A DNA stretch of 64,000 nucleotides from positions 1 through 64,000 of the forward strand of contig CAMBYG010000003.1 of the NCBI GenBank assembly GCA_945872085.1, written 5' to 3'. Of the stretch, positions 1-64,000 are shown piece after piece. The position numbers and the translations under genes were made by a program. Source of the stretch: Chitinophaga pinensis. GTDB taxonomy: Bacteria; Bacteroidota; Bacteroidia; Chitinophagales; Chitinophagaceae. The stretch's first letter is position 1. Every line of letters begins with the position of its first letter. The notes under the pieces were generated by a model. The model was not told the origin of the DNA, did not search any database, and saw only the letters and a program-made list of their open reading frames with translations.

Positions 1-135
1 CAAAATGAAGAATTTGGTTTTATTAAATTTGGATCGAGAGTGGATATTTTCTTCCCTATTGGCACCAAAATAGATGTTAAAATTGGAGAAAAAGTAGAAG
101 GCGGGGTTACCGTTTTGGCTAGAATCCAAAAATAA
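1..135 (+). CDS. psd: phosphatidylserine decarboxylase, C-terminal end (partial)
   Basis: The frame is open from the first base and ends at TAA 133-135, giving the last 44 residues of a protein that starts outside the window. The tail contains FGFIKFGSRVDIFFP, then IGTKIDVKIGEKVEGG and VTVLA. This matches the end of short Psd-A type phosphatidylserine decarboxylases. In that family the proenzyme cuts itself at a Gly-Ser bond and the Ser becomes the pyruvoyl group; the GS of FGSRVD, 33 residues from the end, is the expected site. The enzyme makes phosphatidylethanolamine from phosphatidylserine at the inner membrane. The partner synthase pssA lies at 25061-25831. Only the C-terminus is visible, so the call rests on one motif block. 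Confidence 0.82.
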   Translation, partial: QNEEFGFIKFGSRVDIFFPIGTKIDVKIGEKVEGGVTVLARIQK

Positions 136-169
136 TTATTACATTGCATTACTTTAAAACTATACTACT

Positions 170-331
170 ATGAAAAAAATGACTTTATTAGTGAGCGCAT
201 TGTTAATCGCTGGCGCTACATTTGCAATCGAAGGAAAAGGATGTTGCAAAGGTAAAAAAGAAGGATGCTCTAAAGAAAAGAAAGAAGCATGTGAAAAAGG
301 AAAAGGATGTTGCAAAAAAGATAAAAAATAA
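170..331 (+). CDS. small secreted Cys/Lys-rich protein
   Basis: A 53-residue protein beginning ATG 170, not recognised as a named family. Residues 1-19 look like a signal peptide (MKKMTLLVSALLIAGATFA). The mature part is almost entirely Lys, Glu, Gly and Cys, with two GKGCCK units and two further single Cys (six Cys in about 34 residues). The paired Cys suggest metal binding or disulfides; this is inference. It lies 34 bases after psd on the same strand and is followed by a strong hairpin at 351-380, consistent with a short expressed transcript. An antisense open frame over the same bases has no plausible protein features and was discarded. Confidence 0.7.
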   Translation: MKKMTLLVSALLIAGATFAIEGKGCCKGKKEGCSKEKKEACEKGKGCCKKDKK

Positions 332-350
332 TTTATCATTCCTTCCATAA

Positions 351-380
351 AAAAAGCCAACGCTTAAGCGTTGGCTTTTT
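351..380. terminator. bidirectional intrinsic terminator between convergent genes
   Basis: A perfect inverted repeat, GCCAACGCTTAAGCGTTGGC (356-375), is flanked by an A run on the left and a T run on the right, so it can end transcription on either strand. It serves the small secreted gene (+) and miaA (-). The right arm overlaps the last codons and stop of miaA, which ends at 364. Confidence 0.85.
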
Positions 381-1278
381 TTATTTCAAGAAGGACTTGT
401 TGCAGCAGATTATTTTCTAATGCGCTGAGGTGAATAAAATTTCCTTTGTTTTTAAACCAGGTCATTTGGCGTTTTGCATAATTGCGCGTATGCTGTTTGA
501 TTAAATTTAAACAATCCTCCAAGGGTGCTGCACCTTCAAAATAGGGCAGCAACTCTTGATAGCCTACCGTTTGAAAATTCTTATGCTCTTTATAGCGTAG
601 CAATGCTTCCACTTCGTCTAACAAACCATTGGCCAGCATAGCATCTACCCTATGATTAATGCGATCATATAAAATATCCCTTGGCATTTCTAAAGCAATT
701 TTCACACACTTAAATGGTCGCTCTTTTTGGGTATGTGTTTGATAGTGTAAAATACTTTCACCAACACTTCTTTTAAAAGCTAAAGCGCGCAACATTCTAT
801 GCGGGTTTTGCATTTCTCCTTTTTGAGCAAACAAAGCATCTTCCTGCTGTAAAGCTAATTGTAAGGCCGCCACACCTCCTGATGCATACAATTGATTTAC
901 CACATCTTCTATTGCAGGATCTATAGCAGGCATGAAATCTATGCCATTACATAGGGCATTAATATATAAACCTGTGCCACCACACACTACTACGATATCC
1001 TTTTCAAGGAACAATTGATGTAACACTTGCAACGCATAGCGTTCGTAATCGGCAACGGACAAGGCCTCTGTAATAGAATGGGAATCTATAAAAAAATGAG
1101 GAATATCTTGTTGCTCTTCAAGGTTTGGTTTGGCCGTGCCAATCTGCATTTCTTTGTAGCATTGGCGTGCATCGGCAGACAGCACCACTGTATTGAAATG
1201 CTTTGCTAAAGCGACAGCGAGGGCTGTTTTCCCAATAGCTGTTGGTCCGGCAATAATTAAAAGCGTTTTATCGCTCAT
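364..1278 (-). CDS. miaA: tRNA dimethylallyltransferase
   Basis: The 304-residue product has the usual length for MiaA, which transfers a dimethylallyl group to N6 of A37 in tRNAs reading UNN codons. The N-terminus has the P-loop AGPTAIGKT at about residues 10-18. This is followed by LSADARQCYKEMQIGTAKP (substrate and tRNA-binding loop), PHFFID, and VVCGGTGLYINAL. The start ATG lies 9 bases after the stop of the upstream pRiA4b ORF-3 family gene, so the two are probably co-transcribed. The terminal codons form part of the terminator hairpin at 351-380. Confidence 0.96.
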   Translation of the reverse strand: MSDKTLLIIAGPTAIGKTALAVALAKHFNTVVLSADARQCYKEMQIGTAKPNLEEQQDIPHFFIDSHSITEALSVADYERYALQVLHQLFLEKDIVVVCGGTGLYINALCNGIDFMPAIDPAIEDVVNQLYASGGVAALQLALQQEDALFAQKGEMQNPHRMLRALAFKRSVGESILHYQTHTQKERPFKCVKIALEMPRDILYDRINHRVDAMLANGLLDEVEALLRYKEHKNFQTVGYQELLPYFEGAAPLEDCLNLIKQHTRNYAKRQMTWFKNKGNFIHLSALENNLLQQVLLEIKKANA

Positions 1279-1287
1279 AATAGAGGA

Positions 1288-1827
1288 TTAAAAACCTTCA
1301 TTTAAACCACTCGTATCTGCTTCTCCTTCATTACTAAAGCCTTCTTCCATTTCTTCATCTCCTAAATCATAGAATTCTTCAACATCCATCATGGCTGTTT
1401 TTTCGAGGCCTTTAATATCATATTGGGCAGGGCCTACGCCTTCTTTTCGGAGACAAAATGGATATACTCGCTTTAATTGCTCTTCCTTTTCAATGGCGAT
1501 CAATGCAATTTGAAAGGTCCATTTTTTAACAGGATCATACTCAAATATAAATTTCTGTTCGGGTGTAGCTACTAATGCCGAAACCGGAGTTTTGGTCGAC
1601 AAAACCGCAGCATCTTTTTTATTAACGGCTACTTCAGAAGAGAACTCCATTCCCTTATTCCAATGATCATCGCTCACAAAAAAGGAAGCGGCGTGTTTTT
1701 GATCAAATTCATAGGCTTTTAAAATAGCCTCTTGAAACAAGGCAAAGGATTGACCATTAGTGATTTCAATATCACGATAAATTTGGTCGTCTTCTTCCCA
1801 ATGGACTCTAAATCTAAAAACTGGCAT
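1288..1827 (-). CDS. plasmid pRiA4b ORF-3 family protein
   Basis: A 179-residue protein. The N-terminus (FRFRVHWEEDDQIYRDIEI), the central HAASFFVSDDHWNKG and the FEYDPVKKWTFQIALIAIE segment fit the pRiA4b ORF-3 family (PF07929), a widespread fold without a settled function. The last 35 residues are strongly acidic (EEFYDLGDEEMEEGF) and look disordered. It sits directly upstream of miaA with a 9-base gap, so it is likely the first gene of that operon. Family membership is by pattern recognition; no function is claimed. Confidence 0.75.
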   Translation of the reverse strand: MPVFRFRVHWEEDDQIYRDIEITNGQSFALFQEAILKAYEFDQKHAASFFVSDDHWNKGMEFSSEVAVNKKDAAVLSTKTPVSALVATPEQKFIFEYDPVKKWTFQIALIAIEKEEQLKRVYPFCLRKEGVGPAQYDIKGLEKTAMMDVEEFYDLGDEEMEEGFSNEGEADTSGLNEGF

Positions 1828-1879
1828 AGCGTAAAATTACATTTTATATAGATTATCTTCTCATAATCTCTTCAAAAAA

Positions 1880-1942
1880 TGCTTGATTTTCAATGATTTT
1901 TTAAAAACCGGACTAAAAATGTGCTTATTTTCAATCATTTTT
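1880..1942. repeat. imperfect direct repeat upstream of rpmI
   Basis: Two near-identical copies of about 21 bases, TGCTTGATTTTCAATGATTT (from 1880) and TGCTTATTTTCAATCATTTT (from 1922), differ by one inserted base and one substitution. Their starts are 42 bases apart, close to four helical turns. They lie between the divergent pRiA4b ORF-3 gene and the rpmI promoter and could be a regulator binding site for either. No family is assigned. Confidence 0.5.
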
Positions 1943-1975
1943 GGCAGATTATTTTTTTATTATAAAAAAGAATTG

Positions 1976-1983
1976 TACTTTTG
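1976..1983 (+). promoter_or_regulatory. -7 promoter element for rpmI-rplT
   Basis: TACTTTTG is an exact match to the Bacteroidota -7 consensus TAnnTTTG, 21 bases before the rpmI ATG at 2005. No convincing -33 TTG element was found at the usual 17-23 base spacing. This suggests rpmI-rplT is transcribed from here and not only from an upstream infC. Confidence 0.6.
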
Positions 1984-2004
1984 CCGTCCAAATTTAAAGA
2001 GAAC

Positions 2005-2202
2005 ATGCCTAAGCTTAAGACTCATTCCCGTGCTAAAAAAACTTTTAAAGTAACGGGCACTGGAAAAATAAGAAGATACAAAGCTTTCAAAAGCCACTTG
2101 TTAACCAAAAAATCTAAAACACGTAAACGTCATTTACGTCAATCTGCGTATGTACACCCTACTAACGCAAATTTGGTAAAACGTATGCTTTGTTTAAGAT
2201 AA
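2005..2202 (+). CDS. rpmI: 50S ribosomal protein bL35
   Basis: The 65-residue product starts [18 protein letters not shown] and is very basic, with the family pattern [16 protein letters not shown]. The ATG at 2005 is chosen over a TTG at 1981 because L35 proteins start at MPK[ML]KT and because the TTG lies within the -7 promoter element. It is followed after 45 bases by rplT. The usual upstream neighbour infC is absent from this locus. Confidence 0.97.
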
Positions 2203-2247
2203 AGTAGGTTTCAAAAACATTAATTAACTTTTTTAATAAAATAAGAT

Positions 2248-2592
2248 ATGCCACGTTCGGTTAATGCAGTTGCTTCGCGCGCGAGAAGAAAAAAAATATT
2301 GAAGCAAGCAAAAGGCTTCTACGGTAAACGTAAAAACGTATATACGGTTGCTAAAAACGTATTAGAAAAAGGTTTGGGCTACAAATATGTAGGTCGCAAA
2401 TTAAAAAAGAGAGACTACCGCTCTTTATGGATTGTTCGTATCAACGCTGCAGTTCGTGAAGAAGGCATGAGCTATTCTCAATTTATTGGTAAATTAGCTA
2501 CTAAAGGCATCGATTTAAATCGTAAAGTATTAGCTGACTTAGCAATGAACGAACCAGAAGCTTTCAAAAGCTTAGTTGCTCAAGTAAAATAA
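2248..2592 (+). CDS. rplT: 50S ribosomal protein bL20
   Basis: The 114-residue product has the full family length. It starts [16 protein letters not shown] and contains [33 protein letters not shown] and the C-terminal [11 protein letters not shown]. bL20 binds 23S rRNA early in 50S assembly and can autoregulate its own operon in other bacteria. It forms a two-gene unit with rpmI and is closed by the terminator at 2610-2640. Confidence 0.97.
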
Positions 2593-2609
2593 TTAAATTT
2601 TTATTTATA

Positions 2610-2640
2610 AAATAGCCGACACCTCAAGTGTCGGCTATTT
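2610..2640 (+). terminator. intrinsic terminator after rplT
   Basis: The stem AATAGCCGACAC pairs with GTGTCGGCTATT around a five-base loop (CTCAA). A T-containing tail follows. It begins 18 bases after the rplT stop and ends 30 bases before the next gene. Confidence 0.8.
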
Positions 2641-2670
2641 GTATTTATATTTACAGGATAAATAATACCC

Positions 2671-4512
2671 ATGAAAAAGGCACTTTTAATTTTAATAAGC
2701 TGCATACTAGCTCCAAATTTGTACGCACAAGATACGTTGAGAGTAGATCCGCCAAATTGGTGGAATAACTTACATGATCCGCATTTACAATTATGTGTGC
2801 ATGCTACAGATATTGGCTCCTACAATAAAATATCAATTAATAGCAAACAAATTAAAATTGAATCTATAGAAACCGTAGAAAATAAAAACTTCTTGTTTAT
2901 CAATCTGCTATTGCAACATTTTCAAGGGAAGCAAGCCATCGTTACATTAAGCAATAAAGAAGGTGCTAAAAGAAGCTTTACCTATACATTTGAGCATTTA
3001 GATAACAAAATCAATACAATTAACGAAAAAGACATTGTTTATCTTGTATTTCCAGATCGATTTTCTAATGGAGATACCACTAACGATATTGTGGCGGGTC
3101 TTAAAGAAGCCTATTGCAATAGAGACAGTGCTTCAGCAAGGCACGGGGGTGACCTTCAAGGCATCATCAACCACTTAGCTTATTTTAATGAATTAGGCAT
3201 TACTGCACTTTGGCTCAACCCCACTTTAATTAATGATCAAAAAAATACGAGTTATCATGGCTATGCGCTTACCGATCATTATTTAACAGACCCAAGATTG
3301 GGCACCAACACTTTATATAAAGAACTGAGTAAACAACTACATAGCAAAGGCATGAAATTGGTTATGGATTTAGTGCCTAATCATATTGGTAGCGAGCATT
3401 GGATGATGCATGATATGCCCGAAAAATCTTGGGTAAATCAGTGGCCTACATTTACTAGAACTAATTATAGAGCTACTACACATTTTGATCCTTATGTAAG
3501 TAATTATGATAAAAAACAAATGGTAGATGGCTGGTTTGACAATTCCATGCCTGATATGAATGAACGCAATCCGAGAGTAGCAAAATATTTAATGCAAAGT
3601 TATTTATGGTGGATTAACTACGCCAAAATAGATGGCTTCAGAATTGATACGTATTCTTATAATGATGTTGCATTTATGAATACCTGCATGGCCTATATCA
3701 GAAAGGAATATCCGAATTTTTGGTCGGCAGGAGAAATTTGGGAATCGGCAGGAGTTTTAAATATGGCCTATTTCACAGAAAAAAATAAATTAAAAAATGC
3801 ACCTACTAGTAATCTCAGCGGCGCTATTGACTTCCAAGTTTATTTTTCAATTCTCGAAGCGCTTCAAAGCGAAACCAATTGGAATGGTGGATTAGCAAAG
3901 TTATACAATACCCTAACACATGATTTTTTATACCACCAAGCAACAAAAAATCTAACCTTTATTGAAAATCATGATTTAGACCGGTTCTATTCATTAGTTG
4001 GTAAAGATCTAGACAAATGGAAAATAGGAATGGGATTGTTATTTACGCTTCGTGGCATTCCATCTCTGTATCAAGCAGGCGAAATACTAGCAAAAAATAA
4101 TGTGCCTAGACGCAACGATGGTTTGGTAAGAAAAGATTTTAAAGGGGGCTGGCCAAAGGATCCGGTTAATAAATTTACTGCGACTGGAAGAACCCCAGAA
4201 GAGGAACAAGCCTTCCAATTCACCAAGAAATTAATCGCTATAAGAAAAAATAACCCGGCATTAATAAACGGGAAACTTATGCAATTTGTTCCTAATGGAA
4301 GCACTTATACGTTTTGCAGATATACCGATACAAGTTGCATTCTTGTAAGTGTAAATAGAGGTAAAGAAAAAGCTGCTTTGAATAAGCAACAACTTGAAGA
4401 GCGCTTAAAAGGCTATACAAAAGGATGGGACCTATTGGCTGAAAAAGAAATTTCATTGGAGCAATTAGAAATTGCAGCCAATGAAATTAAAATTGTGGAA
4501 CTTAGAAAGTAA
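2671..4512 (+). CDS. secreted GH13 alpha-amylase / cyclomaltodextrinase-like enzyme
   Basis: A 613-residue protein with a signal peptide (cleavage probably after LYAQ, residue 20). An N-terminal beta domain begins at PPNWWNNLHDPHLQL (residues 27-41), as in cyclomaltodextrinase/neopullulanase-type enzymes. The GH13 regions are in order: DLVPNH (233-238), DGFRID with nucleophile Asp326, AGEIWE with acid/base Glu355, and ENHD with Asp435. A small C-terminal beta domain follows. It likely hydrolyses alpha-glucans such as maltodextrins or cyclodextrins in the periplasm or outside the cell. No SusCD-like genes are adjacent. Its stop directly abuts the stop of the convergent transketolase gene. Confidence 0.9.
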   Translation: MKKALLILISCILAPNLYAQDTLRVDPPNWWNNLHDPHLQLCVHATDIGSYNKISINSKQIKIESIETVENKNFLFINLLLQHFQGKQAIVTLSNKEGAKRSFTYTFEHLDNKINTINEKDIVYLVFPDRFSNGDTTNDIVAGLKEAYCNRDSASARHGGDLQGIINHLAYFNELGITALWLNPTLINDQKNTSYHGYALTDHYLTDPRLGTNTLYKELSKQLHSKGMKLVMDLVPNHIGSEHWMMHDMPEKSWVNQWPTFTRTNYRATTHFDPYVSNYDKKQMVDGWFDNSMPDMNERNPRVAKYLMQSYLWWINYAKIDGFRIDTYSYNDVAFMNTCMAYIRKEYPNFWSAGEIWESAGVLNMAYFTEKNKLKNAPTSNLSGAIDFQVYFSILEALQSETNWNGGLAKLYNTLTHDFLYHQATKNLTFIENHDLDRFYSLVGKDLDKWKIGMGLLFTLRGIPSLYQAGEILAKNNVPRRNDGLVRKDFKGGWPKDPVNKFTATGRTPEEEQAFQFTKKLIAIRKNNPALINGKLMQFVPNGSTYTFCRYTDTSCILVSVNRGKEKAALNKQQLEERLKGYTKGWDLLAEKEISLEQLEIAANEIKIVELRK

Positions 4513-5475
4513 TTATTTTTTTCTTGCTATTGCTTTTTCAGCAGCAGCAACGATAGCTTCTTTGTTTAAGCCATATTTTTCAAGTAATTGCTTTGGCGTT
4601 CCGCTCTCACCAAAGGTATCCATAACGGCTACATATTCGTGAGGAACCGGCATATGGCGAGCAGCTACATTGGCAACACTATCCCCTAAGCCACCATTAA
4701 TTTGGTGTTCTTCGGCAGTAACCATACAACCAGTTTTGGATATTGATGCTATAATAGCCGCTTCATCTAATGGTTTTATGGTGTGTATATTAATTAATTC
4801 AACAGAAATACCTTTTTCTTCTAAAATTCTTGCTGCTTCTACAGCAATCCATACTAAGTGGCCACAAGCAAAAATGGAAACATCATTACCCGTTGCTAAT
4901 ACTTGTGCTTTACCAATTTCAAATTTTTGATCTGGAGCGGTAAAATTAGGCCATTTTGGTCGTCCAAAACGCAAGTAAGCAGGACCATGATGTTCAGCTA
5001 TAGCTATCGTTGCAGCTTTTGTTTGGTTGTAATCGCAAGGCACCACCACCGCCATACCAGGCAACATTTTCATCATCCCAATATCTTCTAATACTTGGTG
5101 AGTAGCGCCATCTTCGCCCAAGGTCAAACCTGCATGCGAAGCGGCAATTTTTACATTTTTATCAGAATAAGCAACGGATTGTCTAATTTGATCATAAACA
5201 CGAGATGTAGCAAAGTTTGCAAACGTAGTAGCAAATGGTATTTTACCACCAATGGTCAAACCGGCAGCAACCCCAATCATATTGGCTTCTGCGATTCCGC
5301 ATTGCACAAAACGATCTGGAAATTCTTTAATAAAAGCATTTAATTTTAAAGAACCTGCTAGATCGGCAGTAAGCGCTACCACATTAGGATTGCGGCGACC
5401 AGCCTCTAAAATTCCATCTCCGAAACCAGCACGGGTTTCTTTTTCATCTAAAATTTTAATATCGTGTATTGACAT
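4513..5475 (-). CDS. transketolase, C-terminal (pyrimidine-binding and C-terminal domain) subunit
   Basis: A 320-residue protein starting [19 protein letters not shown], matching the second half of transketolase as found in split two-subunit enzymes. Visible motifs are [17 protein letters not shown] (with the cofactor-activating Glu) and [14 protein letters not shown]; the C-terminal domain follows. The enzyme moves two-carbon units in the non-oxidative pentose phosphate pathway and needs the thiamine-diphosphate-binding N-terminal subunit. That subunit is usually the neighbour but is not encoded anywhere in this window. The ATG at 5475 is preferred over a longer frame (to 5538) because a -7 promoter element lies at 5480-5487. 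Confidence 0.9.
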
Positions 5476-5479
5476 AGTG

Positions 5480-5487
5480 CAAAAGTA
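5480..5487 (-). promoter_or_regulatory. -7 promoter element for the transketolase subunit
   Basis: On the minus strand this reads TACTTTTG, an exact TAnnTTTG match ending four bases before the ATG at 5475. Transcription would start at or next to the start codon. Confidence 0.55.
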
Positions 5488-5501
5488 AAAACTAAATTTT
5501 A

Positions 5502-5840
5502 TTATTTGGTAAGAGAATATCCCCATTCTTTCAACCATGTAATGATCTTAGTTTGGTAATCTCCCTGAATTAATATTTGCTCCTCTTTTACCGAGCCACC
5601 TGTACCACATTTGGTCTTTAGTAGCTTTCCAAGCGATTCTAAATCTTCGGATGATCCAACAAATCCGGTAATAAGTGTTACTACTTTCCCTGCCCTTTGT
5701 TTTTTGTCTAAAACAACGCGAAGTTTTTGTTCATTTTTAGGCAGTGTAACTACCTCAGCAGGCGGATCTACAGCATCAAAGAATTGCTGATTGGTGCTGT
5801 ATACTAATCCATCTAGACGAATAGGTTTTTTCTGTGCCAT
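5502..5840 (-). CDS. SUI1/YciH-family translation factor
   Basis: A 112-residue protein. The C-terminal half ([19 protein letters not shown], then [20 protein letters not shown] and a final ITWLKEWGY) fits the bacterial SUI1/eIF1-like YciH family. Such proteins act on initiation fidelity or on the small subunit, and their bacterial role is still poorly defined. It starts 21 bases after the rho stop and has no promoter element of its own, so it probably forms an operon with rho. Confidence 0.88.
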
Positions 5841-5861
5841 GGGAAAATACGTATGCTAGGT

Positions 5862-7562
5862 TTATTTATTCATAGTGGCTAAAAACTCCTCATTATCCTT
5901 CGTTCCCTTCATCTGATTCATCAAGAAATTCATAGCCTCGTCTACATGCATATCACCAATATGTTTGCGCAACAACCACATTTTGTTCCAAACCATTTTA
6001 TCGAGCAATAAGTCATCTCTACGCGTAGAAGAAGAGGTAATGTCTATCGCAGGGAATATGCGCTTGTTGGCTAATTTACGATCCAATTGCAACTCCATAT
6101 TACCTGTACCTTTGAATTCTTCAAAGATCACCTCGTCCATCTTAGAACCAGTATCGGTAAGGGCTGTAGCTAAAATAGTAAGTGACCCTCCATTCTCAAT
6201 TTTTCTAGCGGCACCAAAAAATTGTTTAGGTTTTTGCATAGCATTTGCTTCCACACCACCACTTAAAACTTTTCCAGATGCTGGTGCTACAGTATTATAG
6301 GCTCTAGCTAAACGCGTGATAGAATCGAGTAAGATGACCACATCATGACCAACCTCTACTAATCGTTTTGCTTTTTGTAAAGCTATTTGCGACACTTTTA
6401 CATGCTTGTCGGCAGGCTCATCAAAAGTAGATGCAATCACTTCTGCATTCACACTGCGCTGCATATCGGTTACCTCCTCAGGGCGCTCATCAATTAAAAC
6501 GATCATTAAATAACACTCTGGGTGATTGGCAGCAATAGCATTCGCTACTTCTTTCAACAACATGGTTTTACCTGTTTTTGGCTGCGCCACAATCAACCCA
6601 CGCTGCCCTTTACCAATTGGGGTAAACAAATCCATAATACGCGTTCCGTAACTAGATCCATTGGTAAATAAATTTAATTTCTCGAACGGAAATAATGGAG
6701 TTAGATAATCAAACGGTACCCGATCTCTAATTTTATCGGGATGTTTACCATTGATGGTTGTAACTTTGATAAGAGCGAAATATTTTTCTCCTTCTTTTGG
6801 AGGGCGAACAGTGCCGGTAACGGTATCGCCGGTTTTCAAGCCAAATAATTTTATTTGAGAAGGCGATACATAAACGTCATCTGGCGAACTCAAATAATTA
6901 TAATCGCTCGATCTTAAAAAGCCGTATCCATCTTGCATCATTTCTAATACCCCTTCGCTGTTTACAATACCATCAAACTCGATATTGAAATTGCCATAGG
7001 TATTTTCTTTAGGTTTTCTGTGCTGAAAACCTTGCTGCATAGGCTTTGTACTCGGCGTATCTGAAAACGAAAGTTTGTCTTCATGAGTAGATACTACTGT
7101 TTTTGAATCTGTTGCCTCTGCACTGGTTTTTAAAACTAACTCAGGCGTTTCAATATCATCTAATGCACTAATCAATTTCTCGGTACTCGTTGGCTCCCAA
7201 GCTTCTTGTTTTATTTCAGCTGGTTGCAATTCCACGTGCTCTTCTGCTGGCATAGTATTGGCAATAGAATCTTTAGGTTCTTCTTGTATGGATTTTCTAG
7301 TTCTTTTTTTCTTTTCTCCAAGATCTGCAACTTCCTCTTTTTCTACTTTTGCTTTTGCTTTTGTTTTTTTACTGTCAGCATCAGTTGCAAGAGTAGCATC
7401 TACTTCTTTCTTCTTCTTGGCAGTAGGCTTTTGGCTTTTTAAGATAAGTTCTATGTAAGCTTCTTTAGTAGCAGCCTCTTTAACGTCTATTTTTAAATTT
7501 TTTATTACATCAAGTAATTCTGGAACGAGTAACTCGTTCAATTGATCTTTTGAATAATGCAT
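5862..7562 (-). CDS. rho: transcription termination factor Rho
   Basis: A 566-residue protein, longer than the roughly 420 residues of E. coli Rho. Residues 1-45 form the Rho N-terminal helical domain ([19 protein letters not shown]). Residues of about 46-190 are a Lys/Glu-rich, apparently disordered insertion that is common in Bacteroidota. Next come the RNA-binding cold-shock-like domain ([20 protein letters not shown]) and the ATPase with P-loop AQPKTGKT and Walker B-like [27 protein letters not shown] is also present. Rho is the hexameric helicase that ends untranslated transcripts. No terminator separates it from the downstream SUI1-like gene. Confidence 0.97.
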
Positions 7563-7717
7563 GTACTAATTTTTTAAATCATTTTTTTGAATGCGCGTAT
7601 CTCGGAACACTAAATAACTACTAAGGGCAGAAATACGGGCGGATTTGTTGATAAGGAATGTCTGAAGAATGCTTAGACAATGCAAGATTAGTGATTTTTT
7701 AGTAGAAAAAAAAGATT

Positions 7718-8701
7718 TTATACTTTTTTTAAGGCTAAGTAGGCTGTGGCCATGCTATTAATAGTATCATCTAAGCTTCTATATTGGAAGTCTGGCAATG
7801 CCTTTTGTAATTTATCTGTTGCATAAACACTTATTGTTTGTGCACTTTTTGCCGTCTCCTTAGTAATCATTGGCTCTTTCCCTAAAAGTCGGCTTTGCCA
7901 TGTTAAAAGCCTAGCTGCTAGTGCACTTACAAAAGAAGAAGCTTTTAAATGTGGTGGCTTTTTACACAATGCATGTGCCATTTTAGTAAATACCTCCAAA
8001 AAACTAGCATTAACAGCGCCCACTATAAAACGTTCTTGTTCAATATTACTTTCCATAAGTAACATCATTATAGCAACTACATCTTGAACATCTACCCAAA
8101 GTGTAGCTCCTTGGGTAAAAAAAGGAAATTCGCTATCTACATGGCGCATCAATTTTGAAGAACCTTTATCAAAATCGCCTGCACCTAATATGATGCCTGG
8201 ATTGACTACCACAAGAGGCAATCCCTCAGCAACACCGCGCCAAGCTTCCATTTCGGCATAGTATTTACTCTTCCCATAGTTTGATGAAAAATCACTTTCT
8301 TCCCAGGCTTCTGTTTCATTAATTGCTTTACCAGCTTCCACATTAGCTCTTAATGCTGCAATAGAACTAACAAAAACTAACTTTTTCACTTGACAACGAA
8401 CAGCTTCATCTACTACATTGGCTGTGCTTTGTATATTGAAATGCAATAATTCTTCTTTTCTTTTGGAATCATACGAAACGATAGCTGCTGCATGATATAT
8501 ATGCGTAATTCCTTGCATTGCTGTTGCTACATCATAAATATCTAGCAAATCGGCACACATCCAGCTTACATTGGGTAAGGCTTTTAATTTTGAATTGGGT
8601 GGCGTATTGTGAAATAATGCACGCACAACGAAACCTTTATCGCTCAGTGTTTTCACTAAGTGCGATCCAAGAAATCCACTTGCGCCAGTAACTAAAATCA
8701 T
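7718..8701 (-). CDS. NAD-dependent epimerase/dehydratase family protein (extended SDR)
   Basis: A 327-residue protein. It starts MILVTGASGFLGSHLVK, the Rossmann TGxxGxxG motif of extended short-chain dehydrogenases. FVSSIAAL (about residue 110) and YGKSKYYAE (active-site YxxxK) are present. The pattern is closest to the dihydroflavonol-4-reductase / NAD-dependent epimerase group; the substrate cannot be told from sequence. It begins 9 bases after the pheS stop and is likely co-transcribed with it. Confidence 0.88.
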   Translation of the reverse strand: MILVTGASGFLGSHLVKTLSDKGFVVRALFHNTPPNSKLKALPNVSWMCADLLDIYDVATAMQGITHIYHAAAIVSYDSKRKEELLHFNIQSTANVVDEAVRCQVKKLVFVSSIAALRANVEAGKAINETEAWEESDFSSNYGKSKYYAEMEAWRGVAEGLPLVVVNPGIILGAGDFDKGSSKLMRHVDSEFPFFTQGATLWVDVQDVVAIMMLLMESNIEQERFIVGAVNASFLEVFTKMAHALCKKPPHLKASSFVSALAARLLTWQSRLLGKEPMITKETAKSAQTISVYATDKLQKALPDFQYRSLDDTINSMATAYLALKKV

Positions 8702-8710
8702 GTAATAAAT

Positions 8711-9736
8711 TTACAAACGCTCAAACTGCCTTAGGAAGCGAACATCGTTTTGTGAATACAAACGCAAATCATTGATCTGAAATTTGATTTGGGTAATACG
8801 CTCTACACCCATACCAAAAGCATATCCACTATACACTTCCGGATCGATGTTAAAGTTTTTTAGCATGTTTGGATGCACCATACCACATCCTAAAATTTCT
8901 ACCCAACCAGTGTGTTTACACAAATTACATCCTGTTCCGCCACAAACAGTACATGAAATATCCATTTCTGCACTTGGCTCTGTAAACGGAAAGTAAGAAG
9001 GTCTGAAACGCACTTTAGTATCTGCACCAAACATTTCGGTAACAAAGAAATATAATGCTTGTTTAAGATCTGCAAAGGAAACATTTTTATTTACATACAA
9101 GCCTTCACATTGGTGAAAGAAACAATGTGCTCTGGCAGATATAGTTTCATTGCGATATACTCTTCCGGGACAAATAACACGGATAGGCAAAGCTTCTTTT
9201 TCTAATATTCTAGCTTGCACACTAGAAGTATGCGTGCGCAATACCCAATCTGGCTGTTGAGATACATAAAAAGTATCTTGCATGTCTCTGGCAGTATGAT
9301 TTTCTGGCATATTCAAAGAAGTGAAATTGTGCCAATCGTCTTCAACCTCTGGACCTGTAGCCACCGCAAAGCCAATTTTTTCGAATACACTTACAATTTG
9401 ATTTTCAACGATTTTTAAAGGATGTCTAGTCCCTATAGGTAATGACGCAGCCGGTAAGGTATTATCAATTTCTTGTTGTGCTGCAACCTTTGCTTGTTGG
9501 AGATGAGCATGTGCTGCAAACTTCTCTTCTGCCAACAATTTAAATGCGTTTAATAATTGACCTGCATCTTTTTTAAATTCAACCGGCACGTTTTTCATCT
9601 CAGCAAAAATGCTCTTTACAACTCCTTTTGTACCTAAAAATTGAATTCTATATTGTTCCAATTCTGCTGCATTAGAAATTTTAAAATTCTGAATGGCAAC
9701 TTCTTGTTCTTGTATAAGGGCTTTAAGCGATTCCAT
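8711..9736 (-). CDS. pheS: phenylalanine-tRNA ligase, alpha subunit
   Basis: A 341-residue class II synthetase subunit. An N-terminal coiled coil (about 1-85) contains QFLGTKGVVKSIF. The catalytic core shows HPLKIVENQIVSVFEKIGF, motif 2 around FHQCEGLYV and motif 3 AFGMGVERITQIK. A Cys cluster, CTVCGGTGCNLCKHTGW, is the zinc-like insertion seen in many bacterial PheS. The frame could extend three codons to a TTG at 9745, but ATG 9736 is chosen because a -7 element at 9743-9750 overlaps that TTG. The beta subunit gene is not in the window. Confidence 0.96.
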   Translation of the reverse strand: MESLKALIQEQEVAIQNFKISNAAELEQYRIQFLGTKGVVKSIFAEMKNVPVEFKKDAGQLLNAFKLLAEEKFAAHAHLQQAKVAAQQEIDNTLPAASLPIGTRHPLKIVENQIVSVFEKIGFAVATGPEVEDDWHNFTSLNMPENHTARDMQDTFYVSQQPDWVLRTHTSSVQARILEKEALPIRVICPGRVYRNETISARAHCFFHQCEGLYVNKNVSFADLKQALYFFVTEMFGADTKVRFRPSYFPFTEPSAEMDISCTVCGGTGCNLCKHTGWVEILGCGMVHPNMLKNFNIDPEVYSGYAFGMGVERITQIKFQINDLRLYSQNDVRFLRQFERL

Positions 9737-9742
9737 AGTAAA

Positions 9743-9750
9743 CAAAGATA
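9743..9750 (-). promoter_or_regulatory. -7 promoter element for pheS
   Basis: On the minus strand this reads TATCTTTG, an exact TAnnTTTG match six bases before ATG 9736. It overlaps the alternative TTG start and so decides the start call. Confidence 0.55.
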
Positions 9751-9867
9751 CATGTTTCGAGGAATTGTTTGTGGGAATCAGGACTAAAAAAAGAAAAATA
9801 GCCTATTTAACAAATGGCATTCGGTAGCATCAGGAATACCTATTACCTTTACCAACAGGTAATTTCT

Positions 9868-11679
9868 ATGAAGCGCACAACTACAAATTTTAAATACCTC
9901 CTTTTTACAGGCCTACTTGTAGGTCTCTTTACTTGTCTGCAACGTGCTCCTGCACAAACGCCTTGGAAAGCGAAAGCTTTAGAATTGCTACAAAAAAAAG
10001 AGCTTAAAGCGCTCCATAATTTGTGCAAGCAACACATTACATTTGACAATACGTTTCGCGACTCGCTAGAGGAGACCTTAAGTATTTTAGATAGCAGCAA
10101 AAACTATTCACTTGCCTTAGAAATCATCAATAAAGGCATTCAGACCTTCAACTATAAAGACCTATGGGTAGATAAATATATTTTTGAACAAAAAGCCCTG
10201 CTATCTAAACAGGCAAACAATACCTTACAAAGTATTTTAGATTTTATTAATGGCGACGATATGCTCACCACGCAATTAGCCAATAGATTTCAACACTACA
10301 ACGATGAGCCTGGTGCTATTTTAGTATACGAGCGTGCTACAAGCATCTTAAGAAATAACTATGTTTATTTTGGACCGCTTTCAAAATTATATGCACGCAA
10401 CAACCGCATACCCGAAGCATTAGAAACCTTGTTTAACGGTGGCATTTACTTACCCAATCAAGCAGAGGAAATAAAAGCTAGTTTGCTCGATATTATTGAA
10501 GACGATGATATTAAACTTCGCCAATGCCAAAAAGGTATACTTAAAAAACTAAATGAGCAGCCTAACAATGCTTTTTTAAACGATCTCCTTATTTGGATTT
10601 ATGCACTTAAAAACGATTGGGATCAAGCATTACTTTTAGAAGAAGCACTGGATTCGCGCTTGCAAGAAAATGGTCAACGTATTTTTAAATTTATTGATCT
10701 AGCACTTAAAAACAATGCATTAAAATCTGCAGAAGACGCTTTAAATTACCTAACATCAAATGCTAATAGCGTTGACGCTCGCCTTGTTTTACTCAAACGA
10801 CTATCCATTAGTCAATCCCAATTAAAAGCAAGCTTAGGCTATGATACGGCTGTTCGCCATACGATCAACGATTTATATACTCAACTACAAAAAGATACTA
10901 TTCAGTTTTTTGAAGAAGGAACAGCTTTAGATTATATAAGTTATTTGACACAATATGAACATCAATACAAAAAAGCACTTCAACTTGTCAATAAGTGCCT
11001 GGAAAGATATACAAATGATCGAGCATTAGCAGGTATTGCTAAATTATGGAAAGGCGATCTTTTACTTTTATTAAATAAACCTTGGGAAGCTAGTTTGCTC
11101 TATTCGCAAGTAGAAAAAGCTTTTAGAGAAGATGCCCTAGGAGAAGAAGCCCGTTATAAAAATGCAAAACTGGCGTATTATACCGGCGAATTTGATTGGG
11201 CTGAAGGCCAACTCAGTGTATTAAAAACAGCCACCTCCGAACTAATTGCCAATGACGCGCTCAAGCTTTCTATGCTTTTAATCGAAAACAAAACAAACGA
11301 CAGTGTCAATTGGGAAATGCAAGCATACGCAAAGGCCGACTTCCTGCTTTTTCAAAATAAACCAAAAGAAGCCTTGCAATTGATTGATAGTATGTGCAAA
11401 CAAAACCCCTCCCATCCGCTGCAAGATGATTTTCTATTTTTAAAAGCAAGCGTACTCAAAACTATAAATGATTTTGATGGCGCTATAAGGGCATTGGAGA
11501 TCATAAAAAAAGAATATAATAAAGATGTATTGGCAGATGATGCGCTTAATGAATTGGCAAATATATATTTATACCTAAAGAACGATGCAAAGGCTAAAGA
11601 ATGTTATGAAGAACTTTTAGAAAAACACACTGGAAGTACGTTTGTAAATAATGCGCGCTTATTTTTAAATAAAAAATAA
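9868..11679 (+). CDS. secreted tetratricopeptide-repeat protein
   Basis: The product is 603 residues from ATG 9868. This start is chosen over an upstream in-frame ATG (9814) because it puts a signal peptide at the N-terminus (MKRTTTNFKYLLFTGLLVG, cleavage near APAQ). The rest is almost wholly alpha-helical with TPR-like units. Examples are GAILVYERATSILRNNYVYF, the WKGDLLLLLNKPWEASLLYS region, and DDALNELANIYLYLKNDAKA near the end. Similar periplasmic TPR scaffold proteins are common in Bacteroidota; no specific partner is recognised. It precedes comEC on the same strand with a 43-base gap. No catalytic motif is visible. Confidence 0.85.
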   Translation: MKRTTTNFKYLLFTGLLVGLFTCLQRAPAQTPWKAKALELLQKKELKALHNLCKQHITFDNTFRDSLEETLSILDSSKNYSLALEIINKGIQTFNYKDLWVDKYIFEQKALLSKQANNTLQSILDFINGDDMLTTQLANRFQHYNDEPGAILVYERATSILRNNYVYFGPLSKLYARNNRIPEALETLFNGGIYLPNQAEEIKASLLDIIEDDDIKLRQCQKGILKKLNEQPNNAFLNDLLIWIYALKNDWDQALLLEEALDSRLQENGQRIFKFIDLALKNNALKSAEDALNYLTSNANSVDARLVLLKRLSISQSQLKASLGYDTAVRHTINDLYTQLQKDTIQFFEEGTALDYISYLTQYEHQYKKALQLVNKCLERYTNDRALAGIAKLWKGDLLLLLNKPWEASLLYSQVEKAFREDALGEEARYKNAKLAYYTGEFDWAEGQLSVLKTATSELIANDALKLSMLLIENKTNDSVNWEMQAYAKADFLLFQNKPKEALQLIDSMCKQNPSHPLQDDFLFLKASVLKTINDFDGAIRALEIIKKEYNKDVLADDALNELANIYLYLKNDAKAKECYEELLEKHTGSTFVNNARLFLNKK

Positions 11680-11722
11680 TAATGGGCTTGTCCCTTACAT
11701 TTATTTTAAACACGTTAGTAGT

Positions 11723-13774
11723 ATGCATATTCTTGATGAAAATAACATCCCCATATGGGAGCGCTTACCTATTATTCGACTATTAGTCCCTTACTGCATT
11801 GGCATAATTGTATTTAACAATGGCCTTGCTATCACTTCTTGGGTATTAAACGCTTTAGTAATCAGCTGTTGGTTTTTATTCCTATTGCTTCACTTGTATA
11901 ATAAAAAGTACTCTTTTCTTCGCTATAGTCAGTATCCTGCTTGTTTTATCAGTTATGTATTACTAGCCATTTTCATTTGTAACCTTCTATATCCAAACTC
12001 AAAAATTTTCGCAAATAAAAATATCCAGTATTTAGGCATTGTAGACGAAAACCCGCGTATAAAAAGCAATTATATTACTTTAAAAACTTCTACTCTTGCT
12101 TATTGGGAGAAACAGCAATGGCAGCGATTAAATGAGCATACCCACTTAGTTGTACCTGTTTCAAAAAGCGCAACTCCAGCATATACAAAAGGCGATACCG
12201 TATTGTTTAATGCGCTATTTAATACTATTGAAAATAAGAAGAATCCGTATGTGGTAGATTATAAATCCATATATAAAAGAATGGGGCTTTACCAACAAGC
12301 ATTTGTAGATAGTACCCAAATAAAAATAATAAAAACCCGCAAGGCGAATTCCTTCATAGATCGCATACATGCATATGCATTAACCGCTTTGGCTACCCAT
12401 TTAAAAGACAGTGCTAGTTTAGGTTTAATGAATGCCCTTATATTGGGCGATCGTGTAGCTATGCAAGAAGATATTAATCAAGCTTATATCGATACGGGCA
12501 TTATTCATGTAGTAGCTATTTCGGGATCGCATGTGGCCCTTTTATTTACCTTGCTTTCCTACTTGCTTGGTTTTATAAAGCATAAAAAACACACTTGGAT
12601 AAAATATAGTATAGCACTACCCTTTATTTGGCTTTATGTGATTATGGCTGGGGCGCCGCCATCGGCAATAAGGGCCGCCATGATGTTTACACTCATAACC
12701 TTAGCATGGATATTGAACAGGGAACAAAATAGTGTGCATCAGCTATTGGTGGGTGCATTTCTAATGCTACTCATAGAACCAAATTGGCTCTTTAATATTG
12801 GATTTCAATTATCTTTTTTAGCGGTATTGTCGATTATAATTTTCTATACGCGTATTAAAAAAAGCATAAGCATTAAATATAGATTACTACAATGGTTTTG
12901 GGATGCCATTGCTATGAGCTTGGCCGCCGAAATTTTAGTTGCACCGCTCGTTTTATATTACTTCCATAATTTCCCTATGTTATTTATCATTTCCAATCTA
13001 TTAGCCGCTATTTGTATGAGTATAGTGCTGTTTGCTGGTATACTCTTAATAGTGTGTTCTAAAATTACTTTACTAGGCACTTGGATAAGTTATTTAGTGC
13101 GCTATTTAGTTCACCATTTCAATAGTATTTTGGTAAAAATCCAATCCTTACAACCCTTAGCATGGAAGCATCTACCGCTTCAATTTTGGGAAATGTGTTT
13201 ACTATATGCTATCATTATCAGTATTGTTTTTTATGTATTAAAATATAAACAGCGCTACCTTATTGCAACGCTCCTATTAGTTACTTTATGGTTATCCATA
13301 AAAATAAAGGAGCCTCTAAAGACGGATAAATTAATAGCTTGGCAATCCAATAAAGACTTTCTAATAACGCAGATAAAAGGTGATTCTTGTTTTATGCTTA
13401 GCGCTATTACAGATAAACAAATGAATAGCTTTAAATGGATAAGCACCAATGCTTTGGATCATTGGCAAGCATGGAAAATAGCGAGTAAGCCTTTAAAAAA
13501 TGTCCTATTTACATGGGGGCGCTACCATATTGCGCTTATAGATTCTGTAAACAATCATAATGAATTAAAAAACGAGCAGATTGATTATGTGTTTTGCTTT
13601 AAAATAAAAGACACCAATAGTCTTTTTCAAATACAGCAAAAATGGCACCCAAAGACCATAATACTTGTAAATGGCAGCTCTCGGTATAAAACAAATCAAT
13701 TAACAAGCTATGCCTTGAAAAATACTATCCCCTTGTTTTCAACATTGGATAGCGGCGCATTTGTATTGGAGTAA
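11723..13774 (+). CDS. comEC: ComEC/Rec2-family DNA uptake channel protein
   Basis: A 683-residue polytopic membrane protein. Two or three N-terminal helices are followed by a soluble OB-like region (about 90-200). The competence domain then starts with ADTGIIHVVAISGSHVALLF-type sequence (AISGSHV near residue 270) and several helices. The C-terminal 130 residues sit where other ComEC proteins carry a metallo-beta-lactamase-like domain, but no HxHxDH metal motif is visible. Shortened forms like this are common in Bacteroidota. It would carry single-stranded DNA across the inner membrane during natural transformation. The end overlaps the promoter region of purH. Confidence 0.9.
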   Translation: MHILDENNIPIWERLPIIRLLVPYCIGIIVFNNGLAITSWVLNALVISCWFLFLLLHLYNKKYSFLRYSQYPACFISYVLLAIFICNLLYPNSKIFANKNIQYLGIVDENPRIKSNYITLKTSTLAYWEKQQWQRLNEHTHLVVPVSKSATPAYTKGDTVLFNALFNTIENKKNPYVVDYKSIYKRMGLYQQAFVDSTQIKIIKTRKANSFIDRIHAYALTALATHLKDSASLGLMNALILGDRVAMQEDINQAYIDTGIIHVVAISGSHVALLFTLLSYLLGFIKHKKHTWIKYSIALPFIWLYVIMAGAPPSAIRAAMMFTLITLAWILNREQNSVHQLLVGAFLMLLIEPNWLFNIGFQLSFLAVLSIIIFYTRIKKSISIKYRLLQWFWDAIAMSLAAEILVAPLVLYYFHNFPMLFIISNLLAAICMSIVLFAGILLIVCSKITLLGTWISYLVRYLVHHFNSILVKIQSLQPLAWKHLPLQFWEMCLLYAIIISIVFYVLKYKQRYLIATLLLVTLWLSIKIKEPLKTDKLIAWQSNKDFLITQIKGDSCFMLSAITDKQMNSFKWISTNALDHWQAWKIASKPLKNVLFTWGRYHIALIDSVNNHNELKNEQIDYVFCFKIKDTNSLFQIQQKWHPKTIILVNGSSRYKTNQLTSYALKNTIPLFSTLDSGAFVLE

Positions 13775-13804
13775 ATTATTTTATTTAAAGAAAAAAATTG
13801 CTTG

Positions 13805-13812
13805 TATCTTTG
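13805..13812 (+). promoter_or_regulatory. -7 promoter element for purH
   Basis: TATCTTTG is an exact TAnnTTTG match 20 bases before the purH ATG at 13833 and 30 bases after the comEC stop. Confidence 0.55.
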
Positions 13813-13832
13813 GGCATCTTTTTCAAAATTAT

Positions 13833-15347
13833 ATGCAAAAACAGATTCAATCCGCCCTAATTTCGGTTTTTTACAAAGATGGTTTAGAACCCATTGTTCG
13901 TAAATTAAATGAGCTTAATGTTACTATTTACTCCACAGGAGGCACCCAAGATTTTATTGAAAAACTTGGTATCCCTTGTGTTTCAGTAGAATCGGTAACA
14001 AGCTATCCATCTATATTAGGGGGTCGAGTAAAAACCTTGCATCCTAAGGTATTTGGTGGCATTTTGGCTAGACGCAATAGAGAAGAAGACATGCAACATG
14101 TGGCTGCTTATGATATCCCTTTATTTGATTTGGTTATGGTTGACCTTTATCCATTTGAAGAAACCGTAGCGCAAACAAATGATGAAGCTGCCATCATTGA
14201 AAAAGTAGATATCGGCGGCGTTTCGCTCATTAGAGCTGCTGCTAAAAATCATCAAGATGTAGTAATTATAGCTGCTCGTGAACAATATGCATATCTATTA
14301 GATTTATTAGAAAATCAAAACGGCAATACGCAATTAAGCGATAGAAAAACCATGGCCATCCGTGCTTTTGAAGTATGTGCGCATTATGATGCCGCTATTG
14401 CAAATTATTTTACACAACAATTAGATCCGCTTTATTTCCAACATTCAGTTGGCAATAAGCAAAGCTTACGTTATGGCGAAAACCCACATCAAGAAGCTGC
14501 TTTTTATGGCGATTTAGCTGCACTATTCAATAAATTAAATGGCAAAGAATTGTCGTATAATAATTTGGTAGACACGCATGCGGCTTTACAGTTAGTACAA
14601 GAATTTTCTGAACCTACCTTTGCTATTATCAAACACACCAATGTTTGTGGTATAGCTTCTAGAAACACCTTAGAAAGTGCATGGGACATAGCTTTATCAA
14701 GTGATCCAGAAAGTGCTTTTGGTGGTGTATTAATTGCAAATAAAGAAATTGACGAAGTAATAGCAGAGAAAATTGCTTCTATCTTTTTTGAAATTTTAAT
14801 CGCGCCTTCTTACACAGCAAAAGCAATTGAAGTGCTTTCTGCAAAAAAGAATAGAATTATTTTACAGCAAAAAGACACGGTACAAACAAGTACTGAATTT
14901 AAAAATATACTCAATGGAGTACTTATCCAATCTAGCGATAATAGCAATTATAGCAAGTGGGATGAAGTAGGTGCCCACAGTTGTAGTGAAGCAGAAAAAG
15001 AAGATTTGATATTTGCCAACATTGTTTGCAAGCATTTAAAATCTAACGCCATTGCTTTAGTAAAAAACAAACAACTCATAGGTAAAGGTTGCGGACAAAC
15101 TAGCCGTATTGACTCTTTGAAACATGCGATAGAAAAAGCTAAGCAATTTAATTTTAGTTTAGACAATGCGGTGCTTGCTTCTGATGCGTTTTTCCCTTTC
15201 GATGACTGCGTAAGAATTGCACATAATGAAGGTATTAGAGCCGTTATACAACCGGGAGGATCTATGCGAGATCAAGACACGGTGCAATTTTGCAAAGAAA
15301 ATAGCATGGCTTTAGTGATCACAGGCGAGCGTCATTTCAAACATTAA
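13833..15347 (+). CDS. purH: bifunctional AICAR transformylase / IMP cyclohydrolase
   Basis: A 504-residue protein. The start at 13833 (MQKQIQSALISVFYKDGLEP) is chosen because the longer frame to 13761 runs through the promoter and overlaps comEC. The N-terminal MGS-like IMP cyclohydrolase domain shows STGGTQDFIEKLG, GGRVKTLHPKVFGGILARR and DLVMVDLYPFE. The C-terminal transformylase domain shows LRYGENPHQ, IIKHTNVCG, DPESAFGGV and the final ITGERHFKH. It catalyses the last two steps of IMP synthesis. The GNAT gene follows after two bases, so the two are probably co-transcribed. Confidence 0.97.
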   Translation: MQKQIQSALISVFYKDGLEPIVRKLNELNVTIYSTGGTQDFIEKLGIPCVSVESVTSYPSILGGRVKTLHPKVFGGILARRNREEDMQHVAAYDIPLFDLVMVDLYPFEETVAQTNDEAAIIEKVDIGGVSLIRAAAKNHQDVVIIAAREQYAYLLDLLENQNGNTQLSDRKTMAIRAFEVCAHYDAAIANYFTQQLDPLYFQHSVGNKQSLRYGENPHQEAAFYGDLAALFNKLNGKELSYNNLVDTHAALQLVQEFSEPTFAIIKHTNVCGIASRNTLESAWDIALSSDPESAFGGVLIANKEIDEVIAEKIASIFFEILIAPSYTAKAIEVLSAKKNRIILQQKDTVQTSTEFKNILNGVLIQSSDNSNYSKWDEVGAHSCSEAEKEDLIFANIVCKHLKSNAIALVKNKQLIGKGCGQTSRIDSLKHAIEKAKQFNFSLDNAVLASDAFFPFDDCVRIAHNEGIRAVIQPGGSMRDQDTVQFCKENSMALVITGERHFKH

Positions 15348-15349
15348 GA

Positions 15350-15904
15350 ATGGAGTTTTTGAATGTAGATGCTCATACGAGTTTGCAACTTTATCATACC
15401 CATGATGCGCAGGCTTTCTTGGAGCTATTACATAAAAACAAAGCACATTTGCGCCCTTGGATTAATTGGGTAGATGCTATCAACACCTTGCACGATGCAG
15501 AACAACTGATAAAGGCCCGAATTACAAGTTTTGAAGCGCAGGAATCCATAAGTTTATTTATTGTACAAAATCAAAAGATAATTGGCAGCATTGGCATGTT
15601 TCATTGGAGAAAAGACATTAAATGTGCCGAAGTTGGCTATTGGATGGATAAAGATTTTGAAAACAAAGGCATACTTTCCAAAACCTTATCTGTACTTATT
15701 ACCTATCTATTTAATCAGGTTCAATTGAATAAAATAGAATTACAATTTAATGCCCTCAATAAAGCTAGTGGAGCTATTGCCAAAAAATTCAATTTTAAAA
15801 TTGAAGGTATTATTAGAGCAAATTATGCTATAAATGGGACTTTAGAAGATTCTGTTTTGGCAGGATTATTGCATACAGATTGGAAGCAAACTAAAACTAT
15901 TTAG
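15350..15904 (+). CDS. GNAT acetyltransferase, RimL/RimJ-like
   Basis: A 184-residue protein with the GNAT fold. Visible segments are HLRPWINWVDAINTLHDAEQ, IIGSIGMFHWRK, AEVGYWMDKDFENKGILSKT (the acetyl-CoA binding region) and IELQFNALNKASGAIAKKFN. The pattern resembles ribosomal-protein N-acetyltransferases such as RimL, but the substrate is not determined. It starts two bases after purH and its last eight bases overlap the end of the convergent LpxD-like gene. Confidence 0.87.
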   Translation: MEFLNVDAHTSLQLYHTHDAQAFLELLHKNKAHLRPWINWVDAINTLHDAEQLIKARITSFEAQESISLFIVQNQKIIGSIGMFHWRKDIKCAEVGYWMDKDFENKGILSKTLSVLITYLFNQVQLNKIELQFNALNKASGAIAKKFNFKIEGIIRANYAINGTLEDSVLAGLLHTDWKQTKTI

Positions 15905-16838
15905 TTAGTTTTTCCCACATTTCTGGTATTCTTCTCACCCAAGCCATTTCTTTTAATTTTTCTTTGGCATCAATAGCAGGTGTACCGAAATAAGTTTTTC
16001 CACCAGCAATACTAACGGTTACCCCACTTTGTCCGTTAACTACGGCACCTTTGCCAATAGTCAAAGATTTATTTACGCCAACTTGTCCCCAAAGAATAAC
16101 ATCATCTTCAATTATAGTTTTGCCCGCTACTCCTACTTGTGCCGCAATGAGTACATTCTTTCCGATAACGACACCGTGACCAATATGAATTTGATTGTCT
16201 AGTTTTGAACCTGCACCTATAATAGTATCGCCACTCACCCCTTTATCTATAGTGCAAGAAGCACCAATTTCTACATGGTCTTCAATAATTACTCGCCCAC
16301 AACTCTCCATTTTTTCAAATTTCAAATCCTTACCACTTCTTGTTTTAAAATAGAAGGCATCGCCGCCAATCACTGTATTGGCTTGTATAATCACATGATC
16401 ACCAATAATGGTATTGTCATAAATAGTTACATTAGGATGAATAAGACAGTGGCTTCCAATGCGCACATTATTACCAACAACCACACCCGGTTGCAAATGC
16501 GTACCCTCTCCTATGATAGCCGTTTCACTAATTGGTGTATATAGTTTTTGAAAGGGTGTAAATTGCTTTACCAATTTAATATAGGCGCTAAAGGGATCGG
16601 CGCAAACCAATAGGGTTTTCCCTTCTGGACAAGCAACTTCTTTGTTGATTAAAATAATAGTAGCCGCTGAGTGCAAACATTTATCAAAATACTTTTCTAC
16701 ATCTACAAATGAAATATCACCTGGCACCACTTTATGAATTTCATTGATACCTGTAGCTAATTGTGCAGTATTGCCAATTAATTTTGCCTCTATAAAAGTA
16801 GCCAACCATTCAACCGAAAGCGGTGTTTGTAATTTCAT
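15897..16838 (-). CDS. lpxD: LpxD-like UDP-3-O-acylglucosamine N-acyltransferase
   Basis: A 313-residue protein from ATG 16838 (MKLQTPLSVEWLATFIEAKL). The longer frame to 16937 overlaps the divergent aminotransferase gene. It has an N-terminal uridine-binding-like domain (about 1-100) and then a left-handed beta helix of hexapeptide repeats. GASCTIDKGVSGDTIIG and the HIGHGVVIG loop with His221 align with the catalytic His region of LpxD. The stretch GGDAFYFKTRSGKD differs from the canonical GxDGFGFA, so this may be the LpxD paralogue that Bacteroidota often carry away from the lpxD-lpxC-lpxA cluster. None of the other lipid A genes are nearby. The exact substrate is uncertain. Confidence 0.8.
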   Translation of the reverse strand: MKLQTPLSVEWLATFIEAKLIGNTAQLATGINEIHKVVPGDISFVDVEKYFDKCLHSAATIILINKEVACPEGKTLLVCADPFSAYIKLVKQFTPFQKLYTPISETAIIGEGTHLQPGVVVGNNVRIGSHCLIHPNVTIYDNTIIGDHVIIQANTVIGGDAFYFKTRSGKDLKFEKMESCGRVIIEDHVEIGASCTIDKGVSGDTIIGAGSKLDNQIHIGHGVVIGKNVLIAAQVGVAGKTIIEDDVILWGQVGVNKSLTIGKGAVVNGQSGVTVSIAGGKTYFGTPAIDAKEKLKEMAWVRRIPEMWEKLTK

Positions 16839-16931
16839 AAAATAGATTTGTGTAAAAATACAACCCAAAGTGGAAATTGTTAGGATTATCGTTAAAGAAA
16901 TATCAATGGCTTTTATGTAATTTGCAGTGCT

Positions 16932-17765
16932 ATGCAAGCCTTATTTGTATCAATTAACGGGAAAATACTAAATGCCGAACAAGCTGCTATTGCTAAAGAC
17001 AATAGAACTTTTCGATATGGCATAGGTCTTTTCGAAACTTTACTTGCCGTCAACAATAAAGTGCAGCAGCTGCCTGCTCACTGGAGCAGAATGCAACAGG
17101 GCTTGCATATACTCGGATTTAAAACTCCTTCTTTTTTCAATGAAAAAAGTTTGCTAGAAGCAATTCAATCGCTACTAAGTAAAAATAAACACCACCAACA
17201 CGCACGCATACGCATCCAATTCTTTGCAAACGCTGGTGGCATTCTAGAAACGCAACACACTACTTGCAATTATTTAATTGAAACTTATGCGATAGATGCA
17301 AGTATCTGCGAGCTCAATGAAAATGGATTAGCACTGGGCATGCATACTTTATATAAAAAAGAAATAGATCCCCTTTCGCCTTATAAAATTAATGGTCGTA
17401 TTTGCTATGCTATGGCTGCTCAAGAAGCAAAAGAAAAAAAATGGAATGATGCACTCATTCTTAATAGTCATGAGAATATAATAGAGTCGAGCATCTCTAA
17501 TGTTTTTTGGGTCAAGAACAAAGAGATCTTTACGCCACCATTAAGCGAGGGCTGTATTGCGGGTATTATGCGAGCCCATTGGATAGCCGTATTAAATAAT
17601 AAAGGCATTCCTGTTATAGAAATGCCCTTAAATAAAGAACTTTTATTACAAGCCGATGAAGTTTTTTTAACGAATAGTATTCGAAAAATTAGATGGGTAT
17701 ATGCAATAGAAAATAAACAGTATGAAAATGAATTTATTTTAAAAAACCTATTGCATGGAATATAA
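16932..17765 (+). CDS. class IV aminotransferase (PabC/IlvE-like)
   Basis: A 277-residue PLP-dependent fold type IV enzyme. It starts ALFVSINGKILNAEQAAI and continues with DNRTFRYGIGLFETLLAV, the typical N-terminal signature. Lys152 in SPYKINGR is the likely Schiff-base residue. DALILNSHENIIESSISNVF and the PLSEGCIAGIMR loop follow. The length and sequence fit either 4-amino-4-deoxychorismate lyase (folate synthesis) or a branched-chain aminotransferase. No pabA/pabB gene is adjacent, so no choice is made. Confidence 0.85.
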   Translation: MQALFVSINGKILNAEQAAIAKDNRTFRYGIGLFETLLAVNNKVQQLPAHWSRMQQGLHILGFKTPSFFNEKSLLEAIQSLLSKNKHHQHARIRIQFFANAGGILETQHTTCNYLIETYAIDASICELNENGLALGMHTLYKKEIDPLSPYKINGRICYAMAAQEAKEKKWNDALILNSHENIIESSISNVFWVKNKEIFTPPLSEGCIAGIMRAHWIAVLNNKGIPVIEMPLNKELLLQADEVFLTNSIRKIRWVYAIENKQYENEFILKNLLHGI

Positions 17766-17768
17766 ATT

Positions 17769-18182
17769 TTAAAAGAACGCTAAAATAATAATTAATGCTA
17801 ACACACTAATTATAAGTTCTAAAATCCCCAATACAAATCCCGCTATTGCTAGTCCTCTCAATGAACGATTCTTACTCATTCCTATTGCTCCAAAAATAAT
17901 AGCTAAAACTCCAAAGAAAGGAACTCTTGCACCCACCAAAGCACAACTTAAAGCCGCAATGCCAAAGCCGTTGCCTTTTTGAGTACCTGAATTGTTTTTA
18001 TTGCGTATTACTGGCGCAATTACTTGTTTTTCATTCATCAATTCAGTATCCTTAAGTACATTTTCATTAATTGTTTTTTGCTCTGCAACTGGATTCGATT
18101 TTACTGGAAACGCAGCATATGATACTTGAGGTGTTATCATCCATAAAGCACCTATTAAAAGAAGCACTATTTTATTTTTCAT
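17769..18182 (-). CDS. DUF4190-like membrane protein with signal peptide
   Basis: A 137-residue protein. It has an N-terminal signal peptide (KIVLLLIGALWMITPQVSYA), a polar linker of about 65 residues, and then a Gly/Ala/Ile-rich double hydrophobic segment. That segment contains GFGIAALSCALVG, FFGVLAIIFGAIG and LRGLAIAGFVLGILEL, which is the DUF4190 pattern. Proteins like this are abundant and uncharacterised in Bacteroidota. It stops three bases from the convergent aminotransferase stop. Confidence 0.7.
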   Translation of the reverse strand: MKNKIVLLLIGALWMITPQVSYAAFPVKSNPVAEQKTINENVLKDTELMNEKQVIAPVIRNKNNSGTQKGNGFGIAALSCALVGARVPFFGVLAIIFGAIGMSKNRSLRGLAIAGFVLGILELIISVLALIIILAFF

Positions 18183-18229
18183 GTCTATAATTATTTGTTT
18201 AAACTAAATTATAAATTAATATTGTATTT

Positions 18230-19096
18230 ATGAGAATTTATGTGGTAATAATTATTTTGTTATTTTCTTTTTTATCTTATTGCCCTGCCCAAAATTTTCA
18301 TTTAGTTGGCAAACTTACCTTCAATAAAATAAGCAGTAGTTATAAACTCCAATTTACGCAAAAGCAGCAGGCAATAGAAGGTTATTCTTATGCTAATTTA
18401 GGAACTAGCGACGAAACTAAATGTAGTATTTCAGGCACCATTGATACGATTAACCAGACTTTGAACATTAAAGAGACGGCTATCATTTATAGCAAATCGT
18501 CATTGCCGCATAATCAATTTTGCATGTTAAAACTGCATCTAAAAAAAACAATTAAAAAAAACCTTTCCATATTTAAAGGCACATGCAAGGGTGTCCTTTT
18601 TAATTCCAATACTTTTTGTGCTTCTGGAACAATAATGATGATAGAGCAAGAAGAAGCCACCAAAAAAATAAATGAGTTACTGCCTTCTATTGATTCCCAA
18701 CACGTTAAAACGATGATGAAGGAAATCGTCGATCTTAGTGAAACTGACAAGCACACCGTCACTACTATTTTTCCTGATGAGGAAAGCACGTTTACCTGCA
18801 CATCAACTAGTGTATCACTTTCTATTCAAGATAATAATGAAATAGATCATGATAGAATTTCTGTAAGTGTAAACAATGAACTGCTTCTTGATAATTATGA
18901 ACTCACAAAAACACCTAAACAACTTACCATTCCTATCAACAGATCCCTAACGACTATCAAAATAAGCGCCTTGAATGAAGGTAATAGTGCGCCCAACACA
19001 GCACTAATCATGCTTCAATCGGGAAGCAGATCTAAAACCTTTATTTCAAATTTAGACATCGGCACAAGCACTACTATTCATATTAAAAAGGACTAA
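18230..19096 (+). CDS. secreted protein of unknown function
   Basis: A 288-residue protein with an N-terminal signal peptide (hydrophobic 4-19, cleavage near CPAQ). The mature part has an N-terminal region rich in beta strands (about 22-140) with several Cys, a short charged helical linker (about 145-185), and a Thr/Ser-rich C-terminal beta domain (about 190-285). No family is recognised. It lies between a divergent DUF4190-like gene and gltX. gltX has its own promoter element, so this gene may be a single transcription unit. Confidence 0.6.
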   Translation: MRIYVVIIILLFSFLSYCPAQNFHLVGKLTFNKISSSYKLQFTQKQQAIEGYSYANLGTSDETKCSISGTIDTINQTLNIKETAIIYSKSSLPHNQFCMLKLHLKKTIKKNLSIFKGTCKGVLFNSNTFCASGTIMMIEQEEATKKINELLPSIDSQHVKTMMKEIVDLSETDKHTVTTIFPDEESTFTCTSTSVSLSIQDNNEIDHDRISVSVNNELLLDNYELTKTPKQLTIPINRSLTTIKISALNEGNSAPNTALIMLQSGSRSKTFISNLDIGTSTTIHIKKD

Positions 19097-19103
19097 AAAG
19101 TAG

Positions 19104-19111
19104 TACCTTTG
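19104..19111 (+). promoter_or_regulatory. -7 promoter element for gltX
   Basis: TACCTTTG is an exact TAnnTTTG match ending six bases before the gltX ATG at 19118. It overlaps a TTG (19109) that could otherwise be read as an earlier start. Transcription from here would give a nearly leaderless mRNA. Confidence 0.55.
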
Positions 19112-19117
19112 TGCTCT

Positions 19118-20638
19118 ATGAATACCCAAGTAAGAGTTCGATTTGCACCCAGCCCAACAGGAGGCTTACACATTGGTGGCGTACGCACCGTTTTATTTAA
19201 TTACCTCTTTGCCAAAAAACACAAAGGCACCTTTGTTCTTCGCATAGAAGACACCGACCAATCTAGGTTTGTAGCGGGTGCTGAGGAATATATTTTTCAA
19301 TGTTTAGCTTGGTGTGGTTTAAACCCAGATGAAAGTGTTTTAAAACCTGGCGAGTATGCACCTTACCGACAAAGCGAACGCAAAGCTATTTATTGGCAAT
19401 ATGCACAACAGCTTATAGCACAAGGGCATGCTTACTATGCCTTTGATACTCCAGAAGAATTAGAGAAAATGCGCGAGCAGCATAAGTCGGAACAAAATCC
19501 TACCCCTCAGTACAACCATAGTCTTCGAAAGCACATGCGCAATTCGCTTACTATGAGCGAACAAGAAGTAGCAGCTGCATTAACCAACAATACTCCTTTC
19601 GTTATTCGGTTGAAAGTGCCAGAAAATCGATTACTCTCCTTGCAAGATATGATTCGTGGGGAGGTCACTTTTGATACTAATTTAGTAGATGACAAGGTGC
19701 TTTTAAAAGCAGATGGCATGCCTACTTACCATTTGGCGGTTGTGGTAGATGATTATTTAATGAAGATAAGTCATGCTTTTCGTGGCGAAGAGTGGTTGCC
19801 GAGTGCACCTATACACTTGTTGCTTTGGGAATATTTGGGATGGCAAGATGCTATGCCACAGTGGGCACATCTTCCCTTAATTTTAAAACCAGATGGGCAT
19901 GGTAAATTAAGCAAACGCGATGGTGACCGATTAGGGTTTCCGGTATTTGCTATGAATTGGGAAGATCCAAAAACAAAAGAACTAAATAAAGGTTTTAAAG
20001 AAATTGGATTTTTACCAGAGGCGTTTATTAATATGCTCGCACTTCTTGGATGGAATGATGGCAGCGGTCAAGAACTTTTTTCATTAGATGAGTTGATACA
20101 GCAATTTGATATTAGTCGCGTGCACAAAGGTGGTGCTAAGTTTGATTATGAAAAAGCAAAATGGTTTAATCATCAATATATTCAAAAATTAGAGCATAGT
20201 GCTTTACTAGAAGCAGTTAGTCCGTTTGTTCCAAGTGCTTTTCATGGGGAGACAAAATTAATGGAACGGGTATTGCCTTTAATTAAAGACCGACTAACCT
20301 TATTGTCTGATATCTGGGAGCAAAGTCATTTTTTCTTTACAAACCCAGAAAAAATAGACACAGAAGCAATTCAATCCAAATGGGATGAGGCTAAAAAAGC
20401 ATTTTATGTTTCATTAATAAATGCATTTGAACAAATGAGCACATGGAACGAGGCTGCAATTGAAGCTACATTTAATGATGTAGTAGCTAATCATGCCATA
20501 AAAAAAGGAGAAGTTATGTTGCCGTTCAGAATAATGCTGGTAGGCGGCAAGTTTGGTCCAGGCGTATTTGCAATAGCCGACCTTATAACTAAAGAAAACT
20601 GCATAAAACGAATTCAAAACGCTTTACAGCAACTATAA
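19118..20638 (+). CDS. gltX: glutamate-tRNA ligase
   Basis: A 506-residue class I synthetase. It shows the HIGH-type motif in RFAPSPTGGLHIGGVRT, then RIEDTDQSRF. The KMSKS-type loop is KLSKRDG. DGMPTYHLAVVVDD and FRGEEWLPSAPIHLLL mark the catalytic core, and an alpha-helical anticodon-binding domain forms the C-terminus. ATG 19118 is chosen over TTG 19109 because the latter lies inside the promoter element. It charges tRNA-Glu, and in species lacking GlnRS also tRNA-Gln. A strong hairpin follows. Confidence 0.97.
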   Translation: MNTQVRVRFAPSPTGGLHIGGVRTVLFNYLFAKKHKGTFVLRIEDTDQSRFVAGAEEYIFQCLAWCGLNPDESVLKPGEYAPYRQSERKAIYWQYAQQLIAQGHAYYAFDTPEELEKMREQHKSEQNPTPQYNHSLRKHMRNSLTMSEQEVAAALTNNTPFVIRLKVPENRLLSLQDMIRGEVTFDTNLVDDKVLLKADGMPTYHLAVVVDDYLMKISHAFRGEEWLPSAPIHLLLWEYLGWQDAMPQWAHLPLILKPDGHGKLSKRDGDRLGFPVFAMNWEDPKTKELNKGFKEIGFLPEAFINMLALLGWNDGSGQELFSLDELIQQFDISRVHKGGAKFDYEKAKWFNHQYIQKLEHSALLEAVSPFVPSAFHGETKLMERVLPLIKDRLTLLSDIWEQSHFFFTNPEKIDTEAIQSKWDEAKKAFYVSLINAFEQMSTWNEAAIEATFNDVVANHAIKKGEVMLPFRIMLVGGKFGPGVFAIADLITKENCIKRIQNALQQL

Positions 20639-20643
20639 ATTAA

Positions 20644-20685
20644 TTGAATAAAAAAGGTAGCCTGGTGGCTACCTTTTTTATTCAA
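20644..20685. terminator. bidirectional terminator between gltX and rpiB
   Basis: A perfect 19-base stem with a four-base loop (TGGT): the core GGTAGCC pairs with GGCTACC, extended by A and T runs on both sides. It begins six bases after the gltX stop and ends five bases before the rpiB stop, so it serves both convergent genes. Confidence 0.88.
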
Positions 20686-20689
20686 TCTT

Positions 20690-21136
20690 TTAATTACAAC
20701 ACATTTTAGCTACTCTGCGCTCATGTCTTCCACCTTCAAAATTAGTGCTTAAAAAAGTGCTTACAATTTGTTTTGCTAGATCTAAATCTATAAAACGAGC
20801 TGGGATGCAGATGATGTTGGCATTATTGTGCAAGCGAGCCAAAGAAGCCAATTCTTCGTTCCAACAAAGAGCAGCTCTAACAAACTGATGTTTATTAGCC
20901 GTCATACAAACACCATTTCCACTGCCGCATATTAAGATCCCTACAGCCGACAAGCCATTGTTGACCATATCAGCAACAGGATGTGCATAATCTGGATAAT
21001 CGGTGCTATCTGTATTATAAGTGCCTTTGTCGATAACTTGCCAAGCTTGTGCTTGCAGCATTTCCATAATAGCTGCTTTGTATTCAAATCCAGCATGGTC
21101 AGAGCCAATTACGATTGGTAGTTCTTTAGTAAACAT
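20690..21136 (-). CDS. rpiB: ribose-5-phosphate isomerase B
   Basis: A 148-residue protein of usual RpiB length. It contains IVIGSDHAGFEYKAA (substrate loop), DYPDYAHPVADMV, ILICGSGNGVCMTANK (anion-binding loop with the catalytic Cys) and RAALCWNEELASLARLHNNAN. The enzyme interconverts ribose-5-phosphate and ribulose-5-phosphate in the pentose phosphate pathway, like the transketolase at 4513-5475. It starts three bases after tatC and is likely in the same operon. Confidence 0.96.
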   Translation of the reverse strand: MFTKELPIVIGSDHAGFEYKAAIMEMLQAQAWQVIDKGTYNTDSTDYPDYAHPVADMVNNGLSAVGILICGSGNGVCMTANKHQFVRAALCWNEELASLARLHNNANIICIPARFIDLDLAKQIVSTFLSTNFEGGRHERRVAKMCCN

Positions 21137-21139
21137 AGT

Positions 21140-21997
21140 TTATAGATTAGATTCGGTTAATTGTTTTTTCATTCTTGCTTTATTAGCACGATCGCTGATA
21201 CCTATACTAATTTCGAATAAGAGCATTAATGGCAATGCAATAAGCCAACAGCTAAACCAATCTGGCGGCGAAATAATCACTGCCAAAAAGAAGATAATTA
21301 CAATGGCGTATCGTCTTTTATCGCGCATTAATTTAGGGGTAAGAATGCCTATTCGCGATAAGAAGTATACAATTACAGGCAATTCAAAAACCAATCCCAT
21401 ACCCATAATTAAATCACTCATGGTATCATAGTAATTGGTAATGGTAATGATGTTCTTAAACTGTGGACTCAATTGGTAATTAGCAAAAAAGTTGATAGTA
21501 AAGGGCGCAATGATGTAGTAGGCAAATAAGACACCTATAAAAAACAATAAAGAAGACCAAAACACAATACCTCTTGCATATTTAAGTTCATTAGCTTTTA
21601 ATGCAGGTCTTATAAACTTCCACAGCTCCCAAAAAACGAAGGGAAAGGAAAGAATCAAGCCCATCATAAAAGAAACCGAAAAACTCATCATAAACTGACC
21701 AGACAATTCCGTATTTTGAAATTGAATGCTCATGTCTTTTAATTGTAATGCACTGATGTGTAATAATTCACCTAATTTTTTTAGGTATTGATAAGAGATG
21801 AAATCGTTTTGCGTAGGACCTAAAATAATATTAGTAAAAATCCATTCTATATTAAAGAAGCAATAAGCAGAAGCAATTAATATCGCTAAAATAGCGCGAA
21901 TGATGTGCCAACGAAGCTCCTCTATATGGTCTACAAATGCCATTTGAGCTTGCTTAGCATGTCCTCTTTTATTGAAAAAATAATTTAAAATACGCAC
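21140..21997 (-). CDS. tatC: Sec-independent protein translocase TatC
   Basis: A 285-residue, six-helix membrane protein. It contains the family signature MAFVDHIEELRWHIIRA at about residues 19-35, SFPFVFWELWKFIRPALK, and a final helix pair. The frame starts with GTG at 21997. The next in-frame ATG (codon 19) would also give a complete TatC core, but the N-terminal basic extension is usual in Bacteroidota. A -7 element at 22017-22024 is compatible with the GTG start. No tatA gene is adjacent. TatC recognises twin-arginine signal peptides. Confidence 0.95.
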   Translation of the reverse strand: MRILNYFFNKRGHAKQAQMAFVDHIEELRWHIIRAILAILIASAYCFFNIEWIFTNIILGPTQNDFISYQYLKKLGELLHISALQLKDMSIQFQNTELSGQFMMSFSVSFMMGLILSFPFVFWELWKFIRPALKANELKYARGIVFWSSLLFFIGVLFAYYIIAPFTINFFANYQLSPQFKNIITITNYYDTMSDLIMGMGLVFELPVIVYFLSRIGILTPKLMRDKRRYAIVIIFFLAVIISPPDWFSCWLIALPLMLLFEISIGISDRANKARMKKQLTESNL

Positions 21998-22016
21998 GTT
22001 ATGGAAACTAGTAGCG

Positions 22017-22024
22017 CAAAGTTA
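22017..22024 (-). promoter_or_regulatory. -7 promoter element for tatC-rpiB
   Basis: The minus strand reads TAACTTTG, an exact TAnnTTTG match 19 bases upstream of the GTG start of tatC. Confidence 0.5.
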
Positions 22025-22047
22025 CTAATATTTAGCAGATCGTACAA

Positions 22048-23106
22048 TTAAGATTTGCTTTTATAAACTTGCAATACACCTACGCAAGCTTGTATTTTTT
22101 TAATCTGTTCTTCGCGTGATAATTTTCTAAGCTTATTAATTTTAGGGAGATTTACATGCACTTCGCTAGGCAAAGAGGCTATTAATCGCATTAATGCCGA
22201 TGAACTTACCGCATAAGTAGTACCATCTAACTCTGTATCTTTTCCAGCAATAATTCCAATGACAGCTCCTTTAGCATCTATGATCGGCGAACCGCTTTGT
22301 CCGGGTTGAGCCATCATTTCTAAACGATACTGCATAGTATCACCTTCGAAACCGTTTTTACCAGATATGTATCCTTCTTTATACACAATTTCTTCGTCGG
22401 GGTAACCAAGGGTAAAAATAGCAGCACCGATATTTATTTTAGACTTTGCAAAAGCGTAAGGCACATCCACTGTTTGTTTTGATGCTTTTAATACTTTTAA
22501 TAAGGCCAAATCACTTGCCTTGTCATAAGCCACTACAATTGCCTTGTGGTATTTTCCAGATTGGGTTTGTAAGTATAAAGAATCAGCACCTTCAGTAACG
22601 TGATAATTGGTTATAAAATAACCTTCTTTACTGATAGCAAATGCGGTACCTGTATAAGAACCCGGCTGCAAATCGCTCTGGTCATTGCTTTGTAGGGTGT
22701 TAAATAATTGACGTTGAGATTTTTTAATCGTTTCTATCTCCCGGCGCAACATGCTATATTGTTTACTAGGCTTTTCTTGCTTTACTATGAATAAGGTAAG
22801 CAATGATGTAAGTAAGGCAACCGAAGCAGCCATTGCAGCTACTTTCCATTGATTGATAGACAAATGAATAATTTTGGAAAGCTTATTGGTGTTGTTTGCT
22901 TTCTTCGATGATAGCGCTTTTAGTTGTGCAGCAAATGCATCTTGTTTGTGCATAGCTTGGAGGTTTGCTATAAATGCAACTTGATCATCGAAAGCTATTT
23001 TAAATGCTTCGTCATTTTGTAATCGATTATTTAAATAGATTAACTCATCCGATGATAATTCATTAGATGCATATAATTCCGACCATTCCCAAATATTCTT
23101 TTCCAT
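22048..23106 (-). CDS. membrane-anchored trypsin-like serine protease with anti-sigma-like N-terminus
   Basis: A 352-residue protein. Residues 1-85 are cytoplasmic and resemble the N-terminus of Bacteroidota anti-sigma proteins (ELYASNELSSDELIYLNNRL, then LQNDEAFKIAFDDQ). One transmembrane helix follows (about 88-108), then a short coiled linker and an S1C/HtrA-like protease domain (about 150-312). The catalytic triad is His169 (ITNYHVTEGAD), Asp199 (DKASDLALLKV) and Ser271 (PGQSGSPII). No PDZ domain is present. It lies 12 bases after the ECF sigma gene and must be co-transcribed. The arrangement suggests an anti-sigma factor and a stress-sensing protease in one chain; this is inference. Confidence 0.8.
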   Translation of the reverse strand: MEKNIWEWSELYASNELSSDELIYLNNRLQNDEAFKIAFDDQVAFIANLQAMHKQDAFAAQLKALSSKKANNTNKLSKIIHLSINQWKVAAMAASVALLTSLLTLFIVKQEKPSKQYSMLRREIETIKKSQRQLFNTLQSNDQSDLQPGSYTGTAFAISKEGYFITNYHVTEGADSLYLQTQSGKYHKAIVVAYDKASDLALLKVLKASKQTVDVPYAFAKSKINIGAAIFTLGYPDEEIVYKEGYISGKNGFEGDTMQYRLEMMAQPGQSGSPIIDAKGAVIGIIAGKDTELDGTTYAVSSSALMRLIASLPSEVHVNLPKINKLRKLSREEQIKKIQACVGVLQVYKSKS

Positions 23107-23118
23107 GTAATTTTGTAT

Positions 23119-23676
23119 TTATAGGTCCGAGTAAATTTTCTTTAAACGAGCCAAGCATTTATATTTTTGAGATTTTGCATTTTCCGCATTGGTATAACCA
23201 AAAGCATGAGCAATCTCTTGCATTGTCATTTCTTTTTTATAGAAGTTATTTAATAGTTTAGCACAAGGATCGCCTAATTGCTGCATTGCGTTTCTTAACT
23301 TTAAAAACTGTTGCTCTTTCTCTGCAAAAAATTCCATGTCGCTATCTAAGGCACTTTCAACATACACCATCAATTGCTCTGTATCTGTTTGCAAAATTGG
23401 TGAGCGCCGGTTTTTGTCAAATCGTTTCAGCCATAAATTATTGCTAATCGCATATAAATAGGTACCAATTTTACACGTAAACCTAAACGCTTCGTCTTGT
23501 GCTTTATTATACAAAATGAGCATAGCTTCTTGATAGATATCTTCTGCATCTTCCTGCGCTGCACCTTTAGATTTAAGTGCATTGATAACAATAGCCGCAT
23601 TAGCTTCGTATACCAACTTGGTAGCCCATTCTTTACCGTCTGCTAAAGCTGCTATAATTTCAAACTCTGTATTCAA
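23119..23676 (-). CDS. ECF-type RNA polymerase sigma factor
   Basis: A 185-residue sigma-70 family protein. The region 2-like segment has GAAQEDAEDIYQEAMLILYN, and TYLYAISNNLWLKRFDKNRR lies before the linker. The region 4-like helix-turn-helix reads KKEMTMQEIAHAFGYTNAEN with KSQKYKCLARLKK. The start codon is TTG at 23676: a TAG closes the frame three codons upstream and no early in-frame ATG exists. It heads a two-gene unit with the protease/anti-sigma protein. The regulon is unknown. Confidence 0.88.
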   Translation of the reverse strand: MNTEFEIIAALADGKEWATKLVYEANAAIVINALKSKGAAQEDAEDIYQEAMLILYNKAQDEAFRFTCKIGTYLYAISNNLWLKRFDKNRRSPILQTDTEQLMVYVESALDSDMEFFAEKEQQFLKLRNAMQQLGDPCAKLLNNFYKKEMTMQEIAHAFGYTNAENAKSQKYKCLARLKKIYSDL

Positions 23677-23899
23677 GCTCTTCTATATTTAATTAATACT
23701 AAAAACGATTAAAAGTAACCAAAACTCTTTAAAAAATAAATTAGCCTAGTAGTTCGTAATCTTATCAAATTACTAAATATATTATTTATCAGTGTTTTAA
23801 ATGTTAAAATAAAATAAATATAAATATTTTCTTTTATAATTGGGTTACCTTTTATTCTTTTGCGAATAAATTTAAAATTAACTTTTAAAAACAAACATT

Positions 23900-24079
23900 A
23901 TGAAATTTGTAAAATTCGCGACTTTTGCTCTTGCATTAGGTATGTTTGCTGCTTCTTGCGGTGAAACTAAAACTGAAGAAACTCCAGTAGATACAGCTGC
24001 TATGGCTCCTGCTGTTGATACAACTGCTGCTCCAGCTGTTGATACAACTGCTGCTGTTGATACTGCAGCTACTAAATAA
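23900..24079 (+). CDS. small lipoprotein with VDTTAA repeats
   Basis: A 59-residue protein from ATG 23900. The signal peptide ends in a lipobox (LGMFAASC, Cys20). The mature part is only Thr, Ala, Val, Asp, Pro and Glu, with repeated PAVDTTAA units and a nearly exact DNA repeat between about 24010 and 24067. It looks like a disordered surface or periplasmic lipoprotein, a type abundant in Chitinophagaceae. It lies divergent from the ECF sigma gene across about 220 bases of AT-rich DNA and is followed by a terminator. Function unknown. Confidence 0.72.
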   Translation: MKFVKFATFALALGMFAASCGETKTEETPVDTAAMAPAVDTTAAPAVDTTAAVDTAATK

Positions 24080-24096
24080 TTTATTTAGTTGTTATG

Positions 24097-24124
24097 ATAA
24101 AGCCACTCCTAGGAGTGGCTTTAT
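24097..24124. terminator. bidirectional terminator between the small lipoprotein gene and rsmI
   Basis: A perfect 28-base palindrome with core AAAGCCACTCCTAGGAGTGG is flanked by AT-rich tails on both sides. It lies 17 bases after the lipoprotein stop and 21 bases before the rsmI stop. Confidence 0.82.
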
Positions 24125-24145
24125 TTATTTATAGTATATATGCTA

Positions 24146-24814
24146 TTATTTTCCTGCTATGACGATGGCTATTTCTCCTTTTACACCCTTAGTCTCAAAA
24201 TAAGGTATCAGTTCTGGCAATGTAGCCACTTTTGTTTCTTCAAACATTTTTGTCAGCTCCCTACACACGGCCACTAAGCGTTCGTCACCTATAAAAGTTT
24301 GTAACTCTGATAAGGTTTTTATCAGCCTATGGGGAGATTCATAAATGACTACTGTTCTTTTTTCTTCTACCAAACCTTGAAAAAAGGTTTGTCGGCCTTT
24401 TTTTAAGGGAATAAAGCCTTCAAATATAAAATTATTGCAAGGAATGCCAGACTGCACTAGGGCGGGAACAAAAGCTGTAGCCCCAGGCAAACAGGTAACC
24501 GGAATACCTTGATGTTTACATGCTCTAACTAATAGAAAACCTGGGTCTGAAATTCCCGGCGTGCCTGCATCAGACAAGAGGGCAATTTTTTTTCCAGATT
24601 GCAATTGGGCTATTAATTGATCTAATACCTTATGCTCATTATGCAAATGGTAAGACCATAATGTTTTTTGTATACCATAGTGCTTCAATAAAACACTACT
24701 CGTTCTGGTATCTTCACATAAAATAACATCTACCAACTGTAGGGTCTCAACTGCTCTATAGGTGATATCACCTAAATTACCAATGGGACCAGGAACGAGG
24801 TATAAATGGCTCAT
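24146..24814 (-). CDS. rsmI: 16S rRNA (cytidine1402-2'-O)-methyltransferase
   Basis: A 222-residue tetrapyrrole-methylase-fold protein. It shows LYLVPGPIGNLGDITYRAVE, CEDTRTSSVLL, LLSDAGTPGISDPGFLLVRA and VTCLPGATAFVPALVQSG. These are the RsmI signatures for S-adenosylmethionine binding and 2'-O methylation of C1402 in 16S rRNA. It starts one base after the purS stop and is the last gene of a pssA-purS-rsmI run. Confidence 0.96.
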   Translation of the reverse strand: MSHLYLVPGPIGNLGDITYRAVETLQLVDVILCEDTRTSSVLLKHYGIQKTLWSYHLHNEHKVLDQLIAQLQSGKKIALLSDAGTPGISDPGFLLVRACKHQGIPVTCLPGATAFVPALVQSGIPCNNFIFEGFIPLKKGRQTFFQGLVEEKRTVVIYESPHRLIKTLSELQTFIGDERLVAVCRELTKMFEETKVATLPELIPYFETKGVKGEIAIVIAGK

Positions 24815-24815
24815 A

Positions 24816-25064
24816 TTATTCAGTGATGGTTACCTCAAAGGATTCCATAACTCTATTAACCAATAATTTCTGACAAGCATTAGTAGCAATTGCTTTAGCT
24901 TCTTCTGCAGTTGCAGCTTCTATATGCAACAGAATGTGCTTGCCAATTCGAACATCTTGAATACCTTCTATACCCAATCCGGATAAACTGGTACTAACCG
25001 CCTTACCTTGTGGATCTAATAATTCTTTTAATGGCATTACATTGATGTGTGCAGCGTATTTCAT
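24816..25064 (-). CDS. purS: phosphoribosylformylglycinamidine synthase subunit PurS
   Basis: An 82-residue protein of typical PurS size. It contains VMPLKELLDPQGKAVSTSLS, then LGIEGIQDVRIGKHI and AKAIATNACQKLLVNRVMES. PurS bridges PurQ and PurL in the small-subunit form of FGAM synthase, the fourth step of purine synthesis. Its start overlaps the pssA stop by four bases. No purQ or purL gene is present in the window. Confidence 0.92.
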   Translation of the reverse strand: MKYAAHINVMPLKELLDPQGKAVSTSLSGLGIEGIQDVRIGKHILLHIEAATAEEAKAIATNACQKLLVNRVMESFEVTITE

Positions 25065-25831
25065 TGTTCTTCGCTTGGTTTAATTATGATAGAAAGTAAA
25101 ATATAAATTACAAATGTTATTGGCAAAGCAACATATAGGCTAATAAATATAGCCGTTGCAATAAAAACAACTATTAATACCAGTTGGCGCCATGTATTTT
25201 TTATGTTATAGGCTGCCGGTAGAAATTTAAAAAATGGAATTTTAGAAATCATCAACCAACACAAAAGGGCTATTATGACATACAAAATCCATGTTTTTTG
25301 GAAATAAACACCAACAACAGGTGCATACCAATTCAATAAAGCTATAGATGCAACAAAAATTCCGGTTGCAGGAATGGGCATACCTTGAAAGGTATAAGAA
25401 CCTTTTGAAGGCGCGGTAATATTAAAGCGGGCTAATCGTAAAGCACCAAAACAAGCTACTAAAAATGCAGGCGCCATAGACCACATACTTACGTCCATAG
25501 CATTACTTTGTTGCATCTTAGCGGCCCATAACATTTTCATTAACAACATAGAAGGCGCAACACCAAAGGATACCAAATCTGCTAAACTATCTAAATCTTT
25601 ACCAATAGGAGAGAAAACTTGTAATGCTCTTGCTGCAAAGCCATCCAACAGATCAAAGATTGCTGCTATGCCTATTAAATAAGCCCCTACAACCATTTGT
25701 TCGGTACAGATTACCCAATAATCTGCTCCATTTATTTCTGCTAAATACGGTTGTGCATTGAGTATAAATGCAATAGCCAAACATCCTGAAAATAAATTGG
25801 CAAGGGTTAATATATTAGGCAAATGTTTCAT
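25061..25831 (-). CDS. pssA: CDP-diacylglycerol-serine O-phosphatidyltransferase
   Basis: A 256-residue membrane protein with about seven helices. The CDP-alcohol phosphotransferase signature DG(x2)AR(x8)G(x3)D(x3)D is seen in LDGFAARALQVFSPIGKDLD followed by SLAD. It makes phosphatidylserine from CDP-diacylglycerol and serine, the step before the decarboxylase whose gene ends at base 135. It has a promoter element nine bases upstream and heads a three-gene operon with purS and rsmI. Confidence 0.94.
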   Translation of the reverse strand: MKHLPNILTLANLFSGCLAIAFILNAQPYLAEINGADYWVICTEQMVVGAYLIGIAAIFDLLDGFAARALQVFSPIGKDLDSLADLVSFGVAPSMLLMKMLWAAKMQQSNAMDVSMWSMAPAFLVACFGALRLARFNITAPSKGSYTFQGMPIPATGIFVASIALLNWYAPVVGVYFQKTWILYVIIALLCWLMISKIPFFKFLPAAYNIKNTWRQLVLIVVFIATAIFISLYVALPITFVIYILLSIIIKPSEEQ

Positions 25832-25839
25832 TGTGTGCT

Positions 25840-25847
25840 CAAAAGTA
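25840..25847 (-). promoter_or_regulatory. -7 promoter element for pssA-purS-rsmI
   Basis: The minus strand reads TACTTTTG, an exact TAnnTTTG match eight bases before the pssA ATG at 25831. Confidence 0.55.
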
Positions 25848-25891
25848 CTATGTTAAATATGGATTTCAAAAAATATCAATTCAATTCTTAA

Positions 25892-25929
25892 AATAAAAAT
25901 GGGATAGTTTAAACTATCCCATTTTTATT
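25892..25929 (-). terminator. terminator after the orphan response regulator
   Basis: A perfect palindrome with core GGGATAGTTTAAACTATCCC (25901-25920) and A/T-run flanks. It directly follows the stop codon of the response regulator at 25929 and separates it from the pssA promoter. Confidence 0.82.
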
Positions 25930-26630
25930 TATTGTGGCACTACTAATCGGAATCCATTTCCATGAATATTGACTATTTCTACACTTGAATCTTCTTTTAA
26001 ATATTTTCTCAATTTTGCAATATAAACATCCATACTTCTACCATTAAAGTAGGTATCGCTACCCCATATGCGTTTCAATGCGTTTTCACGAAGTAATAAG
26101 TCGTTTTTATACTCGGCCAACATCAGTAACAATTCATTTTCTTTTGGCGATAAGGTAACGGAGTTATCGTTAATTGTTAAAATGCGCAATTTGCTATTAA
26201 AATGATAATTGCCTATCACAAATTCAAATTGACCATGCTGTTTTTCTTGTAATTCTTGGTTTCTTTTTAAAACAGCTTTTATTTTATGTAATAATACTTC
26301 ACTATCAAAAGGCTTTGTAATATAATCGTCGGCACCTAATTTATAACCCGTAAGGATATCTTCTTTTAAACTCTTTGCAGATAAGAAAAACAATGGCACT
26401 TCAGGGTCTACATTTCTAATTTCTTCAGCTAATGCAAAACCATCCATGTTAGGCATCATTACATCCAATAAACAAATATCAAAGCGCTCTTTTCTATAAG
26501 CAGCTAAACCTAGTATACCATCTCTACAAAGCTCTACTACAAAATCATTAAGCTCTAAATAGTTTTTTAAGACTTGTCCGAAGTTGGTATCATCTTCTAC
26601 CAACAACACTTTATTTTTTTCTTTCTCCAT
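25929..26630 (-). CDS. OmpR/PhoB-family response regulator (orphan)
   Basis: A 233-residue protein. The receiver domain has VEDD at 11-14, phosphoacceptor Asp56 in CLLDVMMPNMDG, and the conserved Lys in DDYITKPFD. The C-terminal winged helix shows VTLSPKENELLLMLAEYKND and GRSMDVYIAKLRKYL. The sequence is close in type to RprY-like regulators of Bacteroidota. No histidine kinase gene is adjacent on either side. It has its own terminator. Confidence 0.93.
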   Translation of the reverse strand: MEKEKNKVLLVEDDTNFGQVLKNYLELNDFVVELCRDGILGLAAYRKERFDICLLDVMMPNMDGFALAEEIRNVDPEVPLFFLSAKSLKEDILTGYKLGADDYITKPFDSEVLLHKIKAVLKRNQELQEKQHGQFEFVIGNYHFNSKLRILTINDNSVTLSPKENELLLMLAEYKNDLLLRENALKRIWGSDTYFNGRSMDVYIAKLRKYLKEDSSVEIVNIHGNGFRLVVPQ

Positions 26631-26691
26631 GATTACGTTTGTTTATTAAGCTAAATTACATACATAAATGACTTATGCATGCAAGATTTTG

Positions 26692-27702
26692 TTAAAACCG
26701 CGGGCAGCCATATTCACTTCTATTGCCATTAGGAGCATGATATAAGCCTTGATAAACCAATCCCAGCTCAAAAGCGCCCATACTTCTATTAGCAGGTGTA
26801 AGTGCCGACATGGTAACGTCGTAACTAACAACAAATTTTAGTTTAGCAATTTGGTATCCTACAACTGCTATAACCGATTCGTTTAAGCGGTAATAGCAAC
26901 CTAAAATCAACTCGCTTTTGGTGTCATTGTCGCCACTTAAATAGGTTTGCGTTAAAAACCCAGCTAATAATTCAGAAGCTGATTTTTGGCTAGCAAAATA
27001 TAAAGACGGCGTTAAAATTACTCTAGATGTAGGCTGATACACCCACTCTATTTGTGCATTGGGGCGAATACCCAATTGATTATTATCATTATTAAAACTT
27101 TCTACAGGTCGATTGATATGCGAAAGGCCTAAACCAATTTTCAAGTACGAATTATCTGCAGGCATATAAGCATAATTAATTCCAGCACACAAGTCAAAAT
27201 AATCTGTTTTTATAACGCCATTTTTTTCTCCATTACTATTGAGTGGATTGAACGAATATCCGTCCCATTGGGTATCAAAAGATAATCGATTAAAATCCAT
27301 ATTGCGTTGCACAAAACCTCCACTCGCTCCAAATGACAACATGTTGAAATCGTTGAGCACAATATGATAAGCTAATGAAAATTGGGTTTTATTCAAAACC
27401 AAATTGCCATCTCCAGCTTTATCATTAAAATTGGCTATACCTAATCCTATCCAATTGGTAGACAATTTATTTCGCAATAATTGTAGGTCTGCATAAAAAG
27501 AAGTTGTTTTATAAGGCACGGGCACACTTGTCCATTGCGTTCTATAATTAACTCCAATTCGATAGTCGTCTTCGGGCATCAAAGCTGCATTAGCTGGATT
27601 TACCAATAATGGCGCATTATAAAACTGCGAAAAATGCAAACCTTGTGCATAAGCACCTGCTATATAACAGCAACTTAAAATAAAAAGTAAAGTCTTTTTC
27701 AT
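26692..27702 (-). CDS. type IX secretion system PorP/SprF-family outer-membrane protein
   Basis: A 336-residue protein with a signal peptide (cleavage after GAYAQ). It then shows LHFSQFYNAPLLVNPANAAL, the hallmark N-terminus of the PorP/SprF family. The rest alternates beta strands consistent with an outer-membrane barrel. In known cases PorP/SprF proteins partner specific large T9SS substrates and tether or export them. The gene is 8 bases after the giant type B sorting-domain gene, which is therefore the likely substrate partner. Confidence 0.92.
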   Translation of the reverse strand: MKKTLLFILSCCYIAGAYAQGLHFSQFYNAPLLVNPANAALMPEDDYRIGVNYRTQWTSVPVPYKTTSFYADLQLLRNKLSTNWIGLGIANFNDKAGDGNLVLNKTQFSLAYHIVLNDFNMLSFGASGGFVQRNMDFNRLSFDTQWDGYSFNPLNSNGEKNGVIKTDYFDLCAGINYAYMPADNSYLKIGLGLSHINRPVESFNNDNNQLGIRPNAQIEWVYQPTSRVILTPSLYFASQKSASELLAGFLTQTYLSGDNDTKSELILGCYYRLNESVIAVVGYQIAKLKFVVSYDVTMSALTPANRSMGAFELGLVYQGLYHAPNGNRSEYGCPRF

Positions 27703-27710
27703 ACGTTCAA

Positions 27711-30700
27711 TTATCTTATTAAGGTTACGTTACCTGATTTACTTTGCGATGAGCCATCTACGAAAGTAGCATTGAGCACATAGGCAAAGGCATCCATTTC
27801 TTGTGCTTGCCCTTTGTATGTTCCATCCCAACCAATAGTAATATCGGTGGTTTCAAAAACAAGTTCGCCCCATCTATTAAATACTTTAAAACTCATGGTT
27901 TCTATACCTCCGCCTCTAACAAATAAGATGTCGTTAAAGCCGTCACCATTAGGAGAAAAACCTGTAGGTACATCTAATTTTGTATTTACATCTGCACTTA
28001 CCGATTTGCATAAAGTATCGGCACAACCTGCTGCAGATTTAGCTATTAGGCATACCTGAAAGGTTCCCTTTCTTTTATACAGGTGAATAGGATTTACCAA
28101 AGTGCTAAATTCCCCATCTCCAAATGACCAACTATAAGAAACAGCGTTGGTAGATGTATTAATAAAGTTATAAGGTGTATTAGGTATTACCGTGGTAGGC
28201 GTATAGGTAAAATCTGCTTTTGGTTTTGCTCGTACTTTAATTTCTTTTTGAATAGAGTCTACTTTATTACACGTAGCAAGATTGACGGCTATTAGCGTCA
28301 CCGTATATGTACCTACATTAGTATATGTTTTTACAATAGGAGAAATAGAACTTGTGCTGCCATCTCCAAAACGCCAAGTGAAACTATTAGCATTAGTAGC
28401 TAAAGAAGTGAGCACAATACTAGAAGTTAAACAAATAGAATCGGGCATATTAAATAGCGCTTGCACTCTTTTACCATTTATTTTTATGGTTTTAATTAGA
28501 GTGTCTGGTGAATTACAAGATGTAGAATCGCGCATGATTAAACGAATGGTATAGGTGCCTGTGTCTGGATAATTATGTGTATTTGGATTTTGACCAATAA
28601 ATGTAGTACCATCTCCAAAGCTCCAGAAAAATTTAGTAAACGTGCTTGAGTTAGGTGTATTGCTAAAAGCAGAGGTATTAGTGATGCTTACTCTATAAGG
28701 ACCGCAACTATCGGTAACTACTACATTAAAATTAGCATTGATTTGATTACTATCTACGGTTATAGTTACAAAACTAGTATCTCTCACTTTACAGGCATCT
28801 GGATTAATGGCAATTAATCGCACATTATAAACTCCCGGATTTAAAAAGGTATGCGATGGTGTAGCGTTAGTATTGGTGGGTGAGCCGTCAGCAAAATTCC
28901 ATTCGTAACTTACCGCATTGGTAGAATTGTTTTGAAAGTTAACGGTAAATGGTGGGCACCCTTTTGCCGTTGGATTGGCATTTGCCCCTGCACTTACACT
29001 TCCCAATTGAAAGGCAATTTTAATTGCTGCTAAATTACAATTCGTACTTTGATTGGTCGGACTCCAAGAGCCTACTGTAGTAGGCAATGGAGGAGATTGC
29101 GCCCCACCACAATTACCACAAATAGCTTGATAAATCACCCCTGACTTATCAAATCGACTTGTACCGCCGTCAACATGCTCGCCATAACCGTTGATAACCG
29201 AAACACGACCATAATAACTACCATGTAATAGATTCACGAAATTTTTAGATAGTGCGAAGAAGTAAAAATCATTGCCGTCTGTTGTATTTTTCAAAGGCAA
29301 TGGAAGATTAGCTGTTGTAGGCATGCCGGTACAATTACTTTGATTAGGGCAAATACCTAAAGTGCCGCCAAAACCTGAAATATATACATTCTGGCATGTA
29401 TCTACTAGAAATGCTACTGGTGAAATGTTGACACTTGTAGATGCACCAGAACCAAATACCGTTGATCTTAAATTACTGGATAAGTTACTGTCTAGTTTTA
29501 TAATGAATTGACTTGAATTAGGATTGTTATATACGCCGGCACTTACTGGGAAGCTACCGCCTAGCGATTGTCCCATTACATATACATTATTTTCTAAATC
29601 AACTTGTATGCCGTAGCATTGATCATAATTAGATTGACCAATAAAAGTACTTTTCAACATAGGATAAGAACCACCATTTTGAAACAAGGTAATAAAGCCA
29701 TCTGCGATACCTCCTTGATAAGTAGGCCACAAAACATTTGCAGAATTTGGAAAGTCACTACTTTTTGTACCTCCTGCAACATAGAGTTTATTCTGTTGAA
29801 TATTTAATGCCAATACATAGGCTGCATCTGCATTGCTTCCGCCTAAATACGTACTCCACATCAGTGATGTAAGGGAAGGATTTAATTTAAATACAACACC
29901 GTCTTGTGCACCAGTAAGCGTATTTTTTATGGCTGTAGCGGTTACTGGAAAATTAGATGACATGGTTGCTCCCGCAACATAAATATTACCTGCATTATCT
30001 ACAATCACTTCACTTCTTGCATCATCTCCATAATTATATTTTAAATCTACAAAAGCCGTCTCAACTGCCGTTCCATTTACAACATCATCTCCAGTGCCCC
30101 CCAAATAAGTAGATCCCACCAAAGCTGTACCTGTAGTATTAAATTTTGTAATCGTAAAATCGGCTCCTCCATTCTGAGAAACATCGTATGCGTTTGGTGT
30201 AACAGGAAAGTTGATAGAATAGGTTCTACCAACAACTACTAAATTATTGGTATTATCTACAAACATACTATGGGGCTGCTCATTGCTAGCACCTCCCAAA
30301 TAAGTAGAATAAATTAAAGCACTTCCTGCAGCGTTAAATTTACTAATTGAAATATCGCAAGGATAAGGCACACCTACAGTGAAGTTGCCGCCTGCATAGT
30401 TTATTTGAAACGCCCCTGTTGTGGTAGGATACCCTTGGTCGCTAACAAAGCCACCTGCATAAAAATTACCTTGATTATCATAGGTAGCTGTAAAGCCCCA
30501 ATTATCTGCTGTAGATCCTGTAAATGTTGCAAATACTACAGTTGGATCGATAACGAGCGTGGCATTTTCATCATATCCATTGGGAAATGTATAGGTGATT
30601 TTATTGTTTTCTAAATGATAAACACAAGGCACAATTTTTTTTGTGCCCTCTATAAATTGATAAGCATAAGGTTTAAGTTCGGTTACATTACCCAAACTTG

Positions 30701-31268
30701 TTTTCAATACCAAATTACCTTTTTGAATTTGCATTTGCTGTAATCCAACATATTCTAATTCGATTTGAGCAGCATTGGCGTGTGGCGCAACGATGCAATC
30801 ATATTTTATATTTCCTTTTTCAGAAGCAATATGAATATCTATACCATCATACATGCCAATATAATCTAATGCTAATGAAGGATGAATATCGGTTTTCCAT
30901 TTAGAGGAGTCTGCACCTAAAAAATAATTGAAATAGTAATTCTGAACTTTTGTTTGCTTAACACTAACAGAAGATAGCGCATTTACAAAATTCATCTTGT
31001 ACGCATAAAAATTGTAATTGCTATTTACATTTGCAACACCATGTTTTGCCGCTTCTAATTTCACCGAATTGGCTATATCCTCCATTAGGTAGGTAATCGT
31101 ATGTTGCTCTAAGAACACCGTAGAAAGTGCTGTTTTTGCTTTGTATAAAAAGGGTCCATCCCATTGGCCTTTATTTTGCACAAATTCTATACTATTATGC
31201 GCTAAAGCAGACATAGTAAATAAACAAATAAATAAAAGTGTGTTGAAAATATGCTTAGAGCGTCTCAT
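27711..31268 (-). CDS. giant secreted SBBP/PKD protein with type B T9SS sorting domain
   Basis: An 1185-residue protein with a signal peptide (1-23). An N-terminal domain (about 25-240) starts SIEFVQNKGQWDGPFLYKAK. Next come SBBP-type beta-propeller repeats (about 245-700) with recurring STYLGG motifs. At least four PKD domains follow (about 755-1090) with motifs such as WSFGDGTTF and WRFGDGSTSS. The C-terminal 90 residues are the gliding-motility-type (type B) sorting domain: PTGFSPNGDGFNDILFV, FKVFNRWGELVFE and GWDGTYKGQ. It is likely exported by the T9SS and displayed at or released from the cell surface, with the adjacent PorP/SprF protein as partner. Confidence 0.92.
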   Translation of the reverse strand: MRRSKHIFNTLLFICLFTMSALAHNSIEFVQNKGQWDGPFLYKAKTALSTVFLEQHTITYLMEDIANSVKLEAAKHGVANVNSNYNFYAYKMNFVNALSSVSVKQTKVQNYYFNYFLGADSSKWKTDIHPSLALDYIGMYDGIDIHIASEKGNIKYDCIVAPHANAAQIELEYVGLQQMQIQKGNLVLKTSLGNVTELKPYAYQFIEGTKKIVPCVYHLENNKITYTFPNGYDENATLVIDPTVVFATFTGSTADNWGFTATYDNQGNFYAGGFVSDQGYPTTTGAFQINYAGGNFTVGVPYPCDISISKFNAAGSALIYSTYLGGASNEQPHSMFVDNTNNLVVVGRTYSINFPVTPNAYDVSQNGGADFTITKFNTTGTALVGSTYLGGTGDDVVNGTAVETAFVDLKYNYGDDARSEVIVDNAGNIYVAGATMSSNFPVTATAIKNTLTGAQDGVVFKLNPSLTSLMWSTYLGGSNADAAYVLALNIQQNKLYVAGGTKSSDFPNSANVLWPTYQGGIADGFITLFQNGGSYPMLKSTFIGQSNYDQCYGIQVDLENNVYVMGQSLGGSFPVSAGVYNNPNSSQFIIKLDSNLSSNLRSTVFGSGASTSVNISPVAFLVDTCQNVYISGFGGTLGICPNQSNCTGMPTTANLPLPLKNTTDGNDFYFFALSKNFVNLLHGSYYGRVSVINGYGEHVDGGTSRFDKSGVIYQAICGNCGGAQSPPLPTTVGSWSPTNQSTNCNLAAIKIAFQLGSVSAGANANPTAKGCPPFTVNFQNNSTNAVSYEWNFADGSPTNTNATPSHTFLNPGVYNVRLIAINPDACKVRDTSFVTITVDSNQINANFNVVVTDSCGPYRVSITNTSAFSNTPNSSTFTKFFWSFGDGTTFIGQNPNTHNYPDTGTYTIRLIMRDSTSCNSPDTLIKTIKINGKRVQALFNMPDSICLTSSIVLTSLATNANSFTWRFGDGSTSSISPIVKTYTNVGTYTVTLIAVNLATCNKVDSIQKEIKVRAKPKADFTYTPTTVIPNTPYNFINTSTNAVSYSWSFGDGEFSTLVNPIHLYKRKGTFQVCLIAKSAAGCADTLCKSVSADVNTKLDVPTGFSPNGDGFNDILFVRGGGIETMSFKVFNRWGELVFETTDITIGWDGTYKGQAQEMDAFAYVLNATFVDGSSQSKSGNVTLIR

Positions 31269-31331
31269 ACCTTGTGATTTATACTAAGCGAATTTAATGC
31301 TTTTACCTTAAAATAGCATGATATAAAGCTA

Positions 31332-33233
31332 TTATTTCCTAAGCCAAATTTCTACTCTTCTATTGTTTAATCGGCCTTCTTCGGTACTATTATCATCTAT
31401 TGGATTTTGCTCGCCCAAAGCATTAATTGTTATCTTTTCTTGAGCCACGCCCAACTGTAATAATAGCGCTTTTATAAGCTGTGCTCTTTTGGCAGATATG
31501 GTCTCATTTAAAATTGGATTACCGGTATTATCTGTAAAACAATTGATGCTCCATTGATAAGAAGGGTCTTCAACTGCTAATTTCACCCCTTTAGAAAGTT
31601 CTTGCAGCAATGAATCAGCTAATTGTGTTTTATTAATCTCAAAATGCATGCGCGCCAACAAGGTATCAAAAACCGGAGCTTCGTAATCATTAGTCAATAA
31701 GGCAAAAGACTGTTCATATTTATTACTCGAATAGGCTGATGGTATTTCCATAAAGGTATCCTTTGCTTGATAACTATAACGTTTCAACCGTACCAGGTAG
31801 TTCGTATTTTTTAATAATGGGATCATGTATGATCCATCTCCTCTATTGGTCAATACCTGATAGGATTTGTCATTGCGCTCATCTATGAAATCAATAAATG
31901 TATTGTTTAAAGGTTCCTTACTGATACTATCATAAACTACACCTTTTACATATACCACTTCATCTGCAAAAGCAAAATTGGGCATTGTAGCTGCATAAAT
32001 ATCAAAATTGCCTGCTATACTATCCCTATCTGAACATATATATGCAGCATTCCCATTTTGAAAAACAAACATACTCATATCGTCAAAAGCAGTATTAATA
32101 GGCAACCCCAAATTTCTTGGAAAAGACCAAACGGTATCTTGCAACCAATTGGCAACGAATAAATCTAATCCACCAAAACCAATATGCCCATCAGATGAGA
32201 AATAAAAATGCTTTCCGTCGGGATGTAAAAATGGTGCAAACTCGTTGCCAGGCGAATTAATTTTTGGCCCTAGATTAATAGGTTCTTGCCATAAACCATC
32301 TTTGAAATGACTCATCCAAATATCCATTCCTCCATATCCTCCTTTTTTATTACTAATAAAAAATAGGGTTTTATTATCGGCCGAAAGACAAGGCATTCCT
32401 TCATAATCAGTCGTATTTATAGTGCCGCCAAAACTTTCTGGAACTGTCCAAAATGAATCGGATCGATACGCCATCAACAAATCACAAGCTCCTAATGACC
32501 AGCCATTTTCGGATCGCGTATCGCATCGGGTAATAAATTGATAATGGCCATCGGCAGAATAACTTTGATATAATTCTGCATCAGGTGAATTAATGGGGTA
32601 TCCTTCATTTTTAGCTCGTAACCAATAACCGCAGGTGTCGCGCTGTGCTTTATATAACTCATCGTCTATATTATTTACTTTTCTTGTAAACAATAACTCA
32701 TTAGAATCTGCACTAACAAAAGGAAACATTTCCGGATAATTCGTATTAATGCGTATGCCTAAATTTTGTACGATAGCCCCATTTCTAATAGTACTATTTT
32801 CTCTAACAAATTGAATTTGTCTTTGCAATTGAAAATAGCTAGCGTCTTGAACCAAACATTTTCTCAGCCATTCATTTGCTTCTTCATAATGAGAAGACAA
32901 TAAGGCTGCTTTTACAATTTTTTTAGTGAATTTTTCTTTTTGATTGATGGGCACTATTGCAGTAGCATCTTTTAATATCTGGTAGGATTTATTATAAGCA
33001 TGTATTTGTGCATTCCACTCTGCCAAGGTTATATAAGCCTCTAAAGACGTTTCATTTTGTGCAATTGCTTTTTCTAAATAATGAATAGCCTGCTTTGCAT
33101 TTTTTTTAGACCAAGCATATAATGCCTTTTGATAATTCTTATCAAGGGCAATTGCCGACTGCGCATAAGAACATACAGAGCAAATCAGTATAATAAAAAC
33201 AACTACTAATATTTTCTGTTGATTATATTTCAT
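31332..33233 (-). CDS. OmpA-family protein with TPR, PD40 propeller and CRD domains (PorE-like)
   Basis: A 633-residue protein with a signal peptide (1-24). The domain order is TPR-like helices (about 30-150), a PD40/WD40-like beta propeller (about 160-420), a carboxypeptidase regulatory-like domain (about 425-515) and an OmpA C-terminal peptidoglycan-binding domain (about 525-633). Propeller motifs include LSADNKTLFFISNKKGGYGG and HPDGKHFYFSSDGH. The OmpA part shows SAKRAQLIKALLLQLGV and LNNRRVEIWL. This is the architecture described for PorE of Porphyromonas gingivalis. It lies between two T9SS substrate genes, 63 bases upstream of the type B protein, and its start abuts the stop of the type A protein. 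Confidence 0.88.
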   Translation of the reverse strand: MKYNQQKILVVVFIILICSVCSYAQSAIALDKNYQKALYAWSKKNAKQAIHYLEKAIAQNETSLEAYITLAEWNAQIHAYNKSYQILKDATAIVPINQKEKFTKKIVKAALLSSHYEEANEWLRKCLVQDASYFQLQRQIQFVRENSTIRNGAIVQNLGIRINTNYPEMFPFVSADSNELLFTRKVNNIDDELYKAQRDTCGYWLRAKNEGYPINSPDAELYQSYSADGHYQFITRCDTRSENGWSLGACDLLMAYRSDSFWTVPESFGGTINTTDYEGMPCLSADNKTLFFISNKKGGYGGMDIWMSHFKDGLWQEPINLGPKINSPGNEFAPFLHPDGKHFYFSSDGHIGFGGLDLFVANWLQDTVWSFPRNLGLPINTAFDDMSMFVFQNGNAAYICSDRDSIAGNFDIYAATMPNFAFADEVVYVKGVVYDSISKEPLNNTFIDFIDERNDKSYQVLTNRGDGSYMIPLLKNTNYLVRLKRYSYQAKDTFMEIPSAYSSNKYEQSFALLTNDYEAPVFDTLLARMHFEINKTQLADSLLQELSKGVKLAVEDPSYQWSINCFTDNTGNPILNETISAKRAQLIKALLLQLGVAQEKITINALGEQNPIDDNSTEEGRLNNRRVEIWLRK

Positions 33234-36200
33234 CTAATTCTTCAATATTTTTTGAGCACCTAAATAAATATTGTTGGCATAAAAAACAAAATCATACAAT
33301 CCCGTTGGCCAATCGTTACAGTATATAAATCCTGTTTGGTTATTTAAATGTTCAAAAATATGCTTGTAAACTAAACCTCCTTGTGCATTATAAACTTCTA
33401 CTTGCACATTATTATACGCTACCTTGTTTGTTTGTAGCTGCACCAATTGGTGTGCCGGATTTGGAGATACCGTAATTGGACATATATCTACATTTGGTAT
33501 GCCCAATACCAATTCATAATTAGAAGACATGTAAGTGCAACCATTCACATCTGTATACTGTACTTTAAAACTACCATTACTAGCATTGGCATAAGTAGCA
33601 TTGGTTGCCCCAGGAATAAGTGTATTATTTTTAAACCATTGATAACTCACAATACCTGCACCACTTGCAGTAAGTGTAGACCCAGTAGAGGTAATGCTTA
33701 ATGTAGGTTTATTATAAACTAGAATATAATTTGTTTTCACTTTCGAATTTGTTCCAAGTACATTAGCTGTAGCCAACGAAACCGTATACAAACCACTATT
33801 AGTATAGGTTACCGTAGGATTTACTGCAGAGGAAGTAGCTGGCGTTGCGCCTGGAAAATTCCAAGAATTCGTTGTTTGGTTTACAGAATTGTTAGTGAAA
33901 GTAATAGCATCGCCAATGCAAACAGCCGTATCATTGGCAACAAAATTTGCGGTGACTCCTAATTGTAATTGTACATTATCTAAATAAATACCTTGACCAT
34001 AATAACCTACATTTCCAAAGGCTACTATGATGCTTTGATTAGCATAGGCATTAAGAAACACGGTATCTTTTCTCCATTGTGTAGCAGTTGGCACAAATAA
34101 AGCCGAAGAATTATTAGGTGCTGTAGCTAAAGCCGTACCTGTTTTTTGATATACTCTTGTAAAATTCTTACCACAATCTGTAGAAACTAATACCAAAAGG
34201 GAATCAGGATAACTTGCACCAAATGGAGCATAGGCTACATCAAAGGTTAATCGTGCACTCAACATTCCCGCCAAATCTGTTTTGGGTAGATATAAATAAT
34301 TAATTGCACCACCTGCATCAAAATTATAATTATCAAATAAAACTGATTTTGTACTTGCACCAAAGGCTCCATTATAATTTAATTGCCATTGTGCTGCATT
34401 CGTTGTCGACTGTTGCCAATTTGCCGGTAAGAATGCCGATCCTTCAAAACCTTCTGTAATGGAAGTATTAGTTCCATTTGTAACATTTATATACGCTGTT
34501 TTAGTAATGGAGTTTCCTCCAGTAGCACTTGTAATGGTTAAACTAACATTATAAGATCCAACAGATGGATAAGCAATTTTAGGATTGGCAGCTGTGCTTG
34601 TACTTGGCTGTCCACCAGGAAAAGACCATGCATAAGAAGTAGCAGTACCCGTTACGAGTTGAGAGAATTGAATAGAATCGCCCGGACAAATAGCAGTTTT
34701 ATTCGCTGTAAAATCAACGGTTGGAGGTAAATTACTATTGATAGCACATTCTAAAACACCTCTGCCATAGGTTGATAAGCGTAATACACTAGACGCTGTT
34801 CCGTCGTTAAACAACATCAGGTTTTTAGCGTTTGCAATAGTTGGTAAATTTACATTACTACTATGATTGACCCATGCTGTTTGTGTTGAGTCTTTGTAGT
34901 GTACATATATACCGGCATTAACAAATAATCGTTCATTAATACTATAATCATCATGTATTACTTTTCCAATATTTACTGCTGGCAGATTAAAAGAAATGTT
35001 AGTCCAGGTTTGTCCATAATCATATGACTTATAAATTTTTGAACCGCAGGATAAGATAACAACAGCTGGCTTTGTTGGCACTGTTTCAAGAGATGCAGTA
35101 GCAGCGGTACTTAAAGGAGTTGTAAAGCTGTTCCAAACAGGTGTAGTAGCCAATGCATTCGTACTTCTATAGAGTTTGCTATTATTAGTAACTACATAAA
35201 CAAGATTAGAATCTGACTTAGAAATATGAATATCTCTAACAATTTCCGTAGTTGGCATTAATAAAGTCCAAGTTGGGCTGGTTGCTGTTAAATTTTTTGT
35301 TCTGTAAATAGAATCTTTACCTAAAAACGCCAAGTTGATTTGTGCTTTATGAAATGCTATACGCGCATTGCTAGAATTTGCAAATGGTTGATTATAACTA
35401 AGCTCACTAGAATAAGGATTTAATTTTCTTCTTTTACCTGATCCTAAATAATATACAGTAGTACCACTCGTTTGATAATCAAATGCACATCTTGTGGTCC
35501 AGTCGCCACCTCTATTGGTTTTCCAAATACCATCATAAAACAACTCGCCGTTGTCTTGCGTTCCAATACTGATCATTTGTCTTATGAAAGGACTTTGAGC
35601 TGCTTCATAAATTTCTGTAGCAGTGATACCATCCGATCTATTTGTCCATGCAATACCGGCTGTATCTGTAGATACAAATATTCCTCCATCATTAGCACAA
35701 AACAGTTGGTTATTATTATAGGGATTGTATTCGACTTGATGTATATCGGTATGCAAAACAAAAGGCCAAGAGGTTTTTTTAGTCCAATTAAAACCTCCGT
35801 TGGTACTTCTCCAGATGCAATGAGCTGCAATAAATAATTCATTGGCATTTTGTGGATTAGCAACGAAAGCTAAATTATAATTTCCTTGAGATCCAGAAGT
35901 AGGGTTGGCATCATAACAAACAGGGCATTCTGTAGTACTATTATAAATTACGGAGAAGGTGCTCCCTGCGTTAGTAGATTTTAATACCACACCAGAAGGA
36001 CCTTCGGCAAGTACATAAATAATATTAGTATCTGCAGCGCTAATTGCAATTCTGCAACCGCCATTGGTAGGGTCGGGCATTACAAATCCATTGGTAAGTG
36101 CCGTCCAGGTAGAACCAAAGTCAACACTTTTAAACATACTTGTTTTAGTAACTGCATATAAAGTTCTTTTATTTAGTGGATTTGCAAGCATATCCGTAAA

Positions 36201-36749
36201 CGTACCACCTACATATTTTTGCGTCCAAGTAGTTGCACCATCGGTTGTTTTCCAAATACCCGAATTAGTAGCTGCTACTACTGCATTTGTATTTGTTGGG
36301 TCCATTAAAATTTCTACGGCTAACTTAGAACCAATTGTTGCATTTGCAGCAGCAAATGTTTGTCCACCATTTGTAGATTTGTAAATACCTAATCCATTAC
36401 TATAGTAATTAGCATCGCCTGTACCTAAATAAATAATCTGATCATTCGAATAATCTACACAAATAGAAGCACAAGCCGTTTTTGGCAAGATTTCTGTGCC
36501 GGGCATTACCGCCCAGTTCAATCCATTATTACTACTAACATAAGCACCGCCTGATGCACTTACCGCATACATTTTCTGTGGATTGGCAGCATGAAATTTT
36601 ATTTGCGACACCCTTCCTATACCATTAATTTGACCAACAGTATTTGTAGGAAAAGCAATAGGGCCATTTTGCGACCAAGGGCCAACAACGTTCTGAGCCC
36701 ATGCAAGATTAGCAAGCCAGCAAGCAAATATCAGCAGTATTGTTCTCAT
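33234..36749 (-). CDS. secreted BNR/PKD protein with type A T9SS sorting domain
   Basis: A 1171-residue protein with a signal peptide (cleavage near AWAQ). Residues of about 25-690 hold repeated BNR/sortilin-like blades such as KSTNGGQTF, KTTDGATTW and KSYDYGQTW. A PKD domain (about 695-770) follows, then a jelly-roll domain starting EGFEGSAFLPANWQ (about 785-950), a second PKD-like domain and an Ig-like segment. The last 75 residues are a type A sorting domain: ITVSPNPAHQLVQLQ, VEVYNAQGGLVYK and GLYDFVFY. It is likely T9SS cargo anchored or released at the surface. No catalytic residues could be assigned. Confidence 0.88.
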   Translation of the reverse strand: MRTILLIFACWLANLAWAQNVVGPWSQNGPIAFPTNTVGQINGIGRVSQIKFHAANPQKMYAVSASGGAYVSSNNGLNWAVMPGTEILPKTACASICVDYSNDQIIYLGTGDANYYSNGLGIYKSTNGGQTFAAANATIGSKLAVEILMDPTNTNAVVAATNSGIWKTTDGATTWTQKYVGGTFTDMLANPLNKRTLYAVTKTSMFKSVDFGSTWTALTNGFVMPDPTNGGCRIAISAADTNIIYVLAEGPSGVVLKSTNAGSTFSVIYNSTTECPVCYDANPTSGSQGNYNLAFVANPQNANELFIAAHCIWRSTNGGFNWTKKTSWPFVLHTDIHQVEYNPYNNNQLFCANDGGIFVSTDTAGIAWTNRSDGITATEIYEAAQSPFIRQMISIGTQDNGELFYDGIWKTNRGGDWTTRCAFDYQTSGTTVYYLGSGKRRKLNPYSSELSYNQPFANSSNARIAFHKAQINLAFLGKDSIYRTKNLTATSPTWTLLMPTTEIVRDIHISKSDSNLVYVVTNNSKLYRSTNALATTPVWNSFTTPLSTAATASLETVPTKPAVVILSCGSKIYKSYDYGQTWTNISFNLPAVNIGKVIHDDYSINERLFVNAGIYVHYKDSTQTAWVNHSSNVNLPTIANAKNLMLFNDGTASSVLRLSTYGRGVLECAINSNLPPTVDFTANKTAICPGDSIQFSQLVTGTATSYAWSFPGGQPSTSTAANPKIAYPSVGSYNVSLTITSATGGNSITKTAYINVTNGTNTSITEGFEGSAFLPANWQQSTTNAAQWQLNYNGAFGASTKSVLFDNYNFDAGGAINYLYLPKTDLAGMLSARLTFDVAYAPFGASYPDSLLVLVSTDCGKNFTRVYQKTGTALATAPNNSSALFVPTATQWRKDTVFLNAYANQSIIVAFGNVGYYGQGIYLDNVQLQLGVTANFVANDTAVCIGDAITFTNNSVNQTTNSWNFPGATPATSSAVNPTVTYTNSGLYTVSLATANVLGTNSKVKTNYILVYNKPTLSITSTGSTLTASGAGIVSYQWFKNNTLIPGATNATYANASNGSFKVQYTDVNGCTYMSSNYELVLGIPNVDICPITVSPNPAHQLVQLQTNKVAYNNVQVEVYNAQGGLVYKHIFEHLNNQTGFIYCNDWPTGLYDFVFYANNIYLGAQKILKN

Positions 36750-36760
36750 GTAATGAAGTA

Positions 36761-37174
36761 TTAATTTTTTTGAATTAATTGTTGATGCAGACGAACGCGT
36801 TCCTCAGCATTAAGAATATGACCATTGCTTTGCACATAAGGCAAATTATCTTCATGCCACCAATTATATTTCTTTACTTGCATACGCAATTTATTTTCTT
36901 GCTTACTTTTACGAATTGCTCTTTTGCTAGGAAACTTTTCTCGCTCATTAAATTCTCCAATTACATCATGTTCGGCTTCCGGTAATTCATGTTTCGAAAA
37001 ATAAATTTGAAAAGCTTTCTCTACCTCAAAGAAATTAGCATTAGGATCGTCCATCATTTTTATCCAATAAGGGTAGTACGCATAATCAAACGAGCTCTTT
37101 TTCTTAGCTTGGGCGTTCAATATATTCGAAATCAGCATACAAATACTGATTAAAAGTACTTTTTTGATCATCAT
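36761..37174 (-). CDS. small secreted protein of unknown function
   Basis: A 137-residue protein with a signal peptide (KKVLLISICMLISNILNA). The mature part is charged and rich in aromatics, with FDYAYYPYWIKMMDDPNANF, SKRAIRKSKQENKLRMQVKK and NWWHEDNLPYVQ. No family is recognised. The gene lies directly after the nitronate monooxygenase stop (zero gap) and 11 bases before the BNR protein. It is therefore likely co-expressed with the T9SS cargo and may be an accessory of that protein. Either of two consecutive Met codons may be the start. Confidence 0.65.
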   Translation of the reverse strand: MMIKKVLLISICMLISNILNAQAKKKSSFDYAYYPYWIKMMDDPNANFFEVEKAFQIYFSKHELPEAEHDVIGEFNEREKFPSKRAIRKSKQENKLRMQVKKYNWWHEDNLPYVQSNGHILNAEERVRLHQQLIQKN

Positions 37175-38116
37175 TTAAATTTTTATGGGATTATTAGCAA
37201 TGCTTAAAAATTCATTCCAAATTTCTGCTACAATTTCTTTGGCTGGCTTTATGTCTTTGATCATGCTACTTACCTGCCCTATTTCTAATTCTCCTTCTTC
37301 CAGATCTCCTTCAAACATCCCTTTTTTGGCTCTTCCTCTGCCTAATAAATTAGTTAATGCTTCTTTAGAAGCTCCAGCCAGTTCTGCTTCTTGTACTTTT
37401 GTTGCAAATATATTTTTCAATAATCGAACTGGGGTAAGTTCTTTTAATGACAATTTGGTATCACCTTCTTGCGCATTCAGAATAGCTTTTTTAAATGCCA
37501 TATGACTGCTCGATTCCTCACTACATACAAAGCGCGAACCAATTTGAACTGCCTCAGCTCCTAATACCATAGCTGCATACATTGATTTGCCACTAGCTAT
37601 GCCGCCCGCAGCTATTACAGGAATAGCAACTGCATCACACACAGCAGGTATTAAGCACAATGTTGTAGTTTCTTCTCTTCCGTTATGCCCACCAGCTTCA
37701 AAACCTTCTGCAACAATTGCATCTACCCCAGCTTCTTGAGCTTTTAAGGCAAACTTAGAGCTCGATACTACATGCACAACCTTTATGCCTTGTTCTTTTA
37801 ATAAATGGGTATAGGTTTTAGGATTTCCTGCTGAAGTAAAAATAATAGGTACTTTTAATTTGATTATTGTTTGAATGTGTTGATCGATATCTGGATATAA
37901 TAGGGGAAGATTAACAGCAAATGGTTTTGAAGTAGCCTGTTGGCATTTTTTTATTTGCTCTTCCAAAACATCCGGATACATACTTCCAGCGCCAATAATA
38001 CCAAGACCTCCGGCATTACTAACGGCAGCCGCTAATTCCCAACCCGAAGCCCAAATCATACCCGCCTGAATGATGGGTTTTTCTATATTAAATAAGCTAC
38101 AAATTCTATTTTGCAT
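37175..38116 (-). CDS. nitronate monooxygenase / 2-nitropropane dioxygenase family protein
   Basis: A 313-residue FMN-dependent TIM-barrel protein. It shows PIIQAGMIWASGWELAAAVS, NAGGLGIIGAGSM, VDAIVAEGFEAGGHNGR (phosphate-binding Gly/His region), IPVIAAGGIASG and AVQIGSRFVCSEES. The family includes nitronate monooxygenases and FabK enoyl-ACP reductases, which share these motifs. Substrate is therefore open. It lies in the minus-strand run between the nucleotidyltransferase and the small secreted protein. Confidence 0.86.
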   Translation of the reverse strand: MQNRICSLFNIEKPIIQAGMIWASGWELAAAVSNAGGLGIIGAGSMYPDVLEEQIKKCQQATSKPFAVNLPLLYPDIDQHIQTIIKLKVPIIFTSAGNPKTYTHLLKEQGIKVVHVVSSSKFALKAQEAGVDAIVAEGFEAGGHNGREETTTLCLIPAVCDAVAIPVIAAGGIASGKSMYAAMVLGAEAVQIGSRFVCSEESSSHMAFKKAILNAQEGDTKLSLKELTPVRLLKNIFATKVQEAELAGASKEALTNLLGRGRAKKGMFEGDLEEGELEIGQVSSMIKDIKPAKEIVAEIWNEFLSIANNPIKI

Positions 38117-38127
38117 AGTCTTTAAAG

Positions 38128-39126
38128 TTAACCTAAATCAATTTCAGTATTATCACCAATATTTAAACTCTGACTTAATCCACTTACTGCAGCATCATTT
38201 CCAATTATAGACGAGTGCAAAACCACTTCTTTTAATTCGGCAAAGGAACCAATTATACTATCTTTAATAATCGCAGAATGAATGGTAGTATTTTCTCCAA
38301 TAGTTACGTTAGGACCTATGATAGAATGGGTAATTTTACATCCTTCTGCGATACTAACTGGTTGTATAATAACCGTAGTATCTTGATTTATTATAGCTGA
38401 TACGGGCTGTTGCTCATACTGCTGTTTCAACAAGAGTGCATTGGTAGACAATAAGGTATCTTTCTTGCCACAATCAAACCAATTATTTACTTTAAAGGCA
38501 TCAAAAACAATTCCTTGTTCTATCATTTTTTGAATAGCATTCGTTAAATGATATTCACCTTGCAAATGCACATTTTCTTGCATATCCTTATCTAGAATTG
38601 CATATAACTGAGGGGTTTCTTTTATATAATACACACCCACCATAGCCATATTACTTTTGGGAATGAGTGGCTTTTCTACCACTTTCATTACCCGATCTAA
38701 TTCATCTAACTCCGCTACTCCAAACAATCTTGGATCATCTACTTTCTTAACGCCAATTTGCGAAGTAGGTGAAGCAATAACTTTTTCTAAATTATAATCG
38801 CACAACGTATCGCCAAATACAATGATAACATCATCGTTTTGAACGGCCTCTTTAGTTAACCAAATCGCATGCCCTGTTCCATTTCTATCGGCTTGATTAA
38901 CGATACTGTATTTTAAATGCGGATAGTGCTTTTCTACGTAATGTTGTATTTTCTCTCCTAGATAACCTATAACAAAAACAAACTCATCTACACCTGCGGC
39001 TAGTAATTGATCTACAATTACGCTCAATATAGTTTTACCTGCAATAGGGATTAGTGCTTTTGGCTGCGTATATGTCAGAGGGCGTAATTTGGTGCCTGCA
39101 CCTGCTACCGGAATAATTGCTTTCAC
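38128..39126 (-). CDS. sugar-phosphate nucleotidyltransferase with left-handed beta-helix tail
   Basis: A 332-residue protein starting at GTG 39126. The N-terminus PVAGAGTKLRPLTYTQPKAL is the NTP-binding signature of sugar nucleotidyltransferases. Also present are FGDTLCDYN, VVEKPLIPKSNMAMVGVYYI and EYHLTNAIQKMIEQG. The C-terminal 90 residues are hexapeptide repeats (SIIGPNVTIGENTTIHSAII). It probably makes an NDP-sugar for envelope polysaccharide or glycoprotein glycosylation; the sugar is unknown. A -7 element lies 20 bases upstream, so it may head the long minus-strand run. Confidence 0.87.
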   Translation of the reverse strand: MKAIIPVAGAGTKLRPLTYTQPKALIPIAGKTILSVIVDQLLAAGVDEFVFVIGYLGEKIQHYVEKHYPHLKYSIVNQADRNGTGHAIWLTKEAVQNDDVIIVFGDTLCDYNLEKVIASPTSQIGVKKVDDPRLFGVAELDELDRVMKVVEKPLIPKSNMAMVGVYYIKETPQLYAILDKDMQENVHLQGEYHLTNAIQKMIEQGIVFDAFKVNNWFDCGKKDTLLSTNALLLKQQYEQQPVSAIINQDTTVIIQPVSIAEGCKITHSIIGPNVTIGENTTIHSAIIKDSIIGSFAELKEVVLHSSIIGNDAAVSGLSQSLNIGDNTEIDLG

Positions 39127-39146
39127 GTATAAGAAATTTAAGTAAT

Positions 39147-39154
39147 CAAAAATA
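39147..39154 (-). promoter_or_regulatory. -7 promoter element for the nucleotidyltransferase
   Basis: The minus strand reads TATTTTTG, an exact TAnnTTTG match 20 bases before the GTG start at 39126. In AT-rich DNA this alone is weak evidence. Confidence 0.42.
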
Positions 39155-39201
39155 CTAAAATAAATTAAGCTCTTTTAGGCTATTTTTCTAGCATACACAT
39201 A

Positions 39202-39231
39202 AAAAAAGTGCACCTTTTGGTGCACTTTTTT
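39202..39231 (-). terminator. terminator after the nitroreductase gene
   Basis: The stem AAAAAAGTGCACC pairs with GGTGCACTTTTTT around a TTTT loop. It lies 17 bases past the nitroreductase stop on the minus strand. Confidence 0.83.
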
Positions 39232-39248
39232 ATCTATCGATAGCCGAT

Positions 39249-39878
39249 TTATACGGTTTGAATTATAGCTTCGTAAGGCAATCTGATTTTTGGAAAATGT
39301 TGCGTTGCATCATCTGCAGAACGATAACCCAAAGAAATAGCGCATATAGCCGTTAGATTTTTTTCTTTTAAACCTAACACTTCATCATAAGCACTTGCTA
39401 CAAAACCTTCCATTGGGCAAGAATCAATTTGCTCAATAGCTGCTGCTGTAAGCAAGCTTCCCATTGCAAGATAAGCTTGACGGCTAGCCCAACCCAATTT
39501 GATTTCTTCTGTCATCATGCCCAAAAAGCCTTTCACCATGCCACTAAAGCCATCATATGCAGATATCGGCTGTCCAGAAACGCTAGCTGCATGTTGCATA
39601 AAGGCGTCTACGGATGCATCGTTTAAATTGGTTTTTGCACAAAAAACTAATAGATGAGATGAGGTAGCCACTTTTTCTTGGCCATAAGAATGCGGCACTA
39701 ATTGTTTTCTAACTTCAGGATTCTTCACCCATAAGATAACGAAAGGTTGTTGGCCCATCGATGTAGGAGCTAAATGAGCTACTTTTAATAAATGTTCGAT
39801 TTTTTCGTCTGCAACTGTTTTTTCCGGATCGAAGGCTTTTACAGCATATCGCCAATTCATGGCATCTAGTAAATTCAT
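39249..39878 (-). CDS. nitroreductase-family NAD(P)H-dependent oxidoreductase
   Basis: A 209-residue flavoprotein. It shows MNWRYAVKAFDPEKTV, HLAPTSMGQQPFVILWV (FMN-binding loop), WASRQAYLAMGSLLTAAA and SCPMEGFVASAYDEVLGLK. This is the NfsB-like nitroreductase pattern. Such enzymes reduce nitro compounds and quinones with FMN. It lies just downstream of the Crp/Fnr-family regulator on the same strand, 74 bases apart, which may control it. Confidence 0.9.
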   Translation of the reverse strand: MNLLDAMNWRYAVKAFDPEKTVADEKIEHLLKVAHLAPTSMGQQPFVILWVKNPEVRKQLVPHSYGQEKVATSSHLLVFCAKTNLNDASVDAFMQHAASVSGQPISAYDGFSGMVKGFLGMMTEEIKLGWASRQAYLAMGSLLTAAAIEQIDSCPMEGFVASAYDEVLGLKEKNLTAICAISLGYRSADDATQHFPKIRLPYEAIIQTV

Positions 39879-39952
39879 AATTTGAGTCGTTTATTTGTTG
39901 ATTGTAAAATTGCTTTTTTGATTGTTTTAAAAAAATAAGATAGCTTAAGTAT

Positions 39953-40552
39953 TTACTTGTTAGTGGAATTTAATTTCCTTCTTATCATACTTAAAAATTC
40001 AGGAGTTACGCCCAAAAAGGATGCTATTTGTAATTGTGTAATTCTGTTTTCTAAAAATCCATATTGTGCTCTAAATTCTAAAAACCGTTCGGTAGCAGTT
40101 TTGCTCAAACTAGAGATGATCCGTTGTTGTAAGTTAGCAACTCTTTTCTGTAGTAAAATCCTGAAAAATCGTTCTAATTTAGGTATCGCTTCAAATAGAT
40201 ACTCCAAATCTTCTTTACTAATACGAAGTACTTTCGTTTTTTCTACAGCCTGAATATTTAACTGAGTAGGTATATTGTGCGTACTGCTTGCAATATCGCC
40301 CACCCACCAATCTTCTATAGCAAACTGTATCAAATGGGAAAAGCCCGTATGGTCGGTATAAAAAACGAGCACACAGCCTTCTATTATAAAATTAAGTTCA
40401 TTTGAGAATTGCCCTTCGTGTAGGAAAAATTCTTTCTTTTTATATTCTAAATATTGCAATTTAGATACAAACAAATCTTGCTCTTCTTTAGTTAAACTAA
40501 CGATCTTAGAAATATTATCTAAAATCAACTGTATTCCTTGCTGCATATTCAA
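39953..40552 (-). CDS. Crp/Fnr-family transcriptional regulator
   Basis: A 199-residue protein. A cyclic-nucleotide-binding-like beta barrel (about 20-120) includes KKKEFFLHEGQFSNELNFII. A C-terminal winged helix (about 150-199) has ITQLQIASFLGVTPEFLSMI and RRKL. No Cys cluster for an FeS centre is seen, so it is not FNR-like in sensing. Short regulators of this type are frequent in Bacteroidota, often beside the oxidoreductase they control. The adjacent nitroreductase is the natural candidate target. The frame starts MNM, so codon 1 or 3 may be used. Confidence 0.88.
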   Translation of the reverse strand: MNMQQGIQLILDNISKIVSLTKEEQDLFVSKLQYLEYKKKEFFLHEGQFSNELNFIIEGCVLVFYTDHTGFSHLIQFAIEDWWVGDIASSTHNIPTQLNIQAVEKTKVLRISKEDLEYLFEAIPKLERFFRILLQKRVANLQQRIISSLSKTATERFLEFRAQYGFLENRITQLQIASFLGVTPEFLSMIRRKLNSTNK

Positions 40553-40557
40553 AAATA

Positions 40558-40589
40558 AAAAGAGTTTTGGCTTACACCAAAACTCTTTT
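40558..40589 (-). terminator. terminator between the 40611 gene and the Crp-like regulator
   Basis: The stem AAAAGAGTTTTGG pairs with CCAAAACTCTTTT around a six-base loop. It lies 21 bases past the stop of the small secreted protein gene on the minus strand and just ahead of the Crp/Fnr start. Confidence 0.78.
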
Positions 40590-40610
40590 CTTATAGTTGT
40601 ATTGATAATA

Positions 40611-40982
40611 CTAATCGAGTGTAACTACGAAAAATTTCAAGTCCATTAAAATAGGCATTAAATTAGTTTTCTTATCTTTTGCCTTTTCCGTGATATCTTT
40701 CATTAATCTCATTTCTTCTTTTATTTTTTTATCTAAGGTAGCATTAGATTTATCTGTACTTAATTTTTGCTTGTTTAAAGCTACAAAATTAGCCATCATC
40801 GTTTGCAATTGCGTATAGGTTGTTTGCATACCATCTGCATTGTTACGCTCAGTATTAGCTGCAAATTCATTGATTTTAGAAATCATTTCCATTTTTTGAT
40901 CATTATAAGACTTTGCTTGATTTTGAGCAAAAGAAGAAAGACTTAAAATTCCCATACAAAGCGCTAAAGCTATTTTTTTCAT
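40611..40982 (-). CDS. small secreted helical protein of unknown function
   Basis: A 123-residue protein with a clear signal peptide (MKKIALALCMGILSLSSFAQ). The mature part is Lys/Met-rich and predicted helical, with long stretches such as KMEMISKINEFAANTERNN and DKKIKEEMRLMKDITEKAKD. No family is recognised. It stands alone, with a terminator behind it and 47 bases to the flavin reductase stop in front. Confidence 0.65.
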   Translation of the reverse strand: MKKIALALCMGILSLSSFAQNQAKSYNDQKMEMISKINEFAANTERNNADGMQTTYTQLQTMMANFVALNKQKLSTDKSNATLDKKIKEEMRLMKDITEKAKDKKTNLMPILMDLKFFVVTLD

Positions 40983-41029
40983 ACTATTCGGTTTTATTGA
41001 TTTTGAAAATTAGTATTTAAAAGTACAAA

Positions 41030-41905
41030 TTATTTTAATAATACTTGCCATGCTTGATCAATTTTATTAGCATCTAATAGTTCTTGGGCATAGCTATGTA
41101 GTGCCCTTAAGCGCTCCTCAGAACTGGTATATCCATTAGCTAAAAGTTGGTCTAAATGTGCATCTTTAAATGCTGCATCGATACTTGGCACCGTGGTGCA
41201 ATTACCCAAAACACCTAAGTGATTGCCCGTCAATACCTTACTTAATCGAATGGAGGTTGGCAATTGATCTACGCCTATCCCTAAATTTAAATTGGGTTTA
41301 GCTACTTCAAAAACTGCATTACCACTTGCTCTGCAATAAAAATCGCCCCCCATTCTAGCTACTAAATCAATTTTATGAGGATCTATTTGCAACTGCTCAT
41401 TTAAGACCTCATCACTTATGTGCATACATACTACCTCACATATCACAAGATTACCTGCACCACCTTCTTCACCGGTAGCTTTTACTTCTAGCACTTTACA
41501 TTCTAGCTGCACGGGAGATTCTTTAACCCTAAAAGGCTTTACCAATTCAGATGCAATGGGTGTTAATCCAGCTTTTTCAAACTCATTGACTCCCCTATCG
41601 TATTCGCAGCTTGCCAAGCTCATTTGCTGCACAATGGCATAGTTGACTACATTGATAACCACTTCCTTTGTTCGAATCGCATTTTCTAACGTATGCTTAA
41701 TCGTATTATTTCGTACCCTTCTTGCAGGAGAAAAAACCAATATAGGAGGCTTACTACCAAAAACATTAAAAAAGCTAAAGGGAGATAAGTTCATATTGCC
41801 ATCTTCGTCTATCGTACTAGCAAAGCAAATAGGTCGAGGGGATATAGCGCCTAACAAATAGGCATGCAGTTGCGAAGTTTTAATTTCGGAAGGGAAAATT
41901 TTCAT
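41030..41905 (-). CDS. flavin reductase-like (flavoredoxin-type) FMN-binding protein
   Basis: A 291-residue protein. Motifs include AYLLGAISPRPICFASTIDE, LSPFSFFNVFGSKPPILVFS and IRTKEVVINVVNYAIVQQMS. These fit the flavin reductase / flavoredoxin domain. The extra C-terminal helical region (about 215-291) is usual for the long form in Bacteroidota. Physiological partner unknown. It is divergent from the MoxR gene. Confidence 0.87.
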   Translation of the reverse strand: MKIFPSEIKTSQLHAYLLGAISPRPICFASTIDEDGNMNLSPFSFFNVFGSKPPILVFSPARRVRNNTIKHTLENAIRTKEVVINVVNYAIVQQMSLASCEYDRGVNEFEKAGLTPIASELVKPFRVKESPVQLECKVLEVKATGEEGGAGNLVICEVVCMHISDEVLNEQLQIDPHKIDLVARMGGDFYCRASGNAVFEVAKPNLNLGIGVDQLPTSIRLSKVLTGNHLGVLGNCTTVPSIDAAFKDAHLDQLLANGYTSSEERLRALHSYAQELLDANKIDQAWQVLLK

Positions 41906-42051
41906 GCTACAATATTATTGAATTATACTTAAAACAAAGATTTCTATTATTATGTTTAATGATGAGCAAACGAAAACACATTGCTTTTACCCACAATTTT
42001 TTAGAAAAAGTTAAAAAATAATAGAGTGCTAGAATTTTAATGCAAACCTAT

Positions 42052-42059
42052 TACTTTTG
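42052..42059 (+). promoter_or_regulatory. -7 promoter element for the MoxR gene
   Basis: TACTTTTG is an exact TAnnTTTG match 21 bases before ATG 42081. It overlaps an alternative upstream start at 42057 and so supports the downstream one. Confidence 0.52.
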
Positions 42060-42080
42060 ATTATAAATTTTAAAGTACCT

Positions 42081-43082
42081 ATGGAACAAACAGCTTCATT
42101 AGACATTAGAGCATTAAATGAAAAAATTCATGCAAAAAGTGCCTTTATCGATTTGCTTCAAATGGAATTAAACAAATCTGTTGTTGGCCAAAAAATGATG
42201 GTAGAACGCTTATTAATAGGCCTATTAGCACAAGGGCACATCTTATTAGAAGGCGTTCCTGGATTAGCTAAAACCCTTGCTATCAAATCTATGGCGAGTG
42301 CTATAAATGGCAAGTTTGCGCGTATTCAATTTACACCCGACTTATTACCTGCAGATGTGTTGGGAACCATGATGTATAACCCTCAAGCGCACGAATTTTC
42401 TGTAAGAAAAGGTCCCATCTTTGCAAATTTCATATTAGCCGATGAGATTAATAGGGCTCCGGCAAAAGTTCAAAGTGCTTTATTAGAAGCCATGCAAGAA
42501 CGTCAAGTTACTATTGGAGATACTACTTATCCATTACAAGAACCTTTCTTAGTTTTAGCTACGCAAAACCCTATTGAGCAAGAAGGTACTTATGAATTAC
42601 CAGAAGCACAGGTAGATCGTTTCATGTTGAAAGTAGTGATTACCTATCCTCAAAAAGAAGAAGAGCGGGCTATTATTCGTCAAAATTTGCAAGCTATACC
42701 TGCCAAAATTAATGCGGTGGTAAGCACCGAAGAAATTTTAGAAGCTAGAGCATTAGTTCGTGAAATTTATATGGATGAAAAAATCGAACAATATATTTTA
42801 GACATCGTATTTGCAACGCGTTTCCCTGAACAATATAAATTAGCTCATCTTAAAAATTGGATTAGCTTTGGGGCATCTCCAAGAGCCAGTATAAGTTTGG
42901 CCTTGGCTGCAAAAGCTTATGCATTCATTAAGCGCAGAGGCTATGTAATCCCTGAAGACATAAGAGCGGTATGCGCAGATGTGATGCGACATAGAATTGG
43001 TGTAACTTACGAAGCGGAAGCAGAAAATAAAACAAGCGTAGATATTTTACATGAAATATTAAATGCCGTAGAAGTACCTTAG
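42081..43082 (+). CDS. MoxR-family AAA+ ATPase
   Basis: A 333-residue protein from ATG 42081 (MEQTASLDIRALN). It has Walker A EGVPGLAKT (about 57-65), Walker B FILADEINRAPAKVQ, the sensor segment VLATQNPIEQEGTYELPEAQ and the C-terminal lid FGASPRASISLALAAKAYA. MoxR proteins usually act as chaperones for a VWA-domain partner and lie upstream of DUF58 and BatA/BatB genes. None of those follow here: a terminator comes directly after, so this gene is a monocistron. Confidence 0.93.
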   Translation: MEQTASLDIRALNEKIHAKSAFIDLLQMELNKSVVGQKMMVERLLIGLLAQGHILLEGVPGLAKTLAIKSMASAINGKFARIQFTPDLLPADVLGTMMYNPQAHEFSVRKGPIFANFILADEINRAPAKVQSALLEAMQERQVTIGDTTYPLQEPFLVLATQNPIEQEGTYELPEAQVDRFMLKVVITYPQKEEERAIIRQNLQAIPAKINAVVSTEEILEARALVREIYMDEKIEQYILDIVFATRFPEQYKLAHLKNWISFGASPRASISLALAAKAYAFIKRRGYVIPEDIRAVCADVMRHRIGVTYEAEAENKTSVDILHEILNAVEVP

Positions 43083-43102
43083 ACAACATAAAAAATACTA
43101 TC

Positions 43103-43141
43103 ATAAGCGACTTCCTAAACAAAGAAGTCGCTTATTTTTTT
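43103..43141 (+). terminator. intrinsic terminator after the MoxR gene
   Basis: The stem ATAAGCGACTTC pairs with GAAGTCGCTTAT around a nine-base loop, followed by a run of T. It begins 20 bases after the MoxR stop. Confidence 0.85.
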
Positions 43142-43196
43142 TACAGCAACAGTTTTCATAACTTGCTTATTATTAACCTAGCATATTATTTTAAAA

Positions 43197-43895
43197 ATGA
43201 GTTTACATAAAGTGATAGCAAATGCCGACGAAGCTGTCAAAGCAATTCAATCTGGTCAAACCCTTTTATTAGGTGGCTTTGGATTGTGTGGCATACCCGA
43301 AAATTGCATAGCAGCATTGGTAAAAAAAGGAGTTGATCAACTGACCTGTATTTCCAATAATGCCGGAGTAGATGATTTTGGCATTGGATTGCTATTGCAA
43401 ACCAAACAAGTTAAAAAAATGATTGCTTCTTATGTTGGTGAAAACGATGAATTTGAACGACAATTACTAAGTGGCGAATTAGAAGTAGAATTAATTCCGC
43501 AAGGCACCTTAGCAACTAGATGTATGGCCGCAGGCTATGGCATGCCCGCAATTTATACCCCAGCAGGTGTAGGTACCGAAGTTGCTGAAGGCAAAGAAGT
43601 ACGCAACTTTAACGGGAAAGACTATTTATTGGAATACGCATTTGATGCCGATTTCGCCATAGTAAAAGCTTGGAAAGGCGACACAAAAGGGAACTTGATT
43701 TTTAAAGATACCGCACGCAATTTCAATCCATTAATGGCTATGGCAGGAAAAGTAACTATAGCCGAGGTAGAGCATTTAGTAGAAGCTGGAAGCTTAGATC
43801 CAAATGATATTCATACGCCTGGCATATATGTAGATTATATTTTCCAAGGTGTAGATTATGAAAAACGAATTGAAAAAAGAACGGTAAGAAATTAA
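43197..43895 (+). CDS. 3-oxoacid CoA-transferase, subunit A
   Basis: A 232-residue protein. Motifs are [58 protein letters not shown] and [17 protein letters not shown]. This is the SCOT/ScoA pattern. With subunit B it moves CoA between succinyl-CoA and acetoacetate or related oxoacids. Subunit B follows after six bases. No ketone-body or butyrate genes are adjacent. Confidence 0.94.
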
Positions 43896-43901
43896 ACAAT
43901 T

Positions 43902-44558
43902 ATGGCATTAACGAAAGAGCAAATTGCTAAACGTATAGCACAAGAATTGCAAGACGGTTTTTATGTAAATCTTGGAATTGGCATTCCTACTCTGGTAGCC
44001 AATTATATACCTGAAGGTATAGAAGTGGAACTGCAAAGTGAAAATGGCCTATTGGGTATGGGCCCCTTCCCAATAGCAGGCGAAGAAGATGCAGATTTAA
44101 TTAATGCTGGGAAACAAACGATTACCACCCTGCCCGGCTCTGTTTTTTTTGATAGCGCTATGAGCTTTGGCATGATTCGAGCTGGCAAGGTAGACCTAAC
44201 TGTTTTGGGCGCTATGGAAGTAGCAGAAAACGGCGACATTGCCAACTGGAAAGTACCGGGTAAAATGGTAAAGGGTATGGGAGGTGCTATGGATCTTGTT
44301 GCTTCAGCTAAAAACATTATTGTAGCGATGCAGCATACCGACAAAGCCGGCAATTCTAAATTATTAGCAAGTTGCAGTTTACCAATTACAGGCCGTGCTT
44401 GTGTAAAGAAAATTGTAAGCGACTTGGGTGTTTTTGATATAACCGAAAATGGATTTGTATGTATAGAACATGCGCCGGGTGTTAGTATTGAAGAAATTAA
44501 GGCTAAAACAGCAGGTCAGCTTAGTATTCATCCATCTATAAAAGAAATGAACGTATAA
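43902..44558 (+). CDS. 3-oxoacid CoA-transferase, subunit B
   Basis: A 218-residue protein. It shows YVNLGIGIPTLVANYIPEGI, the catalytic Glu in LQSENGLLGMGPFP, LPGSVFFDSAMSFGMIRAG and VPGKMVKGMGGAMDLVA. This matches ScoB of succinyl-CoA:3-oxoacid CoA-transferase. The active-site Glu forms the CoA thioester intermediate. It is followed two bases later by an unrelated-looking secreted protein gene on the same strand. Confidence 0.94.
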   Translation: MALTKEQIAKRIAQELQDGFYVNLGIGIPTLVANYIPEGIEVELQSENGLLGMGPFPIAGEEDADLINAGKQTITTLPGSVFFDSAMSFGMIRAGKVDLTVLGAMEVAENGDIANWKVPGKMVKGMGGAMDLVASAKNIIVAMQHTDKAGNSKLLASCSLPITGRACVKKIVSDLGVFDITENGFVCIEHAPGVSIEEIKAKTAGQLSIHPSIKEMNV

Positions 44559-44560
44559 GC

Positions 44561-45856
44561 ATGCGTCCTAAAATCTGGTTTGCCTCGCTTTTAATAATAG
44601 TATGTTGCTTTAGCTTATTTCAAAGTATAGCGCAACGCAAAGAAGGCATGACCGGATGGAAAGGTAAAGACAGAGGTGAAGGAGAACATATTAGCAAAAT
44701 CTTACGTTGCCTTCAACGGGAAGAGCTCATGAATTATACTCAAATCTTTCCTTCTGTTGAAAATATGTCGAGATGGATTATTGAAGTCTCTCCTCCACGA
44801 TCCAGCGCTTATCAAAAAGCCGTTTTTTATCTCAATAAACCAGAATTATTACACATCATGGATACGAGTATTCGCAACGCTCGTAAAAAGGAGTTCAATA
44901 AACTATTGCACAAAGCAGAAAATATTGGATTGCACTGGAGCAAAACAATACTTTTAAACTACGAATTAGAGCGAATGAAAAAAACACGGGATACCGTGTT
45001 GGAAAAAATAGCCCCAGAGCGCTTCTTAGGTTATGTATTTGTAAAAGATCAAATTACGGATTCTATATATTGTTTTACCGTTAGTGATTTGCAAATGATA
45101 AAAGGCAAATGGTATGGTGGCTATTTAAAAAACTTATTTAAGGCAGATACTAAAGCAGAATATGAGCTGCAAAGAATGTTAGAAGAAAAATTCTATGCAA
45201 AATTAGCGCACAGTAAAAAAGATTCTGTCAATTTAATTATTGATAGCTTAGACGATTCTAGAAATGATTTTATTGTAGCCAGAAAATATTATGAGGGTAC
45301 TTTAGATGGCTTTATTCCAATTGAATTATATATTCGATACATCAAAGATACTTGCGCAGAGGATGTTTGCAGATACGAAGCCTTATATAAATTTGGTGAC
45401 AATGAAGATTTTATATCCCTTAGAGTAAGTAAAAAAGAAAAAGAATGGACTTTTAAAGAGGACAAGTACAATGCATTTATGCAACTTACGCTCGGCAAAA
45501 TAAAATATACCGGTATTTGGAACGACCCCGCTGAACATATTAAATATAAAGCGGTGCTCACCGAGCTAGAAGAATTACCTGAAGAAACAAAAGACCTAGA
45601 TGCCGATCTCGACCAAGCTATTGTAGAACGTATGCAGGCGATTGCAAATGGCGAAGAGCTTGATAAAGAGGTAGAAATTGACAATGCAGAACCTTCAGGA
45701 AAAATACAAGAGCAAGTAGAACCTAAAAAAGAGAATAAAATAGAAGATACCCCCACTAAAGATAAAAAAGCTGACAAAAAGAAAAAAGAAGACAAAAAGA
45801 AAGACAAGCCTAAAAAAGAACGAAAAGAACCTGCACTCCTAGATGATGGATTATAA
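44561..45856 (+). CDS. secreted protein of unknown function with charged Lys/Glu tail
   Basis: A 431-residue protein. The N-terminus is a signal peptide (WFASLLIIVCCFSLFQSIAQ). Residues of about 30-345 form a mixed alpha/beta region without recognised motifs. The last 75 residues are extremely charged (runs of KKEDKKKDKPKKERKE) and probably disordered. It starts two bases after the CoA-transferase B subunit and its end overlaps the arfB start by 14 bases, so translation may be coupled. An antisense Ser-rich frame over the tail is a mirror of the Lys/Glu codons and was discarded. Confidence 0.65.
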   Translation: MRPKIWFASLLIIVCCFSLFQSIAQRKEGMTGWKGKDRGEGEHISKILRCLQREELMNYTQIFPSVENMSRWIIEVSPPRSSAYQKAVFYLNKPELLHIMDTSIRNARKKEFNKLLHKAENIGLHWSKTILLNYELERMKKTRDTVLEKIAPERFLGYVFVKDQITDSIYCFTVSDLQMIKGKWYGGYLKNLFKADTKAEYELQRMLEEKFYAKLAHSKKDSVNLIIDSLDDSRNDFIVARKYYEGTLDGFIPIELYIRYIKDTCAEDVCRYEALYKFGDNEDFISLRVSKKEKEWTFKEDKYNAFMQLTLGKIKYTGIWNDPAEHIKYKAVLTELEELPEETKDLDADLDQAIVERMQAIANGEELDKEVEIDNAEPSGKIQEQVEPKKENKIEDTPTKDKKADKKKKEDKKKDKPKKERKEPALLDDGL

Positions 45857-46256
45857 AATTGAAGGCATAGAGCGAGAGGTGTTTTTTAAGACGGCCAGAA
45901 GTGATGGTAAAGGTGGACAACATGTAAACAAGGTGGAAACGAAAGTGGAGGCTTGGTGGCCAGTAACTCAAACAAGCTTGTTGAGTAATGATGAAAAAGA
46001 ACGCATCCTTCAAAAATTAGCTCATAAAATTAATAAAGCAGGCTATTTAGTTTGTGTTGCCAGCGATACCCGATCGCAATTAGAGAATAAATTAATTGCA
46101 CTAAAAAAAATACAACTACTAATTGCGCAAAGCTTAATCGTACCCAAAAAACGAAAAAACACAAAGCCCACAAAAGGGAGTATAGAAAAGCGATTGGATA
46201 GTAAAAAGAAACAAAGCGCTAAAAAAAGCAATAGAAGCGCTACAGATTGGAAATAA
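45843..46256 (+). CDS. arfB: peptidyl-tRNA hydrolase ArfB-type ribosome rescue factor
   Basis: A 137-residue protein with the release-factor catalytic loop in FKTARSDGKGGQHVNKVETK (GGQ near residues 24-26). A helical core and a basic C-terminal tail follow (KKRKNTKPTKGSIEKRL, then KKKQSAKKSNRSATDWK). The small size and tail fit ArfB/YaeJ, which frees stalled ribosomes by inserting its tail in the mRNA channel. The start overlaps the preceding gene by 14 bases. Codons 1 and 2 are both Met. Confidence 0.9.
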   Translation: MMDYKIEGIEREVFFKTARSDGKGGQHVNKVETKVEAWWPVTQTSLLSNDEKERILQKLAHKINKAGYLVCVASDTRSQLENKLIALKKIQLLIAQSLIVPKKRKNTKPTKGSIEKRLDSKKKQSAKKSNRSATDWK

Positions 46257-46284
46257 AAAAGGTCCCCTTAGGGACCTTTTTATT
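46252..46284. terminator. bidirectional terminator between arfB and tig
   Basis: GGTCCC (46261-46266) pairs with GGGACC (46271-46276) across a four-base loop, with A and T runs on both sides. It overlaps the stop codons of both convergent genes (arfB ends 46256, tig ends 46283). Confidence 0.8.
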
Positions 46285-47659
46285 AATGATGATGATGTGT
46301 AGCGTGTGGATCTTGTAATTTGAAAAATTCCTCTTCGCTTACTTTTTTATCTTGAATAGTAAATTGTGTCTCTAAGTATTCGAATAAACGATCGAATAAC
46401 ATTTTACGATACGTTTCATCGATGGTTTTTTCATCTTTCATGATCTTATCCATGTAGCCGTCCATCCAAGGAGCTTCGTCATCTGCACCCATTCCGAAAT
46501 AAGACATTACTTGTGCTTTTAGGCTGTTTTTAACATCATCTAAATTAACTTGAATTTTATTTTCTACTATTAATTTATCCGAAATCAACGTCCAGCGTAA
46601 TTGATGATCAAATGAACCAAATTCAGCTTCTACCTCTTCATCCGTGCGTACTTTTTCTTGACCTTCTTTCATCCAACGTTTTAAGAAAGCAACTGGTAAA
46701 TCTAATTTCGTTTGATGTACCAATAATTCATACATTTCATTGGTTAAGCGCTCTTTAGAAATTCTAACAAATTCTTTACCCAACTCCTCTTTTAACTTTT
46801 CTTTGAAAGCATCTAAAGTAGTGATCGCTGCATTAGGGAATACTTCTGCATATAAAGTTTCATCTAAATCTCTTGGAATTAAACGCGCTACTTTAGTCAA
46901 GGTAACTTGATAAGTAGTAGCTGCATCTGTTTCGGTAGTTTTTAATGGATCTTTTAAAAATGCTGTTAATTCATCAGCGCCACAAACTTGATTGGGCACT
47001 ATAGTAAAAGTATCTTCAGCTTTTTTACCCATTAAAAGGGTTTGCATGCCTTTTGGTAATTTATCAAACAATACCGTGTCTTCTTGCTTAGCGTTTGCAT
47101 CTACCACTGCACCAGTTGCGTCGCATTTATGATAGGTAGCATAAATAATATCATCGGCATTAACTACAGTTTCTTGTGGTTCTGCTTTACCATATCTACG
47201 TTGCAAACGAACTAATTCATCAGCAATCATAGTGTCGGCTACTTCAATCGAATAGCGGGTAAGTTTTGCTTTATCTTGTATAGGTTTAATGTCAAAAGTA
47301 GGTTTTAATCCCACTTCAAAACTGAAACTAACATCTTGCGGATTATTCATATCCAATTGATAGTTAGATTCATTTGGCATCATTAATGGTTGAGCAAAAA
47401 TGGCCAAATTTTCTTTTTGTAAATATGTTTCTAACTCTTTGCTAGCTGTTCTAATAATTTCTTCATTAAATATACTTGGACCATACATTTTTTTAACCAT
47501 ACCTGCAGGTACCATCCCTTTTCTAAAACCAGGAACTTGAACTGTTTTAGCGTAGCCTTTCATAGCTTTTTCAAAACCCGGCACATAATCTTCTTTAACC
47601 ATCTGAACGGTTATTTTGTCATGTAATGAACCTATTTGTTCACGTGTAATCGTTGCCAT
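46283..47659 (-). CDS. tig: trigger factor (ribosome-associated chaperone)
   Basis: A 458-residue protein. The N-terminal ribosome-binding domain has KTVQVPGFRKGMVPAGMVKK, a variant of the family GFRxGKxP loop. The middle PPIase-like region (about 160-250) is divergent, and the helical C-terminal domain carries LTNEMYELLVHQTKLDLPVA and FLKRWM. The very end is DPHATHHHH, a natural His-rich tail encoded by ATG-repeat DNA read in reverse. The tail is not a cloning tag: it is in chromosomal context with a terminator behind it. Confidence 0.9.
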   Translation of the reverse strand: MATITREQIGSLHDKITVQMVKEDYVPGFEKAMKGYAKTVQVPGFRKGMVPAGMVKKMYGPSIFNEEIIRTASKELETYLQKENLAIFAQPLMMPNESNYQLDMNNPQDVSFSFEVGLKPTFDIKPIQDKAKLTRYSIEVADTMIADELVRLQRRYGKAEPQETVVNADDIIYATYHKCDATGAVVDANAKQEDTVLFDKLPKGMQTLLMGKKAEDTFTIVPNQVCGADELTAFLKDPLKTTETDAATTYQVTLTKVARLIPRDLDETLYAEVFPNAAITTLDAFKEKLKEELGKEFVRISKERLTNEMYELLVHQTKLDLPVAFLKRWMKEGQEKVRTDEEVEAEFGSFDHQLRWTLISDKLIVENKIQVNLDDVKNSLKAQVMSYFGMGADDEAPWMDGYMDKIMKDEKTIDETYRKMLFDRLFEYLETQFTIQDKKVSEEEFFKLQDPHATHHHH

Positions 47660-47682
47660 AGCAATTGTAATTTAAAGTTTTA

Positions 47683-47711
47683 AAAAAAGAGCCGATCAAA
47701 GATCGGCTTTT
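47683..47711 (-). terminator. terminator after tRNA-Leu
   Basis: GCCGATC (47691-47697) pairs with GATCGGC (47701-47707) with a three-base loop. Read on the minus strand it is followed by CTCTTTTTTTA. It lies 10 bases past the 3' end of the tRNA gene. Confidence 0.8.
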
Positions 47712-47720
47712 GTATTTGAG

Positions 47721-47802
47721 TGCGGGTGGAGGGACTCGAACCCCCAAGCCTCGCAGCACTAGATCCTAAGTCTAGCGTGTCTACCAATTTCACCACACCC
47801 GC
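47721..47802 (-). tRNA. tRNA-Leu (anticodon UAG)
   Basis: On the minus strand the 82-base sequence begins GCGGGTGTGGTGAAATTGGT and ends CTCCACCCGCA. The acceptor GCGGGTG pairs with CACCCGC, with discriminator A. The anticodon arm is CTAGA-CTTAGGA-TCTAG, giving anticodon TAG, which reads CUA and probably other CUN Leu codons. The T arm contains GGTTCGAGTCC. The variable arm (TGCTGCGAGGCTTG region) is of the long class II type, as expected for Leu. CCA is not encoded. A promoter element lies 10 bases upstream and a terminator follows. Confidence 0.96.
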
Positions 47803-47812
47803 ATTTGGGTTG

Positions 47813-47820
47813 CAAATGTA
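47813..47820 (-). promoter_or_regulatory. -7 promoter element for tRNA-Leu
   Basis: The minus strand reads TACATTTG, an exact TAnnTTTG match 10 bases before the first base of the tRNA. Confidence 0.6.
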
Positions 47821-47907
47821 CAAAAACTTTTGAAATTGGTGCTCTTTTGAGGCAAATTTTAAGGATTTTAGATCAATTAAGGTACTCAGGCTCAGCAAAA
47901 GGAATTG

Positions 47908-47915
47908 TATATTTG
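47908..47915 (+). promoter_or_regulatory. -7 promoter element for the second response regulator
   Basis: TATATTTG is an exact TAnnTTTG match 25 bases before ATG 47941. Confidence 0.5.
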
Positions 47916-47940
47916 CAATGGCCCTATATGGTAAAAATTT

Positions 47941-48636
47941 ATGCAGACAACGGTTTTAATAGTAGAGGACGAAGAATCGATAAGAGAAAGTTTAAAACTC
48001 AACCTCGAATTGGAAGGCTATGATGTAACCACAGTTGCAGATGGCTTGCAGGCGCTACAACAAGTAAAAAGTGCTTATTACGACTTAATAATACTCGACA
48101 TTATGTTGCCAGAAATGGATGGCATTGCCCTTTGCGAAGCCATAAGACTGCAACAAAATGAAGTGCCCATATTATTTTTATCGGCTAAAAATAGCCCTAA
48201 AGACCGTATTGAGGGCTTGAAAAAAGGAGGCGACGACTATCTAAGCAAACCATTCGATTTGGAAGAATTGCTTCTACGAATAGCTAAACTAATTGCTAAA
48301 AACAAAAAAATACAGGAACCACAGTATAATTTATCAAACTACCAATTTGCCAGCGGTAACATCGATTTTACTGGACTAACCTGCATAACACATGATGGTA
48401 AAGAAATAAATTTGAGCAAACGAGAAGTAGCCTTATTAAAATTACTTATTGATCATAAAAACGAAGTAGTTTCGCGAGAGCATATTTTACAAGTTGTATG
48501 GGGCTATCAAGTATACCCAAACACTCGAACTATTGATAATTTCTTACTCAACTTTAGAAAATACTTCGAAAAAGATAGTAAAAACCCCATCCATTTTCAT
48601 TCTATACGAGGCATTGGTTATAAATTCACCGAATAG
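47941..48636 (+). CDS. OmpR/PhoB-family response regulator (orphan)
   Basis: A 231-residue protein. The receiver has LIVEDEESIRESLKLNLELE, Asp53 in LIILDIMLPEMDG, and Lys in DDYLSKPFDLEELL. The winged helix shows INLSKREVALLKLLIDHKNE, VVWGYQVYPNTRTIDNFLLN and SIRGIGYKF. No histidine kinase gene is adjacent; the next gene is a small lipoprotein 51 bases on. It differs clearly in sequence from the other orphan regulator at 25929-26630. Confidence 0.93.
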   Translation: MQTTVLIVEDEESIRESLKLNLELEGYDVTTVADGLQALQQVKSAYYDLIILDIMLPEMDGIALCEAIRLQQNEVPILFLSAKNSPKDRIEGLKKGGDDYLSKPFDLEELLLRIAKLIAKNKKIQEPQYNLSNYQFASGNIDFTGLTCITHDGKEINLSKREVALLKLLIDHKNEVVSREHILQVVWGYQVYPNTRTIDNFLLNFRKYFEKDSKNPIHFHSIRGIGYKFTE

Positions 48637-48687
48637 CCTTCTTGGCACTTTAATAATATTGTAATAACTTTATTTAAATTAATTTTA

Positions 48688-48990
48688 ATGAAACAAATAG
48701 CACTAGTGGCCCTTGCATGTATAGTATTAGGATCTTGTGATAAGTATAAAGATTATCAACGTGGATTTATTATGGACTCAGGCGATATTACGGTAAATGG
48801 TTGCGGCTATTTATTAAAACTAAATGGAGGTGGTTTCGTAAAGCCCGTTTATTTAAATTCCGCATTCCAACACGATAATATGAAAGTAAAAGTAAAGTTA
48901 GTACTTAATGGTAAAAAAGACACCTGCGATATGGGAATGGCTATTTACAATGAAGCTATTATTGAAGATATCGTTAGAGATAACGATTAG
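48688..48990 (+). CDS. small lipoprotein of unknown function
   Basis: A 100-residue protein. The signal peptide ends in lipobox VLGSC (Cys17). The mature part is a short beta-rich domain with two further Cys (NGCGYLLKLNGG and KKDTCDMG), which could form a disulfide. No named family is recognised. It follows the orphan response regulator on the same strand with a 51-base gap and could be co-transcribed. Confidence 0.7.
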   Translation: MKQIALVALACIVLGSCDKYKDYQRGFIMDSGDITVNGCGYLLKLNGGGFVKPVYLNSAFQHDNMKVKVKLVLNGKKDTCDMGMAIYNEAIIEDIVRDND

Positions 48991-49094
48991 AAGGCAATAG
49001 GAAGATAGCGTATTGCATAGCAAAACAAGTTAGTAGAGCGTATTATGCTCATTATAAAATAAACGTTAGTAGACTATTAGGCTATATTAAAATC

Positions 49095-49685
49095 ATGCAT
49101 AACCCTCTTTATAGAAATAAAACTCGTTCTATTTTCATCATAGGTCTTCTCTTAGTGGGCCTTTTATATGTTGAATTTTTTGACCCAAAAGATCAAAATA
49201 TTATCAATGGCATCACTGTTTTTGGCACTTATTTATCGCTATTTGGCATCATTATCTCTTATTTACAAATTAAAAGTGTATCAAGTATTAATTTAGAAAC
49301 GAAATTAGTAATCGAAAAATCATTACAAAGAATGAATCAATTAGCATTAGTAGCCGATTTATCTAAAGCAACGATGATGATTCGTGAAATCCAAGAACAA
49401 TTTGAACATGCTAATTACAGAATTGCATTGGCAAGAATGAAAGACCTTAAGGTTATACTTATACAAACCAAACATAGTGAAATTTGTATTTTAAAAACTG
49501 GTTTAATTTCTTTTAACAAGGAATTGGAAGAGTTATTTACAGACATTATTAATCTAAATGATTACATCTCAGGAACTAAAAAAAAACAACCCAACACTTC
49601 AAAAATTAATAAAAACCTAGAAATATTATCAACAACGTTAACAGAAATTGAAAGCAAACTAAAAAATATAAAACATGATAGCTGA
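49095..49685 (+). CDS. two-helix membrane protein with coiled-coil tail, unknown function
   Basis: A 196-residue protein. Two transmembrane helices are visible: SIFIIGLLLVGLLYVEFF (about 12-29) and ITVFGTYLSLFGIIISYLQI (about 40-59). They are followed by a cytoplasmic helical, probably coiled-coil domain of about 135 residues (KLVIEKSLQRMNQLALVADL and similar). No family is recognised. Its last 11 bases overlap the next gene, so the two proteins are likely made together. Base composition is AT-rich even for this genome. The preceding 104 bases are non-coding with short repeats. Confidence 0.65.
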   Translation: MHNPLYRNKTRSIFIIGLLLVGLLYVEFFDPKDQNIINGITVFGTYLSLFGIIISYLQIKSVSSINLETKLVIEKSLQRMNQLALVADLSKATMMIREIQEQFEHANYRIALARMKDLKVILIQTKHSEICILKTGLISFNKELEELFTDIINLNDYISGTKKKQPNTSKINKNLEILSTTLTEIESKLKNIKHDS

Positions 49686-50058
49686 AAACTTTAGATTACT
49701 AATTGAAAAATTAAAATACAAAATAGCAAAAAGTGAGGCAATTTGGGCCAAAACCAGTCGAGATGAAGAGTTTAAATTACATATGGGCAAGGTAACCATA
49801 CTCACAGACTGCTGGTATGATGAGGTTTCCTTCAACAAAAAAGTTGATCTTGTTATCCTAAATGAAGATGGTGAAAAAATTGATGGAATTATGATTTCTA
49901 AAGGAGAAGAAGATTTTGAATTACTTTCAGAACTGCACACTTTAGCAAAACAATCGTATTACAAAATTGATGAAACCTTTAAATCAATTTTTGAAGAACT
50001 CGATAGCAACAAAGTCATTGGTGAAAAGAAAAAACACGAATTAGATGATCTTATTTAG
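49675..50058 (+). CDS. small soluble protein of unknown function
   Basis: A 127-residue charged protein. The N-terminal helix (MIAENFRLLIEKLKYKIAKS) is followed by a short beta segment (GKVTILTDCWYDEVSF, then VDLVILNEDGEKIDGIMI) and a C-terminal helical part. No family is recognised and there is no signal peptide. The start overlaps the upstream membrane protein gene by 11 bases. The pair is a candidate undescribed two-gene module. Confidence 0.62.
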   Translation: MIAENFRLLIEKLKYKIAKSEAIWAKTSRDEEFKLHMGKVTILTDCWYDEVSFNKKVDLVILNEDGEKIDGIMISKGEEDFELLSELHTLAKQSYYKIDETFKSIFEELDSNKVIGEKKKHELDDLI

Positions 50059-50081
50059 GCTTAGGGTGTTAAAACCAGACC

Positions 50082-51113
50082 TTATGGCTGCTTAAATCTA
50101 ACATCTTTCACAAACTCATAGTCATTGAGCGTATTAAGAAAAGCTATTAATTTAGATTTATCGGTTGCCGACAAAGTAATTTGATTTTGCAATGAAGGAT
50201 CTAAAGTTGGGCTTTGCACAATACCCGATGTGTAATGATCTAAAACAGCACCTATACTTGCAATACTGCCATTATGCATATAAGGTTTTGTAAAGTTTAA
50301 ATTTCTCAAGCTAGGCACTTTAAATTTAAATCGATCTGAAGCGAGTCCGGTAATATGCGCTCTTCCGCTATCTAATGTGATCAGCATCCCATTATTTCTA
50401 AAACTAAAGTCGGTAAATAATGGCTCTGCATGACAAGTATTGCACTTTTGCTGGAATAAAACATAGCCTGCTTGCTCATCAGCCGTAAAACTTGCTTTGC
50501 CATTTTTAACCTGATCGTATTTTGATTGATTAGAAACTATGGCTCCCATAAACTGCACAATTGCTTTCTGCAGACGTTGTGTATTTATTTCTTCGGTGCC
50601 AAAAGCATTTTTAAATTGTTGCCTATAGGTTGGATCAGCATTTAATTTTGCTATAACATTGGGTAATGTTTCATCCATTTCTACAGGATTCATAATAGGC
50701 GCAATGGGTTGGTTTTCAATATGATTTACGCCACCATCCCAGAAAAAGGAAGTGTGCCAAGCTAAATTAAACAAGGCAGGTGAATTTCTATTGCCTAGTT
50801 GGTTACGCACGCCATGACTTGTAGGATGATCTATTTGCGCAAAAGCTGTAGTTTGTTCATGACAAGATGCGCAAGATATCGTATTATCTATCGACAAGCG
50901 AGTATCATAAAACAACCGACGCCCTAATGCAAAACCATCTGATGTAAGCGTGTTATTTTGAAAATTATAATTTGGCGTAGGCCAATTGGCTGGCTGCACA
51001 AAACTGATATCTGTATTTTTTGGTACAGGTTGTAATAGCGGATCGGTATGGCAAGACCATAAATTGCAAACCAGCACTAGTGAAAAAACAACTAAAAAAA
51101 TTCTATTTTTCAT
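50082..51113 (-). CDS. di-haem cytochrome c peroxidase, MauG/MbnH-like lipoprotein
   Basis: A 343-residue protein from ATG 51113. The frame extends to a TTG at 51125, which overlaps the upstream stop and is unlikely. A lipobox-like LWSC is at residues 18-21. Two CxxCH haem sites are present: CASCH (81-85) and CNTCH (224-228). Other motifs are FALGRRLFYDTRLSIDNTIS, GNRNSPALFNLAW and FWDGG, typical of the MauG/bacterial di-haem peroxidase family. The gene lies four bases after an MbnP-like gene, the pairing known for MbnH. It is therefore likely to act on that protein in the periplasm. Confidence 0.9.
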   Translation of the reverse strand: MKNRIFLVVFSLVLVCNLWSCHTDPLLQPVPKNTDISFVQPANWPTPNYNFQNNTLTSDGFALGRRLFYDTRLSIDNTISCASCHEQTTAFAQIDHPTSHGVRNQLGNRNSPALFNLAWHTSFFWDGGVNHIENQPIAPIMNPVEMDETLPNVIAKLNADPTYRQQFKNAFGTEEINTQRLQKAIVQFMGAIVSNQSKYDQVKNGKASFTADEQAGYVLFQQKCNTCHAEPLFTDFSFRNNGMLITLDSGRAHITGLASDRFKFKVPSLRNLNFTKPYMHNGSIASIGAVLDHYTSGIVQSPTLDPSLQNQITLSATDKSKLIAFLNTLNDYEFVKDVRFKQP

Positions 51114-51117
51114 TGTA

Positions 51118-51873
51118 TTAATCAATGTGGTTTACTTTAAACATGTCTTGGTAATTATCAGCAATATTTACCAAATCTTTACCAGGGGTCATTAGCAATG
51201 GTTTTTGCGCAAAATCTATCACATTAGGGAAACTGAACCATTCTGCAACATCGCCATCAATATGAATATTTGGAGTAGTTCCTTTTTTTATATTTAAAGA
51301 AGTAGGGAAGGATAAGGTTACCGAACGCAGTACGCTTGTTGCGCCGCTAAACCCGCCTAAATGGTATACAACAGTTTTATCTGTACTTGTAGATTGTGGC
51401 GAGACACCTTCAAACTTAGCCATGATATAACCCGAATTCCATGTCCAAAACATACCATTTATTGGATCTAATGCCCCCGTTTGTGCACCACTTGTATTGC
51501 GAGCAGAATCAACACCAATCAAAAAAGAAATAGAAGTGTAAGTGCCTTCGGGTACATCTGCCATTACAAAAGATTGTGAACTAGCATCTGCTTCGTTAAT
51601 TAAATGATAACTATCTTTTTCTGTATAAACGGAAGCATCTGATTTAGTTAATTTAACATTGGTAATATAGTATTTGTATACATTAACTTTAAAAGAATCT
51701 CCATTAGCATTTAAATACCAATTTGACTGAAGCACCAAGGGTTGGTTGCCAACAAAATTAGAAAAAGTAACTTTTGCATTACTTGACAAACCAGCGTCTA
51801 TAGGATCGTCTTTCTTAATGCAAGAAAAGAGAACTAAACACAAAAGTGAAAAAAGAATTACGTTATTTTTCAT
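51118..51873 (-). CDS. MbnP-family copper-binding lipoprotein
   Basis: A 251-residue protein. Signal peptide with lipobox LFSC (Cys18). A beta-rich domain follows with VYKYYITNVKLTKSD, FLIGVDSARNTSGAQTGALD and INGMFWTWNSGYIMAKFEG, the pattern of the MbnP family. In characterised MbnP a Trp is oxidised to kynurenine by the di-haem partner MbnH and takes part in copper binding. Trp143 and Trp145 are candidates here, which is inference. It is directly upstream of the MauG/MbnH-like gene and 15 bases after the 51889-52203 gene. Confidence 0.85.
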   Translation of the reverse strand: MKNNVILFSLLCLVLFSCIKKDDPIDAGLSSNAKVTFSNFVGNQPLVLQSNWYLNANGDSFKVNVYKYYITNVKLTKSDASVYTEKDSYHLINEADASSQSFVMADVPEGTYTSISFLIGVDSARNTSGAQTGALDPINGMFWTWNSGYIMAKFEGVSPQSTSTDKTVVYHLGGFSGATSVLRSVTLSFPTSLNIKKGTTPNIHIDGDVAEWFSFPNVIDFAQKPLLMTPGKDLVNIADNYQDMFKVNHID

Positions 51874-51888
51874 ATCATTTTATTTTTA

Positions 51889-52203
51889 TTACCAAAGAAG
51901 ATCTTTGTCCTTCTCCTCGGTAGTTGTTTTATTATTGATTCTACTATTATACTTTTGAATCTGCCGTTCATAAATTAACTGAGCAATGCGCTTAGCTATA
52001 TCTTCATTATGCAACACCTCTTTGATTTTTTTCTCAGAAATATCTAGGCGATACAACATTTGAAAAAATTCTTCGGCTCCCGATTGAATCCATTCTATTA
52101 CTTTTTGCTCTAATATTTTTAAGAGCATTTCTTCATCAACGGTTTCTGGAAGAACCAATTCGTATTGCTTTGCTATTTCTTGAGCCAACTGTGCTGATTG
52201 CAT
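51889..52203 (-). CDS. conserved small helical protein of unknown function
   Basis: A 104-residue, highly charged helical protein without signal peptide or membrane segment. Visible stretches include TVDEEMLLKILEQKVIEWIQ and LDISEKKIKEVLHNEDIAKR. No named family is recognised. It precedes the MbnP-like gene by 15 bases on the same strand, so it may be co-transcribed, but it looks cytoplasmic while the two downstream products are exported. Confidence 0.68.
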   Translation of the reverse strand: MQSAQLAQEIAKQYELVLPETVDEEMLLKILEQKVIEWIQSGAEEFFQMLYRLDISEKKIKEVLHNEDIAKRIAQLIYERQIQKYNSRINNKTTTEEKDKDLLW

Positions 52204-52227
52204 ATTGTAAAGTTACAGCAATAGCAT

Positions 52228-52256
52228 GTAAAAAGGCATGATTTTCATCATGCCTT
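52228..52256 (-). terminator. terminator after glyS
   Basis: AAGGCATGAT pairs with ATCATGCCTT around a four-base loop. On the minus strand it is followed by TTTAC. It lies 22 bases past the glyS stop. Confidence 0.75.
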
Positions 52257-52278
52257 ATATAGTTAAATTCTATACTGT

Positions 52279-53706
52279 TTAATATTGAACTGCATTTAAT
52301 ACCAGTTGCTTAATATCTTTTAAAGCTACTCGCTCTTGCAGCATGCTATCTCTGTGTCTAATGGTTACGGTACCATCTTCTTTTGTTTGATGATCGATCG
52401 TGACACATAATGGCGTACCAAGGGCATCCATTCTTCTATAGCGCTTGCCTATAGCGTCTTTTTCTTCATAAAAACATTTAAATGAACCTCTACATTCCGC
52501 CAATAATTCTTTGGCAATTTCTGGTAAACCATCTTTTTTCAATAAAGGCAAAATAGCTAGTTTATAAGGTGCCAACATTGCTGGCAGTTTCAAAACCACA
52601 CGAGCATCTTGCTTTTCTGCTGTGCTTAAATCTTCTTCTTGATAAGCTTCGCTCAATAACATTAAGAAGGTACGATCTAAGCCTATAGAGGTTTCTACAA
52701 CATAAGGTAAATAATGCTGGTTAAGCTCCGTATCGAAATAGGTCAGTTTTTTACCACTAAACTGCTGATGGTTTTTTAAATCAAAATCGGTTCTGCTGTG
52801 TATCCCTTCTAATTCTTTAAAACCCATTGGGAAATCATATTCAATATCACAGGCAGCATCTGCATAGTGGGCCAATTTCACATGGTCATGAAAACGATAT
52901 TTATCTGGACTAATCCCTAAACTTAAATGCCATTTCATACGTGTCTCTTTCCAATACTGATACCATTCTTGCTGCGTGCCAGGACGAACAAAAAATTGCA
53001 TTTCCATTTGTTCAAACTCTCGCATTCTAAAAATAAAGCCGCGCGCTACAATTTCATTTCTAAAGGCCTTTCCAATTTGAGCTATCCCAAATGGAATTTT
53101 CATTCTACCGGTTTTTTGAACATTTAAGAAGTTCACAAATATACCCTGTGCCGTTTCTGGTCGTAAGTAAATCTCACTACTTTCTTCTGCAACACTTCCC
53201 AATTGGGTACCAAACATTAAATTAAATTGTCGCACTTCCGTCCAGTTACAAGTGCCGCTAACCGAGCATTTAATATTATTGGTATCTATTAAATTTTTCA
53301 ACCCTACAAAATCATCAGCCGCTATAAGTTGCTCCATCGTATTTAAAAGCGACGCAGCAGCATCTTGTGCTAATTGCTCAGCAAATGCCTCAATTAAATG
53401 ATCGACCCTATATCGTTTTTTAGAATCTTTATTGTCAATCATGGGATCGCTAAAATTGTCTACATGCCCACTCGCTTTCCAAGTCGTTGGGTGCATAAAA
53501 ATGGCAGCATCTATACCCACAATATGATCATGCAGTTGCGTCATGCTTTTCCACCAATAATCTTTGATGTTCTTTTTTAATTCTGCTCCATTCTGCCCAT
53601 AATCATAAACAGCGCCTAAGCCATCATAAATTTCACTTGAAGGGAATACAAATCCATACTCTTTGCAATGACTAATAATTGCTTGTAATTTATTTTCGTT
53701 TGCCAT
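52279..53706 (-). CDS. glyS: glycine-tRNA ligase (class II, single-chain type)
   Basis: A 475-residue protein. It shows FVFPSSEIYDGLGAVYDYGQ, VGIDAAIFMHPTTWKASGHV, YLRPETAQGIFVNFLNVQKT and FGIAQIGKAFRNEIVARGFI (motif 2). Motif 3 appears as YVVETSIGLDRTFLMLL. The C-terminal anticodon-binding domain starts near LKLPAMLAPYKLAILPL. This is the alpha2-type GlyRS found in Bacteroidota and eukaryotes, not the alpha/beta type. A -7 element lies seven bases before the start. The gene symbol for this type is often written glyQS. Confidence 0.96.
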   Translation of the reverse strand: MANENKLQAIISHCKEYGFVFPSSEIYDGLGAVYDYGQNGAELKKNIKDYWWKSMTQLHDHIVGIDAAIFMHPTTWKASGHVDNFSDPMIDNKDSKKRYRVDHLIEAFAEQLAQDAAASLLNTMEQLIAADDFVGLKNLIDTNNIKCSVSGTCNWTEVRQFNLMFGTQLGSVAEESSEIYLRPETAQGIFVNFLNVQKTGRMKIPFGIAQIGKAFRNEIVARGFIFRMREFEQMEMQFFVRPGTQQEWYQYWKETRMKWHLSLGISPDKYRFHDHVKLAHYADAACDIEYDFPMGFKELEGIHSRTDFDLKNHQQFSGKKLTYFDTELNQHYLPYVVETSIGLDRTFLMLLSEAYQEEDLSTAEKQDARVVLKLPAMLAPYKLAILPLLKKDGLPEIAKELLAECRGSFKCFYEEKDAIGKRYRRMDALGTPLCVTIDHQTKEDGTVTIRHRDSMLQERVALKDIKQLVLNAVQY

Positions 53707-53713
53707 AATGCAA

Positions 53714-53721
53714 CAAAATTA
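53714..53721 (-). promoter_or_regulatory. -7 promoter element for glyS
   Basis: The minus strand reads TAATTTTG, an exact TAnnTTTG match seven bases before ATG 53706, implying a near-leaderless transcript. Confidence 0.52.
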
Positions 53722-53788
53722 ATTGTTTTGATTGATTGTTCTATGTTTTATAATCTCCTTTGTTTAATTTTCATTAAATATTCTAACT

Positions 53789-54211
53789 ATGAAATGGATT
53801 TTATGCACCCTATTGTTAAGCCTAAGCATACACTGTGCTGCTGGTCAGCTAGCTGAAAAAGCAATATTAGCGGTCTTAAATAAACAAGTAAGCGCATGGA
53901 ACAATGGCGATCTTACCCGCTATATGAAAGGTTACTGGCAATCGGACAGCCTCGTATTTATTGGCAAAAAGGGATGCACTTACGGTTATGAAGCAACGCT
54001 AAGGAACTACCAAAAAGCCTATCCAGATAAATCCGCCATGGGCCAATTGCATTTTAGCGATATCCATTTCAAGAAAATTACTAGTCGCAATTATCTAGTA
54101 ATTGGAGCTTGGCATTTACAAAGAAGTATCGGAAATTTGGATGGTCATTTTTCCTTATTCCTAAGAAAAAGAAAAATGCATTGGCATATTATAGCCGATC
54201 ACTCTTCCTAA
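53789..54211 (+). CDS. secreted DUF4440/SnoaL-like (NTF2-fold) protein
   Basis: A 140-residue protein with a signal peptide (MKWILCTLLLSLSIHCAAGQ). The mature domain has KQVSAWNNGDLTRYMKGYW, FIGKKGCTYGYEATLRNYQK and NLDGHFSLFLRKRKMHWHII. These fit the NTF2-like DUF4440/YybH group of small alpha+beta barrels. Its ligand or activity is unknown. It ends exactly at the stop of the convergent TonB receptor gene. Confidence 0.8.
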   Translation: MKWILCTLLLSLSIHCAAGQLAEKAILAVLNKQVSAWNNGDLTRYMKGYWQSDSLVFIGKKGCTYGYEATLRNYQKAYPDKSAMGQLHFSDIHFKKITSRNYLVIGAWHLQRSIGNLDGHFSLFLRKRKMHWHIIADHSS

Positions 54212-56590
54212 TTAAAACGCTATTATAAATCCTATAGTAGGTATAGTATTGGCTTTCTCTTTTGGAGTTGCATAATAGACACCATTACTACCATCTGCCT
54301 TTAAACCTAGTCCGTCGGTTGTTAAAAAGGAAGTGTTATCTGCATTTCTAGCAAAGGTATAGGTTGGTATTTGGGTTTGCATACTGGCAAATAAATTGGT
54401 TATGTCCATAAACAAATCCAAACTCCATTTTTTGTAATTCCATTTTTTATCAATTCTAAAATCGCAAGCATAAAATGGATCTAATCTAAACTGATTGAAT
54501 TTGCTATTGTCATATACAGAATTTCCTGTTGTAGCATATACACTTCTAGACGCTAGCGTATCTAATGGTGTATAAGGCACACCGCCCTGATATCTGAATT
54601 TAAGTCCCAACTCCAAATTATTTTTCAATTTCAATCCTCCTATAAAGGAAATTAAATGCTGATTATCCCATGCAGCTGAATAGTAGTTGCCATTTAAATT
54701 TGAAAACGTGGTTTTATAATAGGTATAAGATAGCACTACGAAATAATTTTTCACAAGTTTTTGTTGGAATTGAAACTCAATACCCCTGCTTTTTCCTAGG
54801 CCCGTTGCCAGAACTGGCTCGTTGCCCAATATGCTAAAATCTCCTCCTTTATTGGCTAAGGAGATGCCATCTATTTGTGAAACCGGATAATTGCTATAGC
54901 GCTTATCAAAAGCTTCTAGTGTAAATCTTGTAGCTATCGCAGGTAAAAATTCTAAACCAGCCACCATATGATTGCATTGTATATAGGGCACGAGATTAGA
55001 AAAATTATTGTTAGCATCTTTATAGCCCAACACCGTATAAGAAGGTAATTTATAATAAGATCCAATGGCTGTATTCAATTTCAATTGTGGCATCAATACA
55101 TAAGAGGCAGAAAGGCGCGGAGAAAATTGCAGACCTGCTTTGGTAAAACTATTACCATCTATACGAGCACCTAAAGAAACAGACAAACGATTATCCAACA
55201 TATTAAGCGCAGCCTGACCAAAAGCGCCATATTTCCAAAACTGCATAGCACTTGTAGACTGTATCTTTCTATTCGTGTCTAATTTTGCAAATACACTGTT
55301 TTCGAAACTTACATGCTGCAACATGGTTCCAAAACTGTAACTAAATTGATTAATGAATTTATTATACTCAAATCGCAATTTTGTTTCTGCCTCTTTCGAA
55401 ACTATTCTCAAATTACGATTGGCTTCACTTGGATTTTGATTGTCTTCGTATTTATTATATTCGTTTTGCAACCTATTTCTACTAAAGGTCAAATTCCAAT
55501 AACCCTTGTCTAGAGATTTTTTTAATCCATAACCATTGGTATAGCTCCATTGATCAATAAAGGGATTAGTTTTAAGAATAAACAAATTTTCTGGAGATAA
55601 GGTGCCAGGGTTTTGAAAAGTAAAATGATCTATAGCACCCACAGCTAGTGTATATAAAGACAATTTGTTTGTTAGCTTAACATCTACCTTATACTGAAAA
55701 TCCCAATACGAAGGCTGAATAGGCAATTTTAATAATTGAAACAATAATTGCAAATAAGATCTTCTGGCTGATGCCATAAAGCTCACTTTCTTGCTAATTG
55801 GACCATCAATGGTATAGGCTGCTTCTGATGCCCCTAATCTAAAGTTTTGGTCTAATTTTTGAGTATTCGCTTTGCGCTGTTTTAATTGTAAAATTCCAGA
55901 AAGTGGATTATCATATTTAGCTGGGAAAGCTCCTGTATATAAAGTTACATCTTCTATAAAGGAGATATTTAAAATACCTGTTGGTCCACCACCACTTCCT
56001 TGAGTGGCAAAATGGTTGATACTTGGCATTTCAATGCCATCTAAATAATAGACATTTTCGTTAGGCGCGCCACCTCTAATAATGATATCGTTTCTATATC
56101 CACCAACCGAACCAGCTGTACCACTTACACCCGGAAAAGCCTGAATCACTCTACTTACATCAAAATTACCACCGGGATTACTTTTTATTTCTTGCGCAGA
56201 TAAAGACTGAATACTTAAGGGTGTTTCTGCATTTTTCTTAAATGGATTTTTCTTGATCAACACCTCTGCTAAAATTTTGCTTGCAGGCTCCATTTCAATA
56301 CTAACTACTTCAGAATTTCCTGTGCTTACTACAATATTATAAATCTTTTGAGCTTCGTATCCTATACAATTTACCTGAACGGTATAGGTTTTGGTTGGGA
56401 TTTTTGAAATTACGAATAAACCATTGGTATCACTTGCAGCTCCTAAATTGGTGCCTATTAATTGTATAGCAGCGCCAACAATAGGCTGTTGTGTTTGTTT
56501 GTCTTTTACCAAACCACTAATAATGCCGGTTTGGGCAAAAAGGCTCGAACTAATAAATAGACTAAGAAGCAGAAGGAAATAACGACTCAT
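54212..56590 (-). CDS. TonB-dependent receptor with carboxypeptidase-like N-terminal domain
   Basis: A 792-residue outer-membrane protein with a signal peptide (cleavage near SLFAQ). The N-terminal regulatory beta domain (about 22-105) starts GIISGLVKDKQTQQPIVGAA. The plug domain (about 115-230) has RVIQAFPGVSGTAGSVGG and DIIIRGGAPNENVYYLDGIE. The C-terminal barrel follows (about 240-792). No SusD-type partner is adjacent, so it is not a typical polysaccharide locus; the substrate could be a metal chelate, a vitamin or a peptide. The stop abuts that of the convergent gene. Confidence 0.92.
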   Translation of the reverse strand: MSRYFLLLLSLFISSSLFAQTGIISGLVKDKQTQQPIVGAAIQLIGTNLGAASDTNGLFVISKIPTKTYTVQVNCIGYEAQKIYNIVVSTGNSEVVSIEMEPASKILAEVLIKKNPFKKNAETPLSIQSLSAQEIKSNPGGNFDVSRVIQAFPGVSGTAGSVGGYRNDIIIRGGAPNENVYYLDGIEMPSINHFATQGSGGGPTGILNISFIEDVTLYTGAFPAKYDNPLSGILQLKQRKANTQKLDQNFRLGASEAAYTIDGPISKKVSFMASARRSYLQLLFQLLKLPIQPSYWDFQYKVDVKLTNKLSLYTLAVGAIDHFTFQNPGTLSPENLFILKTNPFIDQWSYTNGYGLKKSLDKGYWNLTFSRNRLQNEYNKYEDNQNPSEANRNLRIVSKEAETKLRFEYNKFINQFSYSFGTMLQHVSFENSVFAKLDTNRKIQSTSAMQFWKYGAFGQAALNMLDNRLSVSLGARIDGNSFTKAGLQFSPRLSASYVLMPQLKLNTAIGSYYKLPSYTVLGYKDANNNFSNLVPYIQCNHMVAGLEFLPAIATRFTLEAFDKRYSNYPVSQIDGISLANKGGDFSILGNEPVLATGLGKSRGIEFQFQQKLVKNYFVVLSYTYYKTTFSNLNGNYYSAAWDNQHLISFIGGLKLKNNLELGLKFRYQGGVPYTPLDTLASRSVYATTGNSVYDNSKFNQFRLDPFYACDFRIDKKWNYKKWSLDLFMDITNLFASMQTQIPTYTFARNADNTSFLTTDGLGLKADGSNGVYYATPKEKANTIPTIGFIIAF

Positions 56591-56729
56591 AATTTGGTTT
56601 TATTTTTCAATAACAATTATCATAAGATTTTGTTTAAGTAAACCATAAAATAATCCATTTTTAGTAAGACATTTTTTTACTAATTATGCTATTAAAGTTG
56701 CATTTTTGCAAGACTAACTCTTTAAGCCA

Positions 56730-58127
56730 ATGGCAATGCAATGGAATACGCTTTTTACTACACAACGAACGGGTGAAAGCAGTATTAAATTTCCGAATCC
56801 CGATCAGGTAAGAACTTCTTTTTTACGCGATTATGATCGCATTATTTTTTCTTCTGCCTTTAGGCGACTGCAAAATAAAACACAGGTTTTCCCACTTCCT
56901 GGTTCGGTATTAGTACACAATAGATTGACGCATAGTTTAGAAGTAGCCTCTGTGGGCCGTTCGCTAGGCAAAGCGGTAGGTGGCTGCATAGCCGCCAAAT
57001 ACCCAAATGAAGGTGCAGTATTCCAAGAGTTTTACAACTATGAATTGGCATCAGTTATAGCAGCTGCTAGTTTGGCACATGATATTGGCAACCCCCCATT
57101 TGGTCATTCTGGAGAGGATGCCATACGAGATTATTTTTCTAACCTCGACGAAAACACTAAAACATTTATTCAAAATCATATTAGTGAAGAAGACTTTAAA
57201 GACTTTTTATTTTTTGAAGGCAATGCTAATGCACTCCGTGTGCTTACCAATTCCTTTAAAGAAGAAGAAGCTGGTGGCTTTAAACTCACCCTTACTACGT
57301 TAGCCTCAATAGTTAAATATCCTTGTCGTGCCAGCGAAGGGTTTGATAAGAAATCGGGGCTTATAGCTACCAAAAAATCGGGCTATTTTAAAAGCGAAGA
57401 AGCTTTATTTCAACAGTTAATTCAAACGTTAGAAATCCCAAAAATAGAAGGCCTAGAAAGCGTATATGCACGTCACCCCTTTGTTTACTTAGTAGAAGCA
57501 GCCGATGATATCTGCTATCGTATTATCGATATTGAAGATGCTCACCGCCTAGGTATTGTTTCTTTTGAAAAAATGGCTAGCCTATTTTTACCTTTCTTTG
57601 AAAAAGAAACCGGCTTTAATAGCGTGGAGTACATTCATAAAAAACTGAGTGCTATTCAAGATCCCAATCAAAAAGTGCAATTTATTCGTGCTAAATGGAT
57701 TGGACTAATGGTAGAAAAGCTTACGATAGCCTTTATGGCAGCGGAGCAGCAATTGTTAGACGGCACACTTCAACAACCACTTTTAGAAATTATGCCAGAG
57801 GCATATACAAGTTTACTGCAAGAAATAGAATACTTTTCATTGCACGAAATCTATCGATATAAATCTGTTGTAGAAATTGAAATTGCTGGTTTTCATATCA
57901 TTGGAGGCTTACTACAGGCTTTCATTAGTGCCTTAATGCAGCCACAAACTATGAAATCAAAAAACCTGTTGCATTTAATTCCAAAACAATTTGAAATAGA
58001 TACGCATCCATCAAAAACATATGCATCTATTCAATCTATTGTAGATTACATAGCTGGCATGACCGATTTATATGCCTTAGATTTGTACCGCAAAATAACC
58101 GGCATTAATGTGCCCGAATTAAATTAA
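56730..58127 (+). CDS. dgt: deoxyguanosinetriphosphate triphosphohydrolase-like HD protein
   Basis: A 465-residue HD-superfamily protein. It shows FLRDYDRIIFSSAFRRLQNK, LTHSLEVASVGRSLGKAVG, the HD motif AAASLAHDIGNPPFGHSGE, and VYLVEAADDICYRIIDIEDA (metal-ligand region). Dgt removes triphosphate from dGTP and related dNTPs. The queA gene follows after one base, so the two form an operon. The third codon is also a possible start (Met). Confidence 0.92.
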   Translation: MAMQWNTLFTTQRTGESSIKFPNPDQVRTSFLRDYDRIIFSSAFRRLQNKTQVFPLPGSVLVHNRLTHSLEVASVGRSLGKAVGGCIAAKYPNEGAVFQEFYNYELASVIAAASLAHDIGNPPFGHSGEDAIRDYFSNLDENTKTFIQNHISEEDFKDFLFFEGNANALRVLTNSFKEEEAGGFKLTLTTLASIVKYPCRASEGFDKKSGLIATKKSGYFKSEEALFQQLIQTLEIPKIEGLESVYARHPFVYLVEAADDICYRIIDIEDAHRLGIVSFEKMASLFLPFFEKETGFNSVEYIHKKLSAIQDPNQKVQFIRAKWIGLMVEKLTIAFMAAEQQLLDGTLQQPLLEIMPEAYTSLLQEIEYFSLHEIYRYKSVVEIEIAGFHIIGGLLQAFISALMQPQTMKSKNLLHLIPKQFEIDTHPSKTYASIQSIVDYIAGMTDLYALDLYRKITGINVPELN

Positions 58128-58128
58128 A

Positions 58129-59343
58129 ATGAACCCAAAGCAATTAGCCATTTCAGCATTTGATTATCCCTTAGCTCAGGAGGATATTGCACAATATCCT
58201 TTAGCGCAAAGAGATCATTCTAAATTATTGGTCTACAAAGAAAAAACAATAGCTCATCACTTTTATTATCAATTGCCGGAGTTACTTCCTAGTGATTATA
58301 CCTTAGTATTCAATGAAAGTAAAGTGGTGCATGCACGCTTACTTTTTGAAAAAGCTAGCGGAGGGAAAATAGAATTATTTTGTTTAGAGCCCGATGCAGC
58401 TCGCTATAGTCAAGTGCCCTTGGCCATGCAAGAAAAAGGGAGTGTTTATTGGAATGTATTAGTAGGTGGTGCTAACAAATGGAAAAACGAAGATCCAATT
58501 TTTTTAAAAACAGCCGAGCTAACGATCACTGCAAAAAAGATAGCGCGCTTTGAAACCCATTTCCTAATTGAATTTACGTGGGATCAAGCTAATTGGAGCT
58601 TTGCAGAAGTATTACAACATGCAGGCAATATTCCCTTGCCTCCATACATGCAAAGAAATGCAGCAATAGATGATGCTACACGATACCAAACCGTATACGC
58701 AAAAGCTGAGGGCTCTGTAGCAGCACCTACCGCTGGCTTGCATTTTACGGAAAGGCTATTGGAGCAATTACGCCAAAAAAATATTCATACGAGCTTCTTA
58801 CAATTACACGTGGGCGCTGGCACATTTATGCCAGTAAAGTCTAGCACTCTCGACGAACATCCTATGCATGCAGAATGGATTGTACTAGATAAAAATCAAA
58901 TTCAAAACATACTAAAGGGATTAGCAAAAGGACTGATTGCTGTAGGCACCACATCACTTCGCAGCTTAGAAAGCATGTATTGGATAGGCTACAAATTACA
59001 TTTTAATATCCCTGTTGACTGGAAGGGCATAGCGGTTGAACAATGGTTTGCCTACGAGCAAGATAAAGAACTAGATAGCAGTGCAGCACTGCAAGCAATT
59101 ATTGACTATTTAGAGGTAAATAAGCTCGAATTTATACATACTAAAACGCAGATTTTAATAGCACGGCCATACAAAGCAAAAATGGCAAAAGCGCTTATTA
59201 CTAATTTTCATCAGCCTCAATCTACCTTATTAGTTTTGGTAGATGCCCTAATAGGTGAAGTATGGAAAGAGCTTTATGAACTAGCTCTAAAAAACAAGTA
59301 TCGCTTTTTAAGTTATGGCGATGGCTGTTTATTTTGGCTATAA
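58129..59343 (+). CDS. queA: S-adenosylmethionine:tRNA ribosyltransferase-isomerase
   Basis: A 404-residue protein. It shows DYPLAQEDIAQYPLAQRDHS, the core AAPTAGLHFTERLLEQLRQK and LHVGAGTFMPVKSSTLDEHP, and TNFHQPQSTLLVLVDALIGE near the end. QueA transfers the ribosyl part of SAM to preQ1 in tRNA to make epoxyqueuosine. It lies one base after dgt. The length is larger than the roughly 350 residues of E. coli QueA, as is common in Bacteroidota. Confidence 0.95.
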   Translation: MNPKQLAISAFDYPLAQEDIAQYPLAQRDHSKLLVYKEKTIAHHFYYQLPELLPSDYTLVFNESKVVHARLLFEKASGGKIELFCLEPDAARYSQVPLAMQEKGSVYWNVLVGGANKWKNEDPIFLKTAELTITAKKIARFETHFLIEFTWDQANWSFAEVLQHAGNIPLPPYMQRNAAIDDATRYQTVYAKAEGSVAAPTAGLHFTERLLEQLRQKNIHTSFLQLHVGAGTFMPVKSSTLDEHPMHAEWIVLDKNQIQNILKGLAKGLIAVGTTSLRSLESMYWIGYKLHFNIPVDWKGIAVEQWFAYEQDKELDSSAALQAIIDYLEVNKLEFIHTKTQILIARPYKAKMAKALITNFHQPQSTLLVLVDALIGEVWKELYELALKNKYRFLSYGDGCLFWL

Positions 59344-59363
59344 ATAGGTTTAATAAAATTTTG

Positions 59364-59371
59364 TACCTTTA
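59364..59371 (+). promoter_or_regulatory. possible -7 promoter element for the metal-efflux genes
   Basis: TACCTTTA differs from TAnnTTTG only in the last base and lies seven bases before ATG 59379, the same short spacing as at gltX and glyS. Weak on its own. Confidence 0.35.
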
Positions 59372-59378
59372 TAATACG

Positions 59379-59756
59379 ATGCGTCGATATGTAATCCTAT
59401 TCATCATTGCCTTATATGCATTAGGCAGTACTGAATTGCACGAGTTGTTAAAACTCCCCGTGCTTACGGCGCATTTTATTGAACACCAACAGCACGACCC
59501 TAAAATTTCTTTTTGGGAATTTATACACGAACATTACGGAGTGCCTCAACCTATGGATGCTGATTATAAAAAGGATGTAGAATTACCTTTTAAATCTAAC
59601 ATCACTTTTGTTTTTCATATTGTAGTTGCACCAACCGAACCCGTATATTTCAATACTACATATAGTTACCCCATATTGCAACATAGCATTATCTATCAAA
59701 ACCGTTTTGTTGCTAAAAAACAATGCCAAGATATTTGGCAGCCTCCACGTTGCTAG
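59379..59756 (+). CDS. small His-rich exported protein upstream of the RND pump
   Basis: A 125-residue protein from ATG 59379; a longer frame to 59334 overlaps queA. The N-terminus is a signal peptide or anchor (YVILFIIALYALGSTE). The mature part has several His-rich segments (LTAHFIEHQQHDPKISFWEF, IHEHYG) and ends CQDIWQPPRC. Similar small proteins are, as I recall, found before CzcA/CusA genes in Bacteroidota. The His and Cys content suggests periplasmic metal binding; this is inference. The RND gene starts 55 bases downstream. Confidence 0.7.
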   Translation: MRRYVILFIIALYALGSTELHELLKLPVLTAHFIEHQQHDPKISFWEFIHEHYGVPQPMDADYKKDVELPFKSNITFVFHIVVAPTEPVYFNTTYSYPILQHSIIYQNRFVAKKQCQDIWQPPRC

Positions 59757-59811
59757 ATTTTATTGAGATTACTATTCCCCCTATTCTTTATTTTATTAAA
59801 TCATAAAGCAT

Positions 59812-62800
59812 ATGCTTAATGCTATTATCAACTATTCTATTAAAAATAGAATGGTCGTATTGTTGGGTACCTTCCTTTTAATAGGAGCTGGTGTTTTTTC
59901 GCTATTGCATATCCCCATTGATGCGGTGCCGGATATTACCAACAATCAAGTTCAAATTATAACCACAAGTCCATCGTTGGCTCCACAAGAAGTAGAACGT
60001 TTCATAACCTATCCTATAGAACAAACGATGACTACGATACCACAAATTTCGGAAATGCGCTCCATTTCTAGATTTGGCCTTAGTGTTGTTACTCTTGTTT
60101 TCGAAGATGATGTAGATATTTTTTGGGCCCGTCAGCAAATAAACGAAAGACTCGTTCAGGCTAAAGAAAGCATTCCTCAAGGAGTTGGCACGCCTTATTT
60201 AGCGCCGGTTACAACTGGACTTGGAGAAATTTTTCAATACACATTAAAAATTGACCCAGCCTATAAACAAGTATATTCTTTATCTCAACTAAGGAGTATT
60301 CAAGATTGGATCATTCGCAAACAATTATTGGGTACTAAAGGCGTAGCAGATGTAAGTAGCTTTGGCGGATTTGTGAAACAATATGAAATAGCTATCAACA
60401 TTGATCGGCTAAATGCTATGCAGGTAAGCATACAAGAGCTTATGGATGCAATAGAAAAAAACAATCAAAATGGTGGCGGCGCTTATATTGTACAAGACAA
60501 TAACGCATTTTACATCCGCACAGAAGGGCTCGCAAAAAACTTTCAGGATATCGAAAATGCTGTAGTAAAACAAACGAGCAGTCATATTCCTGTTTTAATT
60601 AAAGATGTTGCGGTTGTGAAAGAAGGGCATGCAATTCGTTTTGGCGCCATGACCTATAATAATGATGGCGAAACAGTGGGTGGTATTGTAATGATGCTTA
60701 AAGGCGCTAATTCTAATGAGGTTATTAGCAATGTGAAAGAGAAAATAAAACAAATTGAAGCAACTTTAAATCCAGGTGTTCATATCGAACCGTACTTAGA
60801 CAGAACACAATTAGTGAATAGAGCTATTAATACGGTTGAAAAGAATTTAATTGAAGGTGCATTAATTGTATTATTTATTCTAATTCTGTTTTTAGGTAAT
60901 TGGCGCGCTGGTTTGCTCGTTGCCTCCGTCATTCCCTTAGCCATGTTCTTTGCCTTAAGTATGATGCAATTGTTTGGCGTCTCTGGAAATCTTATGAGCT
61001 TGGGCGCTATAGACTTTGGACTTATTGTGGATGGTGCTGTAATTATTGTGGAAGCTATTATGCACTATATGTTTTCACAACAAAAAAATAATCAAAAAGT
61101 ACCTTTAGTTTATACAGAAGAAGAAATGCAAAAAGCGGTAAGCAAATCAGCATCGCGCATGATGAATGCGGCAACTTTTGGTCAAATCATTATCTTAATT
61201 GTTTACTTACCTATTTTTTCGTTGTCGGGTATTGAAGGAAAAATGTTTAAGCCTATGGCAGAGACAGTTGCATTTGCCATTGTAGGTGCACTATTATTAT
61301 CTATCACATACGTGCCTATGATGAGCGCATGGGTCTTATCAAAAACCGTATCTAATAAAGAGCAATTAGGCGATAAAATGATGAAGCATATTGAAAGCAA
61401 ATATGTAAACTTATTGAGCAAAACTCTTCAACATAAAAAACTTGTTCTAGTGGGAGCTGCTATAGCCTTAGTAGGCAGTGCAATTATATTTAAACAAATG
61501 GGAGGCGAATTTTTACCTACCCTTGAAGAAGGAGATTTTGCAGTGGAAACAAGGTTACCAACTGGCAGTTCTTTAGACGAAACTATCAAAACAGCGCAGC
61601 AAGCAGCAGGATTGTTAAAAGCTCAATTTCCAGAAGTTAAAAAAGTCATAGCGAAAATTGGTTCAAGTGAAATTCCTACCGACCCAATGCCTGTTGAAAG
61701 TTGTGATTTGATTATTGTATTAAACGACAAAAGCACCTGGACACACGGAGCTACTTGGCAAGCATTAGCCAACGAAATGCAACAATGCTTGGAAGTGCTT
61801 CCGCAAGCGAGTTTTGGTTTTCAACAACCCATACAAATGCGCTTTAATGAATTAATTGCGGGTGCTCGTCAAGATGTAGCGATAAAAATATTTGGAGAAG
61901 ATTTAGCTACCCTTACCGATTTAAGTAAGCAAATTGGCAGTATCATTCACAAAGTAAATGGAGCTGAAGATATTTATATTGAGCCTATGACCGGATTGCC
62001 TCAATTAGTAGTAGCTATCAATAGAAATGCTATTGCACATTATGGATTACAAATCGAAGCAGTCAACAAAACCGTAGCTACTGCATTTGCTGGTAGCATT
62101 GCTGGCAGCATTTACGAAGGCGATCAGCGCTATGATATAAGTGTTCGATTAGATACTCAAAATAGAAACCAACTCCATCAGTTAAACAATTTGTATATCC
62201 TCAATAACCAAGGCCAATCGATACCTTTAAAAGAAGTGGCAAGCATACAAATTGAAAATGGACCTAATCAAATACAACGAGAGCAAGCACAAAGAAGAAT
62301 TATTGTAGGTTTTAATGTGCGTAATAGAGATGTAGAAAGTATTGTAAAAGAGCTTCAAGATAAAGTGAGTGCAAAAATAAAATTACCTAGCGGTTATCGC
62401 ATTGCCTATGGCGGTCAATTTGAAAATCTCATTGCTGCAAAAAAACGCTTACAAATAGCGGTGCCCATTTCATTACTACTTATTTTCATGCTCTTATTTG
62501 CAGCCTTTAGATCAGCAGCACAAGCGGGTCTTATATTTACGGCTATTCCTTTTGCAGCCATTGGAGGAATTATAGCCTTAATAAGTAGAGGCATGCCTTT
62601 CAGTATTTCTGCTGGCATTGGATTTATTGCTTTATTTGGCGTAGCGGTATTAAATGGTATCGTACTGATTGCAGAATTCAATCGACTAAAAAATAATTTA
62701 GAACTGAGTTTAATGGAGCGCATAATTCAAGGGTCGAAATCAAGAATACGCCCGGTATTAATGACCGCTAGTGTAGCATCGCTTGGCTTTTTACCTATGG

Positions 62801-64000
62801 CATTATCGCATACTGCGGGTGCAGAAGTACAAAAACCACTAGCTACCGTTGTAATAGGTGGATTATTAACAAGCACACTACTCACCTTATTTTTATTGCC
62901 CGTAATTTATTACCTAATGGAAAATAAAATAGCTAAAAAAACAATGCTGCTAATTTGCTTAATAGGATTACTTCATCCATCATCTAGTAGCGCACAAGAG
63001 CACACTATTTGGAAGCAATGTCTGCAAATGGGATTGCATAACAACTTGCAACTACAAGCCAATAAATATGAAATGTTGCAGGCTAAATCTAGTGCGCATG
63101 CAGCTATTGATTTTGGAAGAACCAATGTTCAATACATGAAAGGGCAATATAATTCGGAGAGCAAACAAGATAATAATATTAGCATTACACAGACTTTAGC
63201 TTTCCCAACTACGAGTATTGCCAATTATCGTGCATTGCAACAACAAACAAACGTAGCTGCTGCTAATTTTGAATTATCGAGTTATGAGTTGCACTACAAA
63301 ATAAACCTTGCCTTTATAAAACTATTATATCTGCATAGCCAAATAAAACTGTTATACGAACAGGATAGCCTATATAAAAAACTGAGTGTGCTTTCAGAAA
63401 AGCGCTTTAAAGTAGGAGAAGCTACTCAACTAGAATGGTTGCTTGCACAGTCCAAAACTAAAATGAATCAATCTAAAATTGAATTGCAAAAAGGCAACCT
63501 TGAGCAAAGCATAGTAGCATTAAAAACATTAATGAATGCCACATTAGACTTATCATTAGGGAATGAAGACACGCTTTATGCATTAGCAATAAGCAAGCAA
63601 GAATTAGCAACTGATCACCCTTTAAAAGAGCTCAGTTTTGCTAAATACCAATTAAGTATTGCACAGAAAAAGGCAGAGCAAAATAGACTAGCGCCTGATA
63701 TTTCTATTGGTTACTTTAACCAAACACTTATTGGCAGCACCATAAGCGAACCTTTAGTAAGAATTGCTGGACAAAATGATCGCTTTCAAGGTATGCAAGT
63801 AGGCATTCAAATACCCTTGTTTTTTAATGCGCAGCAATCTAAAATAAAAGCAGCTAAATGGAATATGCTGAGTCAAGAAAAAAACAAAGAGCAAACAATA
63901 TTAGAAATTAATAGTGCTTTAGAAAATGCGCGTGCTGAGTATCAAAAGCAATTGCAACAGATTCGTTTTTATCAGCAAGAGGCTTTGCCGCAAGCTAATA
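59812..64000 (+). CDS. CzcA/CusA-family metal RND efflux pump fused to TolC-like outer-membrane factor (partial)
   Basis: An open frame from ATG 59812 runs through 1396 codons and off the window end. Residues of about 1-1041 are a complete heavy-metal RND transporter: IPIDAVPDITNNQVQIITTS near the N-terminus and TM4 motif GAIDFGLIVDGAVIIVE with Asp401 and Asp407. This motif resembles the divalent-cation (Zn/Co/Cd) subgroup, not the Cu/Ag one. After the last RND helix (LLTLFLLPVIYYLMENKIAK) comes a signal-peptide-like segment, TMLLICLIGLLHPSSSSAQ (about 1044-1062). The remainder is a TolC-like outer-membrane factor with long helices (YEQDSLYKKLSVLSEKRF and similar). No stop or frameshift separates the parts. 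Confidence 0.88.
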   Translation, partial: MLNAIINYSIKNRMVVLLGTFLLIGAGVFSLLHIPIDAVPDITNNQVQIITTSPSLAPQEVERFITYPIEQTMTTIPQISEMRSISRFGLSVVTLVFEDDVDIFWARQQINERLVQAKESIPQGVGTPYLAPVTTGLGEIFQYTLKIDPAYKQVYSLSQLRSIQDWIIRKQLLGTKGVADVSSFGGFVKQYEIAINIDRLNAMQVSIQELMDAIEKNNQNGGGAYIVQDNNAFYIRTEGLAKNFQDIENAVVKQTSSHIPVLIKDVAVVKEGHAIRFGAMTYNNDGETVGGIVMMLKGANSNEVISNVKEKIKQIEATLNPGVHIEPYLDRTQLVNRAINTVEKNLIEGALIVLFILILFLGNWRAGLLVASVIPLAMFFALSMMQLFGVSGNLMSLGAIDFGLIVDGAVIIVEAIMHYMFSQQKNNQKVPLVYTEEEMQKAVSKSASRMMNAATFGQIIILIVYLPIFSLSGIEGKMFKPMAETVAFAIVGALLLSITYVPMMSAWVLSKTVSNKEQLGDKMMKHIESKYVNLLSKTLQHKKLVLVGAAIALVGSAIIFKQMGGEFLPTLEEGDFAVETRLPTGSSLDETIKTAQQAAGLLKAQFPEVKKVIAKIGSSEIPTDPMPVESCDLIIVLNDKSTWTHGATWQALANEMQQCLEVLPQASFGFQQPIQMRFNELIAGARQDVAIKIFGEDLATLTDLSKQIGSIIHKVNGAEDIYIEPMTGLPQLVVAINRNAIAHYGLQIEAVNKTVATAFAGSIAGSIYEGDQRYDISVRLDTQNRNQLHQLNNLYILNNQGQSIPLKEVASIQIENGPNQIQREQAQRRIIVGFNVRNRDVESIVKELQDKVSAKIKLPSGYRIAYGGQFENLIAAKKRLQIAVPISLLLIFMLLFAAFRSAAQAGLIFTAIPFAAIGGIIALISRGMPFSISAGIGFIALFGVAVLNGIVLIAEFNRLKNNLELSLMERIIQGSKSRIRPVLMTASVASLGFLPMALSHTAGAEVQKPLATVVIGGLLTSTLLTLFLLPVIYYLMENKIAKKTMLLICLIGLLHPSSSSAQEHTIWKQCLQMGLHNNLQLQANKYEMLQAKSSAHAAIDFGRTNVQYMKGQYNSESKQDNNISITQTLAFPTTSIANYRALQQQTNVAAANFELSSYELHYKINLAFIKLLYLHSQIKLLYEQDSLYKKLSVLSEKRFKVGEATQLEWLLAQSKTKMNQSKIELQKGNLEQSIVALKTLMNATLDLSLGNEDTLYALAISKQELATDHPLKELSFAKYQLSIAQKKAEQNRLAPDISIGYFNQTLIGSTISEPLVRIAGQNDRFQGMQVGIQIPLFFNAQQSKIKAAKWNMLSQEKNKEQTILEINSALENARAEYQKQLQQIRFYQQEALPQAN

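Follow-up and report, generated by a model that had tools for sequence, protein, structure and literature searches.

An ECF σ-factor gene in the window, the whole 64,000-nucleotide stretch of Chitinophaga pinensis DNA analyzed here, is followed by a gene whose product carries, in one chain, a putative anti-σ domain, one transmembrane helix, and an outer trypsin-like protease domain. We propose that this protein is a membrane anti-σ factor whose extracytoplasmic sensor is a DegS-like protease that acts as its own site-1 protease, a reading to which we assign a probability of roughly 0.48. The computed features, namely the architecture, an invariant catalytic triad, a modular N-terminal domain, obligate pairing with the σ gene, a shared promoter, and a lipoprotein target, are supported; we infer σ binding, an N-in topology, the signal, and every cleavage step.

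Architecture of the operon and of the fusion protein

The original prediction paired an ECF σ gene with a fusion gene, and both open reading frames are found where it placed them, on the minus strand. The features of the pair are as follows.

23119–23676, minus strand: ECF σ-factor gene (185 aa, TTG start; Sigma70_r2 and TIGR02937 above cut-off)
22048–23106, minus strand: gene for the anti-σ/one transmembrane helix/trypsin-like protease fusion (352 aa; domain search, homologue conservation)
22873–23106, minus strand: residues 1–78, modular N-terminal domain, putative anti-σ (HMM matches, weak NCBIfam matches, joint model)
22783–22842, minus strand: transmembrane helix, residues ~89–108, with invariant Ala93–Ala94 (hydropathy; conservation in 53/53)
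22681–22767, minus strand: helical stalk, residues ~114–142, between membrane and protease (predicted helix, model residues 305–329)
22207–22659, minus strand: HtrA/DegS-type protease domain, residues 150–300, triad His169/Asp199/Ser271 (Pfam, triad, structure match)
22051–22134, minus strand: conserved C-terminal tail, residues 325–352, a helix and terminal strand in place of a PDZ domain (conservation, model)

The product of 23119–23676 is an ECF σ-factor, a short protein containing regions 2 and 4. It matches Sigma70_r2 in Pfam with 31.0 bits (cut-off 24) and TIGR02937 in NCBIfam with 57.0 bits (cut-off 42.9), and its region 4 gives a weak match (E 0.18). The fusion open reading frame starts 12 nt after the σ stop codon and shares its reading frame, such that readthrough of the TAA codon would yield one continuous chain.

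The predicted order of the second protein, an N-terminal segment, one transmembrane helix, and an HtrA-type protease, was recovered by the Trypsin_2 match, by hydropathy, and by N-terminal comparison. Hydropathy over the whole 352-residue chain detects no second hydrophobic segment, and Leu120, Lys128, and Gln131 of the stalk are conserved among homologues. Charges flanking the transmembrane helix do not favor an N-in orientation in the window protein and favor it in 39/59 homologues. The Trypsin_2 match covers residues 153–285 (Pfam; E 4.6e-22, 79.8 bits against a cut-off of 27.6). The triad described in the original prediction is indeed intact: all 59 homologues retain His169, Asp199, and Ser271, as well as Gly269 and Gly272. 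The predicted protease domain superimposes on the solved domains of HtrA1, DegS, and DegP with Z scores of 19–21 (VIA-align). Because the triad is invariant and the fold is DegS-like, the outer domain is likely an active protease. The claimed lack of a PDZ domain also holds, with no Pfam match to PDZ in the fusion protein at E ≤ 1; only ~50 residues extend past the protease domain, and in the predicted structure these form a helix and a strand. In NCBIfam the protease domain matches MarP best, with a score (75.8 of 250 bits) far under the family cut-off, and MarP also appears among its Foldseek matches.

Pairing with the σ gene and the N-terminal domain

The source genome (a 1.9-Mb assembly) has one copy of the fusion gene and one further HtrA-like protease, which matches the protease part only. 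With a match threshold of 1e-25, orthologues of the fusion protein are present in 185 of 195 genomes of the same family and in 99 of 101 genera. In a sample drawn evenly from the class, 60 of 295 genomes contain a match at 1e-20, 43 of which (including the genome studied here) appear full-length as judged by frame length and score, the remainder matching the protease part only. The suggestion that this design is unusual thus stands relative to Escherichia coli, but not within this Bacteroidota family, where it is nearly universal.

Of 59 loci, 57 have a σ gene immediately before the fusion gene and on its strand, with a gap of −58 to +94 nt; contig edges truncate the remaining two. The same domain order therefore accompanies a σ gene at each of the 57 loci open to judgment, far more often than chance would give. 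Ten family genomes, several of them incomplete assemblies, lack the protease, and these also contain no σ match at 1e-12 except for one weak and different sequence (6e-14). Protease homologues without a σ gene had been named as potential counter-evidence, and none of the fusion architecture was found, although some proteins related through the trypsin domain alone have no σ gene beside them. Trypsin-domain proteins of 424–460 aa in families f84 and f77 were rejected as further examples, having no σ neighbor and a different architecture. In another class of the phylum, four loci (L115–L118) encode lipoprotein-like proteins of 450–460 aa that carry a related trypsin-like domain at the C terminus and likewise have no σ neighbor.

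The N-terminal segment of the window protein alone has no match in Pfam, and neither Pfam nor NCBIfam gives an anti-σ match for the protein; since the segment alone is unmatched, its anti-σ-like status rests on comparison. An HMM built solely from the N termini (first 75 residues) of the protease family matches 19 of 33 open reading frames located downstream of related σ genes, with E values of 1.7e-14 to 4e-5, compared with a best E of 0.006 among reversed sequences. Indeed, in Bacteroidota families that lack the protease, related σ genes are followed by proteins with one transmembrane helix and a matching start. The outer parts of seven such downstream proteins were scanned: most contain TPR, one resembles sulfatase-modifying enzymes (E 2.3e-30), and two contain nothing recognizable. 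The combination of one N-terminal domain, one σ clade, and interchangeable outer domains makes an anti-σ role well supported. Among the homologues themselves, anti-σ matches in NCBIfam are weak and all lie under the curated cut-offs; the protease-family member L050 matches an NCBIfam anti-σ model at 4.4e-5, under cut-off, and homologue L042 matches zf-HC2 at 0.0046, also under the curated cut-off. When PDB sequences were searched with the N-terminal profile, all of the matches listed were to nuclear receptors (best E 0.007), which we took as chance.

The σ-factor and the fusion protein were also folded jointly as the readthrough chain, using an alignment partly paired by other genomes in which the two genes are in frame. 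In the joint model of σ with residues 1–78 (pLDDT 90.5, pTM 0.85), the N-terminal part is all-helical. A pTM of 0.85 would be hard to reach unless the N-terminal domain were packed against σ; however, because a five-residue linker forces proximity and the model was judged by pLDDT and pTM, we treat it as supportive only. The σ part of the model lies 9–11 Å overall from anti-σ–bound σ-factors (E. coli σE–RseA, AlgU–MucA, and BldN–RsbN), compared with mostly 15–22 Å, a worse superposition, for polymerase-bound ECF σ. Fold searches with the model of σ plus the N terminus listed σ matches only, and those with the fused model listed protease matches. In homologue comparisons the N-terminal segment diverges faster than σ or the protease domain; the distance correlations (σ/protease, 0.82; σ/N terminus, 0.62) were set aside, as shared ancestry and noise leave them uninformative. 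Collectively, the modular homology and the confident joint model back the original assignment of the N terminus, and residues 1–78 in all probability constitute an anti-σ domain.

One genome (G195) encodes twelve relatives of the σ-factor (L066, L076, L080, L082, L084, L086, and L088–L093). Most are followed by a protein with one transmembrane helix, the same N-terminal domain, and varied outer domains, one of them sulfatase-modifying-enzyme-like, and the set resembles an expanded family of membrane switches.

A shared promoter and a divergent lipoprotein gene

Upstream of the operon, four further features were identified.

23694–23720, minus strand: promoter-like site of the σ–protease operon, GGTTAC-N15-GTATTA (pattern scan, conserved upstream of σ)
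23843–23869, plus strand: divergent promoter-like site, GGTTAC-N15-GAATAA (pattern scan)
23900–24079, plus strand: small lipoprotein gene (59 aa, lipobox FAASC, Ala/Pro/Thr/Asp-rich tail)
24096–24125, plus strand: terminator-like hairpin of 13 pairs after the lipoprotein gene (consensus match only)

GGTTAC occurs in 55 of 56 regions upstream of σ, against 1.0 expected, and in 49 of the 56 it is followed by a 15-nt spacer and an NNATWA −10 element. A form with a 14- to 16-nt spacer and NWATWA is found in 41 of 56 regions, compared with 0.24 in shuffles. The consensus upstream of σ is GGGTTAC-N15-GTATTAA-like, and the whole window contains exactly two such sites against 0.04 expected. The second of these, the divergent site, faces the 59-aa lipoprotein gene. 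A scan for the σ-70 consensus returned fewer sites than in shuffles. A divergent gene for a small low-complexity lipoprotein is present in 46 of the 56 loci with enough upstream sequence, preceded by the motif in 29. In four genomes (G336, G394, G305, and G366) tandem pairs of similar small lipoprotein genes stand beside the module (L140, L141, L172, and L173), each gene with its own copy of the motif.

Of the 47 genomes that have the module, 38 contain strict-pattern sites, as do 3 of the 30 that lack it (Fisher p 6e-10; one genome present in both lists was counted once); the reversed pattern gave three sites across all 77 genomes. Because several of the 30 module-less genomes contain more distant σ relatives, the contrast is specific to this σ-factor. 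Each of the 47 module genomes has zero to four sites, most of which belong to the module itself; this suggests a very small regulon, although these counts are a lower bound because the scan used exact patterns. Of the sites inspected away from the module, those in five genomes precede lipoprotein genes (L123, L135, L142, L167, and L175) and those in four precede a gene for a 96-aa AMPK1_CBM (glycogen-binding type) protein (L137, L147, L156, and L165), for which a search of the window's own genome found no homologue. One of these four, L147, is a strict match in G133, a family genome where the module was not found, and in G079, another family genome without a detected module, a strict match precedes a transposase-like open reading frame (L148); these two matches reflect either incomplete assembly or chance. 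A third promoter-like site in the source genome (C69, 14-nt spacer, beside nusA) has no plausible gene behind it and is probably chance. Elsewhere in the window, at 25929–27702, a response-regulator gene adjoins a gene for a 336-aa protein whose sequence, inspected by eye, looks like PorP/SprF of type IX secretion.

Taken together, these patterns indicate an autoregulated module with a very small, lipoprotein-centered regulon. The shared promoter and the divergent gene, which go beyond the earlier reading of this DNA, are the best clue to the target of the system, and the lipoprotein could be a protective product, a feedback ligand, or both.

Model for σ release and relation to known systems

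In the proposed mechanism, residues 1–78 would keep the ECF σ-factor at the inner membrane at rest. An envelope signal, for which a peptide, a misfolded protein, and a mislocalized lipoprotein are candidates, would turn on the protease domain, which would cut its own stalk or that of a neighbor. An RseP-like M50 protease might next cut the Ala-rich transmembrane helix, and cytoplasmic proteolysis would then free σ. Free σ would transcribe both the operon that encodes it and the divergent lipoprotein gene from the GGGTTAC-N15-GTATTAA-like promoters, such that activation would yield more σ, inhibitor, and lipoprotein. The genome contains one PF02163 match over cut-off (E 5.8e-44), and the existence of this RseP-like protease makes self-cleavage plausible; cleavage in cis or in trans nevertheless has somewhat less than even odds. 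Activation as in DegS cannot hold unchanged here, because the protein lacks a PDZ domain. The proposed mechanism draws on the triad and fold, the adjacency and co-absence of the two genes, the recurring N-terminal domain, the joint model, the promoter, and the RseP-like protease; the N terminus without a library match, the sub-cut-off anti-σ matches, the linker of the joint model, the lack of a PDZ domain, the transmembrane charges, and the failure to find a cleavage site speak against it.

The main alternative, which is itself a serious though tentative possibility, is that the targets bound or cut by the HtrA-like domain are other proteins of the envelope, making the domain a sensor and quality-control effector, and that σ is freed by allostery or after a first cut by another protease. 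The anti-σ data (57/57 adjacency, HMM matches, and joint model) fit this arrangement equally well, and in related neighbors TPR or other non-protease domains fill the same outer position, so σ release in this clade needs no built-in protease. In contrast, the invariance of the triad in all 59 homologues and the one-chain design, which suggests that catalysis and release are coupled, point toward self-cleavage, although the former is compatible with allostery too and the latter falls short of proof. It is improbable that the protease domain is mainly an output, shed to the periplasm as an effector when another protease cuts the stalk and σ is freed: an autoregulated operon would make more protease upon activation and a helical stalk does separate membrane and protease, but our analysis of the fusion protein identified no cleavage site or motif, and nothing specific points to shedding. 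Equally improbable is that the N-terminal segment does not bind σ and that the genes are merely co-transcribed, with σ controlled otherwise; the missing Pfam match and fast divergence of the segment would suit this, but the same domain adjoins related σ genes with unrelated C termini, is absent together with σ, and gives a confident joint model.

In its fullest form, the self-cleavage reading is of a single chain that is both anti-σ factor and site-1 protease, senses the envelope, cuts itself or a neighbor in an HtrA-like trimer, and frees an autoregulated σ-factor. The main product of that σ-factor would be a tiny lipoprotein of low complexity, with possible feedback on the protease. We put this version forward tentatively. 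If the protease does relieve its own anti-σ domain, a σE cascade of several proteins would have been condensed by fusion, providing a good minimal model. The locus offers a compact and widespread example in which promoter and target are both defined and a single catalytic residue can be mutated. Its single-chain design is conserved almost throughout one Bacteroidota family and extends to several more families of the class. The nature of the target suggests that these bacteria have a response dedicated to lipoproteins. In a published survey, a class I anti-σ domain was found near the ECF gene in 6% of cases in Bacteroidota, compared with 32% on average (PMC7406223); the difference fits divergent domains such as residues 1–78 escaping detection. 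We found no description in the open-access literature of a fusion of an anti-σ domain with a protease, which may already be listed in the 2021 ECF reclassification.

Comparison with the E. coli σE/RseA/DegS/RseP pathway (AlgU/MucA/AlgW in Pseudomonas aeruginosa) reveals shared elements: an ECF σ-factor, a membrane anti-σ factor, a DegS-like protease fold, a presumably autoregulated operon, and an RseP-like protease in the genome. However, here anti-σ domain and protease are in one chain in 59/59 homologues, there is no PDZ domain, and the predicted regulon is very small and lipoprotein-centered. We thus do not class the protein as DegS, as it has no PDZ domain, nor the system as a σE pathway, as its parts are not separate proteins. 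Likewise, it has the trypsin-like fold and triad of the HtrA/DegS family (S1C) but not its C-terminal PDZ domain. MarP (Rv3671c of Mycobacterium tuberculosis) is similarly a membrane-anchored trypsin-like protease, but has several transmembrane helices and is not known to carry an anti-σ domain. Anti-σ chains are also processed during signaling in FecR/FoxR, RsgI, and IutY, which to our knowledge carry no HtrA-type protease domain. These are self-processing or fused anti-σ factors, FecR/FoxR undergoing autoproteolysis (PMC7593790, PMC10202637, PMC12203970). IutY, like the fusion protein, joins two pathway functions in one chain, but these are σ and anti-σ, and the initial cleavage of IutY is ascribed to another protein, the protease Prc (PMC7593790). 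Within Bacteroidota, Phocaeicola M0N98_03760 (PMC9308784) and Dma1/Dma2 (PMC13088901) are anti-σ factors whose outer part is an outer-membrane β-barrel and spans the periplasm. Like the pair described here, they are ECF/membrane anti-σ pairs with an unusual, envelope-tied outer part, but that part is a barrel in those proteins, whereas here it is a protease.
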